Assembly: GCF_001514065.1 (NCBI RefSeq)
Contig: NZ_KQ948432.1
Location: 327,632-391,631 of the forward strand
DNA from: Streptomyces antibioticus
GTDB lineage: Bacteria; Actinomycetota; Actinomycetes; Streptomycetales; Streptomycetaceae
Direction of reading: 5' to 3'
DNA length: 64,000 bases
Shown piece after piece: positions 1 to 64,000 of the stretch; positions within the stretch are counted from its first letter, which is position 1; each line of letters begins with the position of its first letter. The notes under the pieces are model-generated. The model did no database searches. It saw only the letters and a list, made by a program, of their open reading frames with translations, and was not told where the DNA came from. A program made the translations under genes and the position numbers.

Positions 1-1084
1 GAAAGTGCTTTCTGAAAGCCTGGCGCGGATCACGTCACTGCCCGCCCGGAATTTCATGGCACTGGTCATCGACGACGGCTCGGACGACCGCACCTTCGAG
101 GTCGCCCGGGCCGCCGATCCGACCCTGGTCCGCGTGCACCGGCGTACCCCGCCGAACTGCCGCAAGGGCAAGGGCGCCGCCCTCAACGACGGGGTCCGGC
201 ATCTGCGCGCGTCCGGCCTGCTCGCCGGCCACGACCCGGCGGACGTGGTCCTGTGCGTGGTCGACGCCGACGGACGGCTCGATCCGCACGTCGTGCAGTC
301 GGTCGACCCGTACTTCGACGACCCGAGAACGGGCGCGGTCCAGGTCTGCGTCCGGATGTACAACCGGCACCTCGGACTGCTCGCCCGCATGCAGGACATG
401 GAGTTCGTCGTCTACGGCGACGTCTTCCAGAGCGCCCGCCGCTACATCGGCAGCGTCGGCATGGGCGGCAACGGCCAGTTCATGCGGCTGTCGGCGCTCA
501 ACACCCTGGACGGCGACGGCCCGTGGAGCGACAGCCTCACCGAGGACCTCGACCTCGGCGTGCGGCTGATCGCCAAGGGCTGGACCAACCAGCACTGCAC
601 CACCGCCGCGGTCTCCCAGCAGGCCGTGCTCAGCCTGCGGCGCCTGATCCGCCAGCGATCCCGCTGGTTCCAGGGCCACTTGCAGTCCGCCGGGCTCGTC
701 CCGCTCATCCTCAGGGACGTCCCCACGAGGGCCGCGGTCGACCTGCTGTACCACCTCTCCAGCCCGGTGCTGATCCTGCTCACCTCGCTGCTGCCGCTGT
801 CCTTCCTCGTCGCCGTCGGCGCCACCGTGGTGGCCTCCGTCCAGGTCGGACATCCGCTGGTCTCGCCCATGTGGCTGTTCGGCCCGTATCTGCTGTCGTT
901 CACGACCGCCTACGCGTACGGCTACGTGTACGCCAAGCGGGAGCGCGAGCTGGGCCTGGTGCGGTCGGTCCTGCTCGCCCATGTCTTCGTCTTCTACGGC
1001 TACATCTGGTTCGCGGCCGGCTGGTGGGGCTTCTGGCGGATGCTCACCGGCCAGCGGGGCTGGCTGAAGACGGCCCGTACCTGA
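1..1084 (+). CDS. family 2 glycosyltransferase, 5' end outside window
   Basis: Membrane glycosyltransferase of the BcsA/hyaluronan-synthase kind, expected to polymerise an activated sugar at the cytoplasmic membrane. The frame is open to the left edge with no start signal, so the N-terminus lies upstream. In the visible 359 residues there is a nucleotide-binding DDGSDD motif (about 23-28), the metal-binding DAD of VDADG (about 87-91), an acceptor-site TEDLD motif (about 179-183) and a QRSRW box (about 219-223), in the order expected for processive GT2 enzymes. Three or four hydrophobic segments follow from about residue 245 to the end. The epimerase gene begins 120 bases downstream on the same strand, so the two probably cooperate in making a mannosamine-containing polymer; this is inference. 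The polymer cannot be read from sequence. Confidence 0.85.
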   Translation, partial: KVLSESLARITSLPARNFMALVIDDGSDDRTFEVARAADPTLVRVHRRTPPNCRKGKGAALNDGVRHLRASGLLAGHDPADVVLCVVDADGRLDPHVVQSVDPYFDDPRTGAVQVCVRMYNRHLGLLARMQDMEFVVYGDVFQSARRYIGSVGMGGNGQFMRLSALNTLDGDGPWSDSLTEDLDLGVRLIAKGWTNQHCTTAAVSQQAVLSLRRLIRQRSRWFQGHLQSAGLVPLILRDVPTRAAVDLLYHLSSPVLILLTSLLPLSFLVAVGATVVASVQVGHPLVSPMWLFGPYLLSFTTAYAYGYVYAKRERELGLVRSVLLAHVFVFYGYIWFAAGWWGFWRMLTGQRGWLKTART

Positions 1085-1204
1085 CGACCTCCGTACCGCT
1101 CGACCGAGGACATTCAGGCCGCACCGGGTCCCGGCGCGGGTCCTCACCTCTCATCACCCTCACGTGATCGCTGCGCCGGTCACGCATGCCCAAGGGGGGC
1201 ACCC

Positions 1205-2368
1205 ATGTCCACACCTCCGACAACCATGCCCGTGCACGCCATGCTGGTGCTCGGCACCCGGCCGGAAGCGATCAAACTGGCGCCGGTGGCGCGGGCGATG
1301 GCCGCCGGCCCGCAGTTCGAGCCGATCGTCGTCACCACCGGCCAGCACCGCGAGATGCTCCACCAGATGCTCGGCATGCTGGGCGTCGACGTCCGCATCG
1401 CCCTCGACGTGATGCGCACCCGGCAGCAGCTCTCCGACCTGACCGCCCGGCTGGTCCGGGAGCTCGGCACGGTACTGCGGGAGCAGCGGCCGGACCTCGT
1501 GGTGGTGCAGGGGGACACCACCACCGCGCTGGCGGGTGCCCTGGCCGCCTTCTACGAGAAGATCCCGGTCGCCCATGTCGAGGCGGGCCTGCGCACCGGC
1601 GTCATCGACAACCCGTTCCCGGAGGAGCTCAACCGCAGCCTCATCGGCCGGATCGCCCGCTGGCACTTCGCCCCGACCCCGGCCGCCGCCCGGCACCTGA
1701 CCGACGAGGGCGTCCCGGACGAGCAGGTGTTCACCACCGGCAACACCGTCATCGACAACCTGCTGTGGGTACTGGCCGAGGGGGCAGGCGCCTCCGCGTT
1801 CCGCACCGACGCCAAACGCATCCTCGTCACGCTGCACCGCCGGGAGAACCAGGGCGAGCGGATGCGCGGCATGGGGCGGGCGCTGAGCCGGCTCGCGCGG
1901 CGCGGGGACGTGGAGATCGTGCTGCCCCTGCACAAGAGTCCGGCCGTACGGGACGCGCTGCTGCCCGAACTCGACGGCCAGCGGGGCGTCGAGCTCGTCG
2001 AGCCGCTCGACTACCTGGACTTCGCGGCGACGCTGGCCGAGTGCGACCTCGTGCTCACCGATTCCGGCGGCATCCAGGAGGAGGCCCCGAGCCTCGCCAA
2101 GCCCTCGCTGGTGCTGCGGACGACGACCGAGCGGCCCGAGGCGGTGGAGGCCGGCGCGGCCCGGCTGATCGGCACGGACCCGGACGCCATCGTCACCTGG
2201 GCGGAACGGCTCCTGGACGACCCGGCGGAGTACCGGCGGATGGCGACGGCCGGCAATCCCTTCGGTGACGGCGAGGCCGCGCGCCGCATCCTGGGCCAGC
2301 TGGCCGAGGACTTCGCCGCCGATGTCCCCGTCGGGCTGACGGCGTCCGGGCCATACTCGACGGCATGA
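1205..2368 (+). CDS. wecB: UDP-N-acetylglucosamine 2-epimerase (non-hydrolysing)
   Basis: Interconverts UDP-GlcNAc and UDP-ManNAc in the cytoplasm. The 387-residue length is normal for the WecB/MnaA family. Visible signatures are GTRPEAIK (17-24), VQGDTTT (101-107), HVEAGLR (124-130), the HRRENQG loop (211-217) and the UDP-binding DSGGIQEE motif (286-293). The ATG is preceded by an AAGGGGGG ribosome site with suitable spacing. The stop overlaps the next start as ATGA, so translation of the following secreted protein is probably coupled. Lying next to a GT2 glycosyltransferase, it probably supplies precursor for a cell-surface polysaccharide rather than acting in central metabolism. Confidence 0.93.
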   Translation: MSTPPTTMPVHAMLVLGTRPEAIKLAPVARAMAAGPQFEPIVVTTGQHREMLHQMLGMLGVDVRIALDVMRTRQQLSDLTARLVRELGTVLREQRPDLVVVQGDTTTALAGALAAFYEKIPVAHVEAGLRTGVIDNPFPEELNRSLIGRIARWHFAPTPAAARHLTDEGVPDEQVFTTGNTVIDNLLWVLAEGAGASAFRTDAKRILVTLHRRENQGERMRGMGRALSRLARRGDVEIVLPLHKSPAVRDALLPELDGQRGVELVEPLDYLDFAATLAECDLVLTDSGGIQEEAPSLAKPSLVLRTTTERPEAVEAGAARLIGTDPDAIVTWAERLLDDPAEYRRMATAGNPFGDGEAARRILGQLAEDFAADVPVGLTASGPYSTA

Positions 2369-3027
2369 CTCGCAGGGGCCGCAGCGTCACCGGACTGGCA
2401 CTGGCTCTCACCCTCGCCGCGATCGTCGCGATCACCGTGAGCCAGTGCCAGGGCGCCGACGCCCCGCCTCCCAGACCCTGGATCGACGGCACCACCCACG
2501 GCCGCTGGCTGTCGGTGTTCAACGGCATGGGCGCCAACCACGGCGACGACTCCTCGCTCACCCTCTCCCCCCAGGCCGCCGAGGACCCGGGCACCACCCA
2601 CGCCGGCCTGGTGGTGAGCACGGCCGAATACACGGACGTGCGCTACGAGGCCCGGATGCGGACGCTGAAACAGCTGCGCTCACCGAAGCCGAACCCGTGG
2701 GAAGTGCCGTGGCTGGTCTGGGCGTACACCGACCCGGAGCACTTCTACTACATCACCCTCAAGCCGAACGGCTGGGAGCTCGGCAAGCGCGACCCCGCCT
2801 ACCCGGGCGGCCAGCGCTTCCTGGCGACGGGACGGACGGAGTACCCGGTGGGTCCTTGGTACGGCGTGCGGGTCGAGCAGCGCGGGGCGGCGCTGTCCGT
2901 GGCGGTCGACGGCACCCCGCTGGTGACGTTCACGGACGCCGAACTGCCGTACGACAAGGGCCGGGTGGGCGCCTACTCGGAGGACGCGACGGTGGAGTTC
3001 GAGGGCCTGGAGGCGTCCTCCGGCTGA
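2365..3027 (+). CDS. secreted or membrane-anchored lectin-fold (LamG/DUF1080-like) protein
   Basis: A 220-residue protein with a basic N-terminus and one hydrophobic stretch (about 8-20), followed by a domain rich in beta-strand and aromatic residues. The strands around residues 84-130 and the late pattern of a small glycine/aspartate-turn strand followed by VGAYSEDATVEFEGL resemble the concanavalin-like jelly roll of LamG/DUF1080 proteins. A cysteine sits after the hydrophobic segment, but the residues before it (VSQ) do not form a good lipobox, so lipidation is doubtful. It overlaps the epimerase stop by four bases, so it very likely belongs to the same polysaccharide locus, perhaps binding or trimming the polymer outside the cell. 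No catalytic residues could be assigned. Confidence 0.75.
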   Translation: MTRRGRSVTGLALALTLAAIVAITVSQCQGADAPPPRPWIDGTTHGRWLSVFNGMGANHGDDSSLTLSPQAAEDPGTTHAGLVVSTAEYTDVRYEARMRTLKQLRSPKPNPWEVPWLVWAYTDPEHFYYITLKPNGWELGKRDPAYPGGQRFLATGRTEYPVGPWYGVRVEQRGAALSVAVDGTPLVTFTDAELPYDKGRVGAYSEDATVEFEGLEASSG

Positions 3028-3050
3028 GACGTCCTCGGCCTGGAAAGGGC

Positions 3051-3100
3051 GACGGCGCCTCCCCATCGTCCGGTCGGGGACGAGATGGGCAGGCGCCGTC
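3051..3100. terminator. bidirectional hairpin between convergent genes
   Basis: The arms GACGGCGCCT-C-CCCATC and GATGGG-C-AGGCGCCGTC pair almost perfectly around a 16-base loop. The hairpin lies between the plus-strand lectin-fold gene (ends 3027) and minus-strand gltD (ends 3144), so it can end transcription from both sides. There is no T tract, as is common in Streptomyces. Confidence 0.75.
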
Positions 3101-3143
3101 CGCGTTCCGTACGCCGTTGTACGGGACGTCTATTCGGGTGCGA

Positions 3144-4596
3144 TCACACCATCAGCGCGCGGTCCGTCGGGCGGATCGGCGCCGGCAGGTCGCTGGTGCC
3201 GGTCAGGAACCGGTCGGTGCCACGGGCGGCCGAGCGGCCCTCCGCGATCGCCCACACGATGAGCGACTGGCCGCGGCCCGCGTCACCGGCGACGAACACA
3301 CCGGGGACGTTGGTCTGGAAGTCGGCGTCGCGGGCGATGTTGCCGCGCTCGTCGAGTTCGAGACCGAACTGGTCGACCAGGCCGTTCTCCCGGTCGGTGC
3401 CGGTGAAGCCCATGGCGAGGGTGACCAGCTGGGCGGGGATCTTGCGCTCCGTGCCCGGCTTCGGGGTCAGCTTGCCGTCGATGAACTCGACCTCGGTGAG
3501 GTGCAGCCACTGGACGTTGCCGTCCTCGTCGCCCTCGAAGTGGGTGGTGGAGACGGAGTAGACCCGCTCACCGCCCTCCTCGTGCGCGCTGGTGACCTTG
3601 TAGAGCATCGGGAAGGTCGGCCAGGGCTGGCCGGCGGTCCGCTCGTCGCCCGGGCGGGGCATGATCTCCAGCTGCGTGACCGAGGCCGCGCCCTGGCGGT
3701 GGGCGGTGCCCACGCAGTCGGCGCCGGTGTCGCCACCGCCGATGACCACGACGTGCTTGCCCTCGGCGGTGATCGGGGCGGTGACGTAGTCACCCTCCTG
3801 CACCTTGTTGGCCAGGGGCAGGTACTCCATGGCCTGGTAGATGCCCTTGAGCTCGCGGCCCGGGACCGGCAGGTCACGCGCGGTGGTGGCACCGGCGGCG
3901 ATGACGACGGCGTCGTACCGCTTCTTCAGGTCGGTCGCCTTGAGGTCGCGGCCGATCTCAATGCCGGTGCGGAAGCGGGTGCCCTCCGCGCGCATCTGCT
4001 CGATGCGGCGGTTGATGTGCCGCTTCTCCATCTTGAACTCGGGGATGCCGTACCGGAGGAGACCACCGACGCGGTCCGCGCGCTCGTACACCGCGACCGT
4101 GTGACCGGCCCGGGTGAGCTGCTGCGCGGCGGCGAGGCCGGCCGGTCCCGAGCCGATGACGGCGACGGTCTTGCCGGACAGGCGCTCGGGGATCTGCGGC
4201 GCGACGTCACCGGTGTCCCACGCCTTGTCGATGATCGAGACCTCGACGTTCTTGATGGTGACCGGCGGCTGGTTGATGCCGAGCACACACGCCGCCTCGC
4301 AGGGCGCGGGGCAGAGGCGACCGGTGAACTCCGGGAAGTTGTTGGTCGCGTGCAGCCGCTCGCTGGCGGCGGCCCAGTCCTCGCGGTAGGCGTAGTCGTT
4401 CCACTCGGGGATGAGGTTCCCCAGCGGACAGCCGTTGTGACAGAACGGGATGCCGCAGTCCATGCAGCGGCTGGCCTGCTTGCTGATGATCGGCAGCAGG
4501 GAGCCGGGGACGTAGACCTCGTTCCAGTCCTTCAGCCGGACGTCGACGGGGCGGGACTTGGCGACCTCACGGCCGTGGTTCAGGAAGCCCTTCGGG

Positions 4597-4604
<8 letters not shown>
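3144..4604 (-). CDS. gltD: glutamate synthase (NADPH) small subunit
   Basis: The flavoprotein subunit of GOGAT, which passes electrons from NADPH through FAD and iron-sulphur clusters to GltB. Its 486 residues are normal. The N-terminal iron-sulphur ligands are visible in [14 protein letters not shown] and CPAPCEAAC. The FAD-binding [10 protein letters not shown] motif follows at about residue 150, and the NADPH-binding GGGDTGADC motif at about 290. The ATG start overlaps the end of gltB by eight bases, so the two subunits are translationally coupled and made in equal amounts. Confidence 0.97.
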
Positions 4605-9189
<4,585 letters not shown>

Positions 9190-9526
9190 CGGCTCTCCCG
9201 TCGTCGTCTCAAGTGGCATATGTGCTGTGCCGAGGGACGACGTTGGCCCTCTGCGTGTGTGCGCAAAATTTCGTGCAGGTTACATGATGGGGCGGTTCTC
9301 GGGAACCGGATACCGCGTTCCAGCATGCGGACGCCACGCGGTGGCGACAGGGGTATCGCGCACGTGGCTTGAAGTGTGTGGGGACCGAACGGGACAGATC
9401 GATGTCCGTCGCTCCAGGGGCGAGGCAGGCGGCGTCGCCCACCTCGCGGGTGCGCGGCAGGCGTCATTGCCCACAGCGCTTACGGCTCATGCCCAGTGGT
9501 TAAGCATTCGAAACCAGCGAGTAACG
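9190..9526. other. intergenic region upstream of gltB
   Basis: This 337-base stretch separates gltB from the end of the VIT transporter gene. Apart from the GlnR-like site at 9268-9283, no conserved open frame with acceptable codon bias and no structured RNA was recognised. The base composition is locally less GC-rich than in the genes. It presumably holds the gltB promoter and a leader of around 70 bases. Confidence 0.5.
9268..9283 (-). promoter_or_regulatory. possible GlnR half-site upstream of gltB
   Basis: On the minus strand the sequence GTAAC-N6-GAAAT matches the actinobacterial GlnR half-box gTnAC-n6-GAAAc at all but the last defined base. It sits about 80 bases before the chosen gltB start, a sensible place for nitrogen control of glutamate synthase. 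Only one half-box of the usual pair is obvious, so this is suggestive only. Confidence 0.4.
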
Positions 9527-9556
9527 GCTACTTATGCGGCCCAACGCATAAGTAGC
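9527..9556 (-). terminator. AT-rich perfect hairpin after the VIT gene
   Basis: The 12-bp arms GCTACTTATGCG and CGCATAAGTAGC are perfect and enclose a 6-base loop. The hairpin begins seven bases past the stop of the minus-strand VIT transporter, so termination is the simplest reading. The low-GC stem is unusual here, since the other terminators in this window have GC-rich stems. Confidence 0.6.
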
Positions 9557-9563
9557 GGTCGAC

Positions 9564-10295
9564 CTATCCTACGGCCGTTCCGAAGAAGCTGCCCAGGGCG
9601 TACGTCACACCGGCCGCCGCACCACCGAGAGCGAGCTGTCGCAGACCGCTGAACCACCAGGTCCGCGCCGTCACCTTGGCCACGACGGCACCGCACCCGA
9701 ACAGCCCGGCAAGGGCGACGAGAACCGCAGGCCACAGGGCACTGGCCCCCAGCAGATAAGGCAGTACGGGAAGCAGCGCACCGAGCGCGAAGGCCCCGAA
9801 GGACGAGACGGCGGCGACGAGCGGCGAGGGCAGATCCCCGGGGTCGATCCCGAGCTCCTCCCGGGCATGGATCTCCAGGGCCTGCTCAGGGTCACGGGAC
9901 AACTGCTTGGCGACCTCCCGCGCGAGCGCCGGCTCGACCCCCCGTGCCTCGTACAGGGCGGCCAGCTCGGCCTCCTCGTCCTGCGGATGCTTGCGCAGTT
10001 CCCGCCGCTCGACATCCAGCTCGGCCTCGACCAGCTCGCGCTGGGAGGCGACGGAGGTGTACTCACCGGCGGCCATGGAGAAGGCGCCGGCGGCAAGGCC
10101 CGCGAGCCCGGTGAGCACGATGGCCTGCGACCCGACGGAACTACCGGCCACCCCGGTCATGAGCGCGAGGTTGGAGACGAGCCCGTCCATCGCCCCGAAC
10201 ACGGCGGGCCGCAGCCACCCCCCGTTCACATCGCGGTGGGTGTGGTTGTCACGGTGCGCCTCGTGCAGTGGCGCCTCGGTCTCGATGATGGCCAT
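9564..10295 (-). CDS. VIT1/CCC1-family iron/manganese transporter
   Basis: A 243-residue membrane protein of the vacuolar iron transporter family, which moves Fe2+ or Mn2+ out of the cytoplasm. The signature start of helix 1, AVFGAMDGLVSNLALM (about 31-46), and the helix-2 segment GLAAGAFSMAAGEYTSVASQ are clear. A charged cytoplasmic hairpin rich in Glu and Arg (about 85-155) corresponds to the metal-binding domain, and three C-terminal helices follow. The ATG is preceded by a GGGGGA ribosome site. An iron-box-like sequence overlaps the promoter, which would let the gene respond to iron through an IdeR/DmdR-type repressor. It appears to be monocistronic. Confidence 0.9.
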   Translation of the reverse strand: MAIIETEAPLHEAHRDNHTHRDVNGGWLRPAVFGAMDGLVSNLALMTGVAGSSVGSQAIVLTGLAGLAAGAFSMAAGEYTSVASQRELVEAELDVERRELRKHPQDEEAELAALYEARGVEPALAREVAKQLSRDPEQALEIHAREELGIDPGDLPSPLVAAVSSFGAFALGALLPVLPYLLGASALWPAVLVALAGLFGCGAVVAKVTARTWWFSGLRQLALGGAAAGVTYALGSFFGTAVG

Positions 10296-10310
10296 CAGGG
10301 GTCCCCCAGG

Positions 10311-10356
10311 GAAGCTAAGCCAAAGCTAACTTTAGACAGATTCTAATTACCGACAA
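10311..10356 (-). promoter_or_regulatory. VIT promoter with iron-box-like operator
   Basis: On the minus strand a -35 TTGTCG (10351-10356), a 16-base spacer and a -10 TAAAGT (10329-10334) precede the VIT start. The 19 bases at 10311-10329, immediately downstream of and touching the -10, agree with the IdeR/DmdR consensus TTAGGTTAGGCTAACCTAA at about 13 positions. The element is imperfect, but its place next to an iron-transporter promoter makes it plausible. Confidence 0.45.
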
Positions 10357-10569
10357 CCCGACTGTACGACGAGAAATTCCCGCGCGCCACGAAGGAAAGG
10401 CTGGGCTAAACTGCACCTTTACCTCCGAATGCGCATACGATCGCCACCCTGCTCAGATGTCGACCGGGTGATGCTGAGGCAAGTGATGCTCTTGTCGTGA
10501 CCGCCCCGTGGGACACATCCGCAAAGGCCCCGCGCCCTGTGCGGAGCCCCCGGAGGAGAGGCCCGCCGT

Positions 10570-11613
10570 ATGGCATCGATCGCCTGCATCCCCTCGGCCC
10601 CGGCACCCGGGAACGCCGCCGAACTCCGCGAACGGGGCCGCGGCGCCCTCCTGGGCCTGGCGGTGGGAGACGCCCTCGGCGCCCCCGCCGAGAACCTCAA
10701 GCCCTCCGAGATCCGAGCCCGCTGGGGCCGCATCACGGGCTACGTGGCGGAGAAGCCCGCCGGCACGGACGACACCGAGTACGCGATCTTCTCGGGCCTC
10801 CTCCTGGCCCGCCACGGCTCGGCACTCACCCCGGCCCATGTGGAGGCGGCCTGGCACGAGTGGATCGCGGACCGCGAGGAGGGCCCGTTCCGCGGAGCGG
10901 GCTTCAGCGAACGAGGCACGCTGGAGAACCTGCGCCGGGGCCTGGCAGCCCCCATCTCCGCCCAGCACCGCCACGCCTGGAGCGACGGCCTGGCGATGCG
11001 CGCGGCCCCCTTCGGCGTCTACGCGTCCGGCCGCCCGGCGGAGGCGGCGCGCCTGGCGGCGATCGACGGCTCGGTGAGCCACGACGGCGAGGGCATCTAC
11101 GGGGGCCAGGCGGTAGCGGCCGGTGTGGCGGCGGCAATGGCAGGCGCCCCCACGGTGGCGGTGGTCGCTTCGGCCCTGGCGGTGATCCCGGACGACTCCT
11201 GGACGGCCCGCTCCCTGCGCCGCGCGGTGGCGGTGGCCCACCGAGGCGAACGAGCGGTCCGCTCCGCGGTGGTGATCGGCGGCTACCCCTGGACCGACCT
11301 GGCCCCGGAGGCGGTGGCCCTCGCCTTCGGCGCGTACGCGGCGGCGGACGGCGACTTCGTGGAGGCGGTACTGACGGCCGTCAACATGGGCCGCGACGCG
11401 GACACGACGGCGGCGGTGGCGGGCGCGCTGGCAGGCGCGACGAGGGGAGCGTCCTCGATCCCGACGGAGTGGGCCAGGGCCATCGGCCCGGCGAGGGGTA
11501 GCTGCCTGCCGTCGATGGCGGGCCATCACGTACTGGACGTGGCGGACCTACTGACACCGACCGACGAGTACGTGCTGGCGGCGGACGGCGACGAGGCGGA
11601 GGCAACGCGGTGA
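10570..11613 (+). CDS. ADP-ribosylglycohydrolase family protein, paralogue 1
   Basis: First gene of a seven-gene operon. The family (DraG/ARH fold, all-helical, two Mg2+) cleaves N- or O-glycosidic bonds of ADP-ribose conjugates. The 347 residues contain GLAVGDALG (29-37), the metal-binding TDDTE motif (Asp67, Asp68, Glu70) and the C-terminal GRDADTT motif (Asp276, Asp278), so the two-metal site looks complete. The ATG follows GGAGGAG by 11 bases. The stop overlaps the next start as GTGA. Substrate cannot be told from sequence: protein-linked ADP-ribose, free ADP-ribosyl compounds or another N-ribosyl glycoside are all possible. Confidence 0.88.
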   Translation: MASIACIPSAPAPGNAAELRERGRGALLGLAVGDALGAPAENLKPSEIRARWGRITGYVAEKPAGTDDTEYAIFSGLLLARHGSALTPAHVEAAWHEWIADREEGPFRGAGFSERGTLENLRRGLAAPISAQHRHAWSDGLAMRAAPFGVYASGRPAEAARLAAIDGSVSHDGEGIYGGQAVAAGVAAAMAGAPTVAVVASALAVIPDDSWTARSLRRAVAVAHRGERAVRSAVVIGGYPWTDLAPEAVALAFGAYAAADGDFVEAVLTAVNMGRDADTTAAVAGALAGATRGASSIPTEWARAIGPARGSCLPSMAGHHVLDVADLLTPTDEYVLAADGDEAEATR

Positions 11614-13046
11614 CTATCTCAGCCCCTCCAGCGTTTGAGGACGAACCGGTACCTGTCGACGCCGGTCCGCATCCCTCAGTCCGTCCGACGTTTGAGGACG
11701 AGGCATTGCCATCCCCAACCCCCACCCACCCGCGGGGGGCGTCGCCTTCTGACGCCGGTCCGGGTATCCCAGCCCGTCCGGCGTGTGAGGACGAGGCCCT
11801 TTCGGGGCCGAAGCGGGGGTCTGGGGGCGGCAGCCCCCAGGACGCGGAGTCGAAGGGGCGGCAGCCCCTGGGGATGGGACGGGTAGGGGCGGCGGGGGCG
11901 AAGAAGACAACCGCCGACACCCCCGCCCCAAAACCTCATCGCATCGAAGGCCTCCTGCTCGGCCTAGCCGCAGGCGACGCCGCCGGCTGGCCCGCCGCCC
12001 GCCACAGAGCCGCCCGCATGCCCGACTGGACCCGCCGCCTCACCCGCGAACTCGACACCTTCGCCGAACACAACGCCACCACCACCCTCCCCGTCCCCAT
12101 CGCCCTCAACCAACCCCCCGAGCCCCTCCGCCTGGGCCCCTCCGACGACGCGGAATGGGCGGCCTTCACCGCGGAAGCCCTCCTCCGCGCAGGCGACGAC
12201 ACCACCTTCCCCGACCTCAGCCGAGACCGCCGCACCAGAGCCGCGATCGACCTCACCTGGACCACCCTCGCCGGCGAAGTCGCCGCCGCGGCGAACCGCG
12301 CCCCCGAGATCGAGTCCGCCGTACTCCCCCTACGCGCCCGCATCTCGGTCCGCGCCGGCCTCGGCAACCTCGCCACCGGCCTACGCCCACCCGCCACCGG
12401 CCACGACAACCCCCACTACTTCGACGACGCGGCCTGCATCAGAGCCTGCGTCCTGGCCATCACCCACCCCGGCAACCCCCAACTCGCCGCGGACCTGGCC
12501 GAGTTCGACGCCCGCTACACCCAGGACGGCGACGGGGTCCACGGCGCCCGGGCCATGGCCGCGGCAATCTCCCTCGCCCTGACCGGAGCCGACGTGCACA
12601 CCTGCGTCGACGCCGCCCTCACCGAGCTCCCGGAGTCCACGGAGATCGGCCGCAACGCCCGCCACGCCCTGGCACTCGCCCGCACCACCCCCACCGCGTT
12701 CGCCCTGATCCCCCTCCTGGAACACCAGATCGTCGACCACGTCTACAGCTACGGCATCGCGGCCGCGGAAACGGTCCCGGTGGCCCTCGCGTTGGCGACC
12801 GCGGCGAACGGCGACATCACGGCAGCCGTCCCCGCCGCCGCCTGCCTGTCCCGCGTCGCGGACTCGGCCCCCGCCCTGACCGGCGCCCTCACCGGAGCCC
12901 TCACCGGCGGCACCGCCCTCCCGCCCTCCTGGCGGGACACCTGCCGCACCCTCTCCGGCTGCGCCCTCCCCCGCCTCACCGGCACCGACCTGGTGGAACT
13001 CGCCGAACTCCTGGAAGCCACGCAACCGCCCCTGCCAGGAGGATGA
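11610..13046 (+). CDS. ADP-ribosylglycohydrolase-like protein, paralogue 2, degenerate site and repeat-derived N-terminus
   Basis: The GTG at 11610 overlaps the stop of paralogue 1 as GTGA and gives 478 residues. The first 100 or so residues are low-complexity and are translated from dispersed Streptomyces repeats (three FEDE/CEDE-type copies); the family domain starts only at IEGLLLGLAAGD (112-123). An ATG at 11874 is an alternative start. The N-terminal motif reads SDDAEW (Asp179, Asp180), and the C-terminal motif reads SRVADS, with Val416 where active members have the first metal-binding Asp. Catalysis is therefore doubtful; a regulatory or structural partner of the other paralogues is possible. 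Its stop overlaps the next open frame. Confidence 0.75.
   Translation: MTISAPPAFEDEPVPVDAGPHPSVRPTFEDEALPSPTPTHPRGASPSDAGPGIPARPACEDEALSGPKRGSGGGSPQDAESKGRQPLGMGRVGAAGAKKTTADTPAPKPHRIEGLLLGLAAGDAAGWPAARHRAARMPDWTRRLTRELDTFAEHNATTTLPVPIALNQPPEPLRLGPSDDAEWAAFTAEALLRAGDDTTFPDLSRDRRTRAAIDLTWTTLAGEVAAAANRAPEIESAVLPLRARISVRAGLGNLATGLRPPATGHDNPHYFDDAACIRACVLAITHPGNPQLAADLAEFDARYTQDGDGVHGARAMAAAISLALTGADVHTCVDAALTELPESTEIGRNARHALALARTTPTAFALIPLLEHQIVDHVYSYGIAAAETVPVALALATAANGDITAAVPAAACLSRVADSAPALTGALTGALTGGTALPPSWRDTCRTLSGCALPRLTGTDLVELAELLEATQPPLPGG
11616..11910. repeat. tandem Streptomyces intergenic repeat inside paralogue 2
   Basis: Three imperfect copies of a unit containing CGTCCGGCGTTTGAGGACGA lie at 11616-11644, 11671-11702 and 11766-11795. 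They are followed by the companion GGGGGTCTGGGGGCGGCAGC segment (about 11814-11840) and a GACGGGTAGGGGCGGCGGGG tail (to about 11910). This composite is a familiar dispersed element of Streptomyces chromosomes, normally found between genes. Here it lies just after an overlapping start codon and stays open in frame. Confidence 0.8.
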
Positions 13047-13054
13047 TTCGGTTC

Positions 13055-14257
13055 ATGTCACCCGAAAACCCGCAACCCTCACAAAAAAACCTTTCGCCGA
13101 ACACGCCGAACGCCACCCTCGAAGACCGCATCACCGGCGCCCTCGTTGGCGCCGCGGTGGGCGACGCCCTGGGCGGCCCGGTGGAGGGCTACTCCCCCGA
13201 CCAGATCCTGGAACGCCACGCCGGCCGCGTCCACGGCATCGTCGGCCCCTGGAACGGCGACGCCTGGCGCACGGCCCGCCCGATCGCGCCGTACCACAAG
13301 GGTGACGGCCACGTCACCGACGACACCTTGATGACGCACGCCCTGATCAGGGTCTACGCCGCGGTCCGCGACCACCTGGACGCCTACGCCGTCGCCGACC
13401 ACCTGGTCCCCGACCTGATGACGACCCCCCGCTGGATCCCGGAACTGGAACAGGAGGCCCTGCCCCTCCACCGCCTCTTCCTGGCGGAGAAATGGCTGGT
13501 CACACGCCTCCACTACGCTCACGCGGACCCTCGCGAGGCAGGCGTCGGCAACATCGTCAACTGCGGTGCGGCGATGTACATGGCCCCGGTGGGCCTGGTC
13601 AACGCGGCGAACCCGAGGGCCGCCTACGCCGAGGCCCTGGACATCGCGGGCGCCCACCAGTCGTCGTACGGCCGCGAGGCGGCGGGAGTCTTCGCGGCGG
13701 CCGTGGCGGCGGCCTGCGCACCGAACGCGACGCCGGAGACAGTCGTCTCCCACTGCCTGTCCCTCGCGAAGGACGGCACGAGGACGGCGATCGAGAAGGT
13801 CTGCGACGTGGCAACGCACCACACCACCTTCGAGTCGGCCCTGATCCCCCTCCGCAAGGCGGTGGCCCCCTACGACACCGTCGGCCCCGACTACCGCACC
13901 CCCTCCCTCGGCGCCCGCCGCCCTTCCCGTCTCCACGCGATCGAAGAACTCCCCATCGCCCTGGGCATGTTGCTCGTGGCGAACGGCGACTACCGCGACG
14001 CGGTCCTGGGCGCCGTGAACTACGGCCGCGACTGCGACTCCATCGCGACGATGGCCGGCGCGATCGCCGGCGCCCTGGGTTCCCCGGTCCCGGAGGCCTG
14101 GTCCAAGACGGTCGCGGAGGCCAGCCGCCTGGACCTCTGGGAACCGGCGAGGACGCTCACCGAGGTGACCCGCGAGATCCACGACCACGACGTCCGCCGC
14201 CGCCGGGCCCACGAGGCCGCGTTCACGGAGATCGGAGGCCTGAGATGCTCCGACTGA
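13055..14257 (+). CDS. ADP-ribosylglycohydrolase family protein, paralogue 3
   Basis: A 400-residue member with an intact two-metal site: GAAVGDALGG (32-41), the TDDTLM motif (Asp89, Asp90) and the GRDCDS motif (Asp326, Asp328). The ATG at 13055 stands 12 bases after a perfect AGGAGG; an ATG at 13043 also overlaps the previous stop as ATGA but directly abuts the AGGAGG, so the later start is preferred. It is only distantly similar to paralogues 1 and 2, so the four copies are old duplicates or separate recruits rather than recent copies. The gene overlaps the next by 13 bases. Confidence 0.87.
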   Translation: MSPENPQPSQKNLSPNTPNATLEDRITGALVGAAVGDALGGPVEGYSPDQILERHAGRVHGIVGPWNGDAWRTARPIAPYHKGDGHVTDDTLMTHALIRVYAAVRDHLDAYAVADHLVPDLMTTPRWIPELEQEALPLHRLFLAEKWLVTRLHYAHADPREAGVGNIVNCGAAMYMAPVGLVNAANPRAAYAEALDIAGAHQSSYGREAAGVFAAAVAAACAPNATPETVVSHCLSLAKDGTRTAIEKVCDVATHHTTFESALIPLRKAVAPYDTVGPDYRTPSLGARRPSRLHAIEELPIALGMLLVANGDYRDAVLGAVNYGRDCDSIATMAGAIAGALGSPVPEAWSKTVAEASRLDLWEPARTLTEVTREIHDHDVRRRRAHEAAFTEIGGLRCSD

Positions 14258-15663
14258 CCTGGGTCCAGCCGGAGGACCTCCTGGGCCACGAGCTCCATCA
14301 GGCGGCCCTGGACGGCAGGGAACCCGGGGTGATCGCCGCGAGATGGAAGGCGGCAGGCGGCATGGAGGCCCCCCTGAGAGCCGGCGCCTCCCCCCACCCC
14401 GCGTCCCGCTACCTACGCCAACTGGCAAAGGACTTGCTGGACGAACTGTCAGACCTGCCAAGCACATTGACAGACGACGAACCCACGGACCTGGCAAGAA
14501 TCAAGGCCGGCTGCCCACAGTGGCCGGCTCCAGCCACGGCCGGCCACGCCCCAGCCCCCGCAGCCTACGAAGCAGCCTGGCTCGGCCGAGCAGCCGGCTG
14601 CCTCCTGGGCAAACCCGTGGAGAAACTCCCCCTCGACGCCATCCGCCAACTGGCCAAGTCCACCGGCAACTGGCCCCTCAACAGCTACTTCACCGCAAAG
14701 GGCGTCCCCCCGGCCCTCCTCACCGCCCACCCCTGGAACCGCCGCTCAGCCCTCACCTCCCTCGCCGAGAACATCGACGGCATGCCCGAGGACGACGACC
14801 TCAACTACCCCCTGCTCAACCTCCTCCTGCTCCAACGCCACGGCAGGCACTTCACGACCACGGACGTGGCCGGCCTCTGGCTGGACGAACTCCCCGCAGG
14901 CCGCACGTTCACCGCCGAACGCATCGCCCACCGCAACCTCCTCCTCGGCCTGGAACCCCCGCACACCGCCCGCCACCGCAACCCCTTCAGGGAATGGATC
15001 GGCGCCCTGATCCGCGCCGACGTCCACGGCTGGACCAACCCCGGCGACCCGGCCGCCGCGGCGGAACAGGCCCACCGCGACGCGACCCTCACCCACACCG
15101 CCAACGGCGTCTACGCGGCGATGTTCACGGCCGCGACGATCGCCACCGCGGCGACCGGCACCCACGACGTCCACGCCTGCCTCCGCACCGGCCTGACCGT
15201 CGTACCCCCCGCCTCCCGCCTGGCGAAGGCGATCACCCACGCGATCCGGCTCGCCGAACGCACCCCCGACTTCGACGCGGTGGTGGACGAACTCCACGCC
15301 ACCTACTCCCCCACCCACCACTGGGTCCACGCGATCCCGAACACCGCCCTGATCGCCGCCGCCCTCACTCACGCGGACGGCGACTTCACCGCCTCCATCT
15401 GCAAGGCGGTGAGCGGCGGTTGGGACACCGACTCCAACGGCGCGACGGCCGGCAGCATCGCCGCCCTCCTCACCGGAAGCCCCGCCGCCCTCCCCGACCG
15501 CTGGACGACCCCGCTGAAGAACCGACTCGCCACATCCGTGGGCGACTTCGACGGCACCGGCTTCGACACCCTGGCCCACCTCACCCACGCCCTCGCCCAC
15601 TCCCCGGACCGGGCCCCCGGCCCCGCCCCCGACGACACCCCAGTGGAGGCACCCCGCCCATGA
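14245..15663 (+). CDS. ADP-ribosylglycohydrolase family protein, paralogue 4 with N-terminal extension
   Basis: 472 residues. The family domain starts near residue 108 (AYEAAWLGRAAGCLLGKP) after an extension of about 105 residues of unknown role that begins MLRLTWVQPEDLL. Metal-site motifs are EDDDLNY (Asp183-185) and GWDTDS (Asp394, Asp396), so the active site appears intact, although the acidic triplet differs from the DDTE form in paralogue 1. The ATG has GGAGG six bases upstream, inside the end of paralogue 3. The stop overlaps the kinase start as ATGA. The extension could bind a distinct substrate or the other paralogues; no known domain was recognised in it. Confidence 0.85.
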   Translation: MLRLTWVQPEDLLGHELHQAALDGREPGVIAARWKAAGGMEAPLRAGASPHPASRYLRQLAKDLLDELSDLPSTLTDDEPTDLARIKAGCPQWPAPATAGHAPAPAAYEAAWLGRAAGCLLGKPVEKLPLDAIRQLAKSTGNWPLNSYFTAKGVPPALLTAHPWNRRSALTSLAENIDGMPEDDDLNYPLLNLLLLQRHGRHFTTTDVAGLWLDELPAGRTFTAERIAHRNLLLGLEPPHTARHRNPFREWIGALIRADVHGWTNPGDPAAAAEQAHRDATLTHTANGVYAAMFTAATIATAATGTHDVHACLRTGLTVVPPASRLAKAITHAIRLAERTPDFDAVVDELHATYSPTHHWVHAIPNTALIAAALTHADGDFTASICKAVSGGWDTDSNGATAGSIAALLTGSPAALPDRWTTPLKNRLATSVGDFDGTGFDTLAHLTHALAHSPDRAPGPAPDDTPVEAPRP

Positions 15664-16556
15664 CCCACATCGCCGTACTAGGCAGCACGAACATGGACCT
15701 CGTCGCGTACGTCGAGAAGGCCCCGCAGCGCGGCGAGACGGTCACCGGCCGCGCGTTCCGTACGATCCCCGGCGGCAAGGGCGCCAACCAGGCGATCGCC
15801 GCCGCCCGCGCCGGCGCCACCGTCTCGATGATCGGCGCGGTCGGCAACGACGCCTACGGCGCCCAACTCCGCTCCACCCTCGAACACTCCGGCGTCGACA
15901 CCGACCATCTCCGCACCGTCGAGGGCCCGTCCGGCACCGCGCACATCGTCGTCGACGACGAGGGCGGCAACGCGATCGTCGTGATCCCCGCCGCGAACGG
16001 CACCGTCGACCACCTCGCCCCCGGCGACGAGGGCCTGATCGCCTCCGCGGACGCGCTGCTGCTCCAGCTGGAGATCCCGCTGGCGGCCGTCGTGGCCGGC
16101 GCCGAGGCGGCCCGTGCCCGCGGCGTCCGGACGATCCTCACGCCCGCCCCCGCGCAGCCCCTGCCGCCCGAACTCCTCGCCGTCACCGACCTGTTGCTCC
16201 CCAACGAGTACGAGGCGACCACCCTCACCGGCCTGTCCGACCCGATCGCCGCGGCCCGGGCCCTCCTCGACCGGGTACCGGCGGTCGTCGTCACGCTCGG
16301 CGCGGCGGGCTGCCTCTACGCGGCCCGCGACGGCGCCGACCCCCTCGCCGTACCCGCCCCGCCGGTCACCGCCGTGGACTCGACCGGCGCGGGCGACACC
16401 TTCGCCGGCACCCTCGCGGTCGCGCTCAGCGAGGAGCGCCCGATCCGCGAGGCCCTGCACTGGGCGGCAGCGGCGGCGGCGCTGTCGGTGCAGCGGCCGG
16501 GCGCGTCGGCGTCGATGCCGTACCGCTCCGAGATCGACAAGCAGCACAACGCATGA
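15660..16556 (+). CDS. PfkB-family carbohydrate kinase, ribokinase-like
   Basis: A 298-residue sugar kinase. It has the ribokinase-type N-terminal substrate motif PGGKGANQAIAAAR (37-50), the NEYEA motif (182-186) and the ATP-site STGAGDTFAG (241-250), with Asp246 as the catalytic base. The overall layout fits phosphorylation of ribose or a related pentose. Inside an operon of glycohydrolases it would logically phosphorylate the sugar they release; that link is inference. It overlaps paralogue 4 by three bases and the CoA-transferase by four. Confidence 0.88.
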   Translation: MTHIAVLGSTNMDLVAYVEKAPQRGETVTGRAFRTIPGGKGANQAIAAARAGATVSMIGAVGNDAYGAQLRSTLEHSGVDTDHLRTVEGPSGTAHIVVDDEGGNAIVVIPAANGTVDHLAPGDEGLIASADALLLQLEIPLAAVVAGAEAARARGVRTILTPAPAQPLPPELLAVTDLLLPNEYEATTLTGLSDPIAAARALLDRVPAVVVTLGAAGCLYAARDGADPLAVPAPPVTAVDSTGAGDTFAGTLAVALSEERPIREALHWAAAAAALSVQRPGASASMPYRSEIDKQHNA

Positions 16557-17758
16557 CCGGCACCCCGTCCCCCGCCGCCCCGCTCTCCGGCCTCCGCGTC
16601 CTCGACCTGGCCACCCTCTTCGCGGGCCCCCTCGCCGCCACCCTGCTCGGCGACTTCGGCGCGGAGGTCGTCAAGGTCGAGCACCCCACCAAGCCCGACC
16701 CCTCCCGCGGCCACGGGCCGTCCAAGGACGGCATCGGCCTGTGGTGGAAGGTGCTCGGCCGCAACAAGCGCACGATCACCCTCGACCTCTCCAAGCCGGG
16801 CGGCCGGGCCACCCTCCTGCGCCTGGCGGCGACCGCGGACGTGATCATCGAGAACTTCCGCCCCGGCACCCTGGAGAAGTGGGACCTGAGCTGGGACGAG
16901 CTCTCCGCGGTCAACCCCCGGCTGGTCCTCACCCGTGTCACCGCCTTCGGCCAGTTCGGCCCGCACGCCCACCGTCCCGGCTTCGGCACCCTCGCCGAGG
17001 CGATGAGCGGCTTCGCCGCGATCACCGGCGAACCGGACGCACCGCCGACGCTGCCGCCCTTCGGCCTCGCCGACTCCATCGCCGGCCTCGCGACCGCGTA
17101 CGCCGTGATGACGGCCCTCGCGGCCCGCGACCGCACCGGCACGGGCCAGGTCGTCGACATGGCGATCATCGAACCGATCCTCACCGTCCTCGGCCCCCAG
17201 CCCACCTGGTACGACCAGCTCTGCTACGTCCAGCAGCGCACCGGCAACCGCTCCGCCAACAACGCCCCGCGCAACACCTACCGCACCGCGGACGGCGATT
17301 GGGTCGCCGTCTCCACCTCCGCCCAGTCGATCGCGGAACGCGTGATGCGCCTGGTGGGCCGCGAGGATCTGATCGCCGAGCCATGGTTCGCGACCGGCGC
17401 CGACCGCGCCCGCCACGCCGACGTCCTCGACGAAGCGGTCGGCACCTGGATCGCCGCCCGCAGCCGTACGGAGGTGCTGGCGGCCTTCGAGAAGGCGGAG
17501 GCGGCCGTGGCACCCATCCAGGACGTGCGGGACGTGATGACCGACCCCCAGTACGCGGCCCTCGACACCATCACCACCCTCCCCGACCCCGAACTCGGCC
17601 CCCTCCGCATGCAGAACGTCCTCTTCCGCCTCTCCGCCACCCCGGGCGCGATCCACTGGGCGGGCCGCCCGCACGGCGCCGACACGGACACCGTCCTGAC
17701 CGAACTGGGCCTGACGGACACCGAGTTGGCGGCGCTGCGCGCGGAGGGCGCCGTATGA
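16553..17758 (+). CDS. class III (CaiB/BaiF) CoA-transferase
   Basis: A 401-residue member of the family that moves CoA from one carboxylate to another through an aspartyl thioester. The N-terminal signature LRVLDLATLFAGPLAATLLGD (14-34), FGAEVVKVE (35-43), the IENFRPG motif (99-105) and Asp202 in VVDMAIIEP, which aligns with the catalytic Asp of formyl-CoA transferase, are all visible. It sits directly before an acyl-CoA lyase, an arrangement known from itaconate/citramalate-type and mesaconate-type pathways, where the transferase activates an acid that the lyase then splits. The substrate is not readable from sequence. Start and stop both overlap their neighbours (ATGA). Confidence 0.88.
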   Translation: MTGTPSPAAPLSGLRVLDLATLFAGPLAATLLGDFGAEVVKVEHPTKPDPSRGHGPSKDGIGLWWKVLGRNKRTITLDLSKPGGRATLLRLAATADVIIENFRPGTLEKWDLSWDELSAVNPRLVLTRVTAFGQFGPHAHRPGFGTLAEAMSGFAAITGEPDAPPTLPPFGLADSIAGLATAYAVMTALAARDRTGTGQVVDMAIIEPILTVLGPQPTWYDQLCYVQQRTGNRSANNAPRNTYRTADGDWVAVSTSAQSIAERVMRLVGREDLIAEPWFATGADRARHADVLDEAVGTWIAARSRTEVLAAFEKAEAAVAPIQDVRDVMTDPQYAALDTITTLPDPELGPLRMQNVLFRLSATPGAIHWAGRPHGADTDTVLTELGLTDTELAALRAEGAV

Positions 17759-18582
17759 CCACACCGCTGACATGGTTGTACGCCCCCGGCGACCGCCCGC
17801 ACGTCGTGGCGAAGGCGCTGGCGGCCGGCGCCGATGTCGTCGTGGTCGACCTGGAGGACGCGGTCGCCCCGGACCGCAAGGCCTACGCCCGCGACGCCAC
17901 CGCCGAACTGCTCACCGAACGGCACCCCGTCCCGGTCCACGTCCGCGTCAACGCCCTGGACGGCCCGCTCGCGGCGGCGGACCTGAAGGCGGTGGCCGCC
18001 CTCCCCGGCCTGTCCGGCCTCCGCCTGCCCAAGGTGACGTGGCCGCGGCAGATCACCGCCATCGCCGAACGCACCGCTCCCGCCGACGGCGGCGCACCGG
18101 CCCTCTTCGCCCTCCTGGAGTCGGCTCTCGGCATCGAACACGCCCACGCGATCGCCACGGCCCACCCGTCGCTGCGCGGCATCGCCCTGGGCGAGGCGGA
18201 CCTACGGGCGGACCTCGGCGTACGGGAGGACGCGGGCCTCGACTGGTCCCGCTCCCGCGTGATCGTGGCGGCGCGCGCCGCGAACCTCCCGTCCCCGCCC
18301 CAGTCGGTCCACCCCGACATCCGCGACCTGGAGGGCCTGGCCGCCTCCTGCGCCCACGGCCGCACCCTGGGCTTCCTGGGCCGGGCGGCCATCCACCCCC
18401 GTCAGCTCCCGATCATCGAACGGGCCTACCTCCCGACCGCGGCGGAGATCGAGAAGGCGGAGACGATCGTGAAGGCGGCGACAACGGAGCAGGGCGCCCA
18501 GGCGCTACCGGACGGCAGCTTCATCGACGCGGCGGTGGTGGCGGCGGCGCAACGCACTCTGTCGCTCGCCCGCCGCCGCTGA
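17755..18582 (+). CDS. CitE/HpcH-HpaI family acyl-CoA lyase
   Basis: 275 residues of the CoA-ester lyase family (citrate lyase beta, malyl-CoA and citramalyl-CoA lyase). Typical features are the start LYAPGDRP (8-15), VVVVDLEDAVAP (28-39), the strand LRLPKV, the metal-binding Glu in LLESALGIEHA, and GEADLRADLG. It would cleave a 3-hydroxyacyl-CoA into acetyl- or propionyl-CoA and an oxo acid, probably the product of the upstream CoA-transferase. Last gene of the seven-gene operon, followed by a strong terminator. Confidence 0.88.
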   Translation: MTTPLTWLYAPGDRPHVVAKALAAGADVVVVDLEDAVAPDRKAYARDATAELLTERHPVPVHVRVNALDGPLAAADLKAVAALPGLSGLRLPKVTWPRQITAIAERTAPADGGAPALFALLESALGIEHAHAIATAHPSLRGIALGEADLRADLGVREDAGLDWSRSRVIVAARAANLPSPPQSVHPDIRDLEGLAASCAHGRTLGFLGRAAIHPRQLPIIERAYLPTAAEIEKAETIVKAATTEQGAQALPDGSFIDAAVVAAAQRTLSLARRR

Positions 18583-18592
18583 ACCTCCGCAT

Positions 18593-18630
18593 GACGAAGG
18601 GCGCCCGGTGATCACCGGGCGCCCTTCGTC
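18593..18630. terminator. perfect 38-bp palindromic bidirectional terminator
   Basis: The 38 bases starting GACGAAGGGCGCCCGGTG are a perfect palindrome. They lie between the lyase gene on the plus strand and lgt on the minus strand, whose ends converge here, so one hairpin can stop both transcripts. Confidence 0.85.
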
Positions 18631-18646
18631 GTCGTACGCTCGACCG

Positions 18647-19600
18647 TCAGCCCTTCTTGGCCGACTCGGCCTCGTCCTTCACTTCGGTGGAATCGGCCTC
18701 GTCCGTCGTCTCCTCGGACTCCGCCTCAGTCTCGGCCTTCTCCACGCCCTCGGTCTTCTCGGCGTCTTCCGCCTCGTCGTCGGGGGCACCGGGCTCGACG
18801 ACCTCTTCGCGGCCCGGGCGCTTCTTCGCCGAGACGACCATGTAGACGATCGCCAGCAGGAACACGATCAGCGCGGTCCAGTTGTTCAGGCGCAGGCCCA
18901 GGATGTGGTGGGCGTCGTCGACGCGGAGGTACTCGATCCAGAACCGGCCCACGCAGTACGCGGCGACGTACAGCGCGAACGCCCGTCCGTGCCCGAGCTT
19001 GAAGCGGCGGTCGGCCCAGATGACGAGCAGCGCGACACCGATGCACCACAGGGACTCGTACAGGAACGTCGGGTGGTAGGTGCCCGGAACCCGGCCGTCC
19101 GTCGAGGACGTGATCTTCAGGGCCCAGGGGAGGTCGGTCTCCCGGCCGTACAGCTCCTGGTTGAACCAGTTGCCCCAGCGTCCGATGGCCTGTGCGAGGG
19201 CGATACCGGGGGCGATGGCGTCGGCGTAGGCCGGCAGCGGGATGCCCCGGCGGCGGCAGCCGATCCAGGCGCCCACCGCACCGAGCGCGATCGCGCCCCA
19301 GATGCCGAGGCCGCCCTCCCAGATCTTGAAGGAGTCCACCCAGTCACGGCCCTCGCTGAAGTACAGCTCGTAGTCCGTGATCACGTGGTAGAGCCGACCG
19401 CCGATGAGGCCGAAGGGCACCGCCCAGACCGCGATGTCGGCCACCGTGCCGGCGCGGCCGCCGCGGGCGATCCAGCGCTTGTTGCCGAGCCAGACCGCGA
19501 CGAAGACGCCGATGATGATGCAGAACGCGTAGCCGCGCAGCGGGATGGGACCGAGGTGGTACACCCCGTGCGACGGGCTGGGAATGTAGGCAAGTTCCAT
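18647..19600 (-). CDS. lgt: prolipoprotein diacylglyceryl transferase
   Basis: Adds diacylglycerol from phosphatidylglycerol to the lipobox cysteine of prelipoproteins at the membrane, the step before LspA (also in this window). The 317-residue protein has seven predicted helices and the Lgt signature GRWGNWFNQELYG, with the conserved Arg in GGRLYHV upstream. The C-terminal 60 residues form a very acidic tail of Glu, Asp and Ala, which many Lgt proteins lack and which probably lies in the cytoplasm. The ATG at 19600 starts the conserved MELAYIPSPSHGVY segment; longer in-frame extensions have no family match. Confidence 0.95.
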   Translation of the reverse strand: MELAYIPSPSHGVYHLGPIPLRGYAFCIIIGVFVAVWLGNKRWIARGGRAGTVADIAVWAVPFGLIGGRLYHVITDYELYFSEGRDWVDSFKIWEGGLGIWGAIALGAVGAWIGCRRRGIPLPAYADAIAPGIALAQAIGRWGNWFNQELYGRETDLPWALKITSSTDGRVPGTYHPTFLYESLWCIGVALLVIWADRRFKLGHGRAFALYVAAYCVGRFWIEYLRVDDAHHILGLRLNNWTALIVFLLAIVYMVVSAKKRPGREEVVEPGAPDDEAEDAEKTEGVEKAETEAESEETTDEADSTEVKDEAESAKKG

Positions 19601-19692
19601 GGCAGGACCGACGCTACCCTGCCGGGCGCCGCCGACGGCAGGCAGCCCGGCTACGGCTCCATAACAGGAGGGTCGGAATTCTCTTACCCCCG

Positions 19693-20469
19693 TTACCCCT
19701 TGGCCGCCTCCTGCACCTGCTGCTTCAGCTTCGCCGGGGTCATCGTCTGGTCCTGGTAGATGTTCTTGCCGTTGAGGATGACGGTCGGGGTGCCGCTGAA
19801 TCCGCCGTTGCGGAAGGCGGCCGCGGACTTGGCGACCCAGCTGTTGTGGGTGCCCTTCTCGACACACGTCCGGAACGTCGGCGTGTCCAGGCCGTCGACC
19901 TTTTTCGCCAGCTCGATGAGCTTGTTGTTCTTGGCGTAGGCGTCGTCCGTCTCCGGGGGCTGGTTCTCGTACAGCACGTCGTGGTACGCGGTGAACTTGC
20001 CGGCGTCCTGGGCGCAGGCCGCGGCGTTGGCCGCGGTGCGGGAGCCGGTGCCGCCCATGTTGCCGTCGATGATCGTCGCGAGGTGGTAGTCGATCTTCAG
20101 CTGGCCGGCGCCGGTCAGCTCATGGAGGGTCGAGCGGTAGGCGTCCTCGAAGGACTTGCAGGCCGGGCAGCGGAAGTCCTCCCACACCGTGAGCGTGGAC
20201 TTGGCGTCGGCCTTGCCCACCGGGATGGCGAGCTGCTCGTCGCCATTGGCGCCCGAGGGCGCCACGACCGGGCCCGCGGAGTCGCTGCCGTCGTCCTTGC
20301 CCGAGTTGGCGGCGACGATGCCGATCACCGCCGCGAGGCCCAGGACACAGACGACGCTCGCAGCCACGATCAGGGTCCGCCGCCGCCTCTCCGCGGCCTT
20401 CTGCTTCTCACGCTCGACCGCCAGCCGCTCGCGGGCGGTGCGCTTTCCCTCACGGTTCTTCTCGCTCAC
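19693..20469 (-). CDS. membrane-anchored DsbA-like thioredoxin-fold protein
   Basis: 258 residues: a highly charged N-terminus (1-31, Lys/Arg/Glu), one transmembrane anchor (about 32-54), then an extracytoplasmic thioredoxin fold with the CPAC active site (Cys101, Cys104) and a cis-proline loop GTPTVILNG near the end. It is expected to oxidise or isomerise disulphides of exported proteins. The GTG at 20469 is chosen because family members begin with the charged MSEKNREGKR-type segment; the ribosome site is weak and lies right behind a hairpin. A close paralogue of the same architecture is at 50901-51713. Confidence 0.88.
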   Translation of the reverse strand: MSEKNREGKRTARERLAVEREKQKAAERRRRTLIVAASVVCVLGLAAVIGIVAANSGKDDGSDSAGPVVAPSGANGDEQLAIPVGKADAKSTLTVWEDFRCPACKSFEDAYRSTLHELTGAGQLKIDYHLATIIDGNMGGTGSRTAANAAACAQDAGKFTAYHDVLYENQPPETDDAYAKNNKLIELAKKVDGLDTPTFRTCVEKGTHNSWVAKSAAAFRNGGFSGTPTVILNGKNIYQDQTMTPAKLKQQVQEAAKG

Positions 20470-20482
20470 ACCCCGGAAACGA

Positions 20483-20511
20483 ACCGGGGAGGCGCAGCGC
20501 GCCTCCCCGGT
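20483..20511 (-). terminator. hairpin downstream of trpA
   Basis: The 13-bp arms ACCGGGGAGGCGC and GCGCCTCCCCGGT are perfect, with a 3-base loop. The hairpin is 46 bases past the trpA stop and only 13 bases before the dsbA-like start, so it probably ends the trp transcript while also sitting in the dsbA leader. Confidence 0.75.
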
Positions 20512-20557
20512 CCCAGGTCCACCCGTTCGAGTGACCTGCACGAAACGTCCGGACTTG

Positions 20558-21376
20558 TTACGCCTGTCCGCGCACGCCCTTCGCCAGGTCACCGGCGAGT
20601 TCGCGGACGGCCTCGACGCCGGCCCTGTCGTCCGGCGCGTCCAGCATCCGCTTCACGAAGGCCGAGCCGACGATCACGCCGTCGGCGAAGCCGGCCACCT
20701 CGGCGGCCTGCTCGGCGTTGGAGACGCCGAGCCCGACACAGACGGCCAGGCCGGTCCCGGTCGCACGCGTGCGCTCGACCAGGTCCTGGGCCTGCGCGCC
20801 CACCGACGCACGCGTACCCGTGACGCCCATGAGCGAGGCGGCGTACACGAACCCGCTGCCCGCCGCGGTGATCTGCGCGAGCCGCTCGTCCTTGCTGCTG
20901 GGCGCCACGACGAAGACGGTCGCGAGGCCGTGCTTCTCGGCGTGCTCCCGCCACAGCGCCGACTCCTGCACGGGCAGGTCGGGCAGGATGCAGCCCGCGC
21001 CGCCCGCCTCGGCGAGCTCGGCGGTGAACCGCTCGACGCCGTAGCGGTCGATCGGGTTCCAGTACGTCATCACGAGCACCGGCTTCCCGGTGGCCTCGTA
21101 CGCCTCCTTCACCGTCCGCATGACATCGGCGATCTTGACGCCGCCGCGCAGGGCGATGTCGTCGGCGGTCTGGATGACCGGGCCGTCGAGGACGGGGTCG
21201 CTGTGCGGCAGCCCCACCTCGACGACATCGGCACCGCCGTCGAAGACGGCCTTGATCGCCTCGATGCCGCCGTCCACGGTCGGGAACCCGGCCGGGAGGT
21301 AGGCGATGAGCGCGGAGCGGCCCTCGGCCCTGGCACCGGCGAGGGTGTCGGTCAGCAGCTGAATGTTCCCGCTCAC
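20558..21376 (-). CDS. trpA: tryptophan synthase alpha chain
   Basis: Cleaves indole-3-glycerol phosphate to indole, which is channelled to TrpB. The 272-residue (beta/alpha)8 barrel shows the catalytic glutamate region in [16 protein letters not shown], the second acid in [10 protein letters not shown], and the phosphate-binding GLGVSN and GVIVGSAFV loops. The GTG start overlaps the trpB stop as GTGA, so the two subunits are translated in tandem. Confidence 0.96.
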
Positions 21377-22656
21377 TTGGCGTCCCCCTCGATCTCGGCG
21401 AGGTCGGCGGCGTCGGCCGCGACCTCGGCGTCGGTGTCGTACAGGCCGAAGTAGCGCGCGGCCGTGTCCATGTCCTTGTCGCCACGCCCTGACAGGTTGA
21501 CGATGATCAGCCCGTCCTTGCCCAGCTCCTTGCCGACCTCCAGGGCGCCGGCCAGCGCGTGGGCGCTCTCGATGGCCGGGATGATGCCCTCGGTGCGGGA
21601 CAGCAGGCGCAGGGCCTGCATGGCCGCGTCGTCGGTGACCGCGCGGTACTCGCCGCGGCCGGAGTCCTTGAGGTAGGAGTGCTCGGGGCCGATGCCCGGG
21701 TAGTCCAGACCGGCCGAGATCGAGTACGGCTCGGTGATCTGGCCCTCCTCGTCCTGGAGGACGTAGGAACGGGAGCCGTGCAGGATGCCGGGCTCGCCCG
21801 CGGTGAGCGTCGCCGCGTGCTCGCCGGTCTCCACGCCGTGCCCGGCCGGCTCGCAGCCGATGAGGCGTACGCCGGCGTCCGGGATGAAGGCGTGGAAGAG
21901 GCCGATGGCGTTGGAGCCGCCGCCGACGCAGGCGATCGCCGCGTCGGGGAGCCGGCCGGCCCGCTCCAGGATCTGGCGGCGGGCCTCGACGCCGATGACG
22001 CGGTGGAAGTCGCGGACCATCGCCGGGAAGGGGTGCGGGCCGGCGACCGTGCCGAAGAGGTAGTGGGTGTGGTCGACGTTGGCGACCCAGTCGCGGAAGG
22101 CCTCGTTGATCGCGTCCTTCAGCGTGCGGCTGCCGGACTTCACGGCGATGACCTCGGCGCCGAGCATGCGCATCCGGGCCACGTTGAGGGCCTGGCGCTG
22201 GGTGTCGATCTCGCCCATGTAGATCGTGCACTCGAGGCCGAAGAGGGCACAGGCGGTGGCGGTCGCGACGCCGTGCTGTCCCGCACCGGTCTCGGCGATC
22301 ACTCTGGTCTTGCCCATGCGCTTGGTGAGCAGGGCCTGGCCGAGCACGTTGTTGATCTTGTGGGAGCCGGTGTGGTTGAGGTCTTCCCGCTTCAGGAAGA
22401 TCCGGGCGCCACCGGCGTGTTCGGCGAACCTCGGCACCTCGGTGAGGGAGCTGGGGCGGCCGGTGTAGTGGACCAGCAGGTCGTCGAGCTCGCGGGCGAA
22501 CTCGGGGTCGTGCTTGGCCTTGTCGTACTCGACGGCGACCTCGTCCACGGCGGCGACGAGGGCCTCCGGGATGAACTTGCCGCCGAAGTCCCCGAAGTAG
22601 CCTTCGGGACTCGGTACTTGACCCTCGGGGTCGGGGATGAAGAACTCGCTGGGCAT
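21373..22656 (-). CDS. trpB: tryptophan synthase beta chain
   Basis: A PLP enzyme that joins indole and serine to make tryptophan. The PLP lysine lies in [10 protein letters not shown] and the phosphate-binding glycine loop is [10 protein letters not shown]. The ATG at 22656 (427 residues) has a GAGG ribosome site seven bases upstream; a TTG two codons earlier is in frame but less likely. It lies 79 bases after trpM, a gap filled by a dispersed repeat. Confidence 0.97.
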
Positions 22657-22721
22657 GCGCAAACCTCACGGTGAGTGCGTGGAAAAGACACTATTCGCCG
22701 TGGGGGGCGGGGAGGTGTTGG

Positions 22722-22803
22722 TTGGCTGCGGGCCGTCAGTGGCCGGTCGCGCCCGCGCGGCGGTAGCCGCAAATCAAGTAGAGCCCCGCGCCCCTGAAAG
22801 GCC
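22722..22803 (-). repeat. Streptomyces dispersed repeat (AGGGGCGCGGGG family)
   Basis: Read on the minus strand it begins CCTTTCAGGGGCGCGGGGCT and ends in a GGCCCGCAGCC segment. This layout, including the GCGCGACCGGCCAC middle, is the familiar dispersed Streptomyces element and matches a second shorter copy at 24829-24874 in its first 20 bases. It covers the last 20 or so codons and the stop of trpM. Confidence 0.7.
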
Positions 22804-22960
22804 CTTGCCATCGACGCCCGTTCACCTGACCCGGCTCGTCACCGATGACGTAACGCACCCTGCGGCCGTGTACCCGGCGGGCCGGGGCTCGGCAGCCGCG
22901 CGGGCGGCATCCGCGCGCCAGGCGCGCGTGCCGGTCCACGGTCGTCAGGGTGAGAGTCAT
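22736..22960 (-). CDS. trpM: TrpM-like small protein of the trp operon
   Basis: A 74-codon frame between trpC and trpB, the place of trpM in S. coelicolor, where a 63-residue TrpM has been reported to modulate tryptophan synthesis and development. The first 50 residues are Arg-rich with the core ARGCRPRGCRAPARRVHGRR followed by YVIGDEPGQVNG. The remaining residues (GPFRGAGLYLICGYRRAG and beyond) are encoded by a dispersed repeat, which explains the greater length. A TAGGCT hexamer lies seven bases before the ATG. Assignment rests on position, size and composition. Confidence 0.65.
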   Translation of the reverse strand: MTLTLTTVDRHARLARGCRPRGCRAPARRVHGRRVRYVIGDEPGQVNGRRWQGPFRGAGLYLICGYRRAGATGH

Positions 22961-22967
22961 CGGGGTC

Positions 22968-22973
22968 AGCCTA
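22968..22973 (-). promoter_or_regulatory. -10 hexamer TAGGCT before trpM
   Basis: On the minus strand TAGGCT ends seven bases before the trpM ATG, which would place the transcript start at or next to the start codon. It lies between the trpC stop and trpM, so trpM-trpB-trpA could have their own leaderless promoter in addition to read-through. Confidence 0.45.
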
Positions 22974-22981
22974 CCGAAAGA

Positions 22982-23791
22982 TCATCCGCGGCCGTGGCGC
23001 AGTGCGGGATGGGTGCCCGCTGCCACCAGGTCCGCCACCGCCGTCTTCGGGTCCTTGCCCGTCACCAGGGACTCGCCCACCAGGACCGCGTCGGCGCCGG
23101 CGTTGGCGTACGCGATGAGGTCGTGGGGGCCGCGGACGCCGGACTCGGCGACCTTGACGAGGTGGTCGGGGATCTCGGGGGCGACGCGCTCGAAGGTGCC
23201 GCGGTCGACTTCCAGGGTCTTGAGGTTGCGGGCGTTGACGCCGATGATCTTCGCGCCGGCGTCCACGGCACGCTCGACCTCGTCCTCGTCGTGGACCTCG
23301 ACGAGCGGGGTGAGTCCGATGGACACCGCGCGCTCGATGAGGGACTCCAGGGCGGGCTGTTCGAGGGCGGCCACGATCAGCAGGGCGAGGTCGGCACCGT
23401 AGGCCCGGGCCTCCCACAGCTGGTACGACGTGACGATGAAGTCCTTGCGCAGGACCGGGATGTCCACGCGCGCGCGGACGGCCTCCAGGTCGGCCAGCGA
23501 GCCGCCGAAGCGACGCTGTTCGGTGAGGACGGAGATGACGGCGGCGCCGCCCGCCTCGTAGTCGGCGGCGAGGCCCGCCGGGTCGGCGATCGCGGCCAGC
23601 GCGCCCTTGGAGGGGCTGGAACGCTTGACCTCGCAGATGACCTTGACGCCGTCGCCGCGCAGTGCGGCCACGCCGTCCTTCGCCGCGGGAGCCTTCGCCG
23701 CGCGCTCCTTGAGCTCGTCGAGGCTGACGCGCGCCTGCCGCTCCGCGAGGTCGGCACGGACTCCGTCGATGATCTCGTCGAGCACACTCAC
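22982..23791 (-). CDS. trpC: indole-3-glycerol phosphate synthase
   Basis: Closes the indole ring of CdRP. 269 residues, normal for the family. Catalytic motifs [11 protein letters not shown], the lysine in VLRKDFI, NARNLKT and the phosphate-binding AESGV and VLVGESLV loops are present. The GTG at 23791 has GGAAGGGG about ten bases upstream and starts the conserved [12 protein letters not shown] segment. First gene of a trpC-trpM-trpB-trpA group; the step before it (PRA isomerase) would be done by PriA, encoded in the his operon of this window. Confidence 0.96.
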
Positions 23792-23929
23792 GCGAGCGGC
23801 CCCCTTCCAGACGGTTGACAGTTCCAGCGACCGGTGGGAAAAGGCGGTCACTGCGATGGTATCCGCAGGAGGGCGTAGGCCTCGCATCCGGTTGACGCCG
23901 GTCCCACTACCTGGACGTTCACCCATTGA

Positions 23930-24370
23930 TCAAGGATGCAGCCAGCCACCGAACGGCAGGTTCCGGACAACGGTGAAGACCAGCAGCAACGTGCCCAGCG
24001 TCCACAGGTGCGGCGGGCCGAGATCGATGCGCATCGGCCGCCCGCGCGCGGCGCGGACCACCCAGACGGTCCACAGCACGGCGAACCCCAGATAGCCGAG
24101 CACGGCCACCGCGTTGGCGTGCAGCGCCGCCATCACGTCCCCGTGGACGAAGGCGTGCGCGCTGCGCAGTCCGCCGCAGCCGGGGCAGTACAGGCCGGTG
24201 TAGCGCAGGAGCGGGCAGACGGGGTAGTGGCCGGGCTCGTTGGGGTCCACCGCGGCCACGTAGGCGAAGGCACCGGCGACGGCCGCGAGCACGCCGGCGG
24301 GCACGGCCAGGCGGCTCAGCACGCGCGTGTGGGTCAGCACCCTCTGGCTGTCGGCGTTCACGCCTCGCAT
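23930..24370 (-). CDS. DUF2752 membrane protein
   Basis: A 146-residue membrane protein with three hydrophobic segments and the DUF2752 core CPLLRYTGLYCPGCGGLR (about 52-69), whose CxxC cysteines and following Ser-Ala-His are conserved in the family. Function is not known. The ATG at 24370 is used; a GTG three codons later (24361) lies seven bases after a CACAAT hexamer and is a possible leaderless start. It lies between the trpE-side genes and trpC and may be co-transcribed with the trp genes. Confidence 0.8.
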   Translation of the reverse strand: MRGVNADSQRVLTHTRVLSRLAVPAGVLAAVAGAFAYVAAVDPNEPGHYPVCPLLRYTGLYCPGCGGLRSAHAFVHGDVMAALHANAVAVLGYLGFAVLWTVWVVRAARGRPMRIDLGPPHLWTLGTLLLVFTVVRNLPFGGWLHP

Positions 24371-24396
24371 TGTGCCCCGCGGGACCCCGGACGCGC

Positions 24397-24438
24397 GTGA
24401 GGGGCGGCGCCGGCACTTCTGCCGGTCCGCCCCTTCAC
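24397..24438 (-). terminator. hairpin after the HGxxPAAW gene
   Basis: The arms GTGAGGGGCGG-C-GCCGGCA and TGCCGG-T-CCGCCCCTTCAC pair with one bulged base and one mismatch around a CTTC loop. It begins 19 bases past the stop of the minus-strand HGxxPAAW gene and lies before DUF2752. Confidence 0.7.
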
Positions 24439-24457
24439 GAGGTGGCTGCTGCCGCTC

Positions 24458-24706
24458 TCAGCCCTTGGCGCTCGCCGGCTCCGGCTGCGAGGCGAGGAGG
24501 TCCTTGTGGGCGTCCTTCGGCTGGCCCAGGCCCATCGCGCTCATGATCCAGCCGACGATGCCGCCGATGACCACGATCGCCATGCCGGCCCAGAAGCCCG
24601 CGGGCTGGGCCATCACCATGAAGGCGCCCGCGACGCAGAAACCGATGAAGGCGATAGTGACACCGGTCCAGGCGGCCGGGGTGTGACCGTGGCTGCTGCC
24701 CGCCAT
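24458..24706 (-). CDS. HGxxPAAW-motif small membrane protein
   Basis: 82 residues with two transmembrane helices (about 14-32 and 37-58) behind an N-terminal HGHTPAAW motif (6-13), the defining signature of a small actinobacterial membrane-protein family found beside trp genes. Function is unknown. The C-terminus is polar and probably cytoplasmic. Confidence 0.8.
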   Translation of the reverse strand: MAGSSHGHTPAAWTGVTIAFIGFCVAGAFMVMAQPAGFWAGMAIVVIGGIVGWIMSAMGLGQPKDAHKDLLASQPEPASAKG

Positions 24707-24828
24707 GACTTGCTCCTCGTTGCTGTAAACGTGTCTGAGCCGGACGCTCGGGGTCCATTGTTCCGCACGGCTGGGTGAGCGCGGAGCAGGGGTAGGCCTA
24801 GCGGGTCAATGCCGGGAAGTGCAGCCGA

Positions 24829-24874
24829 CCTTTAGGGGCGCGGGGAACTGCGCGACAAGCCCCCACCGGCCGCA
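24829..24874 (+). repeat. Streptomyces dispersed repeat (AGGGGCGCGGGG family), short copy
   Basis: The sequence CCTTTAGGGGCGCGGGGAAC followed by TGCGCGACAAGCC and a GGCCGCAC end is the classic form of the element, in the gap between two small membrane-protein genes. Same family as the copy at 22722-22803. Confidence 0.7.
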
Positions 24875-24890
24875 CGCCGAAGTACAACCC

Positions 24891-25532
24891 CTAGGCCCCC
24901 GTAGGATCCTCGCCCCGATCCAACGCCTTCCACATCTCCTCGGGCCGCTCAGGATCAACGGCCTTTTTCCGCCGAGCCGCCGCAGGCACCCCGTTCCGCT
25001 CGTAGCGCCCCGACATCGCCGGCCACATCCGCCCGTACCGCAGCGCCAGCAACCCGGCCAGCAGGATCAACGCCCCGCCGGCGACCGCGACGTAGGGCCA
25101 CGCGGTGTGGCTGAGGCCGTCGACCGTGGCGGCCGCGTCACCGGAGGCGGACGCCGCCTGTTCGTCGAGCGCCGAGCTGTCGGAGACGCCGAGCAGCGCC
25201 GCGACGACGATGCCGACGCCCGAGAGGGCGAGCAGTGCGGCGACCGCGAAGCGGCCCACCTTGCGGACGGCGAAGACGGCGACGAGCGCGGCGAGGCCCA
25301 CTATGGCGAGCGCCGCGGGGACGCCCGTGACGTCGCTGCCCTTGGCGGTCAGCGGGAAGTCGCCGCCGGCCACCGTCGCGGTGCCCGACGACCACTGTTG
25401 ACGGGTCGCGAGCAGCGCCACGGCCGCGCCGAGGGCACCGGCCAGGAGGGCTGTGGCGAGGCTGAGGCGGCCGGCCCTGGCGGGTCCTGCGGCTTCGGAA
25501 CGGGGGGAAGGAACAGCAGTCACGTACTCCAC
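24891..25532 (-). CDS. TIGR02234-type Trp-region membrane protein
   Basis: 213 residues with four hydrophobic segments (about 24-45, 73-90, 96-115, 145-165), matching the Trp-biosynthesis-associated membrane family that sits next to trpE in actinobacteria. The C-terminal 50 residues are charged. Role unknown; a function in tryptophan metabolism is suggested only by its conserved position. The start is uncertain: GTG at 25532 is given, and GTG at 25523 is an alternative. Neither has a good ribosome site. Confidence 0.75.
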   Translation of the reverse strand: MEYVTAVPSPRSEAAGPARAGRLSLATALLAGALGAAVALLATRQQWSSGTATVAGGDFPLTAKGSDVTGVPAALAIVGLAALVAVFAVRKVGRFAVAALLALSGVGIVVAALLGVSDSSALDEQAASASGDAAATVDGLSHTAWPYVAVAGGALILLAGLLALRYGRMWPAMSGRYERNGVPAAARRKKAVDPERPEEMWKALDRGEDPTGA

Positions 25533-25540
25533 TATCGCCC

Positions 25541-25570
25541 GAACCCCGGGCGAACCGTCACCCGGGGTTC
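25541..25570 (-). terminator. perfect hairpin after trpE
   Basis: The 10-bp arms GAACCCCGGG and CCCGGGGTTC enclose a 10-base loop, 14 bases past the trpE stop. It would separate the hisI-trpE transcript from the following membrane-protein gene. Confidence 0.75.
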
Positions 25571-25584
25571 CTATGAGAAGCGCC

Positions 25585-27063
25585 CTATTGCCCGAGCCGG
25601 TTCGCCGTGTGCACCGCGCGCAGCACCGCCGCCGCCTTGTTGCGGCACTCGGTGTCCTCGGCGACCGGGTCGGAGTCGGCGACGATCCCGGCGCCCGCCT
25701 GGACGTAGGCCGTACCGCCCCTGAGCAGGGCCGTTCGGATGGCGATGGCCGTGTCGGAGTCGCCGGCGAAGTCGAGATAGCCGACGCAGCCGCCGTACAG
25801 ACCGCGCCTGGACGGTTCGAGTTCGTCGATGATCTGCATCGCGCGGGGCTTCGGGGCGCCGGAGAGGGTGCCGGCCGGGAAGCAGGCGGTGAGGACGTCG
25901 AAGGCCGTACGACCCTCCGCCACCTTTCCGGTGACCGTCGAGACGATGTGCATCACGTGCGAGTACCGCTCGACGGACATGAAGTCGACGACCTCCACCG
26001 AACCCGGTTCGCAGACCCGCCCCAGGTCGTTGCGGCCGAGGTCGACCAGCATCAGGTGCTCGGCGCGCTCCTTGGGGTCCGCGAGCAGCTCTTCGGCGAG
26101 GGCCTGGTCCTCCTGCGGGGTGGCCCCGCGCCAGCGGGTGCCGGCGATGGGGTGGACCATGGCCCGCCCGTCCTCGACCTTCACGAGGGCCTCGGGGGAC
26201 GAGCCGACGACGTCGAAGCCGTCGAAGCGGAACAGGTACATGTACGGGGACGGGTTGGTGGCCCTGAGGACCCGGTAGACGTCCAACGCGCTTGCCGTGC
26301 ACGGCGTCTCGAAGCGCTGGGAGGGGACGACCTGGAAGGCCTCGCCCGCGCGGATGCGCTCCTTGATGTCCTCGACGGCCGCCTGGAAGTCCTCGCCGCC
26401 CCACAGGGCGGTGTACTCGGGCAGTTCGGAGGGCGGCAGGACGGCGGGCGGCTGGGCCACCGCGCGGGACAGGTCCGCCTCCATGGCGTCCAGACGGGCC
26501 ACCGCGTCGGCGTAGGCCTCGTCGACCCCGGTGTCGAGGTCGTTGTGGTTGATCGCGTTGGCGATCAGCAGGACCGAGCCCTCCCAGTGGTCCATGACGG
26601 CGAGGTCGCTGGTGAGGAGCATGGTCAGCTCGGGGAGCCCCAGGTCGTCGCGCTCGCCGGGGCCGATCTTCTCCAGGCGGCGGACGATGTCGTAGCCGAG
26701 ATAGCCGACCATGCCGCCGGTGAAGGGCGGCAGGCCCTCCTGGTGCGGGGTGTGCAGGGCCTCGATGGTGGCGCGCAGGGCCGCGAGCGGGTCGCCGTCC
26801 ACGGGGACGCCGACGGGCGGGGCGCCGAGCCAGTGGGCCTGGCCGTCGCGCGCGGTCAGGGTCGCGGCGGAACGCACGCCCACGAAGGAGTAGCGGGACC
26901 AGGAGCGGCCGTTCTCCGCGGACTCCAGCAGGAAGGTGCCGGGGCGCTCGGCGGCGAGCTTGCGGTAGAGCGCGACCGGGGTGTCGCCGTCGGCGAGGAG
27001 CTTGCGCGTGACCGGGATGACACGACGGTCGGTGGCGAGCTTGCGGAAGGTCTCGAGGTCCAT
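25585..27063 (-). CDS. trpE: anthranilate synthase component I
   Basis: Converts chorismate to anthranilate with ammonia from a TrpG partner that is not in this window. 492 residues. The N-terminal feedback-site element [18 protein letters not shown] is present, followed by the chorismate-binding domain motifs [39 protein letters not shown] and the C-terminal Mg2+-binding [13 protein letters not shown]. The ATG at 27063 is eleven bases after the hisI stop, so the two genes are probably co-transcribed. No Trp-codon leader peptide or attenuator was seen. Confidence 0.96.
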
Positions 27064-27074
27064 GGCGGCTGACC

Positions 27075-27470
27075 TTACTGATCCGCGGCCGGTACGCCGG
27101 AACCGGCGCCGTCCTTGAGGAGCACGTCGGCGTCGAAGCAGGTGCGCGCGCCGGTGTGGCAGGCGGCACCGACCTGGTCGACCTTGACCAGCACGGTGTC
27201 GGCGTCGCAGTCCAGCGCGACCGACTTGACCCACTGGAAGTGGCCGGAGGTGTCGCCCTTGACCCAGTACTCCTGGCGGCTGCGCGACCAGTAGGTGCAG
27301 CGGCCGGTGGTCAGCGTGCGGTGCAGCGCCTCGTCGTCCATCCAGCCGAGCATCAGCACCTCACCGGTGTCGTACTGCTGGGCGATGGCGGGGACGAGCC
27401 CGTCGGCGCTGCGCTTGAGACGCGCGGCGATCTCGGGGTCCAGGGCGGTGGGCGGGGGCGTGCTGGTCAT
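27075..27470 (-). CDS. hisI: phosphoribosyl-AMP cyclohydrolase
   Basis: Third step of histidine synthesis. The 131-residue monofunctional enzyme has no fused HisE domain. Metal ligands are visible in [14 protein letters not shown] and in the cysteines and histidine of [11 protein letters not shown]. The ATG at 27470 begins the usual MTSTPPP-type N-terminus and lies seven bases after a CACAAT hexamer; an ATG at 27479 is also possible. hisI is detached from the main his operon and paired with trpE. Confidence 0.93.
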
Positions 27471-27518
27471 GGGTGCCATTGTGCCGCGCGCCACTGACAG
27501 CGAACGTGTGGCGTCCAC

Positions 27519-27547
27519 TGTGCGGACCTGCGAGCCGGTCGTAGGCT
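27519..27547 (+). promoter_or_regulatory. leaderless-type promoter of the TIGR03085 gene
   Basis: -35 TGTGCG (27519-27524), a 17-base spacer and -10 TAGGCT (27542-27547). The -10 ends six bases before the ATG, so the mRNA would start at or beside the start codon, and there is no ribosome site. Confidence 0.55.
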
Positions 27548-27553
27548 GACGGC

Positions 27554-28189
27554 ATGTCGACTTTCGCCAAGCGTGAACGACTTCTGCTCGCCGATCTCCT
27601 GGAAACCGCAGGACCCGAGGCGCCCACCCTGTGCGAGGGCTGGCAGACCCGGGACCTGGCCGCGCACGTGGTGGTGCGCGAGCGCCGCCCGGACGCCTCC
27701 GCCGGTCTCCTCATCAAGCAGCTCTCCGCCCGCCTGGACAAGGCGATGGAGGAGTTCGCGGCCAAGCCGTACGAGGAGCTCATCCAGCTGATCCGTACCG
27801 GGCCGCCGCGTTTCTCGCCGTTCCAGCTCAAGCAGCTCGACGAGGCGTCCAACATCATCGAGTTCTACGTCCACACCGAGGACGTCCGCCGGGCCCAGGA
27901 GGACTGGACGCCCCGCGAGCTCGATCCCGTCTTCCAGGACGCCCTGTGGTCCCGCCTGGAGCGGACGGCCCGGCTGATGGGCCGCAGCGCCCCGACCGGC
28001 CTGGTGCTGCGCCGCCCCGACGGCCAGACGGCGGTCGCGCACCGCGGCACGCCGGTCGTGACGGTGACGGGCGAGCCGTCGGAGCTGCTGCTGTTCCTGT
28101 ACGGCCGCAAGAGCGCCGCCAAGGTGGACCTGGACGGCGAGAAGGACGCCATCGCGAAGCTGGCCGAGGGCAAGCAGCTGGGGATCTAG
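27554..28189 (+). CDS. TIGR03085 family (DinB/MDMPI-like) metal-binding protein
   Basis: A 211-residue member of the actinobacterial TIGR03085 branch of the mycothiol-dependent maleylpyruvate isomerase/DinB superfamily. Visible features are the first-helix region [29 protein letters not shown] with the metal-binding His of LAAHV (about 37), and [12 protein letters not shown] (about 104-115) with the second His. These enzymes may use mycothiol; the actual reaction of this branch is unknown. It is divergent from hisI and runs to within three bases of the convergent MFS gene. Confidence 0.85.
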
Positions 28190-28192
28190 CCG

Positions 28193-29662
28193 CTACTTCG
28201 GGAGTTCGGCTCGGCGCAGGTCCCGTACCAGCAGGGCGACGACCCCGCCGAGCCCGCACACCGCCGCGCTGACGACGAACACCGGCCCTGTGCCCCACGC
28301 CCCGATGGCCGCGGCGGACAGCGGCATGCTCAGCGGCGCGAAGCCCAGGCTGACCAGTCCGGAGACGGCCGTGACACGGCCCAGGTAGGCGGCGTCGGCC
28401 TGGGTCTGGAGCAGCGCCCCGCACATCGCGCCGCTGAGCCCGGCGAGCAGTCCGACCAGCACGGCGGTGCCGACGGCGGCGACGAGGCTCGGCGCGAACG
28501 CCAGTGCCCCGATCGCGACGGAGCCCGCGAGGATGGCGTACGCCGCGACCTGCCCGGCGTGCGGCAGCCGCCCGCGCACGGTGAGCAGCAGCGAGGCGGC
28601 TCCGGCGCCGACCCCGAACCCGGCGAGCACGGCGCCCATGCCGGAGGCACCCCAGCCGCGTTCGTCGGCGAGCAGGGTCAGGCCGACGTTGAGAGGCCCG
28701 ACGAACCCGAGGTCCCCGAGCGCGATGGCCAGCATCAGCGGGGCGAGCACGCGATGCCTACGGATGTAGCGCAGCCCGCTGACGAGGTCGCTCCAAGCGG
28801 TGGAGCGAGGGCCGTCACCGGGCTTGCCCCCGACGGCGTCCTGAGCCCCCGCACCCCCAAGGGCCCCGGCGGTGTCCTGAGACCTCGCACCCGCAAGGGC
28901 CCCGACGGTGTCCTGAGGCCCCGCACCCGCAAGGGCCCCGGCGGCGTCGTGAGGCCCCGCACCTACCCTGCCCCCGGCAGTGTCCTCAAGCCCCGCCCCC
29001 GCCCCGCCCCCGGCGGCGCCCGCGCGGCCCCCACCGGCCCTGTCGTCCGTCGGCACCTCCCCCACCCGTACCGACACGAGCAGCGGCACCGACACCGCGA
29101 TCAGCAGCCCCGCCAGCCCGAACGCGGCCGCCGCCCCGCCCACCGCCACCCCGAGGCCGCCCAGCGGTCCCCCGACCACGCTGGCGAACCGTATCGCCAG
29201 GCCCCGCATGCCCTGCACGCGCGCGAGCTGGTCCCGTGACGTCACGCGCGCGGGGAGGGCGCCCACGGCCGGCATGAACACGGCGTCGACGGTGCCGAAG
29301 ACGAACGCCAGCGCGGCCAGCGGCCACAGCCCGGGGCTGCTGAGGAACAGCAGCGCCGCCACCGCGAGGACGGCCGCGCAGCGCACCACGTCGCTGCCGA
29401 TGACGACCCGGCGCGGTCCGAGCCGGTCGGCGATGACTCCCCCGCCGAGCATCAGCACCGCCCGCGGCAGCGCGCTCACGGACATCACGAGCCCGGCCTG
29501 CGAGGCGCTGCCCGTCTGGACGGCGGCCCAGGACAGGGCGATGTAGTACACGCTGTCGCCGACCATGGAGGAGGTGTAGGCGGCGAGCCAGCGCAGGACG
29601 TTGCCGTCGCGGTGGGCGGGGCGGGCGGTCGCGGCGGGCGCGGCCATGAGCGTGGCGGTCAC
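28193..29662 (-). CDS. MFS exporter with repeat-expanded central loop
   Basis: A 489-residue major facilitator of the drug-exporter type. The MFS motif near helix 2-3 reads GGGVIADRLGPRRVV. After helix 6 there is a Gly/Ala-rich cytoplasmic loop of about 95 residues, most of it made of a 12-residue repeat (GALAGAGPQDTV-like), coded by a 36-bp tandem DNA repeat; six more helices follow. The GTG at 29662 has GAGAGGAC upstream; ATG at 29647 is an alternative. It directly follows the ArsR-type regulator, which probably controls it, so it likely exports a compound sensed by that repressor. The substrate is unknown. Confidence 0.88.
   Translation of the reverse strand: MTATLMAAPAATARPAHRDGNVLRWLAAYTSSMVGDSVYYIALSWAAVQTGSASQAGLVMSVSALPRAVLMLGGGVIADRLGPRRVVIGSDVVRCAAVLAVAALLFLSSPGLWPLAALAFVFGTVDAVFMPAVGALPARVTSRDQLARVQGMRGLAIRFASVVGGPLGGLGVAVGGAAAAFGLAGLLIAVSVPLLVSVRVGEVPTDDRAGGGRAGAAGGGAGAGLEDTAGGRVGAGPHDAAGALAGAGPQDTVGALAGARSQDTAGALGGAGAQDAVGGKPGDGPRSTAWSDLVSGLRYIRRHRVLAPLMLAIALGDLGFVGPLNVGLTLLADERGWGASGMGAVLAGFGVGAGAASLLLTVRGRLPHAGQVAAYAILAGSVAIGALAFAPSLVAAVGTAVLVGLLAGLSGAMCGALLQTQADAAYLGRVTAVSGLVSLGFAPLSMPLSAAAIGAWGTGPVFVVSAAVCGLGGVVALLVRDLRRAELPK
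28835..29014 (-). repeat. 36-bp tandem repeat, five copies, inside the MFS gene
   Basis: Five direct copies start at 28835, 28871, 28907, 28943 and 28979. The best-matched pair begins GGTGTCCTGAG (28871 and 28907) and differs at only a few positions; the last two copies are more diverged. The period is a multiple of three, so the reading frame survives copy-number change. Confidence 0.85.
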
Positions 29663-29675
29663 GGACCAGGTCCTC

Positions 29676-30266
29676 TCAGGCGCGGAACGGGAAGGCGTAC
29701 GTGTGCACCGCGACGTTCTCGCGGCCTTCGGTGTCGCCGGCGGCCTCGGCGGCCCGGCCCAGCTCGTCGTACTTGTGCAGGAGCGCGAGCATCTCCTTGT
29801 TCAGCTCGGCCAGTTCGTCCGCGGTGAGGCGGAGCGCCGACTCGGAGGACTCGGCCCTGCGGTTCCACGCCTCGCCCCAGTGCGCGCGTTCGTCGAGCCA
29901 GCGCCGGTACATGTCCATGCGCTGCTCGGCGAAGAGCCTGCTGGCCGCCGTGTGCGCCGCCGCCTCCTCGGGGGCGGCACTGAAGTCCTCGTGGTGGATG
30001 CTGACGCCGTCCGAGGCGAGCTGCCACCACCGCTCCCTGCCGTCCGCGCTCTGCGGCTCGGCCTCCTCGATGAGCCCGAACTCGGCGAGTTTGCGCAGGT
30101 GGTAGCTGACCAGCGAGACCGCCTCGTCGACCTGCTCGGCGAGCTGTGAGGCGGTGGCGACCCGCATCAGCGTGAGGTTCCGGCAGAGCCTCATCCGCAG
30201 CGGGTGGGCGAGCGCCTTGAGCGTCCCCACGTCCGTGATCCGCCGGTCCCGCTCTTTTCCTGTCAT
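29676..30266 (-). CDS. ArsR-type winged-helix transcriptional regulator
   Basis: 196 residues. The N-terminal winged helix includes LKALAHPLRMRLCRNL (helix 2 region) and the recognition segment EAVSLVSYHLRKLAEFGLIEEAE, typical of ArsR/YkgM-like metal- or drug-responsive repressors. The C-terminal half is a helical domain rich in Glu, Ala and Trp that probably senses a ligand. The ATG at 30266 has a GGTGGGGG ribosome site. Its promoter region holds a large nested dyad, so it probably represses itself and the MFS gene 13 bases downstream. Confidence 0.85.
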   Translation of the reverse strand: MTGKERDRRITDVGTLKALAHPLRMRLCRNLTLMRVATASQLAEQVDEAVSLVSYHLRKLAEFGLIEEAEPQSADGRERWWQLASDGVSIHHEDFSAAPEEAAAHTAASRLFAEQRMDMYRRWLDERAHWGEAWNRRAESSESALRLTADELAELNKEMLALLHKYDELGRAAEAAGDTEGRENVAVHTYAFPFRA

Positions 30267-30278
30267 GCCCCCACCGTA

Positions 30279-30330
30279 GATACGAAAGAAATCTTGCGCA
30301 ATAGATTTTGCGCAACTTCTCTTTCGTATC
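30279..30330 (-). promoter_or_regulatory. 52-bp nested dyad operator of the ArsR-MFS operon
   Basis: Outer arms GATACGAAAGA (30279-30289) and TCTTTCGTATC (30320-30330) are perfect inverted repeats. Inside, two copies of the palindrome TTGCGCAA (30294-30301 and 30308-30315) are placed symmetrically about the same centre, 14 bp apart. It lies 12 bases before the regulator start. This is the arrangement expected for two repressor dimers on one face of the helix. Confidence 0.7.
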
Positions 30331-30341
30331 TGCCCATGAGC

Positions 30342-30374
30342 GAGCCCCGGCCACCTCACCGGCGACCGGGGCTC
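30342..30374 (-). terminator. hairpin after hisF
   Basis: Arms GAGCCCCGG and CCGGGGCTC pair around a 15-base loop, 27 bases past the hisF stop, ending the his operon. Confidence 0.7.
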
Positions 30375-30401
30375 AGCTCAGCAGCGCGTCTCGGCAGCGC
30401 G

Positions 30402-31157
30402 TCACCGCACCGGGTGCCCGGCCCCCCGCAGCGCGTCCTTCACCTCGCCGATCCGCAGATCGCCGAAGTGGAACACGGACGCCGCCAGCACCGCGTCCGC
30501 CCCCGCCCCGATCGCCGGGGCGAAGTCGCCGAGCTTGCCGGCGCCGCCGGACGCGATCACCGGAACCGTCACGTGCTTGCGGACGGCGGCGATCATCTCC
30601 AGGTCGTAGCCGTCCTTGGTGCCGTCCGCGTCCATGGAGTTGAGCAGGATCTCCCCCGCCCCCAGCTCGGCGGCCCGGTGCGCCCACTCGACGGCGTCGA
30701 TGCCGGTGCCCTTGCGGCCGCCGTGGGTGGTGACCTCGAAGGAGCCCTCAGGAGTCCTGCGGGCGTCCACCGACAGCACCAGCACCTGCCGCCCGAACCG
30801 CTCGGCGATCTCGCGGATCAGGTCGGGACGGGCGATGGCCGCCGTGTTGACGCCCACCTTGTCCGCACCGGCCCGCAGCAGCTTGTCCACGTCCTCGGCG
30901 GTCCGCACCCCGCCGCCGACGGTGAGCGGGATGAAGACCTGCTCGGCCGTGCGGCGCACCACGTCGTACGTGGTCTCGCGGTTGCCGGACGACGCGGTGA
31001 TGTCCAGGAACGTCAGCTCGTCGGCGCCCTCGGCGTCGTACACCTTGGCCATCTCGACCGGGTCGCCCGCGTCGCGCAGGTTCTGGAAGTTGACGCCCTT
31101 GACGACCCGGCCGTTGTCCACGTCCAGGCAGGGAATGACTCGGACCGCCAGGGTCAT
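30402..31157 (-). CDS. hisF: imidazole glycerol phosphate synthase cyclase subunit
   Basis: Takes ammonia from HisH and converts PRFAR to imidazole glycerol phosphate plus AICAR. A 251-residue barrel. Catalytic Asp in [16 protein letters not shown] and the second in LVLSVDARR are present, as are phosphate loops TVGGGVR and ASGGAG. The ATG overlaps the RidA-family stop as ATGA. Last gene of the his operon. Confidence 0.97.
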
Positions 31158-31555
31158 GAGTTCACGGCTCCTCTGAATGCCTCTACTTCGACTTCGACGA
31201 GGATGCGCGGGTCGACGAAGCCCTCCACGACGAGGAGGGTCGAGACCGGACGCACCGCGTCGAAGAACTCCTTGTGCGCGCGGCCCACGTCGTCCACGTC
31301 CCGCGCATGGGTCAGATACAGCCGCGTACGGATCACGGACCCGGCGTCGAGGCCGAACTCGCCGAGCGCCTCGATCGCCGTACCTAAGGCGATCCTGGCC
31401 TGCTCGTACGGGTCGCCCTCGCCGTACAGCACCGACCCCTTGAAGGACGTCGTGCCCCCGACCAGCACCCGGTCGCCCACCGCGACGGCGCGTGCGAAAC
31501 CGAAGGACTCTTCCCAGGGACTTCCGCTCTGCACACGCCGTACGGCATCACTCAT
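31154..31555 (-). CDS. RidA/YjgF family protein inside the his operon
   Basis: 133 residues of the RidA family, small trimeric proteins that deaminate reactive enamine/imine intermediates of PLP enzymes. It shows [10 protein letters not shown], the conserved [19 protein letters not shown] region with the Arg used by active members, and the C-terminal [10 protein letters not shown]. It lies between priA and hisF with overlap at its end, so it is made with the his enzymes; HisC or other PLP enzymes may be the source of its substrate, which is inference. Confidence 0.88.
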
Positions 31556-31571
31556 GACACTGTGTCCGATT

Positions 31572-32297
31572 TCAAGACGTAGCCTCCAGGGCCTCTTCCA
31601 GCGTGAACGCCTTCGCGTACAGGGCCTTCCCGACGATGGAGCCCTCGACACCGAGGGGTACCAGCTCGGCGATGGCGCGCAGGTCGTCCAGCGACGACAC
31701 GCCGCCGGAGGCCACGACCGGCCGGTCCGTCGCCGCGCAGACGTTGCGCAGCAGCTCCAGGTTGGGGCCCTGGAGCGTGCCGTCCTTGGCGATGTCGGTG
31801 ACGACGTACCGGGCGCAGCCCTCCTTGTCGAGGCGCTCCAGCGCCTCGTAGAGGTCGCCGCCCTCGCTGGTCCAGCCGCGGCCCTTGAGGGTCGTACCGC
31901 GTACGTCGAGGCCGACCGCGATCTTGTCGCCGTGCTCGGCGATGACCTTGGCGACCCACTCCGGGCTCTCCAGGGCGGCGGTGCCGAGGTTGACGCGGGT
32001 GCAGCCGGTGGCGAGCGCGGCGGCCAGGGAGGCGTCGTCGCGGATGCCGCCGGACAGCTCGACCTTGATGTCCATGGCCTCGGTGACCTGGCGGACCAGG
32101 TCCCGGTTGTCGCCGGTGCCGAAGGCGGCGTCCAGGTCGACCAGGTGCAGCCACTCGGCGCCCGCCGCCTGCCAGGCGAGGGCGGCCTCAAGGGGGGAGC
32201 CGTACGAGGTCTCCGTACCGGACTCGCCGTGCACGAGGCGGACGGCCTGGCCGTCCCGGACGTCGACCGCGGGGAGAAGCTCAAGCTTGGGAGCCAT
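31572..32297 (-). CDS. priA: bifunctional isomerase PriA (HisA/TrpF)
   Basis: A 241-residue HisA-family barrel. In Streptomyces and relatives this single enzyme isomerises both ProFAR (histidine) and PRA (tryptophan), and trpF is absent. Catalytic Asp residues are in [15 protein letters not shown] and [10 protein letters not shown], with phosphate loops SGGIRDD and SGGVSSL. No trpF is seen among the trp genes of this window, in line with PriA doing that job. The start overlaps the hisH stop by one base (TGATG). Confidence 0.95.
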
Positions 32298-32941
32298 CAG
32301 AGGGTTCCGATCCAGTTGTTCAGCAGCTGCGCTCCGGCGTCGCCGGACTTCTCGGGGTGGAACTGCGTGGCCCACAGGGCGCCGTTCTCCACGGCGGCCA
32401 CGAACGGCTTGCCGTGCGTCGACCAGGTGACCAGGGGGGCCTTGATCGCCGGGTTCGTGGTCTCCAGGGTCCAGTCGTGGACGGCGTAGGAGTGCACGAA
32501 GTAGAAGCGGGCGTCCGCGTCCAGGCCCGCGAACAGCTCGGAGCCGGACGGCGCGTCCACGGTGTTCCAGCCCATGTGGGGCACGATGTCGGCCTGCAAC
32601 GGCTCGACCGAGCCGGGCCACTCGTCGAGGCCCTCGGTCTCCACGCCGTGCTCGATGCCGCGCGCGAAGAGGATCTGCATGCCGACGCAGATGCCCATGA
32701 CCGGGCGTCCGCCGGACAGCCGGCGGTCGATGATCCAGTCGCCGCGCGCGTCGCGCAGGCCCTTCATGCAGGCGGCGAAGGCGCCGACGCCCGGCACCAG
32801 CAGCCCGTCGGCGTTCATCGCCTTGTCGAAGTCACGCGTTATCTCGACGTCGGCCCCGGTGCGCGCGAGAGCACGCTCGGCCGACCTCACGTTGCCGAAG
32901 CCGTAGTCGAAGACCACGACCTTCTTCGAGGATGCGCTCAA
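32297..32941 (-). CDS. hisH: imidazole glycerol phosphate synthase glutaminase subunit
   Basis: A class I glutamine amidotransferase that feeds ammonia to HisF. Nucleophile Cys is in GICVGMQ; the His-Glu pair is in QFHPEKSG. The start is set at TTG 32941 (214 residues): it overlaps the upstream stop as TTGA and has GGAGG seven bases before it. A GTG two codons earlier is too close to that site. Confidence 0.95.
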
Positions 32942-33098
32942 CTCCACACCTCCAGCCTCATGACGCCCGCGACGAGACACAACGCGGCGCTGACGGAGAG
33001 CAGCACGACGAGCTGCTTCGGCATCCCCTGCTTGACGAAGGAGATGATCCCGCCGACCAGGAAGAGGCCGAGGACGATCAGGACGGTGGACAGCCCGT

Positions 33099-33102
<4 letters not shown>
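32938..33102 (-). CDS. 54-residue membrane protein embedded in the his operon
   Basis: A small protein starting [18 protein letters not shown], with two hydrophobic segments (about 5-20 and 30-48) separated by a short [10 protein letters not shown] loop. Its GTG overlaps the hisB stop and its TGA overlaps the hisH TTG, so it is locked into the operon by four-base overlaps on both sides. Function is unknown; no enzyme motif is present. Confidence 0.78.
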
Positions 33103-36120
<3,018 letters not shown>

Positions 36121-36264
36121 AGCCCCAATTCTCTCAGACCACGGTTCGGCGTCGTTCGGGCATTCCAGTGGCTGATACGCAACCCGGAAGATCGCCTTCA
36201 CGTCTAGCGTTCGGGGCGTCACTGAGCGGGCATCACCGGGGGTGCACATGCGATGGGAGGAGCA

Positions 36265-37824
36265 GTGACCGAGGGGGACCTGCCGGACGATCTGACGCCT
36301 GCCGAGGTCGGTATGTGGCAGGCCTTCCGCAACGGCAGCGTGTACGACCTGAGCAGCGGCGACGCGGTCGTCGACGATCCGCACGGCGGGCACCCGTGGG
36401 GCCCGGAACGGACCGTGCGGGCCCGCATCGTGTGCTGGCTGCTGCTGGACGGGCCGCCCGCGCTGGCCGGCCGGGTGTCGTCACTGAAGCTGGCCGGCGT
36501 GCAGATCAGCGGCGCGCTGGACCTGGCGGGCGGCATCGTGGTGCCGTACGTGGAGATGAAGGGCTGCCGGTTCGAGCGGGACATCCTGCTGCCGGAGGCC
36601 CGCTTCGCCACCCTGCGCCTGGTGGACTGCTCGGTGCCGCGCCTGGAGGCGGCCCGCGTCCACACCGAGGGTGATCTGCATCTGCCCCGCTGCCGGTTCC
36701 ACAACGGCGTACGGCTGACCGACGCGCACATCGGCACCGATCTGCTGCTCAACCAGGCGATCGTCTACCGGGACCGCAGCGGCCGTTCGATCGCCGCCGA
36801 CGGCATGAGCGTGGGCCAGGACTTACAGGCCGAGCTGTTGGAGTCGCACGGCGAGCTGAGCCTGCGCAGCGCCAAGATCGGTGTCTCGCTGAGCCTGCGC
36901 GGCGCGAAGCTGACCAACCCCTACACACGGCTCGCGCTCAACGCGCCCCAGCTGACCGTCGGGCGCTCGATGTACCTGACGCCGGCGGGCGTCGGCAGTG
37001 CGCTGCTGAGCGGGGCCACCCCGCCGCAGGGCACCCGCATCCAGCGGTTCACCTGCCGGGGCGGGCTGCGCCTCGACGACGGCAGGTTCGGGGACGCGGT
37101 CGACTTCGAGAAGGCCCGCTTCACCCTCACCGACGACCAGGAGGTGTCGCTGCGCCGCATCCAGACGCCCGAGCTGCGCTTCCTCGGGCAGGCACCGGCG
37201 CGCGGGCGGGTCGTGCTGTCGGGGGCACGGGTGGTGAACCTGATGGACCGCACCGACAGCTGGCCGGGCCCGGGCCGGCTGCACATGGGCGGCTTCGCCT
37301 ACGAGAACCTCGTGCCGAGGGGCCCGTTCCCGCTGGAGAAGCGGCTGGCGTGGGTGTCCGCGGCGACCGCCGAGTACAACCCGGAGCCGTACGAGCGCCT
37401 CGCGACCGTGCTGCGGGCCGGCGGCGAGGACGAGGACGCCCGCGAGGTGCTGCTCGCCAAGCAGCGCCGGCGCCGCGAGACGCTGCCGCCGGCCGCGAAG
37501 CTGTGGGGGTACGCGCAGGACTGGACGGTCGCCTACGGCTACCGGCCGGGACGGGCGCTGGTGTGGATGGCGGTGCTGTGGGCGGCGGGTTCGCTGGCCT
37601 TCGCGCACGCCGACCATCCGCCGCTCAAGGGCAGCGAGGGCCCGCACTGGAACGCCACCCTGTTCGCCCTCGACCTGCTCCTGCCGGTCATCGACCTGGG
37701 CCAGGTCGGCTTCTGGCAGCTGCGCGGCGGCTGGCAGTGGCTGGCGGCGGTGATGATCCTGCTGGGCTGGATCCTGGCGACGACGGTGGCGGCGGGGGCA
37801 ACAAGGCTGCTGAGACGCAACTGA
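36265..37824 (+). CDS. beta-helix-like membrane-anchored protein of unknown function
   Basis: 519 residues. The long N-terminal part (about 65-360) is a series of short strands with regularly spaced hydrophobic positions and small turns (patterns such as [51 protein letters not shown]), suggesting a pentapeptide/bactofilin-like right-handed beta helix. Two or three transmembrane segments follow near the C-terminus (about 430-515). Some databases call relatives membrane-associated oxidoreductases, but no cofactor motif is visible. GTG at 36265 has GGAGG four bases upstream; ATG at 36253 is an alternative. Confidence 0.7.
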
Positions 37825-37826
37825 GG

Positions 37827-37848
37827 CCGCCGTCCGGGGACACGGCGG
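37827..37848 (+). terminator. short hairpin after the beta-helix-like gene
   Basis: Arms CCGCCGT and ACGGCGG, eight-base loop, three bases past the stop. It is followed by an unusually AT-rich stretch (about 37850-37900). Confidence 0.55.
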
Positions 37849-37957
37849 TCGAACGATTGTTGAACACTAATCATTTTTACGTGCTCTTGACCTTCGGCCG
37901 TACAACTTTCCGTACTTTGCCCGGAACCTCTGGCGCTTGTGCGACCTGCGCTTTTCA

Positions 37958-38980
37958 ATGGTCGACACCATGGCTCTGCTGCCCCCGTTCGTCCGCTCCT
38001 CCCGGACGGCCAGGACCGTCGAGCACCCGCCTGTCGCGCTGCCGGCCGACGACGAGGTGCTGCTCGACGCGCCCGACGACCGGCTCGGCCCGGCCCTCGT
38101 GGCCGCCGGGCAGGGATCGTACGAGGTGGCGGCCGCCCTGCTCGCCGGCACCCGCGCGGGCGCCGCCTGGGAACACCGCGACCGGTACGTCGTACGCCTG
38201 GCGTCCTTCGCGTGCGCGCGCCCCGAGTGGTTCCAGTCCTGGCGTACGGCCGCTCCGCGCGACCCGGACCTGCTCGTGGTCGGCGCCCAGCTCGCCGTGA
38301 CCCGCGTCTGGGGATCGCCCGCGCGGGAGGAGCTGCTGCGCGAGGTGAGCCCGCTGATCACGGCCGCCGCGCGCGGTGACGACCGCGATCCGGTGCCGTG
38401 GCGGATCGCGCTGGACCACGCGCACGGCTCGCGCGCCGGGCACAAGTACTTCGAGGAGCTGTGGGAGGCGGCGATCCGCCGCGCCCCGCACCACTACGGC
38501 TGCCATGCCGCCGCCCTGCGCTACCTCGCCGAGAGCTGGCACGGCTCGCACCGGGAGTGCTTCGACTTCGCGGAGACGGCCGCGCAGGACGCCCCGGCCG
38601 ACTCCCTCGTCCAGGCCCTGCCGACCCGGGCCGCGCTCGCCTATCTGACCGACGGCTGTGGCCCGGACGTACCCCGGGACCGGCTGGACGCGGCGGTGGA
38701 CCGGGCGATCGCGCTGTCGGCGCGGTTCCCGGCGGCGGACCCGTGGCCGGCGGAGATGCGGAACAAGCTGACGTACGTCCTCGCGCTGCTGGACCGCCGC
38801 GAGGACGCCCTGGAGCAGCTGCGCCGGATCGGCCCGTACGCCACCTCGTTCCCCTGGGAACTGGTCTCCGACGACCCGCTGGGCCGGTTCCTGGAACTGC
38901 GGGAGGAGATCCGGCTCCGATCGGCCTCCGGGCATCCACGGAGTGAGCACCGCGGACGTGCACACTCCCGCGACCATTAG
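37958..38980 (+). CDS. hypothetical helical-repeat protein
   Basis: About 340 soluble residues dominated by alanine-rich amphipathic helices with aromatic spacing (for example RAPHHYGCHAAALRYLAESWHG), resembling tetratricopeptide-type proteins. No catalytic motif recognised. The start is uncertain: ATG 37958, 37970 or 37937 are all in frame and none has a clear ribosome site. An AT-rich promoter region containing TTGACC (37886) precedes it. It stands alone between a terminator and the promoter of the LON-domain gene. Confidence 0.65.
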   Translation: MVDTMALLPPFVRSSRTARTVEHPPVALPADDEVLLDAPDDRLGPALVAAGQGSYEVAAALLAGTRAGAAWEHRDRYVVRLASFACARPEWFQSWRTAAPRDPDLLVVGAQLAVTRVWGSPAREELLREVSPLITAAARGDDRDPVPWRIALDHAHGSRAGHKYFEELWEAAIRRAPHHYGCHAAALRYLAESWHGSHRECFDFAETAAQDAPADSLVQALPTRAALAYLTDGCGPDVPRDRLDAAVDRAIALSARFPAADPWPAEMRNKLTYVLALLDRREDALEQLRRIGPYATSFPWELVSDDPLGRFLELREEIRLRSASGHPRSEHRGRAHSRDH

Positions 38981-38983
38981 GCT
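38978..38983 (+). promoter_or_regulatory. -10 hexamer TAGGCT before the LON-domain gene
   Basis: TAGGCT ends eight bases before the GTG at 38992, and no ribosome site lies between, so this looks like a leaderless start. The -35 is weak. Confidence 0.45.
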
Positions 38984-38991
38984 TTTGCGCC

Positions 38992-39732
38992 GTGACCACC
39001 GTCCGGCTCCCGCTCTTCCCCCTGAACTCGGTGCTGTTCCCGGGGTTGGTGCTCCCGTTGAACATCTTCGAGGAGCGCTATCGCGCCATGATGCGCGATC
39101 TTCTGAAGACCCCCGAGGACGAACCGCGGCGCTTCGCCGTCGTCGCCATCCGCGACGGCCACGAGGTGGCGGCGAGTGAACCGGGCATGCCCGATCCGAC
39201 GTCCGTGCCCGAACGCGGCCCGGCGGCGGGCTTCGGCACCGACCCCGTCAAGGCCTTCCACAGCACCGGCTGCATCGCGGACGCGGCGACGATCAGGGAG
39301 CGGGCCGACGGCACGTTCGAGGTCCTGGCGACCGGCACGACCCGGGTGAAGTTGCTGTCCGTGGACGCGTCGGGCCCGTATCTCGTCGCGGAACTGGAGG
39401 AGCTCCCGGAGGAGCGGGGCGAGGAGGCCGGCGCCCTGGCCGAAGGCGTCCTGAGGGCCTTCCGCGCGTATCAGAAGCGCTTGGCGGGCGCCCGCGAACG
39501 CTCCCTGGCCTCCGGCTCGGAACTCCCGGACGAGCCGGCGGTGGTCTCCTACCTCGTCGCTGCGGCCATGATGCTCGACACCCCCACCAAGCAGCGCCTG
39601 CTCCAGGCCCCCGACACGGCGTCCCGCCTCCGGGACGAGCTGAAACTCCTTCGCTCGGAGACGGCGATCATCCGTAATCTGCCGTCGTTGCCCGCGTCGG
39701 ACCTGACGCGCGGCCCGACGAGTCTGAACTGA
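38992..39732 (+). CDS. LON peptidase substrate-binding-domain protein
   Basis: 246 residues that match only the N-terminal (LAN/substrate-recognition) domain of Lon protease: RLPLFPLNSVLFPGLVLPLNIFE at the start, then the beta barrel and a helical segment, with no ATPase or Ser-Lys protease domain. Such stand-alone proteins are common in actinobacteria; the role is unknown, possibly binding hydrophobic or misfolded clients. The ybaK-type gene follows after 16 bases and is probably co-transcribed. Confidence 0.88.
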   Translation: MTTVRLPLFPLNSVLFPGLVLPLNIFEERYRAMMRDLLKTPEDEPRRFAVVAIRDGHEVAASEPGMPDPTSVPERGPAAGFGTDPVKAFHSTGCIADAATIRERADGTFEVLATGTTRVKLLSVDASGPYLVAELEELPEERGEEAGALAEGVLRAFRAYQKRLAGARERSLASGSELPDEPAVVSYLVAAAMMLDTPTKQRLLQAPDTASRLRDELKLLRSETAIIRNLPSLPASDLTRGPTSLN

Positions 39733-39748
39733 GTCCGAGGGACGACCG

Positions 39749-40255
39749 ATGGCGAAGAAGTCCAAGAAGCAGGCACAGCAGACCGGCGGCACCCCCGCCA
39801 CGGTGGCCCTGACGGCGGCAGGAGCGCAGTACACGGTCCACGCCTACGACCACGACCCCAGCCACCCCTCCTACGGCGAGGAGGCGGCCGAGGCGATGGG
39901 CGTCTCCCCCGAGCGCGTCTTCAAGACCCTCGTCGCGGACGTGGACGGCACCCTCACGGTGGCAGTGGTCCCGGTGGCGGGCCAGCTGGACCTGAAGGCC
40001 CTGGCGGCGGCGGTGAACGGCAAGCGGGCGGCGATGGCCGACCCGACCCTCGCCGAGCGCACGACGGGCTACGTCCGAGGCGGCATCTCCCCGCTGGGCC
40101 AGCGCAAGAAGCTCCCCACGGTCCTGGACGCCTCTGCCTCCGCCCACCCCACCATCTGCGTCTCGGCGGGCCGCAGGGGCCTGGAGGTCGAACTCGCCCC
40201 GCAGGACCTGGCGAACCTCACGGACGCGGTCCTGGCCCCGATCGGCCGCGCCTGA
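39749..40255 (+). CDS. ybaK: YbaK/EbsC-type aminoacyl-tRNA deacylase
   Basis: 168 residues. YbaK proteins hydrolyse mischarged Cys-tRNA(Pro). The family core shows a GVSPERVFKTLVAD segment with the catalytic Lys, GTLTVAVVPV, and the GGISPLGQRKKLPT loop. The N-terminus is Lys/Gln-rich and probably disordered. Start ATG 39749, a short distance after the LON-domain gene. Confidence 0.9.
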   Translation: MAKKSKKQAQQTGGTPATVALTAAGAQYTVHAYDHDPSHPSYGEEAAEAMGVSPERVFKTLVADVDGTLTVAVVPVAGQLDLKALAAAVNGKRAAMADPTLAERTTGYVRGGISPLGQRKKLPTVLDASASAHPTICVSAGRRGLEVELAPQDLANLTDAVLAPIGRA

Positions 40256-40296
40256 CCTCTCGACGCGGGTCCGTTCCTCGGTTAAGTACGAGGAAC

Positions 40297-40371
40297 ATGT
40301 CGAAGAAAACACGAAAGCGAAAGTGGCGCACGAAGAAGGGCCGCTCGAACCACGGCAGCCGCCCGGCGTAG
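40297..40371 (+). CDS. 24-residue basic peptide, probable ribosomal protein bL37
   Basis: Translates to MSKKTRKRKWRTKKGRSNHG followed by SRPA. The size (24 residues), Lys/Arg content (about half) and the C-terminal NHG-x-RP match the actinobacterial ribosomal protein bL37 described in mycobacterial ribosomes. AGGA lies two bases before the ATG and GAGG overlaps it; a TTAAGT hexamer sits about ten bases upstream. Codons AAA, ACA and CGA are unlike neighbouring genes. It is missed by length-limited gene finders. Confidence 0.7.
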   Translation: MSKKTRKRKWRTKKGRSNHGSRPA

Positions 40372-40389
40372 GGGGTTTTCAAGTTCTCA

Positions 40390-40456
40390 GCGGCACGTGC
40401 TCCCCGCCTGGCTGCGGGCAGTCGTGCCGCAGGGCGGCACGGGTGGGCGCAGCGGC
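40390..40456. repeat. Streptomyces dispersed repeat with GTGCCGC hairpin
   Basis: The stretch GCGGCACGTGCTCCCCGCCT, a CTGCGGGCAGTCGTGCCGCA segment and a GGCGGCACGGGTGGGCGCAG segment form a familiar dispersed Streptomyces element. It contains a perfect GTGCCGC-AGG-GCGGCAC hairpin (40424-40440) that could also terminate the bL37-like transcript. Confidence 0.65.
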
Positions 40457-40519
40457 ACCCCGCCAGCGCGGGCGAGCGAAACCCACCCCCGCCCAGCCCC
40501 ACCCCGGGCTCCTTACGAG

Positions 40520-41194
40520 CTACGCCGACGGCTTCGCCCCGTACGACCCCGGCCCCGCCCCGTACGGCGGCAGCTCAGGATCGCGCGGCCCGAACAGCCC
40601 CGTAAGTCCCAGGTGCATCAACAGCGCCCCCAACGACCACGCCAGCAACGCCCCCTTCGCCCCGAGCTTCAGCGGCGCCGAGAACGTCACCCCCTTGCCC
40701 ACGGACTTCGCATGGGCCAGCACATCCTGCGCGGGCCCGAGCCACACCCCGACCCGCCACGCCAGCAGCGACCCGAGCAGCCCCCCGACCCCGAGTGCCA
40801 CCACCAACGGCACACCCCCACGCCGCCGCAGCAGGAACACCACGACCGCGCTCACGACCCCGAACGCCAGCCCGAGCAGCGCGAACGTGCCGTCGACACC
40901 GACCGCCTGCTCCCCCTCGGTGTCCTGGACGTAGACGATCCAGCGCTTGTCGACGATGTCCCCGACCAGCGGCACGTGCGGCGCCAGCCACCACCACAGC
41001 ACCCCCAGCAACAGCCCACCGAGCGCCACCGCCACCGTGATCACGGCGGCTTCCCGCAGTTCGGTCTTCATTCCGGGGCCGTCCTGTTCGTACAGGCTTC
41101 CGGGCCCGCCGGCACCGTACGGCGGCGGCGCCTGCCGGGCCTGGTGCGGAGAGGGGTCGCTCGGCGGCGGAGGGGGAGTCAGCGGTGCGGTCAC
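40520..41194 (-). CDS. DUF2567 membrane protein
   Basis: 224 residues: a Pro-rich cytoplasmic N-terminus (about 1-43) and four transmembrane helices (about 50-70, 100-120, 128-145, 185-203), the layout of the actinobacterial DUF2567 family. Function unknown. The C-terminus repeats a Pro/Gly/Tyr motif (PPYGAGPGSYGA) like that in its N-terminus (PPYGAGGPGSLY). Start GTG 41194 is the usual VTAPLTPPPP beginning; no ribosome site is visible. Confidence 0.72.
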   Translation of the reverse strand: MTAPLTPPPPPSDPSPHQARQAPPPYGAGGPGSLYEQDGPGMKTELREAAVITVAVALGGLLLGVLWWWLAPHVPLVGDIVDKRWIVYVQDTEGEQAVGVDGTFALLGLAFGVVSAVVVFLLRRRGGVPLVVALGVGGLLGSLLAWRVGVWLGPAQDVLAHAKSVGKGVTFSAPLKLGAKGALLAWSLGALLMHLGLTGLFGPRDPELPPYGAGPGSYGAKPSA

Positions 41195-41228
41195 CCTGAC
41201 ATCGTGCCAGGCCCGTCTGTGCGGCGCG

Positions 41229-42050
41229 TCACCGGACGGCCGCTCGACGGTAGGCCCAGGTGGCGATGCCGAGGGAGACGATCCCGACCGCTCCGCAGAC
41301 GGCCAGGTCACCGAGGACGAACGCCCAGTCGGGATGCGGCCCGAAGGTCCGCGCGAAGGCTTCGACGCCGTAGGTCGAGGGCAGCAGGTCCCGCAGGAAC
41401 CGCACTCCCTCCGGCATCCGGTCGGCCGGCAGGACGCCCAGCAGCAGCGCCGCGGACATGCCCAACTGGCCGAGCACGGTCGCCAGTTCCGGCCGCGGCG
41501 CGAGCAGCCCGAAGGCCGCCCCGAGCCCGGCGAGCGCGGCCCCGGCGAGCGGGATCACGGCGACGAGCACCCACAGATGCGCCATCGGCAACCCGAACAG
41601 CACACACCCGAACAGCGCGGTCACGACGGTCCCGGGCACGGTGAAGGAGGCGTACGCCCCCGCCGCCCCGAGCACGACAGCCGCGGGCGGCACCGGCAGC
41701 GTCGCGTAGTGGTCGAGGCCGCCGCTGGCCCGCAGCTGCCCGAAGTACTGGGCGAGCAGGTTGAGCGCGACGAACGCCACGACGAGCACCGCGGAGCCGG
41801 CGACCACGGCCTGCGCCTCGGACCCGCCGTCGACGACCCCGCGCATCAGGATCATGATCCCGACGGACTGGAAGGTCGCCACGAACAGCAGCGGGATGCG
41901 CGCGACCCGGGCCCGGGACAGCTGGGCCCGGTACACGGCCACGAGCGCCGGCCACAGCCGCGCACGCGGCCCGAGCTCGGCCGCTCCCCGGTCCGTCTCC
42001 TCGACGGCCAGGGCGCCGCCCGGCAGCACCTCGGCGGGTACGACACTCAC
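41229..42050 (-). CDS. ABC-2 type exporter permease
   Basis: 273 residues with six hydrophobic helices, including the conserved late segment LPSTYGVEAFARTFG found in ABC-2 permeases next to the last helix pair. It pairs with the ATPase 112 bases upstream on the same strand to make an exporter of unknown cargo. GTG at 42050 has AAGGGAGC upstream. Confidence 0.87.
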   Translation of the reverse strand: MSVVPAEVLPGGALAVEETDRGAAELGPRARLWPALVAVYRAQLSRARVARIPLLFVATFQSVGIMILMRGVVDGGSEAQAVVAGSAVLVVAFVALNLLAQYFGQLRASGGLDHYATLPVPPAAVVLGAAGAYASFTVPGTVVTALFGCVLFGLPMAHLWVLVAVIPLAGAALAGLGAAFGLLAPRPELATVLGQLGMSAALLLGVLPADRMPEGVRFLRDLLPSTYGVEAFARTFGPHPDWAFVLGDLAVCGAVGIVSLGIATWAYRRAAVR

Positions 42051-42162
42051 GTGGCGCTGCTCCCTTTCACCCACGGGGTCACCGATACGTTCGCCCTGTT
42101 CCGTCTCCGTACGGATGCTACGGCCCGCTCGCTCAAGCCCGACTCAAGAGCCTTCAAAGCGT

Positions 42163-43182
42163 TCACGCCTTCACCAGCCCCTGCCGCGCCGCCCCGCCGA
42201 GCGCCAGGTACACGTCCTCCAGGCTGGGCGTGGCGAGCGTGAAGTCGTCGAGGGCGGCGAAGGCGGCGCCGCCGGTGACGGTGGCGACGACCGCGCGGGC
42301 CTCCTCCGGGGCGAGCCGGAGCGTCCAGCGGCGTCCGGTCTCGACGGCCCGGTCGTGCAGCGCGGCGACCTCGGGGACGTGCAGCGGCGCGGCCTCGCGC
42401 CACACGAGGTCGACCCGGACCTCCCCGGCGACCTGTTCCTTGAGCCCGATGGGGGTGTCACAGGCGATCACCCGGCCGCGGTCGAGGACGGCGACCCGGT
42501 CGAGGACGGTCTCGGCCTCGATGACGTTGTGGGTGACGAGCAGGACGGTCGTGCCGTGCTCGGCCCGGCGCCGGTCCACGGCCGCCCACACGGCCCGCCG
42601 CGCCACCGGGTCCATGCCGGTGGTGGGCTCGTCGAGCACCAGCAGCGGCCGCTCCCCGACCAGCGCGGCGGCGAAGCACGCCAGCCGCCGCTGACCGCCG
42701 GACAGCTTCTTGATCGCCCGCCCGGCGAGCGGCGCGAGCCCCAGTTCGTCGAGTACGGCGTCCCGCTCGGCCCTGGCCGCACGCGCCTCCAGGCCGCGCA
42801 GCCGTCCGGTGGTCTCGGCGGCGAGGGAGACGGTGAGGTCGTCGAGGGCGGTGGACTCCTGGCCGAGGTAGGCGAGGATGCGCGCGGCCCGCTCCGGGTG
42901 GCGCACGATGTCGTGCCCGAGGATCTCGACCGTGCCGCTGTCGGGCCGCATCAGGCCGGTCAGCTGGCGTACGAGGGTGGACTTGCCGGCGCCGTTCGGC
43001 CCGAGCAGCCCGAAGATCTCACCGCGGCGGATGTCGAGTCGTACGTCGTCGGTGGCCCGCACCTCGGGCGTCGCGGGAACGCCGCGCCTGCCCCGTACCG
43101 CGGGATAGGTCTTGGTCAGTCCGCGCACCGCGCACACGACATCGTCGCCATGCCGAAGTGCCTGTGCCGCGCGCGTACTCAC
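42163..43182 (-). CDS. ABC transporter ATP-binding protein
   Basis: 339 residues, drug-exporter/NodI-like class. Walker A GPNGAGKST, Q-loop GQESTAL, signature LSGGQRR, Walker B LLVLDEPTTGMD and H-loop VTHNV are all in order, followed by a C-terminal extension of about 100 residues with a dimerisation domain. The GTG lies eight bases after a TAGGCT hexamer with no ribosome site. Partner of the ABC-2 permease downstream. Confidence 0.93.
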   Translation of the reverse strand: MSTRAAQALRHGDDVVCAVRGLTKTYPAVRGRRGVPATPEVRATDDVRLDIRRGEIFGLLGPNGAGKSTLVRQLTGLMRPDSGTVEILGHDIVRHPERAARILAYLGQESTALDDLTVSLAAETTGRLRGLEARAARAERDAVLDELGLAPLAGRAIKKLSGGQRRLACFAAALVGERPLLVLDEPTTGMDPVARRAVWAAVDRRRAEHGTTVLLVTHNVIEAETVLDRVAVLDRGRVIACDTPIGLKEQVAGEVRVDLVWREAAPLHVPEVAALHDRAVETGRRWTLRLAPEEARAVVATVTGGAAFAALDDFTLATPSLEDVYLALGGAARQGLVKA

Positions 43183-43190
43183 AAGGGACG

Positions 43191-43196
43191 AGCCTA
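43191..43196 (-). promoter_or_regulatory. -10 hexamer TAGGCT before the ABC ATPase gene
   Basis: On the minus strand TAGGCT ends eight bases before the GTG at 43182, placing the transcript start at or near the first codon. This again fits a leaderless mRNA. Confidence 0.45.
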
Positions 43197-43244
43197 CGGG
43201 GTCGGGAAGCTCCGCTCGCCCTTGGGGGCGGGGTATGTGCCGTT

Positions 43245-44468
43245 TCACTCCCCCGCGGGCGCGTGCTCCGCGGCCGTGCGGACGTCGATCTCGCGCCAGA
43301 AGCCGGCCCTGATGGCGTACCGGTCGTGCTCGTCGATCTGGTCGTCCTTGTGCGCGAGCAGTCCGAAGCGGGCGGCGTAGCGCAGCAGCTCCCCGTCGAT
43401 GCGGTGCGGGATGCGCGGGTACATCCCGGACAGCTTCTGGAGATGGCTCTGGTCGCCCAGCCGCTCCATCCAGCGTCGGGCGAACACCTGCCCCACCTCG
43501 TAGGGGTCGCCTCCGACGGTCGTGATGTCCTCCTCCCGGTCGGCCCAGCGCTGCTCGGCGGTGGTGAGCTGCGCGAGCGTGGGCATCGAGGCGACCTCGG
43601 GCGGTTCGGCGGAGCCGCCGGGACGGTCGACCCAGCCCTTGTCGGAGGACCAGCGCAGGGTGGCGTTGGCGGGCTGCTGCGGCTGGACGCCCGGGGCGCG
43701 CAGGGCGGCCAGGTCCTTGGGGGTGGGCACGCCCTTGGGTGCGGGCACCCGCTCCTGGGTGCCGTTCTCGGACGCGGCGGCGGGGGCGTGCTCGCCCTCG
43801 TCGGCGGAGCGCTCGGCGGCCGCGGCGAGCGCGGACTCGGGCAGCGGCGCGGAGAGGATCGCGGCGATCTCGGGCCGGGGCGCGGGCGGCGGCGCGCAGA
43901 TCCCGCCGAGGTCCTTGGCGCGGACGGCCTTGGTGATCCACGTACGGTCCAGGACGCGTCGTTCGTCGGCCTCGGCGACCAGGTCCTCGGACTGGTTGTA
44001 GTCGCCGTCGGCGGCCTGCACGGCCCACAGGTGGACGGCGACGCCGTGCTCCTTGGCGGCCATCATGCCCGGCAGCAGGTCGCCGTCGCCGGTGACGAGG
44101 ACGATGTCGGAGCAGGCGCGGTTGCGGGCCAGCTCGGTGAGCTCGGCGTGCATGGCGGCGTCGACGCCCTTCTGGGCCCAGCGTCCGTCGCTGCGGGTCA
44201 GGGCGCCGAGCCGGACGGTGACCCGGGGCATCACACGCAGCCGGCGGTGTTCGGGCTGGGGGACGCGGTCGGGGGCGCCGTCGAACCAGTAGATGCGCAG
44301 CAGCGGCCGCTCGGTGTCCGACTCGGCGCGGTCGCGCAGCCCCTGGATGAGGGCGGCGTGGTCGACGGTGATCCGGGATCGGGAAGGTTCCCCCGCAAGG
44401 AGGGAGGCGGCCGCTCCCAGCAGATAGCCGGCGTCCACCAGGACGATGCAGCGGTCCACGCGACTCAC
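43245..44468 (-). CDS. NYN (PIN-like) domain protein
   Basis: About 407 residues. The N-terminal NYN domain, related to PIN ribonucleases, has the acidic residues in CIVLVDAGYLLG, the KGVDAAMHAELTELA region and the SDIVLVTGDGDLLPG motif (Asp-x-Asp). A Pro/Ala/Glu-rich linker (about 190-270) leads to a C-terminal helical region of unknown fold. A nuclease acting on RNA is expected from the family. The start is ambiguous: GTG 44468 given, GTG 44459 and 44519 possible. Confidence 0.8.
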   Translation of the reverse strand: MSRVDRCIVLVDAGYLLGAAASLLAGEPSRSRITVDHAALIQGLRDRAESDTERPLLRIYWFDGAPDRVPQPEHRRLRVMPRVTVRLGALTRSDGRWAQKGVDAAMHAELTELARNRACSDIVLVTGDGDLLPGMMAAKEHGVAVHLWAVQAADGDYNQSEDLVAEADERRVLDRTWITKAVRAKDLGGICAPPPAPRPEIAAILSAPLPESALAAAAERSADEGEHAPAAASENGTQERVPAPKGVPTPKDLAALRAPGVQPQQPANATLRWSSDKGWVDRPGGSAEPPEVASMPTLAQLTTAEQRWADREEDITTVGGDPYEVGQVFARRWMERLGDQSHLQKLSGMYPRIPHRIDGELLRYAARFGLLAHKDDQIDEHDRYAIRAGFWREIDVRTAAEHAPAGE

Positions 44469-44684
44469 CCTCTTCCCGGGAGGTTTGCTTCGGGGCTTCC
44501 TTCGAGTCTGCCCGACCACGCGGAGGTTAACGGCCGGAACTCGATCTTCGGCGTGGCGTTTCGGGGCATCGCAGGACGACTACCCCTGTCACACACGGTA
44601 ATTATCCGAAATGCGTTCTTTGTCAGCCTATGTGAATCTGGTCGCGGCCCTGGCCCCTAGATCCCCCTCAGGAGGCAGATCACC

Positions 44685-44849
44685 ATGGCCAAGAACAAGA
44701 ACCGTGACCGCAAGCAGCCGCAGTCCGAGCGTGGTCAGCAGCAGGCCCAGCAGTCCTCGATGGAGGCGCAGGCCGAGCAGCGCATGACCCAGGTGACTCC
44801 GGGTGACATGGCCCGCAAGGGCAAGCAGAAGCGCTTCGGTCACAACTGA
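44685..44849 (+). CDS. conserved 54-residue hydrophilic protein
   Basis: A small Lys/Gln/Arg-rich protein starting MAKNKNRDRKQPQSERGQ and ending in GDMARKGKQKRFGHN, with an ideal GGAGG nine bases before the ATG, so it is certainly worth keeping despite its size. No membrane segment or cysteine; predicted mostly disordered. Proteins with this start are common across Streptomyces but have no assigned function to my knowledge. Followed by short direct repeats and a strong terminator. Confidence 0.75.
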   Translation: MAKNKNRDRKQPQSERGQQQAQQSSMEAQAEQRMTQVTPGDMARKGKQKRFGHN

Positions 44850-44860
44850 CATCTGCATAA

Positions 44861-44908
44861 CGGGTTGAGACCCACGGGTTGTTGAGACCTACGGGTTGTG
44901 GAGACCCA
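44861..44908 (+). repeat. three short direct repeats CGGGTTG...GAGACC
   Basis: Three imperfect units of the form CGGGTTG(TTG/TGG)AGACC(C/T)A follow each other between the 54-residue gene and the terminator. Length is 14-17 bp each. Confidence 0.6.
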
Positions 44909-44916
44909 GGCACACA

Positions 44917-44951
44917 GAGAGGGCGCATCCAGTGCACGGATGCGCCCTCTC
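44917..44951. terminator. strong hairpin between convergent genes
   Basis: Perfect 14-bp arms GAGAGGGCGCATCC and GGATGCGCCCTCTC around a 7-base loop, placed between the plus-strand 54-residue gene and the end of minus-strand dnaE (44961). It can serve both. Confidence 0.85.
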
Positions 44952-44960
44952 GACGTACGG

Positions 44961-47900
44961 CTAACCCGCCAGGCAGGACGGGCCGAGCAGGACCTTCAGG
45001 TCGCCGAAGAGCGCCGGGTCCGGCTTCACCCGGTGCCGGTCCAGGCGCAGGACCGTGGTCTTGGTCGGGCCCTGGAGCTTGATCCGGACCTCGCTCTCGC
45101 CCTTGTGGTGGCTGAGGATCTCGCCGAGGCGGCTGACCATCGGCGGGGTGACCCTCGTTGCCGGGATGGTGAGGATCACCGGGGCGTTGGTGCCCGCGTT
45201 GGACAGGTCGGGGACCTGGAGCTCCATGGCGACCAGGCGCGGGACGTCCTCGCGCTTGTCGAGACGGCCCTTGACGAACACCACGGCGTCCTCGACGAGT
45301 TGGGTCGACACCAGCTGGTAGGTGGCCGGGAAGAACATGCACTCGATGGAACCGGCGAGGTCCTCGACGGTGGCGATCGCCCAGGCGTTGCCCTGCTTGG
45401 TCATCTTGCGCTGGAGACCCGAGATGATGCCGCCGATGGTGACGACCGCGCCGTCCGCGTGCTCACCGCCGGTGAGCTGGGCGATGCCCGCGTCGGCCTT
45501 GTCGGACAGCACGTGCTCCAGGCCGAAGAGCGGGTGGTCGGAGACGTACAGACCGAGCATCTCCCGCTCCTGGGCGAGCAGATAGGTCTTGTCCCACTCG
45601 TCGGTGGTGAACTCGACGTCGAGTCCGAAGCCGGGTTCACTGCTCTCCTCCTCGCCCATGCCGCCGAAGAGGTCGAACTGGCCCTCGGCCTCCTTGCGCT
45701 TGACCGCGACCACGTTGTCGATCATCGGCTCGAAGTGCGCGGTGAGGCCCTTGCGGGTGTGCCCGAGGGTGTCGAAGGCGCCCGCCTTGATCAGCGACTC
45801 GGTGGTGCGCTTGTTGCAGGCGACGGCCTCGACCTTGTCGAGGTAGTCGGGGAAGGAGGCGTACTTCCCCTTGGCCTTGCGGCTCTTGATGATCGACTCG
45901 ACCACGTTGGTGCCGACGTTGCGCACGGCCTCCAGGCCGAAGAGGATCACGTCGTCGCCCTGGGCGGCGAAGTTGTGCACCGACTCGTTGACGTTCGGCG
46001 GGAGCACCTTGATGCCCATGCGGCGGCACTCGTTGAGGTAGACGGCCGACTTGTCCTTGTCGTCCTTGACGGAGGTCAGCAGCGCGGCCATGTACTCGGC
46101 GGGGTGGTTGGCCTTGAGGTAGGCCGTCCAGTACGAGACCAGGCCGTACGCGGCGGAGTGCGCCTTGTTGAAGGCGTAGCCGGCGAAGGGGACGAGCACG
46201 TCCCACAGGGCCTGGATCGCCTCGTCGCTGTAGCCGTTCTTCTTGGCGCCCGCCTGGAAGATGGTGAAGTTCTTCGCCAGTTCGTCGGGCTTCTTCTTGC
46301 CCATCACGCGGCGCAGGATGTCGGCTTCGCCGAGCGAGTAGCCGGCGATGATCTGGGCGGCCTTCTGCACCTGCTCCTGGTAGACGATCAGGCCGTAGGT
46401 GACCGCGAGGACCTCTTCGAGGGGCTCCTCCAGCTCCGGGTGGATCGGGGTGATCTCCTGGAGCTTGTTCTTGCGCAGCGCGTAGTTGGTGTGCGAGTCC
46501 ATGCCCATCGGGCCCGGGCGGTACAGGGCCGACACGGCGGAGATGTCTTCGAAGTTGTCGGGCTTCATCAGACGCAGCAGCGAGCGCATGGGGCCGCCGT
46601 CGAACTGGAAGACGCCGAGGGTGTCGCCGCGCTGGAGGAGTTCGAAGGTCGTCGGGTCGTCCAGCGGCAGCGCCAGCAGGTCGATGTCGATGCCCTTGTT
46701 GGACTTCACCATCTTGACGGCGTCGTCCATGATCGTCAGGTTGCGCAGGCCGAGGAAGTCCATCTTCAGCAGGCCGAGCGACTCACAACTCGGGTAGTCC
46801 CACTGCGTGATGGTCACGCCGTCGGTGTGGCGCACCCAGACGGGCACGTGCTCGGTGATGGTCTCGCTGGACATGATCACGCCGGCGGCGTGCACGCCCA
46901 TCTGCCGGACCAGGCCCTCGACGCCCTTGGCGGTGTCGATGACCTTCTTCACGTCCGGTTCGTTCTCGTACATCCCGCGGACCTCGCCGGCCTCCGAGTA
47001 GCGCGGGTGCGAGGGGTCGGTGATGCCGTTGAGGTCGATGCCCTTGCCGAGGACGTCGGCGGGCATGGCCTTGGTGATGCGGTCGCCCATCGCGTACGGG
47101 TAGCCCAGCACGCGCGCGGAGTCCTTGATCGCGTTCTTGGCCTTGATCTTGCCGTAGGTGCCGATCATGGCGACCTTGTCGGCGCCGTATTTCTCCGTCA
47201 CGTACCTGATCACCTCGACGCGCCTGCGCTCGTCGAAGTCGATGTCGACGTCGGGCATGGAGATGCGCTCGGGGTTGAGGAACCGCTCGAAGATCAGGCC
47301 GTGCGGGATCGGGTCGAGGTCGGTGATGCCCATGGCGTAGGCGACGATCGAACCGGCCGCGGAGCCTCGGCCGGGGCCGACCGCGATGCCGTTGTTCTTG
47401 GCCCACATGATGAAGTCGGCGACGACGAGGAAGTAGCCGGGGAAGCCCATCGAGATGATGACGTCCATCTCGTAGTCCGCCTGCTTCTGGCGGTCCTCGG
47501 GGATGCCGCCCGGGTAGCGGCGCTCCATGCCGCGGCGGACCTCCTCCTTGAACCAGGTGACCTCGGTGTAGCCCTCGGGGATGTCGAACTTCGGCATGAG
47601 GTTCTTGGCCTCGAACATGCCGCTGGTGTCGATCTGCTCGGCGACCAGGAGGGTGTTGCGGCAGCCCTCCTGCCAGGCGTCGGAGGAGTCGACGGCGTAC
47701 ATCTCGTCCGTGGACTTCAGGTAGTAGCCGGTGCCGTCGAACTTGAAGCGGTCCGGGTCGGAGAGGTTCTTGCCGGTCTGGATGCAGAGCAGGGCGTCGT
47801 GGGCCGTCGCCTCGTGCGCGTACGTGTAGTGCGAGTCGTTCGTCACCAGGGGCGGGATGCCGAGCTTCTTGCCGATGTCGAGGAGGCCGTCGCGGACCCG

Positions 47901-48500
47901 GCGCTCGATCTCGATGCCGTGATCCATCAGCTCCAGGAAGTAGCGGTCCTTGCCGAAGATGTCCTGGTACTCGGCGGCCGACTTCAGGGCCTCGTCGTAC
48001 TGGCCGAGGCGCAGCCGGGTCTGGAGCTCGCCGGAGGGGCAGCCGGTGGAGGCGATGAGGCCCTCGGACCACTGGGAGATGGTCTCCTTGTCCATCCGGG
48101 GCCACTTCTGCAGCCAGCCCTCGGCGTACGCGTCCGAGGAGAGCCGGAAGAGGTTGTGCAGACCGGTGGCGTTGGACGCCCAGATCGTCTTGTGGGTGTA
48201 ACCACCGGAACCGGAGACGTCGTCCCGCTTCTGGTGCGGCTGGCCCCACTGGATCTTGCGCTTGTTGCGCCGGGACTCGGGGGCGACATAGGCCTCGATG
48301 CCGATGATCGGGGTGACCCCGGCCTTCTTCGCGGTGTGGAAGAAGTCGTACGCGCCATGGAGGTTGCCGTGGTCCGACATGGCGATATGGGTCATGCCCA
48401 TCTCGTTGCACGCGTCGAACATGTCCTTCAGCCGCGCGGCACCGTCCAGCAGCGAGTACTGGGTGTGGACGTGCAGGTGCGTGAACGGCGGCTTCGACAC
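44961..48500 (-). CDS. dnaE: DNA polymerase III alpha subunit
   Basis: The replicative polymerase, 1179 residues. Domain order is PHP (THLHVHTQYSLLDG), palm/thumb with the catalytic acids in PDVDIDFDERRR, fingers, a beta-clamp-binding stretch, a late OB fold (GGIISGLQRKMTKQGNAWA) and a C-terminal domain. This is the DnaE1-type essential enzyme rather than a repair ImuC, given its length and full OB/C-terminal regions. The GTG start has a perfect AGGAGG seven bases before it. Confidence 0.97.
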   Translation of the reverse strand: MSKPPFTHLHVHTQYSLLDGAARLKDMFDACNEMGMTHIAMSDHGNLHGAYDFFHTAKKAGVTPIIGIEAYVAPESRRNKRKIQWGQPHQKRDDVSGSGGYTHKTIWASNATGLHNLFRLSSDAYAEGWLQKWPRMDKETISQWSEGLIASTGCPSGELQTRLRLGQYDEALKSAAEYQDIFGKDRYFLELMDHGIEIERRVRDGLLDIGKKLGIPPLVTNDSHYTYAHEATAHDALLCIQTGKNLSDPDRFKFDGTGYYLKSTDEMYAVDSSDAWQEGCRNTLLVAEQIDTSGMFEAKNLMPKFDIPEGYTEVTWFKEEVRRGMERRYPGGIPEDRQKQADYEMDVIISMGFPGYFLVVADFIMWAKNNGIAVGPGRGSAAGSIVAYAMGITDLDPIPHGLIFERFLNPERISMPDVDIDFDERRRVEVIRYVTEKYGADKVAMIGTYGKIKAKNAIKDSARVLGYPYAMGDRITKAMPADVLGKGIDLNGITDPSHPRYSEAGEVRGMYENEPDVKKVIDTAKGVEGLVRQMGVHAAGVIMSSETITEHVPVWVRHTDGVTITQWDYPSCESLGLLKMDFLGLRNLTIMDDAVKMVKSNKGIDIDLLALPLDDPTTFELLQRGDTLGVFQFDGGPMRSLLRLMKPDNFEDISAVSALYRPGPMGMDSHTNYALRKNKLQEITPIHPELEEPLEEVLAVTYGLIVYQEQVQKAAQIIAGYSLGEADILRRVMGKKKPDELAKNFTIFQAGAKKNGYSDEAIQALWDVLVPFAGYAFNKAHSAAYGLVSYWTAYLKANHPAEYMAALLTSVKDDKDKSAVYLNECRRMGIKVLPPNVNESVHNFAAQGDDVILFGLEAVRNVGTNVVESIIKSRKAKGKYASFPDYLDKVEAVACNKRTTESLIKAGAFDTLGHTRKGLTAHFEPMIDNVVAVKRKEAEGQFDLFGGMGEEESSEPGFGLDVEFTTDEWDKTYLLAQEREMLGLYVSDHPLFGLEHVLSDKADAGIAQLTGGEHADGAVVTIGGIISGLQRKMTKQGNAWAIATVEDLAGSIECMFFPATYQLVSTQLVEDAVVFVKGRLDKREDVPRLVAMELQVPDLSNAGTNAPVILTIPATRVTPPMVSRLGEILSHHKGESEVRIKLQGPTKTTVLRLDRHRVKPDPALFGDLKVLLGPSCLAG

Positions 48501-48702
48501 GGTTTGGCCTCCTGGGAAACCCTCGGCGACAGGCTGGCGGACAGTTCGGGGGACAGCGTCGAAGTCTATGCCTCGGGACTGACACTCCGGGGGCCGCCCC
48601 GCGTACCTTCACAGCGAGGGTTCTCGCGGGCACTTTCGCGCGGACCCACCCGTTGAGACGACAGAAACGCTGTCGTACACATGCACCAGGAGGCACCCCG
48701 CG

Positions 48703-50028
48703 ATGTCGGTACCGCAGCTCAACGACGAGCCTCGCGGCGAGGAGATCCTCGCCGTCTTCGACACCGCCTTCGGCGAGCTCCTGGCCGCCGACCCGGCCGC
48801 GTTCCGCGTGAAGTTCCGCAAGATGGCGGCCTCCGCGTTCGCGTTCTACCGGGGCACGGCCGCGCTCTTCTACCACGACCTCGACGCCGAGAAGCGGGGC
48901 GGCCCGTACCTCGACGAGCGCACCTCGCGCGTGTGGATCCACGGCGACCTGCACGCCGAGAACTTCGGCACGTACATGGACGCCACGGGCCGGCTGATCT
49001 TCAACGTCAACGACTTCGACGAGGCGTACGTCGGCCCCTTCACGTGGGACCTCAAGCGCTTCTCCGCCTCGATCGCCCTGATCGGCTACGCGAAGGCGCT
49101 CGGCGACGAGCAGATCACCGAGCTGGTGCGCGTCTACGCGGCCGCGTACCGCGAGCGCATCCACGCCCTGGCGACCGGCGCCAAGAGCGACGAGGTGCCG
49201 CCGTTCACGCTGGACACCGCCGAGGGCCCGCTCCTGGACGCGCTGCGCGACGCCCGCGCGCTGACCCGCTTCGGGCTGCTGGACTCGATGACCGAGATCC
49301 GCGACTTCGAGCGCCGGTTCGCCCCGGGCGGCGGCTCCATCGAGCTGGACGCGGCCACCCGGTACAAGGTGCTGGCCGCCTTCGACGGCTACCTGGAGAC
49401 CCTGCCGGAGACCTCGCTGGCCCGCCCGGACTCGTACCGCGTGAAGGACGTGGTCGGCCGCCGCGGCATCGGGATCGGCTCGGCGGGACTCCCGTCGTAC
49501 AACATCCTCCTGGAGGGCCACAGCGACGCGTTGGAGAACGACGTCGTGATCTACATCAAGCAGGCCCAGACCCCGGCCGTCTCCCGGCACATCACCGACC
49601 CGGCGATCCGCGACTACTTCCAGCACGAGGGCCACCGCACGGTCCTCTCCCAGCGCGCCCTGCAGCAGCACGCCGACCCGTGGCTGGGCTGGACCGAGCT
49701 GGACGGGGCGGGGCAGCTGGTCGCCGAGGTCTCGCCGTACGCCGTGGACCTCGACTGGGGTGACATCGACGACACCGAGGAGATCGCGGCGGTCGTCGCC
49801 GACCTCGGCCGGGCCACGGCCACCATGCACGCGGCGGCGGACGACCAGTCCGGCGAGTCCCTGGTGCCGTTCTCCACCGAGCGGGCCATCGACGCGGCGA
49901 TCGCGGCCGACGAGGAGGGCTTCGGCGAGCTCCTGGTCTCCTTCGCGCACGACTACGGCGCACGCGCGCGTGCCGACCACCAGATCTTCGTGGACCTCTT
50001 CCGCAACGGCCGGATTCCGGGCCTGTGA
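48703..50028 (+). CDS. DUF2252 family protein
   Basis: 441 residues related to aminoglycoside-phosphotransferase/kinase-like folds. The core WIHGDLHAENFGTY (about 84-97) with catalytic-loop-like Asp and Asn and NVNDFDEAYVGP (about 106-117) with a DFD motif resemble a Mg2+/ATP site, so an unidentified phosphotransfer reaction is likely; the function is not known. ATG at 48703 has AGGAGG about ten bases upstream. Divergent from dnaE. Confidence 0.8.
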   Translation: MSVPQLNDEPRGEEILAVFDTAFGELLAADPAAFRVKFRKMAASAFAFYRGTAALFYHDLDAEKRGGPYLDERTSRVWIHGDLHAENFGTYMDATGRLIFNVNDFDEAYVGPFTWDLKRFSASIALIGYAKALGDEQITELVRVYAAAYRERIHALATGAKSDEVPPFTLDTAEGPLLDALRDARALTRFGLLDSMTEIRDFERRFAPGGGSIELDAATRYKVLAAFDGYLETLPETSLARPDSYRVKDVVGRRGIGIGSAGLPSYNILLEGHSDALENDVVIYIKQAQTPAVSRHITDPAIRDYFQHEGHRTVLSQRALQQHADPWLGWTELDGAGQLVAEVSPYAVDLDWGDIDDTEEIAAVVADLGRATATMHAAADDQSGESLVPFSTERAIDAAIAADEEGFGELLVSFAHDYGARARADHQIFVDLFRNGRIPGL

Positions 50029-50120
50029 CGGAAACCGCACGGATGTCGATAACGATAGGGGCGCTCACAGGGAGCTTTTAGGGGTCCCTTACAGGGGCGC
50101 GTGACACACTCTCTGTCGCT

Positions 50121-50813
50121 ATGGACATATCCGGGACCCAGCTACGAGCGCTCCGCGCGGCGCTGTTCACGGCACTCGTCGTGACGCTCAGCACCGCGTC
50201 GCACGTACTGCTGTCCCGCGCCCCGCTCCCGCTGAACACGGTGGCCCTGGTCGCGGTCGCCGTGTTCGCCGTGGCGTACGCCCTGGCCGGCCGGGAGCGG
50301 AGCTTCGGGCGGATCGCCGCCCTGCTCGTCCCGCTGGAGCTGGCCGCGGACACGATCCTCACCACCGGGCAGCACGTCTGCTACGGCGCCGCGGGCGGCC
50401 CCGTCGCGGGCCCGCTGCGCTCGGTCGGCTGGGACGTGTTCTGCGGCGACGGCACCAGCGTCGGCAGCCCCCTGGCCCGGGTCACGGGCGCCGACACCGA
50501 CCGGCTCGCGAGCGTCCTCGCCCACGCCGATCCGCAGGCCGCCTGGCTGCTGCTCGGCGCGCACATCGGCGTCGGGCTGCTGGCCGCGGCCTGGCTGCGC
50601 CGCGGCGAGCGGGCGCTGGCCCAGCTGCTGCGGGCGGTGGCGGCGACGACGTTCCGCCCGCTCCTGCTCGCGGTCGCCGCGGTGGCGGTACGACGGACCC
50701 CGGCGCCCCGCGTCCCGCGGCGCCCCCGGCGCCGTACGACGGTCGCCCGCGACCGGCTTCTCGTGCACTCCCTGGGACGGCGTGGACCGCCCTGCTCGGC
50801 CGCTCTCGTCTGA
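50121..50813 (+). CDS. hypothetical membrane protein
   Basis: 230 residues with three or four hydrophobic segments (about 15-33, 39-55, 140-160, 172-190) and a basic Arg/Pro-rich C-terminus. Cys87 in HVCYGAAGG and Cys107 in DVFCGDG may form a pair on the outer face. No family recognised. The next gene downstream on the same strand is the second DsbA-like protein, 87 bases away. Confidence 0.7.
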   Translation: MDISGTQLRALRAALFTALVVTLSTASHVLLSRAPLPLNTVALVAVAVFAVAYALAGRERSFGRIAALLVPLELAADTILTTGQHVCYGAAGGPVAGPLRSVGWDVFCGDGTSVGSPLARVTGADTDRLASVLAHADPQAAWLLLGAHIGVGLLAAAWLRRGERALAQLLRAVAATTFRPLLLAVAAVAVRRTPAPRVPRRPRRRTTVARDRLLVHSLGRRGPPCSAALV

Positions 50814-50900
50814 ACGACCACGCACAGCACCGAGCATCACCACCCCCTTTTTTACGTATCCGCACACACGTGTGCGCGTCCCCTTTCACGGAGATCACCC

Positions 50901-51713
50901 ATGAGCAAGCGGAACAGCCAGTCGGCGAAGACGGCGGCGCGCGAGCGCCTGCGTCAGGAACGCGAGCGCCAGGCCAAGCGCGACAAGGTCAAGCGGCAGG
51001 TCATCGTCGCCTGTTCCATAGTGGGCGTCCTGGCGATAGCCGGAGGCATCGGCTACGCCGTCGTCCAGGGCAACAAGCCCGGCTACTGGGAAGACGCCAA
51101 GAACGACAAGCTGGTCAAGCCGGCCAACACCACCGGCACGGGCGGCACGACCGTCGTCATCGGCAAGAGCAGCGCCAAGAAGACCCTCGTCATGTACGAG
51201 GACCCGCGCTGCCCGGTCTGCGCCCAGTTCGAGCAGACGGTCGGCCCGACCGTCAAGAAGGACCTCGACGCCGGCAAGTTCAAGATCCAGTACGTCGGCG
51301 CCACCTTCCTGGACGACAAGCTGACCGGGGAGGGCTCCAAGAACGCCCTCAGCGCGCTCGGCGCCGCGCTCAACGTCAGCCCCGAGGCCTTCCTCGAGTA
51401 CAAGACCGCGATGTACACGACGAAGTGGCACCCCGAGGAGACCGACGACAAGTTCAAGGACGACGCCTACCTCATCAAGATCGCCAACACGGTCGACGCC
51501 CTGAAGAACAACAAGCAGTTCCAGAAGGACGTGAAGGACGGCACCTACGACAAGTGGGCGCTGGAGGAGTCCAAGCTCTTCGACAAGGCCGGCGTGAGCG
51601 GCACCCCGACCCTGCAGATGGACGGCAAGAACCTGACCGGCTCCGACGGCCAGAACGCACCGATGACGGTGGCCGAGTTCAACACGGCACTGGAGGCGGC
51701 CCTGAAGGCCTGA
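50901..51713 (+). CDS. second membrane-anchored DsbA-like protein
   Basis: 270 residues with the same plan as the protein at 19693-20469: charged N-terminus (1-32), one membrane helix (about 33-53), thioredoxin fold with CPVC (Cys104, Cys107) and the cis-proline loop GTPTLQMDG. The first residues (MSKRNSQSAKTAARERLRQE) closely resemble its paralogue, so the pair arose by duplication. GGAG lies seven bases before the ATG. Followed by a terminator and phoD. Confidence 0.88.
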   Translation: MSKRNSQSAKTAARERLRQERERQAKRDKVKRQVIVACSIVGVLAIAGGIGYAVVQGNKPGYWEDAKNDKLVKPANTTGTGGTTVVIGKSSAKKTLVMYEDPRCPVCAQFEQTVGPTVKKDLDAGKFKIQYVGATFLDDKLTGEGSKNALSALGAALNVSPEAFLEYKTAMYTTKWHPEETDDKFKDDAYLIKIANTVDALKNNKQFQKDVKDGTYDKWALEESKLFDKAGVSGTPTLQMDGKNLTGSDGQNAPMTVAEFNTALEAALKA

Positions 51714-51741
51714 CCCAGGTGTGATCCAGGCCTTCGGTCAA

Positions 51742-51775
51742 AGAGCGGGCGAACTTTCACCGGTTCGCCCGCTCT
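51742..51775 (+). terminator. hairpin between dsbA-like gene and phoD
   Basis: Perfect 13-bp arms AGAGCGGGCGAAC and GTTCGCCCGCTCT around an eight-base loop, 28 bases past the upstream stop. Its loop and right arm overlap the putative phoD promoter elements. Confidence 0.75.
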
Positions 51776-51803
51776 CGTTCATACCGATCAGTAACCTGAT
51801 CGG
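51755..51803 (+). promoter_or_regulatory. phoD promoter: PHO-box-like repeats and palindrome
   Basis: TTCACC (51756-51761) and TTCATA (51778-51783) are 22 bases apart, i.e. two 11-bp units, as in Streptomyces PHO boxes that bind PhoP. A -10-like TAACCT (51792-51797) sits inside the perfect palindrome CCGATCAG-TAAC-CTGATCGG (51784-51803), two bases before the GTG start. A palindrome over the -10 could be a second operator. Confidence 0.45.
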
Positions 51804-51805
51804 TC

Positions 51806-53464
51806 GTGACCAGTAGACACAGAGCATCCGAGCGCCTCAACTCCCTGGCGCCGCGCCGCCGTACGGTCGTGAAGGCCGCCGCCGCCACCGCGGGCGCCGC
51901 CCTCATTGCGGCCCCCTTCCCCGCCGGCGCCGCCGACGAGGTCCCCGCCTTCCTGCACGGCGTCGCCTCCGGCGACCCGCTGCCCGACGGCATCCTGCTG
52001 TGGACCCGGGTGACCCCCGTGGCCGCGGCGATACCCGGCTCCGGGCTCGGCCCGGACACCGAGGTGAGCTGGACCGTCGCCAGGGACAAGGCGTTCACGA
52101 ACATCGTCGCCAAGGGCTCCGTCACCGCGACCGCCGCCTCCGACCACACCGTCAAGGCCGACGTCCGCGGCCTCGCCCCCGCCACGACCTACTGGTTCCG
52201 CTTCTCCGCGGGCGGCACCGACTCCCCGGCGGCGCGTACCCGCACCGCGCCGGCGGCGGACGCGGCCGTCACGGGCCTCCGCTTCGGCGTGGTCTCCTGC
52301 GCCAACTGGGAGGCCGGCTACTTCTCCCCGTACCGCCATCTCGCGGCCCGCGGCGACCTGGACGCCTGGCTGCACCTGGGCGACTACATCTACGAGTACG
52401 GCACCGGCGAGTACGGCACCCGCGACACCGTCGTACGGCAGCACGCGCCGACCCACGAGATCCTCACCCTCGCCGACTACCGCGTGCGGCACGGCAAGTG
52501 CAAGACCGACGCCGACCTCCAGGCGCTGCACGCGGTGGCTCCGGTCGTCGCGATCTGGGACGACCACGAGTTCGCCAACGACGCCTGGTCGGGCGGGGCG
52601 GAGAACCACACCGAGGGCACGGAGGGCACCTGGGCCGCGCGTCAGGCGGCCGCCAAGCAGGCGTACTTCGAGTGGATGCCGGTGCGTCCGGCGATCGCGG
52701 GGACGACCTACCGACGGCTGCGCTTCGGCAAGCTGGTCGATCTGTCGCTGCTGGACCTGCGGTCCTTCCGTTCGCAGCAGGTGTCCGTCGGCAACGGCTC
52801 GGTCGACGACCCGGACCGCACCCTCACCGGGCGGGCCCAACTGGACTGGCTCAAGGCGGGGTTGAAGTCCTCCGACACCACCTGGCGGCTGGTCGGCAAC
52901 TCGGTGATGATCTCGCCCTTCGCGATCGGCTCGCTCTCCGCGGACCTGCTCAAGCCGCTGGCCAAGCTGCTGGGCCTGCCGCAGGAGGGCCTCGCCCTCA
53001 ACACCGACCAGTGGGACGGCTACACGGACGACCGCCGTGAACTCCTGGCCCACCTGCGCTCGAACGCGATCCGTAACACCGTGTTCCTGACCGGTGACAT
53101 CCATATGGCGTGGGCCAACGACGTGCCGGTGGACGCGGGTACGTATCCGCTGTCGGCCTCCGCCGCGACCGAGTTCGTCGTCACCTCGGTGACCTCCGAC
53201 AACCTCGACGACCTCGTGAAGGTCCCCGAGGGCACGGTCTCCGCGCTCGCCGCGCCCGTCATCAAGCTGGCCAACCGGCATGTCCACTGGGTCGACACCG
53301 ACCGCCACGGCTACGGCGTGCTGGACATCACCGCCGACCGCGCGCAGATGGACTACTACGTCGTCTCGGACAAGACGAAGGCCAACGCGACCTCGTCCTG
53401 GGCCCGTTCATACCGCACGAAGTCCGGCACGCAGAAGGTCGAGCGAACGTACGACCCCGTGTAG
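51806..53464 (+). CDS. phoD: Tat-exported PhoD-family alkaline phosphatase
   Basis: A 552-residue phosphodiesterase/phosphatase that releases phosphate outside the cell. The twin-arginine signal (RRRTVVK, about 17-23, then an Ala-rich core) directs folded export. Metal- and phosphate-binding motifs are [26 protein letters not shown] and TGDIHMAW, in family order; they coordinate Fe3+/Ca2+ in PhoD enzymes. GTG start. In S. coelicolor a homologue in this genomic neighbourhood is PhoP-regulated, from memory. Confidence 0.93.
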
Positions 53465-53480
53465 TCAGGTTCTGGCCAAC

Positions 53481-53525
53481 GGCAAGGAGTGCGGCCCGTG
53501 TTCGTATACAGCCGCGCTCCTTGCC
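53481..53525 (+). terminator. hairpin after phoD
   Basis: Arms GGCAAGGAGTGCGG and CCGCGCTCCTTGCC pair with one G-U wobble around a 17-base loop, 17 bases past the stop. Confidence 0.75.
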
Positions 53526-53640
53526 CGGTCAGAAGGTGTTCGGAAGGCATTTACAGGCTGGGCATGTACACGTAATCTCCGGGCGGCGGCCAGGAAGACC
53601 CCTGCGTCCGCTCTCCCCAACGCATCCGCTAGGAGTCAGA

Positions 53641-54627
53641 ATGCGTGCGCTTGCCCGGATATCCCCCACTATGCGCAGACGCCTTCTCGGCACGGCCGTT
53701 GTGGCCGGAACCCTGCTGCTCACTCCGGTGTCGGCACCCACCGGACTCGCGGCGGCCCAGACTCCGGCCGCCGGCTGCGCCGACACGGACACCCACGCGG
53801 CGGCCCGCGAGGCCCGCCCGGGCGGCGGCAAGCACGCCGCCGAGCCCAACGAGGTCACCGCCGCCAAGGCCCAGGCGATGAACGCCGACCTCAAGGCCAA
53901 GCTCGACAAGCTGCCCAAGTCCGGCAGCCGCAGCCTCGCCGCCGCGTCCTCCACCACCATCCCGGTGTACTTCCACGTCATCCACGACGGTGCCACCGGC
54001 AACCTCAGCTCGTCCGCCATCACCGCCCAGCTGAACGTCCTCAACGCCGCCTACGCCGGCCAGGGCACCGGAAACGTCGACTCCGGCTACCAGTTCACGC
54101 TGGCCGGCACCGACTACACCGACAACGCGGCCTGGTACAACGTCGGTTCCGGCTCGGCGGAGGAGAAGGCGATGAAGACCGCCCTGCGCAAGGGCGGCGC
54201 GAACGCGCTCAACATCTACACCGCCAACCTCGGCGGCGGCCTCCTCGGCTGGGCCACCTTCCCCAGCTCGTACAAGTCCAGCCCGTCCATGGACGGTGTC
54301 GTCATCCTCGACACGTCCCTGCCCGGCGGCTCGGCGACCAACTACAACGAGGGCGACACCGCCACCCACGAGGTCGGCCACTGGATGGGGCTCTACCACA
54401 CCTTCCAGGGCGGCTGTAACGGCAACGGCGACTACGTCAGCGACACCCCGGCCGAGAAGAGCGCCGCCTACGAGTGCCCGACCGGCCGCGACAGCTGCAC
54501 CAACAAGACCGGCGTCGACCCGATCCACAACTTCATGGACTACACGTACGACAACTGCATGTACCAGTTCACCGCGGGCCAGGTGACGCGCATGCAGCAG
54601 AGCTTCGCGGCCTACCGCGCGGGCTGA
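53641..54627 (+). CDS. secreted zinc metalloprotease, M43-type
   Basis: 328 residues. A signal peptide (about 1-39, with basic start and Ala/Leu core) leads to a propeptide-like region and a metzincin domain with the zinc site [11 protein letters not shown] (His243, His247, His253, Glu244), the HExxHxxGxxH signature, followed by the [10 protein letters not shown] Met-turn and six cysteines likely to form disulphides. The family includes pappalysin/cytophagalysin proteases. ATG at 53641 has AGGAG six bases upstream. Confidence 0.9.
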
Positions 54628-54628
54628 C

Positions 54629-55198
54629 CTAGAGAGAGTCGAGGAAGCCGAGCGCCACCCGCCAGGTGGCCTCGGCGGCCTCCTCGTCGTAGTCGGGCAG
54701 GTCGGGGTCGGTGTAGAGGTGACCGGCCCCGGCGTACCGGTAGACCTCCACGTCGGCGCCCGCGCGGCCCATCTGGAGATACCAGGAGCTCAGCCAGTCG
54801 TCCGTCTCGAACTGGTCCGGCTCGGCGACATGCAGCTGGACCGGCAGCTCGTCCACGGTGGCGTTGGCCGCGATGTCCGAGGTGCCGTGCAGGAGCAGCA
54901 GCCCGCGCGCCTTGTCGTCGCCGAGGGCGAGGGTCTGCGCGACGGAGGCGCCGAACGAGAACCCGGCGTACACCAGGCCCCGCTCCGAGTAGGGCGCGGC
55001 GGCCAGCACGGCCCGCTTGAGCAGCTCGTCCTTGCCGATGCCCTCCTTGAACTCCATGCCGTCCTCGACCGTCTCGAACGTGCGCCCCTCGAAGAGGTCC
55101 GGGGTCCAGACCTGGTGTCCGGCGGCGCGCAGCCGGTCGGCGGCCTGGCGGACGGCGGGCCGCAGACCGTAGGTCGAGTGAAAGAGCATGATGTTCAT
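54629..55198 (-). CDS. dienelactone hydrolase family alpha/beta hydrolase
   Basis: 189 residues with nucleophile motif GFSFGAS, GLLLLHGTSD strand, and the late His in AGAGHLYTD; the third acid is likely the Asp in HVAEPDQFE. A cytoplasmic esterase/lactonase of unknown substrate. The start at ATG 55198 (MNIMLFHSTYGLRP) is chosen over upstream in-frame starts that add an atypical tail. Ends one base from the convergent protease gene. Confidence 0.85.
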   Translation of the reverse strand: MNIMLFHSTYGLRPAVRQAADRLRAAGHQVWTPDLFEGRTFETVEDGMEFKEGIGKDELLKRAVLAAAPYSERGLVYAGFSFGASVAQTLALGDDKARGLLLLHGTSDIAANATVDELPVQLHVAEPDQFETDDWLSSWYLQMGRAGADVEVYRYAGAGHLYTDPDLPDYDEEAAEATWRVALGFLDSL

Positions 55199-55292
55199 GA
55201 GGCCATGGTGCCAGCCGGGTACGACAGCGCCGGCGCACGCCCGTACCCACATCTCCGCGGAAGTCACATGTTCATGACCCCGTGGGGCCGGT

Positions 55293-55298
55293 TAGGTT
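55293..55298 (+). promoter_or_regulatory. -10 hexamer TAGGTT before mscS
   Basis: TAGGTT ends seven bases before the ATG at 55306 with no ribosome site, another leaderless-type start. It also sits between divergent genes. Confidence 0.45.
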
Positions 55299-55305
55299 CG
55301 GGGTC

Positions 55306-56421
55306 ATGGAGAACGTACTCCGACCGTTGATCGTCATCGGTGGCTCGGTCCTGCTCACGCTGGTCATCGGCTGGGCCACGGACCTGCTGCTGCGCAAGGC
55401 CGACGCACGGCACAGCGAGACCCCGCTGTGGGGGCTGCTGCGCCGCGGCCGCATCCCCTACCAGCTGGTGCTGTGCGCCGCGATGCTCAGAGGGGCCTAC
55501 GACGAGGCCCAGGTGCTGCGCGAGCACCGGATCGGCATCGGGCAGACCCTCACGCTCGTGCTGATCGGGTCGGCGGCCTGGCTGGTGATCCGGATCGCGG
55601 CGGCGGTCGTCGAGACGTCGTACAGCAGGTACGCGCGCATGCACCGGGACCCGGCCCGGGTCCGCCGGGTGCGCACCCAGGTGACGCTGATCATGCGGGT
55701 CGTCGCCGCGATCGTCGGCGTGGTGGCGGTGGCGGCGATGCTGCTGACGTTCCCGGCGATGCGCGCGGCCGGCGCCTCGCTGCTGGCCTCGGCCGGACTC
55801 CTCGGCATCGTCGCGGGTGTCGCGGCGCAATCCACGCTGAGCAACATGTTCGCCGGGTTGCAGATCGCGTTCGGCGACATGGTGCGCATAGGGGACACGG
55901 TCGTGGTGGACGGCGAGTGGGGCACCGTCGAGGAGATCACGCTGACCTTCCTGACGGTCCGGACCTGGGACGAACGCCGGATCACCATGCCGGTGTCGTA
56001 CTTCACCTCGAAGCCGTTCGAGAACTGGTCGCGCGGCGGGGCCCAGATGACCGGCATCGTGTACTGGCACCTCGACCACTCGGCGCCGATGGACGCGATG
56101 CGCGAGAAGCTCCGCGACATCCTCCGCGAGTGCCCTGCCTGGGACGGCCGTGCCTACGATCTGACGGTCACCGACTCGACGCCGAACACCATGCAGGTGC
56201 GGGCCCTGGTGACCGCCAAGGACGCCGACGACATCTGGAAGGTACGGGTCACGGTCCGCGAGCAGATGATCCGCTGGCTGACCGACCACCACCCGTACGC
56301 CCTCCCCCGCGTCAACACGGCCGACTCGGCTCCGCCCCCGGGCTCCAACGGCGCCCGCTCGTCCGCCTCTCCGGACGGCGCGCCCCGCAGGATCCACGAG
56401 CCTCCGAGGCAGAGCCGCTGA
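55306..56421 (+). CDS. MscS-family mechanosensitive channel
   Basis: 371 residues: N-terminal helices, then the MscS pore/beta-domain region ASAGLLGIVAGVAAQSTLSNMFAGLQIAFGD and RIGDTVVVDGEWGTVEEIT, followed by the cytoplasmic alpha/beta domain and a disordered Pro/Ser tail. Opens to relieve turgor on osmotic downshift. The ATG at 55306 is used; longer in-frame starts have no support. Confidence 0.92.
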   Translation: MENVLRPLIVIGGSVLLTLVIGWATDLLLRKADARHSETPLWGLLRRGRIPYQLVLCAAMLRGAYDEAQVLREHRIGIGQTLTLVLIGSAAWLVIRIAAAVVETSYSRYARMHRDPARVRRVRTQVTLIMRVVAAIVGVVAVAAMLLTFPAMRAAGASLLASAGLLGIVAGVAAQSTLSNMFAGLQIAFGDMVRIGDTVVVDGEWGTVEEITLTFLTVRTWDERRITMPVSYFTSKPFENWSRGGAQMTGIVYWHLDHSAPMDAMREKLRDILRECPAWDGRAYDLTVTDSTPNTMQVRALVTAKDADDIWKVRVTVREQMIRWLTDHHPYALPRVNTADSAPPPGSNGARSSASPDGAPRRIHEPPRQSR

Positions 56422-56432
56422 CCGTCCGAACC

Positions 56433-57173
56433 TCAGCGCCCCCGCTCGGCGCCCCCGTTGACCTGCACGATCTGCGAAGTCACGTGTCCGGCGCCGGGCG
56501 AGGCGAGCCAGTGCAGGGTCTCGGCGACATCCCCCGGGTTCCCGGCGCGACCGTTCGCGGTGTCGTTGATGAGCCGCTCCCGCCGGGCGGGGTCGATGGC
56601 GCCGCCGAAGAACTCGGTGTCCTCGATGTAGCCGGGCGCGACCACGTTCACGGTGATGCCGCGCGGTCCGAGATCCCGGGCCAGGTCGTGGGCGTACGGA
56701 TGCAGCCCCGCCTTGGCGGCCCCGTACGCCCCGCTCCCGGACCCCCGGTAGGCGGCGATGGAGCTGACGAAGAGCACGCGCCCGCCGGGCGAGGCGAGCC
56801 GGTCCTTGAGGGCCTCGGTGAGCAGCGCGGCGGTCAGCAGATTGAGCCGGAAGTTGACGGTCCAGTGGTGCGCGACGGCGTCCAGCGGATCGTCCCCGGA
56901 CGCGGACGGTTCGAGCTGCCCGTTCCCCCCGGCACTGTGGACGAGCACGTCCACGGCCCCGAACTCCCGCCCGACGAACTCGGCGACCCCGCGCACATCG
57001 GCCGTGTCGCTGAGATCGGCGGCGTAGGTCAGCGCCCCGGGCACCCCGGCCTCCTCCAGCACTTCCTTCCGCCGTCCGAGGAGCAGCACCCGATCGCCGT
57101 CCGCCGCGAAGACACGGGCCGCAGCGAGCCCGATTCCCGTTCCGCCACCACTGATCACCACGTTGCGAGCCAT
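56433..57173 (-). CDS. short-chain dehydrogenase/reductase (FabG-like)
   Basis: 246 residues with a GGGTGIG cofactor loop (9-15), Rossmann NAD(P) fold, catalytic Ser/Tyr/Lys set in FVSSIAAY and GSGAYGAAKAG, and C-terminal NGGAERGR. Substrate unknown. A TAGGGT hexamer ends six bases before the ATG. Convergent with mscS, 11 bases apart. Confidence 0.9.
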   Translation of the reverse strand: MARNVVISGGGTGIGLAAARVFAADGDRVLLLGRRKEVLEEAGVPGALTYAADLSDTADVRGVAEFVGREFGAVDVLVHSAGGNGQLEPSASGDDPLDAVAHHWTVNFRLNLLTAALLTEALKDRLASPGGRVLFVSSIAAYRGSGSGAYGAAKAGLHPYAHDLARDLGPRGITVNVVAPGYIEDTEFFGGAIDPARRERLINDTANGRAGNPGDVAETLHWLASPGAGHVTSQIVQVNGGAERGR

Positions 57174-57179
57174 GAACCC

Positions 57180-57185
57180 ACCCTA
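57180..57185 (-). promoter_or_regulatory. -10 hexamer TAGGGT before the SDR gene
   Basis: On the minus strand TAGGGT ends six bases before the ATG at 57173, with no ribosome site: again a leaderless-type start. Confidence 0.4.
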
Positions 57186-57241
57186 AGAAGGGCTGTGGCT
57201 CCCGTCATCCGCCTTCACACGAAGGTCATACGACTGCCAGG

Positions 57242-58828
57242 TCAGCGCAGACTGCGCACGTCCAAGTGCCTCAACACCCGATCCACCACCTCCGGATCCG
57301 CCCCCGGCTCACTCCGCGCCGCCAGCACCTCGTGCCGCGCCGCGCTCAGCATCTCCCCCTGGATCCGCCGCACCCGCTTCAGCCGCTTCGCCCGCTGCTG
57401 ATGCGCCTCCCGCCGCTCCTCGTCCCCCATGTCCGGGCTGATCCGCACCCCGATGTCGAAGGCCCGCCGCAGCATCTGCTCGGACAGCTCCTCCGGCAGC
57501 TCCTCGACGTCCTCGATCTCCTTCAGCCGCCGCTTGGCGGCCTTGGCGGCCCGGATGGCGAGGGTCTTCTCGAACTCCTTCTCCCGCTCGGTGTCGGCCT
57601 TCACGCCGAGCCGCTTCACCAGCCACGGCAGGGTCAGCCCCTGGAGCACCAGGGTCGCCATGATGACGCCGAACGCGATGAAGATGATCTCGTCCCGGTC
57701 GGGGAAGGCGCCCCCTTCCTCGGTCTTCAGCGGAATCGCCAGCGCCAACGCCACGGACGCCACCCCTCGCATCCCCGACCACCACATGACGACGGTCTCC
57801 CGCCAGGTCATCGGGATCTCCTCGTCGTAGTCCTGCCGGGCGTGCAGCCGCTTGGCGACCCAGGTCGCGGGAAACAGCCACATCAGGCGTACGAGGACGA
57901 CGACCACGACGATCGCGGCCGCCCAGCCGAGCATCTCACCCCACCGCCCGGACGCGGTGCGGATCGCGTTGTGCAGTTCGAGCCCGATCAGCCCGAAGGC
58001 CACCCCGGTGACGAGCGTGTCGACGATGTCCCAGAAGGTGTGCCCGGCGAGCCGGGTGAGCACGTCGTCGGCGTCGGTGCCGTACTCGGCGAGGAAGAGG
58101 GCGGTGGTGAGCACGGCGAGCACCCCGGACCCGTGCAGCTCCTCGGCGAGCACGTAGGAGGCGTACGGCACGAGGAGCGTCAGCCCGATCTGGAGGGTCG
58201 GGTCGTCGAGCAGATCCATCAGCTTGTTCGCGCCCCAGCCCAGGGCAACGCCCATGACGACGGCGACGACCGCGGAGAGCACCAGCTCGAACGCGGCCTC
58301 GCCGACGTGGAAGGAACCGCTGACGGCCGCGGCGATCGCCACGTGGTAGAGCACGATGGCCGTGACGTCGTTGAAGAGCCCCTCGCCCTCCAGGATCGAC
58401 ACCAGCCGCCTCGGCAGCCCGAGTTGCCCGGCGACGGCGGTCGCCGCGACGGGGTCGGGCGGCGCGACCAGCGCGCCGAGCGCCACGGCGGCGGCGAGCG
58501 GCAGCCCCGGCACGATGGCGTGGGCGACGGCGGCCACACACAGGGTGGTGACGAACACCAGCGCCACGGCGAGCAGCAGGATCGGCCGTACGTTGGCCGT
58601 GAACTGCCGCCAGGAGGTGCGCCGCACGGCCGCGTAGAGCAGCGGCGGCAGCAGGAGCGGCAGGATCAGCTCCGGCTCGATGTCGACGTTCGGCACGAAG
58701 TCCAGCAGCGCGAGGACGATCCCCAGCAGGGTCATCAGGACCGGGGCCGGCAGCTTGAACCGGTCTCCCACCGGGACGCTGACCACAGCCCCGAGCAACA
58801 GCACGAACAGCAGGGCCAACTGATCCAC
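57242..58828 (-). CDS. CPA1-family Na+/H+ antiporter (NhaP-like)
   Basis: 528 residues, about twelve helices in the first 410 residues including GALVAPPDPVAATAV with the Asp pair of the ion path and EGLFNDVTAIVLYHVA with the ND motif typical of CPA1 proteins, then a charged cytoplasmic domain. It exchanges monovalent cations for protons. GTG at 58828 has GGAG upstream. Confidence 0.92.
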   Translation of the reverse strand: MDQLALLFVLLLGAVVSVPVGDRFKLPAPVLMTLLGIVLALLDFVPNVDIEPELILPLLLPPLLYAAVRRTSWRQFTANVRPILLLAVALVFVTTLCVAAVAHAIVPGLPLAAAVALGALVAPPDPVAATAVAGQLGLPRRLVSILEGEGLFNDVTAIVLYHVAIAAAVSGSFHVGEAAFELVLSAVVAVVMGVALGWGANKLMDLLDDPTLQIGLTLLVPYASYVLAEELHGSGVLAVLTTALFLAEYGTDADDVLTRLAGHTFWDIVDTLVTGVAFGLIGLELHNAIRTASGRWGEMLGWAAAIVVVVVLVRLMWLFPATWVAKRLHARQDYDEEIPMTWRETVVMWWSGMRGVASVALALAIPLKTEEGGAFPDRDEIIFIAFGVIMATLVLQGLTLPWLVKRLGVKADTEREKEFEKTLAIRAAKAAKRRLKEIEDVEELPEELSEQMLRRAFDIGVRISPDMGDEERREAHQQRAKRLKRVRRIQGEMLSAARHEVLAARSEPGADPEVVDRVLRHLDVRSLR

Positions 58829-58901
58829 GGTCAGGCTCCGGCGGGTCGGACGAGCAGGAATCTCCAGCTGTCCAGCCTGCCACGACAGCCGCCGCGATCA
58901 G

Positions 58902-59372
58902 TTACAGCGCGCGCCGCATCCCCTGGTGCGGAATCCCCGCCTCCAGGTACTCCGGCCCGTAGGCCTCGTACCCGAGCCGCTCGTAGAACCCCAGCGCGTG
59001 CGTCTGCGCGTGCAGATCCACCGCCGCGAGCCCCCGCGCGCGTGCCGCGTCCTCGATGGCCCGTACGAGCGCCACACCGACGCCGAGACCGCGCGCCTCC
59101 TCGGCGACCGCGAGCCGTCCGAGCGACCCCAGGGTGAGATCACCGCCGACCTTCTCGGCGGCCTCGGCGCCGTACAGCAGCCGCCCGGTGCCCAGCGCCG
59201 TCCCGTCGTCCCGCACGGCCAGCACATGCACCGCGACGGCGTCGTACGCGTCGTACTCCAGGTCCTGCGGGACGCCCTGCTCGACGACGAAGACCTGCTT
59301 GCGCACGGCGAAGCACAGCTCCCGGTCGGCGGGGTCCTCGGCGACCCGCACCGTGTACGACGGACCGCTCAC
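58902..59372 (-). CDS. GNAT family N-acetyltransferase
   Basis: 156 residues; the acetyl-CoA loop is in [20 protein letters not shown], and the [16 protein letters not shown] segment matches ElaA-type members. The acceptor is unknown. The GTG overlaps the rluD-type stop as GTGA, so the two are co-translated. Confidence 0.9.
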
Positions 59373-60313
59373 GCGTACGTCTCCTCGCGGACCTGGTCCA
59401 GGGCCTGCTGGAGGTCCTCCGGGTAGTCGCTCTCGAACTCGACCCACTGTCCGTCCCCGGGGTGCTCGAAGCCGAGGCGGACCGCGTGCAGCCACTGCCG
59501 GGTCAGGCGCAGCCGCTTGGCGAGGGTCGGGTCGGCGCCGTAGGTGAGGTCGCCGACGCAGGGGTGGCGGTGGGCGGCCATGTGGACGCGGATCTGGTGG
59601 GTGCGGCCCGTCTCCAGCTTCACGTCGAGCAGGGAGGCCGCGCGGAACGCCTCGATGAGGTCGTAGTGCGTGATCGACGGCTTGCCGTCGGCGGTGACCG
59701 CCCACTTGTAGTCGTGGTTCGGGTGGCGGCCGATGGGGGCGTCGATGGTGCCGCTCGTGGGGTCCGGGTGGCCCTGGACGAGGGTGTGGTATCGCTTGTC
59801 GACCGTGCGCTCCTTGAACTGGCGCTTGAGCGACGTGTACGCGTACTCGGACTTGGCGACCACCATCAGGCCGGAGGTGCCGACGTCGAGGCGGTGCACG
59901 ATGCCCTGGCGCTCGGCGGCGCCGGAGGTCGAGATGCGGTACCCGGCGGCGGCGAGACCGCCGATGACGGTGGGGCCGGTCCAGCCGGGCGACGGGTGGG
60001 CGGCCACGCCGACGGGCTTGACGATCACCACCACGTCGTCGTCGTCATGGATGATCTCCATGCCCTCGACCGGCTCGGCGACGATCTGCACGGGCGCGGG
60101 CGCGCTGGGCATCTCGACCTCCAGCCAGGCGCCGCCGTGCACGCGCTCGGACTTGCCGACCACGGACCCGTCGACCTGGACCTTGCCCGCCGCCGCCAGC
60201 TCGGCCGCCTTGGTGCGGGAGAAGCCGAACATGCGGGAGATGGCGGCGTCGACGCGCTCGCCCTCCAGGCCGTCCGGCACGGGCAGGGTTCGGATCTCGG
60301 GAAGCGTGCTCAC
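59369..60313 (-). CDS. rluD: RluA-family pseudouridine synthase (RluD-like)
   Basis: 314 residues with an N-terminal S4 RNA-binding domain ([23 protein letters not shown]) and the catalytic Asp in [15 protein letters not shown]; RluD modifies helix 69 of 23S rRNA, though RluA/RluC activity cannot be excluded. GTG at 60313 lies six bases after CATACT. A GNAT gene overlaps downstream. Confidence 0.93.
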
Positions 60314-60356
60314 CCGTCGAGTATGCCGGACGGGTGAGACAGTCCCGACCGCGCGC

Positions 60357-60953
60357 TCAGTCCTTGTGGACGGTGCCGTCCGGGTCGAGGCCCTTGAAGG
60401 ACAGCAGCACGATCAGGATGCCGCCGCACACGATCGCCGAGTCGGCGAGGTTGAACACCGCGAAGTGCTTCGGCGCGATGAAGTCGACGACCGCGCCCTC
60501 GAACACGCCCGGTGAGCGGAAGATCCGGTCGGTGAGGTTGCCGAGCGCACCACCGAGGAGCAGGCCGAGCGCGATCGCCCAGGGCAGGCTGTAGAGCTTG
60601 CGGGCGAGGCGGGCGATGACCACGATCACGGCCGCCGCGATCACCGTGAAGATCACGGTGAAGGCCTCGCCGAAGCCGAAGGCGGCGCCCGCGTTGCGGA
60701 TCGCCTCGAACTTCAGCCAGTCCCCGATGATCTCGATCGGCGCGTGGTGCTCCAGTTTGGCCACCACGAGCAGCTTGCTGCCGAGGTCGAGGAGGTACGC
60801 GAAGGCGGCGACGGCGAACAGCACGGCGATCCGGCGCTTGCCCCTGGACTGGGGCCGCTCCTCGACGCCCTCCTGCCCGGCTGCCCGCTCCGGCTCGGCC
60901 CCGCCCCCCTCAGGGGTGTCCGGCGTACCGATCATGCGCTCCGCTTCGGTCAC
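60357..60953 (-). CDS. lspA: lipoprotein signal peptidase (signal peptidase II)
   Basis: 198 residues, four helices. The two catalytic Asp residues lie in LGNLTDRIF and VFNLADSAI. Removes signal peptides of diacylated prelipoproteins, the step after Lgt. N-terminal 40 residues are hydrophilic. GTG with GAGG upstream. Confidence 0.95.
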
Positions 60954-61014
60954 GTGAGTCCCTCAACCTAGGTGCCTGACTGAGGACGAGGGTACGGCAC
61001 GCCCCGGTGGACCC

Positions 61015-61947
61015 TCAGTACCGGCGTTCCTGCTTCTGCTTGCACTCCACGCACAGGGTCGCGCGCGGGAACGCCTGCATACGCGCCTTGCCGATCGGGT
61101 TGCCGCAGTTCTCGCACAGACCGTAGGTACCCGCGTCGAGGCGGTCCAGGGCCCGCTCGGTCTGTTCGAGCATCTCGCGCGCGTTGGCCGCGAGGGCCAT
61201 CTCGTGCTCGCGCGTGATGTTCTTGGTGCCGGTGTCGGCCTGGTCGTCGCCCGCGCCGTCCCCGGAGTCCCGCATCAGACCCACGAGGGACTCCTCGGAC
61301 GTCGTGATCTCGGAGCGCAGCCGCAGCGCCTCGGACTGGAGCTCGGTGCGCGCCTCCGCGACCTCCTCCGGGGTCCAGGGGTCCTCGCCGGGGCGGACCG
61401 CGAGCTCGCCCGGCTCCGCCGCCGCGAGGCGTGCCTTGGGGACGGCCGTCTTCGCCGCCGTGGCCGTGCCAGGAGTCTTCTTCGCAACCACCGTCGTGGC
61501 TCCCGTCTGCTTCGCGGCCTGCGCCGCGCTCGCCTTCTTGGCCGTCTTCCCGGCCGTGCTCTTGCCGGCCGCGCTCTTCGTGGTCTTCGAGGTGGTGCTC
61601 TTGGCGGCAGCGGTCTTCTTGGCGGCCGTCTTCTTCACCGCCGTTTTCTTCACCGCCGTCTTCTTCGCCGCTGTCTTCTTGGCAGCCGCCTTCTTCACGG
61701 CCGTCTCCGCGCCCGCCTCCGCCGTCTTCTTGGCGGCGGCCTTCTTCGTCACGGTCTTCTTGGCCGCCGTCTTCCTGCTGCCGGCCGCCGGGCCCGGTCT
61801 CTCAGGGCCCTCCGCCGCCTTCTCGGCCGCCTTCTTCGCCGCCGCCCCCACGGCCTTCTTGCCGCCCACGTCCTTGGCCGCACCGCCGGAGGCATGTGTG
61901 GACCTGCTCGACGCCGACTTCTGATCGGCGGTCTTCTTCGCCACCAT
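61015..61947 (-). CDS. H1-like Lys/Ala repeat protein fused to a DksA/TraR zinc finger
   Basis: 310 residues in two parts. Residues 1 to about 185 are Lys/Ala/Thr repeats (KKTAAKKTAVKKTAVKKTAA-type), like histone-H1-like and HupS-type DNA-binding tails. From about 185 on there is a helical region followed by a C4 zinc finger (Cys278, Cys281, Cys299, Cys302; CENCGNP and CVECK) of the DksA/TraR type. DksA binds RNA polymerase at its secondary channel. ATG at 61947 has GAAGGGG upstream. Confidence 0.88.
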   Translation of the reverse strand: MVAKKTADQKSASSRSTHASGGAAKDVGGKKAVGAAAKKAAEKAAEGPERPGPAAGSRKTAAKKTVTKKAAAKKTAEAGAETAVKKAAAKKTAAKKTAVKKTAVKKTAAKKTAAAKSTTSKTTKSAAGKSTAGKTAKKASAAQAAKQTGATTVVAKKTPGTATAAKTAVPKARLAAAEPGELAVRPGEDPWTPEEVAEARTELQSEALRLRSEITTSEESLVGLMRDSGDGAGDDQADTGTKNITREHEMALAANAREMLEQTERALDRLDAGTYGLCENCGNPIGKARMQAFPRATLCVECKQKQERRY

Positions 61948-62232
61948 GGCCGCGGCCCCTTCACATATTGTGATCTTGCACGCGAATCGTGCTGGGACGA
62001 TAAATCGACTTGAGTCCCGCGGCAACGGGACGCACCGCCCGATTCGCCCGCCTCGCGCAGGGAGCACGCCAGGCATGCAAGCGTTGTGCCCAGCTCCCCG
62101 CCCGGTAATCCGCCGGATCGCGCGTCCCGGAATCCGAACACGCGTACCGCTCCATTCGGGTCACTCCGGCGCCCGCGACGACCGCGCCCCGGAGCCCGGG
62201 AAATCCGGTCGGCCGCTGTCCTCGCGGCGCCG
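61948..62232. other. intergenic region between traR-like gene and ileS leader
   Basis: Nearly 300 bases carrying the start region of the traR-like gene and upstream sequence of ileS. Two palindromes near the traR-like start are seen: TCACATATTGTGA (61961-61973, over the ribosome site region) and GCACG-CGAAT-CGTGC (61978-61992). No gene with acceptable codon bias was seen in it. Confidence 0.5.
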
Positions 62233-62238
62233 TACACT
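62233..62238 (+). promoter_or_regulatory. possible -10 hexamer TACACT for ileS
   Basis: TACACT lies 30-40 bases upstream of the T-box leader start; the -35 region has only a weak match. Confidence 0.35.
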
Positions 62239-62269
62239 GGGCGGAGCGAAAAGCGTGGATGGGGACGAG

Positions 62270-62538
62270 TAGCGACGTACGCAGCCCAGAGCGACCCGGG
62301 GACGGTGGAAGCCCGGGGGCGAGCGCGACGTGAAGATCACCCCGGAGCCGCCGGAAGAACGCCCTGGAGGGCAAGTAGACCCGGCATCGCGACCCCAATG
62401 AGGGGGCTCACCGGTGCGTACGGCGCACAGGGGAGCCAAGGAGGGTGGTACCGCGGGAGCGCGCCGAAGGCGGCGCAGGAAATGACGTAGCTCTCGTCCC
62501 TCCGGACGGAAGGCAGCAAGTCCGCCGGAGGAAGACTG
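62270..62538 (+). promoter_or_regulatory. T-box riboswitch of ileS, translational type
   Basis: The conserved T-box AGGGTGGTACCGCG is at 62442-62455, and an Ile codon ATC (62336-62338) sits in the stem I region as a likely specifier. CCTCCGG (62499-62505) can pair with CCGGAGG (62525-62531), which holds the ribosome site GGAGG before the ATG at 62539. Uncharged tRNA(Ile) binding would free the site, so control is of translation, as in other actinobacterial ileS leaders with a short stem I. Confidence 0.9.
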
Positions 62539-64000
62539 ATGACGCAGTACCGCCAGGTGCCCGCCCAGGTCGATCTGCCCGCGCTCGAGCACGCGGTGCT
62601 CGACTTCTGGCGCGAGCAGAAGATCTTCGCCAAGTCCTTGGAGCAGTCCGAGGGCCGCCCCGAGTGGGTGTTCTACGAGGGCCCGCCCACCGCCAACGGC
62701 ATGCCCGGGGCCCACCACATCGAGGCGCGCGTCTTCAAGGACGTCTTCCCCCGCTTCCGCACCATGCGGGGCTACCACGTGGCCCGCAAGGCCGGCTGGG
62801 ACTGCCACGGCCTCCCGGTGGAGCTCGCGGTGGAGAAGGAGCTCGGCTTCAGCGGCAAGCCGGACATCGAGAAGTACGGCATCGCCGAGTTCAACGCCAA
62901 GTGCCGCGAGTCGGTGACCCGCCACACGGACGCCTTCACCGAGCTGACGACCCGCATGGGCTACTGGGTCGACCTCGACGACGCCTACCGCACGATGGAC
63001 CCCGAGTACATCGAGTCGGTCTGGTGGTCGCTGAAGACGATCTTCGACAAGGGCCTGCTGGTCCAGGACCACCGCGTCGCCCCCTGGTGCCCCCGCTGCG
63101 GCACCGGCCTGTCGGACCACGAGCTGGCGCAGGGCTACGAGACGGTCGTCGACCCGTCCGTGTACGTCCGTTTCCCGCTCACCTCCGGTCCGCTCGCCGG
63201 CGAGGCAGCGCTCCTGGTCTGGACGACGACGCCCTGGACCCTCGTCTCCAACACGGCCGTGGCCGCGCACCCCGACGTCACCTATGTCGTCGCGACCAAC
63301 GGCGAGGAGAAGCTCGTCGTCGCCGAGCCGCTCGTCGGCAAGGCGCTCGGCGAGGGCTGGGAGACCACCGGCCAGTCCTTCACGGGCGCCGAGATGGAGC
63401 GCTGGACCTATCAACGTCCGTTCGAGCTGGTCGAGTTCCCCGAGCCGGCGCACTACGTGGTGAACGCCGAGTACGTCACGACCGAGGACGGCACGGGTCT
63501 GGTCCACCAGTCCCCCGCCTTCGGTGAGGACGACCTCAAGGTCTGCCGCGCCTACGGCCTCCCGGTCGTGAACCCGGTCCGCCCCGACGGCACCTTCGAG
63601 GAGGACGTCCCGCTGGTCGGCGGCGTCTTCTTCAAGAAGGCGGACGAGAAGCTCACGGCGGACCTCCACGACCGCGGCCTCCTCTTCAGGCACATCCCGT
63701 ACGAGCACAGCTACCCGCACTGCTGGCGCTGCCACACCGCGCTCCTCTACTACGCGCAGCCGTCCTGGTACATCCGCACCACGGCCATCAAGGACCGCCT
63801 CCTCCAGGAGAACGAGAACACCAACTGGTTCCCGGACACGGTCAAGCACGGCCGGTACGGCGACTGGCTGAACAACAACATCGACTGGGCGCTGTCCCGC
63901 AACCGCTACTGGGGCACCCCGCTGCCGATCTGGCGCTGCGAGGACGACCACCTGACCGTCGTCGGCTCCCGCGCGGAGCTCACCGAGCTGACCGGCACCG
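62539..64000 (+). CDS. ileS: isoleucyl-tRNA synthetase, 3' end outside window
   Basis: The N-terminal 487 residues of a class I synthetase are visible; the frame is open to the right edge and the KMSKS loop lies beyond. GPPTANGMPGAHHIEARVFK carries the HIGH-like motif, and WDCHGLPVE follows. The eukaryote-like sequence of the catalytic core and editing-domain motifs TPWTLVSNTAVAAHP mark it as type 2 IleRS, which is typically mupirocin-tolerant. GGAGG seven bases before the ATG. Controlled by the T-box in front. Confidence 0.95.
   Translation, partial: MTQYRQVPAQVDLPALEHAVLDFWREQKIFAKSLEQSEGRPEWVFYEGPPTANGMPGAHHIEARVFKDVFPRFRTMRGYHVARKAGWDCHGLPVELAVEKELGFSGKPDIEKYGIAEFNAKCRESVTRHTDAFTELTTRMGYWVDLDDAYRTMDPEYIESVWWSLKTIFDKGLLVQDHRVAPWCPRCGTGLSDHELAQGYETVVDPSVYVRFPLTSGPLAGEAALLVWTTTPWTLVSNTAVAAHPDVTYVVATNGEEKLVVAEPLVGKALGEGWETTGQSFTGAEMERWTYQRPFELVEFPEPAHYVVNAEYVTTEDGTGLVHQSPAFGEDDLKVCRAYGLPVVNPVRPDGTFEEDVPLVGGVFFKKADEKLTADLHDRGLLFRHIPYEHSYPHCWRCHTALLYYAQPSWYIRTTAIKDRLLQENENTNWFPDTVKHGRYGDWLNNNIDWALSRNRYWGTPLPIWRCEDDHLTVVGSRAELTELTGT

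What the first reader, a model, noticed from the sequence alone, without database searches (positions are those of the whole stretch)
10570..18582. Seven-gene operon joining four ADP-ribosylglycohydrolase paralogues to a sugar kinase, CoA-transferase and acyl-CoA lyase
Four diverged ARH-fold genes, a ribokinase-like PfkB kinase, a CaiB-type CoA-transferase and a CitE-type lyase overlap one another by a few bases and end at a perfect palindromic terminator, so they act as one unit. Known ARH proteins act singly on ADP-ribose conjugates. Four copies with different metal-site motifs plus a pentose kinase suggest stepwise breakdown of an N-ribosyl or related glycoside, with the freed sugar phosphorylated and the acid part activated as a CoA ester and split. 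That pathway is inference; no transporter or regulator gene is in the operon.
Basis: partly seen in the sequence, partly recalled or inferred. Interest (0 to 1): 0.78.

Follow-up and report, generated by a model that had tools for sequence, protein, structure and literature searches.

The report
Four-ARH sugar-conjugate breakdown operon
A conserved bacterial gene cluster, whose four 'ADP-ribose-removing' relatives have been filed as protein or nucleic-acid repair enzymes, looks instead like a pathway that takes in and breaks down an unknown ribose-type sugar conjugate, with one of the four proteins apparently an inactive look-alike carrying a long variable tail.

Summary
Window 10570-18582 (+) encodes four ARH-fold proteins, a ribokinase, a class III CoA-transferase and a CitE-type lyase, joined by overlapping start and stop codons and followed by a 38-bp palindrome. 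The unit is tightly conserved: 60 of 60 full-length named loci keep ARH1-4, CaiB and CitE in order on one strand; the kinase is in 37 of 60. In 18 of 19 non-Streptomyces loci, and in two Streptomyces, a LacI regulator and a sugar ABC importer lie beside it. This genome has the importer elsewhere, and importer and cluster co-occur (61 both, 17 and 2 alone, 39 neither, of 119). This favours breakdown of an imported furanoside over ADP-ribosylation reversal, under which SCO2028-2031 are listed. 'Four stepwise hydrolases' needs correction: ARH2 has lost a catalytic Glu (110 of 110 rows with letters) and a metal Asp (111 of 111) and carries a translated tail of very variable length, and one reduced locus (L081) has only ARH3+ARH4. 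Substrate, acid and all reactions are unproven.

The parts
10570..11613 (+). ARH1, the most DraG-like; complete catalytic set (Glu41-eq, TDD, GRDADT)
   Evidence: Pfam ADP_ribosyl_GH 203.8 bits; aligns to DraG 2woe E 4.4e-17; active-site columns intact in 101-102 of 102 rows
11610..13046 (+). ARH2, conserved pseudo-ARH with a low-complexity N-terminal tail (about residues 1-110)
   Evidence: Pfam 129.3 bits; Glu41-eq lost in 110 of 110 and Asp314-eq lost in 111 of 111 rows with letters, of 113 rows; ARH-fold model of 11874-13043, mean pLDDT 75.6, pTM 0.81, model residues 1-19 and 46-87 below 50
11610..11939 (+). translated, length-variable Pro/Ala/Gly-rich tail of ARH2; here holds three TGAGGACGA-type repeats (11634, 11691, 11785)
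   Evidence: ARH1-stop to ARH2-core gap 6-747 nt in 83 Streptomyces loci, multiple of 3 in 79 of 83, [ATG]TGA overlap start in 80 of 83, frame open in 81 of 83; repeats; composition
13043..14257 (+). ARH3 (taken as SCO2030 by gene order); complete catalytic set; kept in the reduced locus
   Evidence: Pfam 164.2 bits; all seven active-site columns checked are invariant in 119 of 119 rows
14245..15663 (+). ARH4 (taken as SCO2031 by gene order); complete catalytic set with EDDD in place of TDDT; extra conserved N-terminal helical region of about 100 aa; kept in the reduced locus
   Evidence: Pfam 166.7 bits; columns in 113-115 of 115 rows; model mean pLDDT 78, pTM 0.86; Foldseek top hits MJ1187 and DraG, then ARH3
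15660..16556 (+). ribokinase (PfkB family)
   Evidence: TIGR02152 305.4 bits, cut-off 299.65; facultative: 37 of 60 full-length named loci
16553..17758 (+). class III (CaiB-type) CoA-transferase, conserved GLAD motif Asp
   Evidence: CoA_transf_3 406.5 bits; best NCBIfam SucGlutTfsCaiB 235.4, below cut-off 750; GLAD in 113 of 113 rows
17755..18582 (+). CitE/HpcH-type C-C lyase
   Evidence: HpcH_HpaI 123.2 bits; best NCBIfam RipC 152.1, below cut-off 375
18593..18630 (.). 38-bp perfect palindrome between the operon and the convergent LGT gene, terminator-like but without a T run
   Evidence: LGT on the minus strand

Best explanation
The operon encodes the intracellular half of a catabolic pathway for an imported furanoside, most likely a D-ribofuranoside-type conjugate of a small organic acid. 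Proposed steps: (1) a CUT1-type ABC importer (encoded next to the operon in relatives, elsewhere in this genome) brings the conjugate in, under a LacI/RbsR-like repressor in lineages that keep it. (2) The binuclear-Mg ARH hydrolases ARH3 and ARH4 (core) plus ARH1 cut furanosidic bonds. (3) Ribokinase traps freed ribose as ribose 5-phosphate where present. (4) The CaiB enzyme moves CoA onto the freed acid. (5) The CitE-type lyase splits the acyl-CoA into acetyl-CoA and an oxo-acid. ARH2 is not a hydrolase but a pseudo-ARH, probably a partner subunit. Shown here: the gene set, its linkage, the importer and regulator association, intact or broken active-site residues. Inferred: every reaction, the substrate and the role of ARH2.
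For: Six genes in order on one strand in 60 of 60 full-length named loci and 20 of 20 unnamed Streptomyces loci; full or variant clusters in 19 of 19 other loci. LacI + two permeases + binding protein beside the cluster in 18 of 19 non-Streptomyces loci (the 19th starts at a contig edge) and in two Streptomyces. One locus has the modules rearranged yet together (L082). Own genome: binding-protein orthologue 55% identical, every other match 33% or less, beside two permeases. Co-occurrence 61/17/2/39 of 119 genomes, Fisher p 1.7e-15; with three cluster-fragment genomes counted as having it, 62/19/1/37, p 1.5e-15. Ribokinase passes its equivalog cut-off. ARH1, ARH3 and ARH4 keep the metal and catalytic columns. 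Mycolicibacterium arabiense pairs one ARH4-like protein with LacI, a sugar ABC importer and a ribokinase. A Sphingopyxis plasmid pairs ribokinase, a SUMF1-type protein, a beta-L-arabinofuranosidase-domain protein and a CoA-transferase.
Against: No substrate is known for any gene. The kinase is missing in 23 of 60 named and 6 of 20 unnamed Streptomyces loci and in L081 and L082, so ribose may not be the sugar everywhere. The Nonomuraea locus shows no CaiB or CitE in 25 kb, so the acid branch is separable. CaiB and CitE reach no substrate-level cut-off. No LacI orthologue stands out in the window's genome (best by E-value 42%, many others 33-44%). 17 genomes have the cluster without this importer. 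The Fisher test ignores shared ancestry. The M. arabiense importer is distant: its permeases match at 34-35% and its binding protein not at all at E 1e-5.
Confidence: 0.6

Rival explanations
1. The four ARHs are reversal enzymes of ADP-ribosylation (protein or nucleic acid), as the S. coelicolor literature files them, and the kinase and acyl-CoA genes merely recycle released ADP-ribose fragments.
For: SCO2028-2031 are listed as uncharacterized DraG/ARH homologues among ADP-ribosyl hydrolases; ARH1 resembles DraG.
Against: SCO2028 and SCO2030 had no detectable activity on U-alpha-ADPr (one substrate only). A sugar importer and LacI regulator travel with the genes. A CoA-transferase and a lyase have no evident role in ADP-ribose turnover (inference). 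ARH scores are far below the DraG and Tri1 cut-offs.
Confidence: 0.13
2. The sugar is not ribose: the ARHs cleave another furanoside (for example an arabinofuranoside) of a plant or microbial oligosaccharide, and the ribokinase is a lineage-specific add-on.
For: The kinase is absent from many loci. A protein with an FGE-type domain behind a region that looks GH-like by eye sits in 9 of 19 non-Streptomyces loci, and its Sphingopyxis relative neighbours a gene annotated as beta-L-arabinofuranosidase-domain protein. An arabino-oligosaccharide-binding protein is the second-best solved relative of the importer's binding protein (weak and generic).
Against: The kinase passes the ribokinase cut-off and lies within the operon when present. 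The Nonomuraea LacI protein scores best with an RbsR-type model, below cut-off.
Confidence: 0.2
3. Salvage of a modified nucleoside or cofactor fragment, as the transporter type of E. coli yegTUV would suggest, with the CoA genes acting on a ring-derived acid.
For: yegTUV has a transporter predicted to be a nucleoside:H+ symporter, an ARH and a putative sugar kinase in one operon.
Against: The importer here is of the oligosaccharide ABC type, not a nucleoside symporter. YegU and YegV are only distant relatives. yegTUV itself has no proven function.
Confidence: 0.07

Closest known systems
E. coli yegTUV operon (GgaR/YegW regulon)
   Same: Transporter, ARH-family protein and putative sugar kinase co-transcribed; function unproven (passages of PMC10819704; region read)
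   Different: One ARH, nucleoside-symporter-type transporter, GntR regulator, no CoA-transferase or lyase; YegU 26-27% to ARH1 and ARH3, YegV 22% to the kinase
Mycolicibacterium arabiense plasmid locus (LacI-ARH-SBP-permeases-ribokinase-UgpC)
   Same: ARH4-like protein (41%), ribokinase (38%), LacI (35%) and sugar ABC importer together
   Different: Single ARH, no CaiB or CitE, own ATPase, binding protein not matched at E 1e-5; function unknown
Sphingopyxis sp. FD7 plasmid locus (TonB receptor-ribokinase-SUMF1-arabinofuranosidase-type-CoA transferase)
   Same: Ribokinase (41%), SUMF1-type protein (32%), class III CoA-transferase (33%) together
   Different: A beta-L-arabinofuranosidase-domain protein where Actinobacteria have ARHs; no CitE match in the stretch read, though an isocitrate lyase/PEP mutase-family gene lies in the divergent group
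DraG / human ARH1 and ARH3 ADP-ribosyl hydrolases
   Same: Fold and metal motifs
   Different: Act on ADP-ribosyl conjugates; here four paralogues in a sugar-uptake cluster, one with a broken site
Itaconate/citramalate-type CoA-transferase plus CitE-like lyase (Rip/Ccl)
   Same: CoA-transferase followed by CitE-family lyase
   Different: Lyase 152.1 bits against RipC cut-off 375; transferase below every equivalog cut-off matched

Membership tests
ADP-ribosylglycohydrolase family (PF03747) | whole-protein score above the Pfam gathering cut-off (26.2 bits) | tested here: met
   203.8, 129.3, 164.2, 166.7 bits for ARH1-4
ADP-ribosylglycohydrolase family (PF03747) | binuclear metal and catalytic residues (human ARH3 E41, D77, D78, D314, D316) in ARH1, ARH3 and ARH4 | tested here: met
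   columns conserved in 101-102 of 102, 119 of 119 and 113-115 of 115 rows (one ARH4 row is the unlinked paralogue L087); equivalence via alignment to DraG and YegU, roles from passages of PMC8141533 and PMC5727137
ADP-ribosylglycohydrolase family (PF03747), active enzyme | same residues in ARH2 | tested here: not met
   E41-eq is A/V/R/G in 110 of 110, D314-eq is V/L/T in 111 of 111 rows with letters
DraG (TIGR02662) and Tri1 (NF041672) | equivalog cut-offs 337.05 and 490 bits | tested here: not met
   best 75.7 and 54.4 bits
ADP-ribosyl hydrolase in function | releases ADP-ribose from a conjugate | not testable with these tools
   in print: SCO2028 and SCO2030 inactive on U-alpha-ADPr
Ribokinase (TIGR02152) | equivalog cut-off 299.65 bits | tested here: met
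   305.4 bits; the second ribokinase model NF008353 is not met (261.9, cut-off 341)
Class III CoA-transferase (PF02515) | gathering cut-off; conserved Asp (its role as nucleophile recalled) | tested here: met
   406.5 bits; GLAD in 113 of 113 rows
Named CaiB equivalogs (succinate-glutarate, mesaconate, formyl, oxalate, carnitine) | NCBIfam cut-offs | tested here: not met
   best 235.4 against 750
CitE / RipC lyase equivalogs | NCBIfam cut-offs 443.4 and 375 | tested here: not met
   145.5 and 152.1 bits
yegTUV-type unit | ARH + sugar kinase + transporter together | tested here: inconclusive
   ARH and kinase together in the window; a transporter adjacent only in relatives, and of another type

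The most novel reading that the evidence does not exclude
A previously undescribed catabolic pathway, found in several actinobacterial families, imports a ribofuranosyl-organic-acid conjugate and dismantles it with an ARH-based complex in which a conserved pseudo-hydrolase (ARH2), carrying a fast-changing disordered tail, scaffolds or regulates three active paralogues. It would make ARH proteins, until now eraser enzymes of ADP-ribosylation, true catabolic glycosidases.
Probability: 0.3. Interest if true: 0.8.

Novelty: new variant of a known kind. Interest (0 to 1): 0.58.

Why it matters
Four of the eight uncharacterized S. coelicolor DraG/ARH homologues listed in PMC9411070, three of which an earlier paper counted when it spoke of a lively ADP-ribosylation metabolism (PMC5087735), would belong to a sugar-conjugate pathway instead. 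If the substrate is found, it would give the ARH fold a catabolic role, name a pathway whose ARH4 marker is in 78 of 119 order-level genomes sampled, and make yegTUV-like operons testable. A conserved pseudo-ARH with a tail of about 2-249 residues is a ready case for how inactive paralogues are kept.

Tried and rejected
Considered that the ARH1/ARH2 overlap was an artefact of choosing a GTG start inside repeat DNA (the third-position GC of 11610-11873 is only 0.72 against 0.91 for the core). Rejected for Streptomyces: the distance is a multiple of 3 in 79 of 83 loci with an overlapping start in 80 of 83. The open frame alone is weak evidence: among 66 longer gaps the ARH2 frame is open in 61 and another frame in 44 (the third is closed by the overlapping stop itself). 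Outside Streptomyces the pattern is weaker: multiple of 3 in 9 of 15, overlapping start in 12 of 15, open in 11 of 15. Sought a LacI orthologue in the window's genome: none stands out. Sought the FGE-type gene in the window's genome (one 34-residue match, E 1.7e-4) and, with the distant L081 version, in 246 genomes of the phylum (0 of 246, no positive control). Considered iron regulation of the operon from iron-box-like sites upstream: the window's best match is 12 of 19 bases (consensus recalled), 13 or more in 56 of 86 upstream regions but 14 or more in only 6, and a site may belong to the divergent VIT gene.

Literature (open-access library only): no paper holds ARH-family name + Streptomyces + ribokinase or ARH + CoA-transferase + citrate lyase + gene cluster. 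One holds ARH + ribokinase + ABC transporter (listing only, not read). Four hold any of SCO2027-SCO2032; passages of all four were read, and the fourth, PMC5036795, uses the name SCO2028 only in cloning the trpM gene (SCO2038). Searches (35 papers, 20 listed; 4; 1; 2) were seen as listings; of these only PMC10819704 was opened (passages).

Sampling: 18 of the 26 non-Streptomyces genomes with an ARH3 match were fetched, plus Nonomuraea; 8 were not read. The 20 unnamed Streptomyces loci were picked by hand from genomes with a match. The 80 named loci are the best 80 of 570, all but one titled Streptomyces (L140 reads 'Actinobacteria bacterium OV320'), so they are close relatives by selection. 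'Full-length' means the 60 of 80 longer than 21,000 bases. The split of the 84 ARH4-positive genomes into 78 with an orthologue, 3 with fragments (G039, G046, G105) and 3 with only a paralogue-type or weak match (G022, G089, G104; the place of G104's match was not printed) was made by hand's listing. One of the two importer-only genomes is the fragment genome G039. L087, an unlinked ARH4-like paralogue, is inside the 115-row ARH4 alignment.
Full report
WHAT IS THERE. Pfam names four ADP-ribosylglycohydrolases, a PfkB kinase, a CaiB-type CoA-transferase and a CitE/HpcH lyase. The kinase passes NCBIfam's ribokinase cut-off (305.4 against 299.65); no other gene reaches an equivalog cut-off. Every junction is an overlap of 4 bases, or 13 for ARH3/ARH4, and a perfect 38-bp palindrome follows. 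On the left is a divergent VIT gene, on the right a convergent LGT gene. The genome holds nine ARH matches in all.

CONSERVATION. ARH4 orthologues occur in 78 of 119 order-level genomes, all in the window's genus. ARH3 matches (E 1e-30 or better) occur in 48 of 296 class-level genomes, in 10 of 114 genera. In the gene-order table, 60 of 60 full-length named loci and 20 of 20 unnamed Streptomyces loci keep ARH1-ARH2-ARH3-ARH4-(kinase)-CaiB-CitE on one strand; the kinase is present in 37 of 60 and 14 of 20.

THE MISSING IMPORTER AND REGULATOR. Outside Streptomyces the same genes stand with LacI-permease-permease-binding protein (SBP_bac_1 and BPD_transp_1 in L073): 18 of 19 loci, the remaining one beginning at a contig edge. 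Two genomes of the window's genus keep the whole arrangement (L209, L210), so the window's form probably arose by separation of the importer. The window's genome has a binding-protein orthologue on another contig, 55% identical with every other match at 33% or less, beside two permeases. Over 119 genomes, importer and cluster are found together in 61, cluster alone in 17, importer alone in 2, neither in 39 (Fisher p 1.7e-15, not corrected for ancestry). Nine of 19 non-Streptomyces loci also hold a protein with an FGE-type domain behind a region without a Pfam match; I call that region GH-like by eye only.

CORE AND OPTIONAL PARTS. L081, from a 1.8-Mb genome, has LacI, importer, ARH3, ARH4, the FGE-type protein, CaiB and CitE, but no ARH1, ARH2 or kinase. 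L082 has the modules in another order and no kinase. Nonomuraea shows no CaiB or CitE in the 25 kb read. So ARH3+ARH4 with the importer look like the core, on the strength of one reduced locus.

ACTIVE SITES. Alignment to DraG and to E. coli YegU and published mutants of human ARH3 fix the key residues. D77, D78, D314 and D316 hold the two Mg ions; D314A loses one Mg, binds ADP-ribose 44-fold worse and is impaired (PMC8141533, passages). E41 and D314 are needed for poly(ADP-ribose) hydrolysis, while E41A keeps weak mono-ADP-ribose activity (PMC5727137, passages). ARH1, ARH3 and ARH4 keep the full set. ARH2 keeps the first DD and the last Asp but has lost E41-eq in 110 of 110 and D314-eq in 111 of 111 rows with letters, in Streptomyces and in other genera. 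The His of the [S/T]H motif is Q or N in the 112 of 113 ARH2 rows printed. ARH2 still models as an ARH fold (mean pLDDT 75.6). ARH4 models similarly (78) and has an extra conserved N-terminal region. Both models come from 30-row, narrow alignments. Among the Foldseek hits of both are chains of a chloroplast Ycf2/Orf2971-FtsHi motor complex (titles only), so ARH-fold chains can be parts of larger assemblies.

THE ARH2 TAIL. The stretch from the ARH1 stop to the conserved start of ARH2 is 6-747 nt in 83 Streptomyces loci, a multiple of 3 in 79, with an overlapping start codon in 80. It therefore appears to be translated, as a Pro/Ala/Thr/Gly-rich tail of about 2-249 residues. Outside Streptomyces the rule is weaker (9 and 12 of 15). 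In the window the tail holds three TGAGGACGA-type repeats; the shorter string GAGGACGA occurs in the tail of only 5 of 83 relatives.

WHAT IT DOES. Linkage to an oligosaccharide-type ABC importer, a LacI regulator whose best model in the Nonomuraea copy is RbsR-type (191.8 bits, cut-off 382), and a ribokinase points to uptake and breakdown of a ribofuranoside-like compound, with the CoA-transferase and lyase for its acid part. Relatives support the theme: Mycolicibacterium arabiense has LacI-ARH-importer-ribokinase (importer only distantly related), and Sphingopyxis has TonB receptor-ribokinase-SUMF1 type-arabinofuranosidase type-CoA-transferase. The closest known unit, E. coli yegTUV, has no proven role (PMC10819704, passages).

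WHAT IS IN PRINT. SCO2028-2031 are listed as uncharacterized DraG/ARH homologues (PMC9411070, passage); SCO2028-2030 are listed in PMC5087735 (passages). [quoted passage not shown]). That these are ARH1-4 in order is my inference from gene number and recalled synteny; the S. coelicolor sequence was not fetched. None of the passages read treats them as a pathway, and the word searches found no paper at all; some searches were seen mostly as listings.

VERDICT. A real, tightly conserved and coherent unit; catabolism of an imported furanoside is the best reading (0.6). The four-step idea is not supported, because ARH2 looks inactive. Substrate and acid are open.

Noticed in passing
L087 9164-13394 (G000:C7): An unlinked ARH4-like paralogue (44-45% to ARH4) lies just before a gene that looks like a Nudix hydrolase and near a Sir2-like gene (names by eye from the start of the translations), which would suit O-acetyl-ADP-ribose turnover.
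   Followed up: no
10296-10420: Weak iron-box-like sites lie between the divergent VIT (iron transporter family) gene and ARH1; best 12 of 19 bases to a recalled consensus in the window, 13 or more in 56 of 86 upstream regions.
   Followed up: partly
11634, 11691, 11785: Three TGAGGACGA-type repeats sit in frame inside the tail of ARH2; a 24-base degenerate form of the repeat matches four places in the genome, this one included.
   Followed up: partly
L093, L101: The ARH2 tails of some species are built of internal tandem peptide repeats (e.g. TTSDTTARP-like in L101), so the tail seems to grow by repeat expansion as well.
   Followed up: no
L198 2327-8379 (Sphingopyxis plasmid): A Proteobacterial locus joins ribokinase, a SUMF1-type protein, a beta-L-arabinofuranosidase-domain protein (weak match to aceric acid hydrolase, 83.4 bits, cut-off 950) and a CoA-transferase behind a TonB receptor: a possible parallel pathway.
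   Followed up: partly
G039, G046, G105: Genomes with only fragments of the ARH4 gene at cluster-level identity (67-76%), suggesting recent decay of the cluster or assembly gaps.
   Followed up: no
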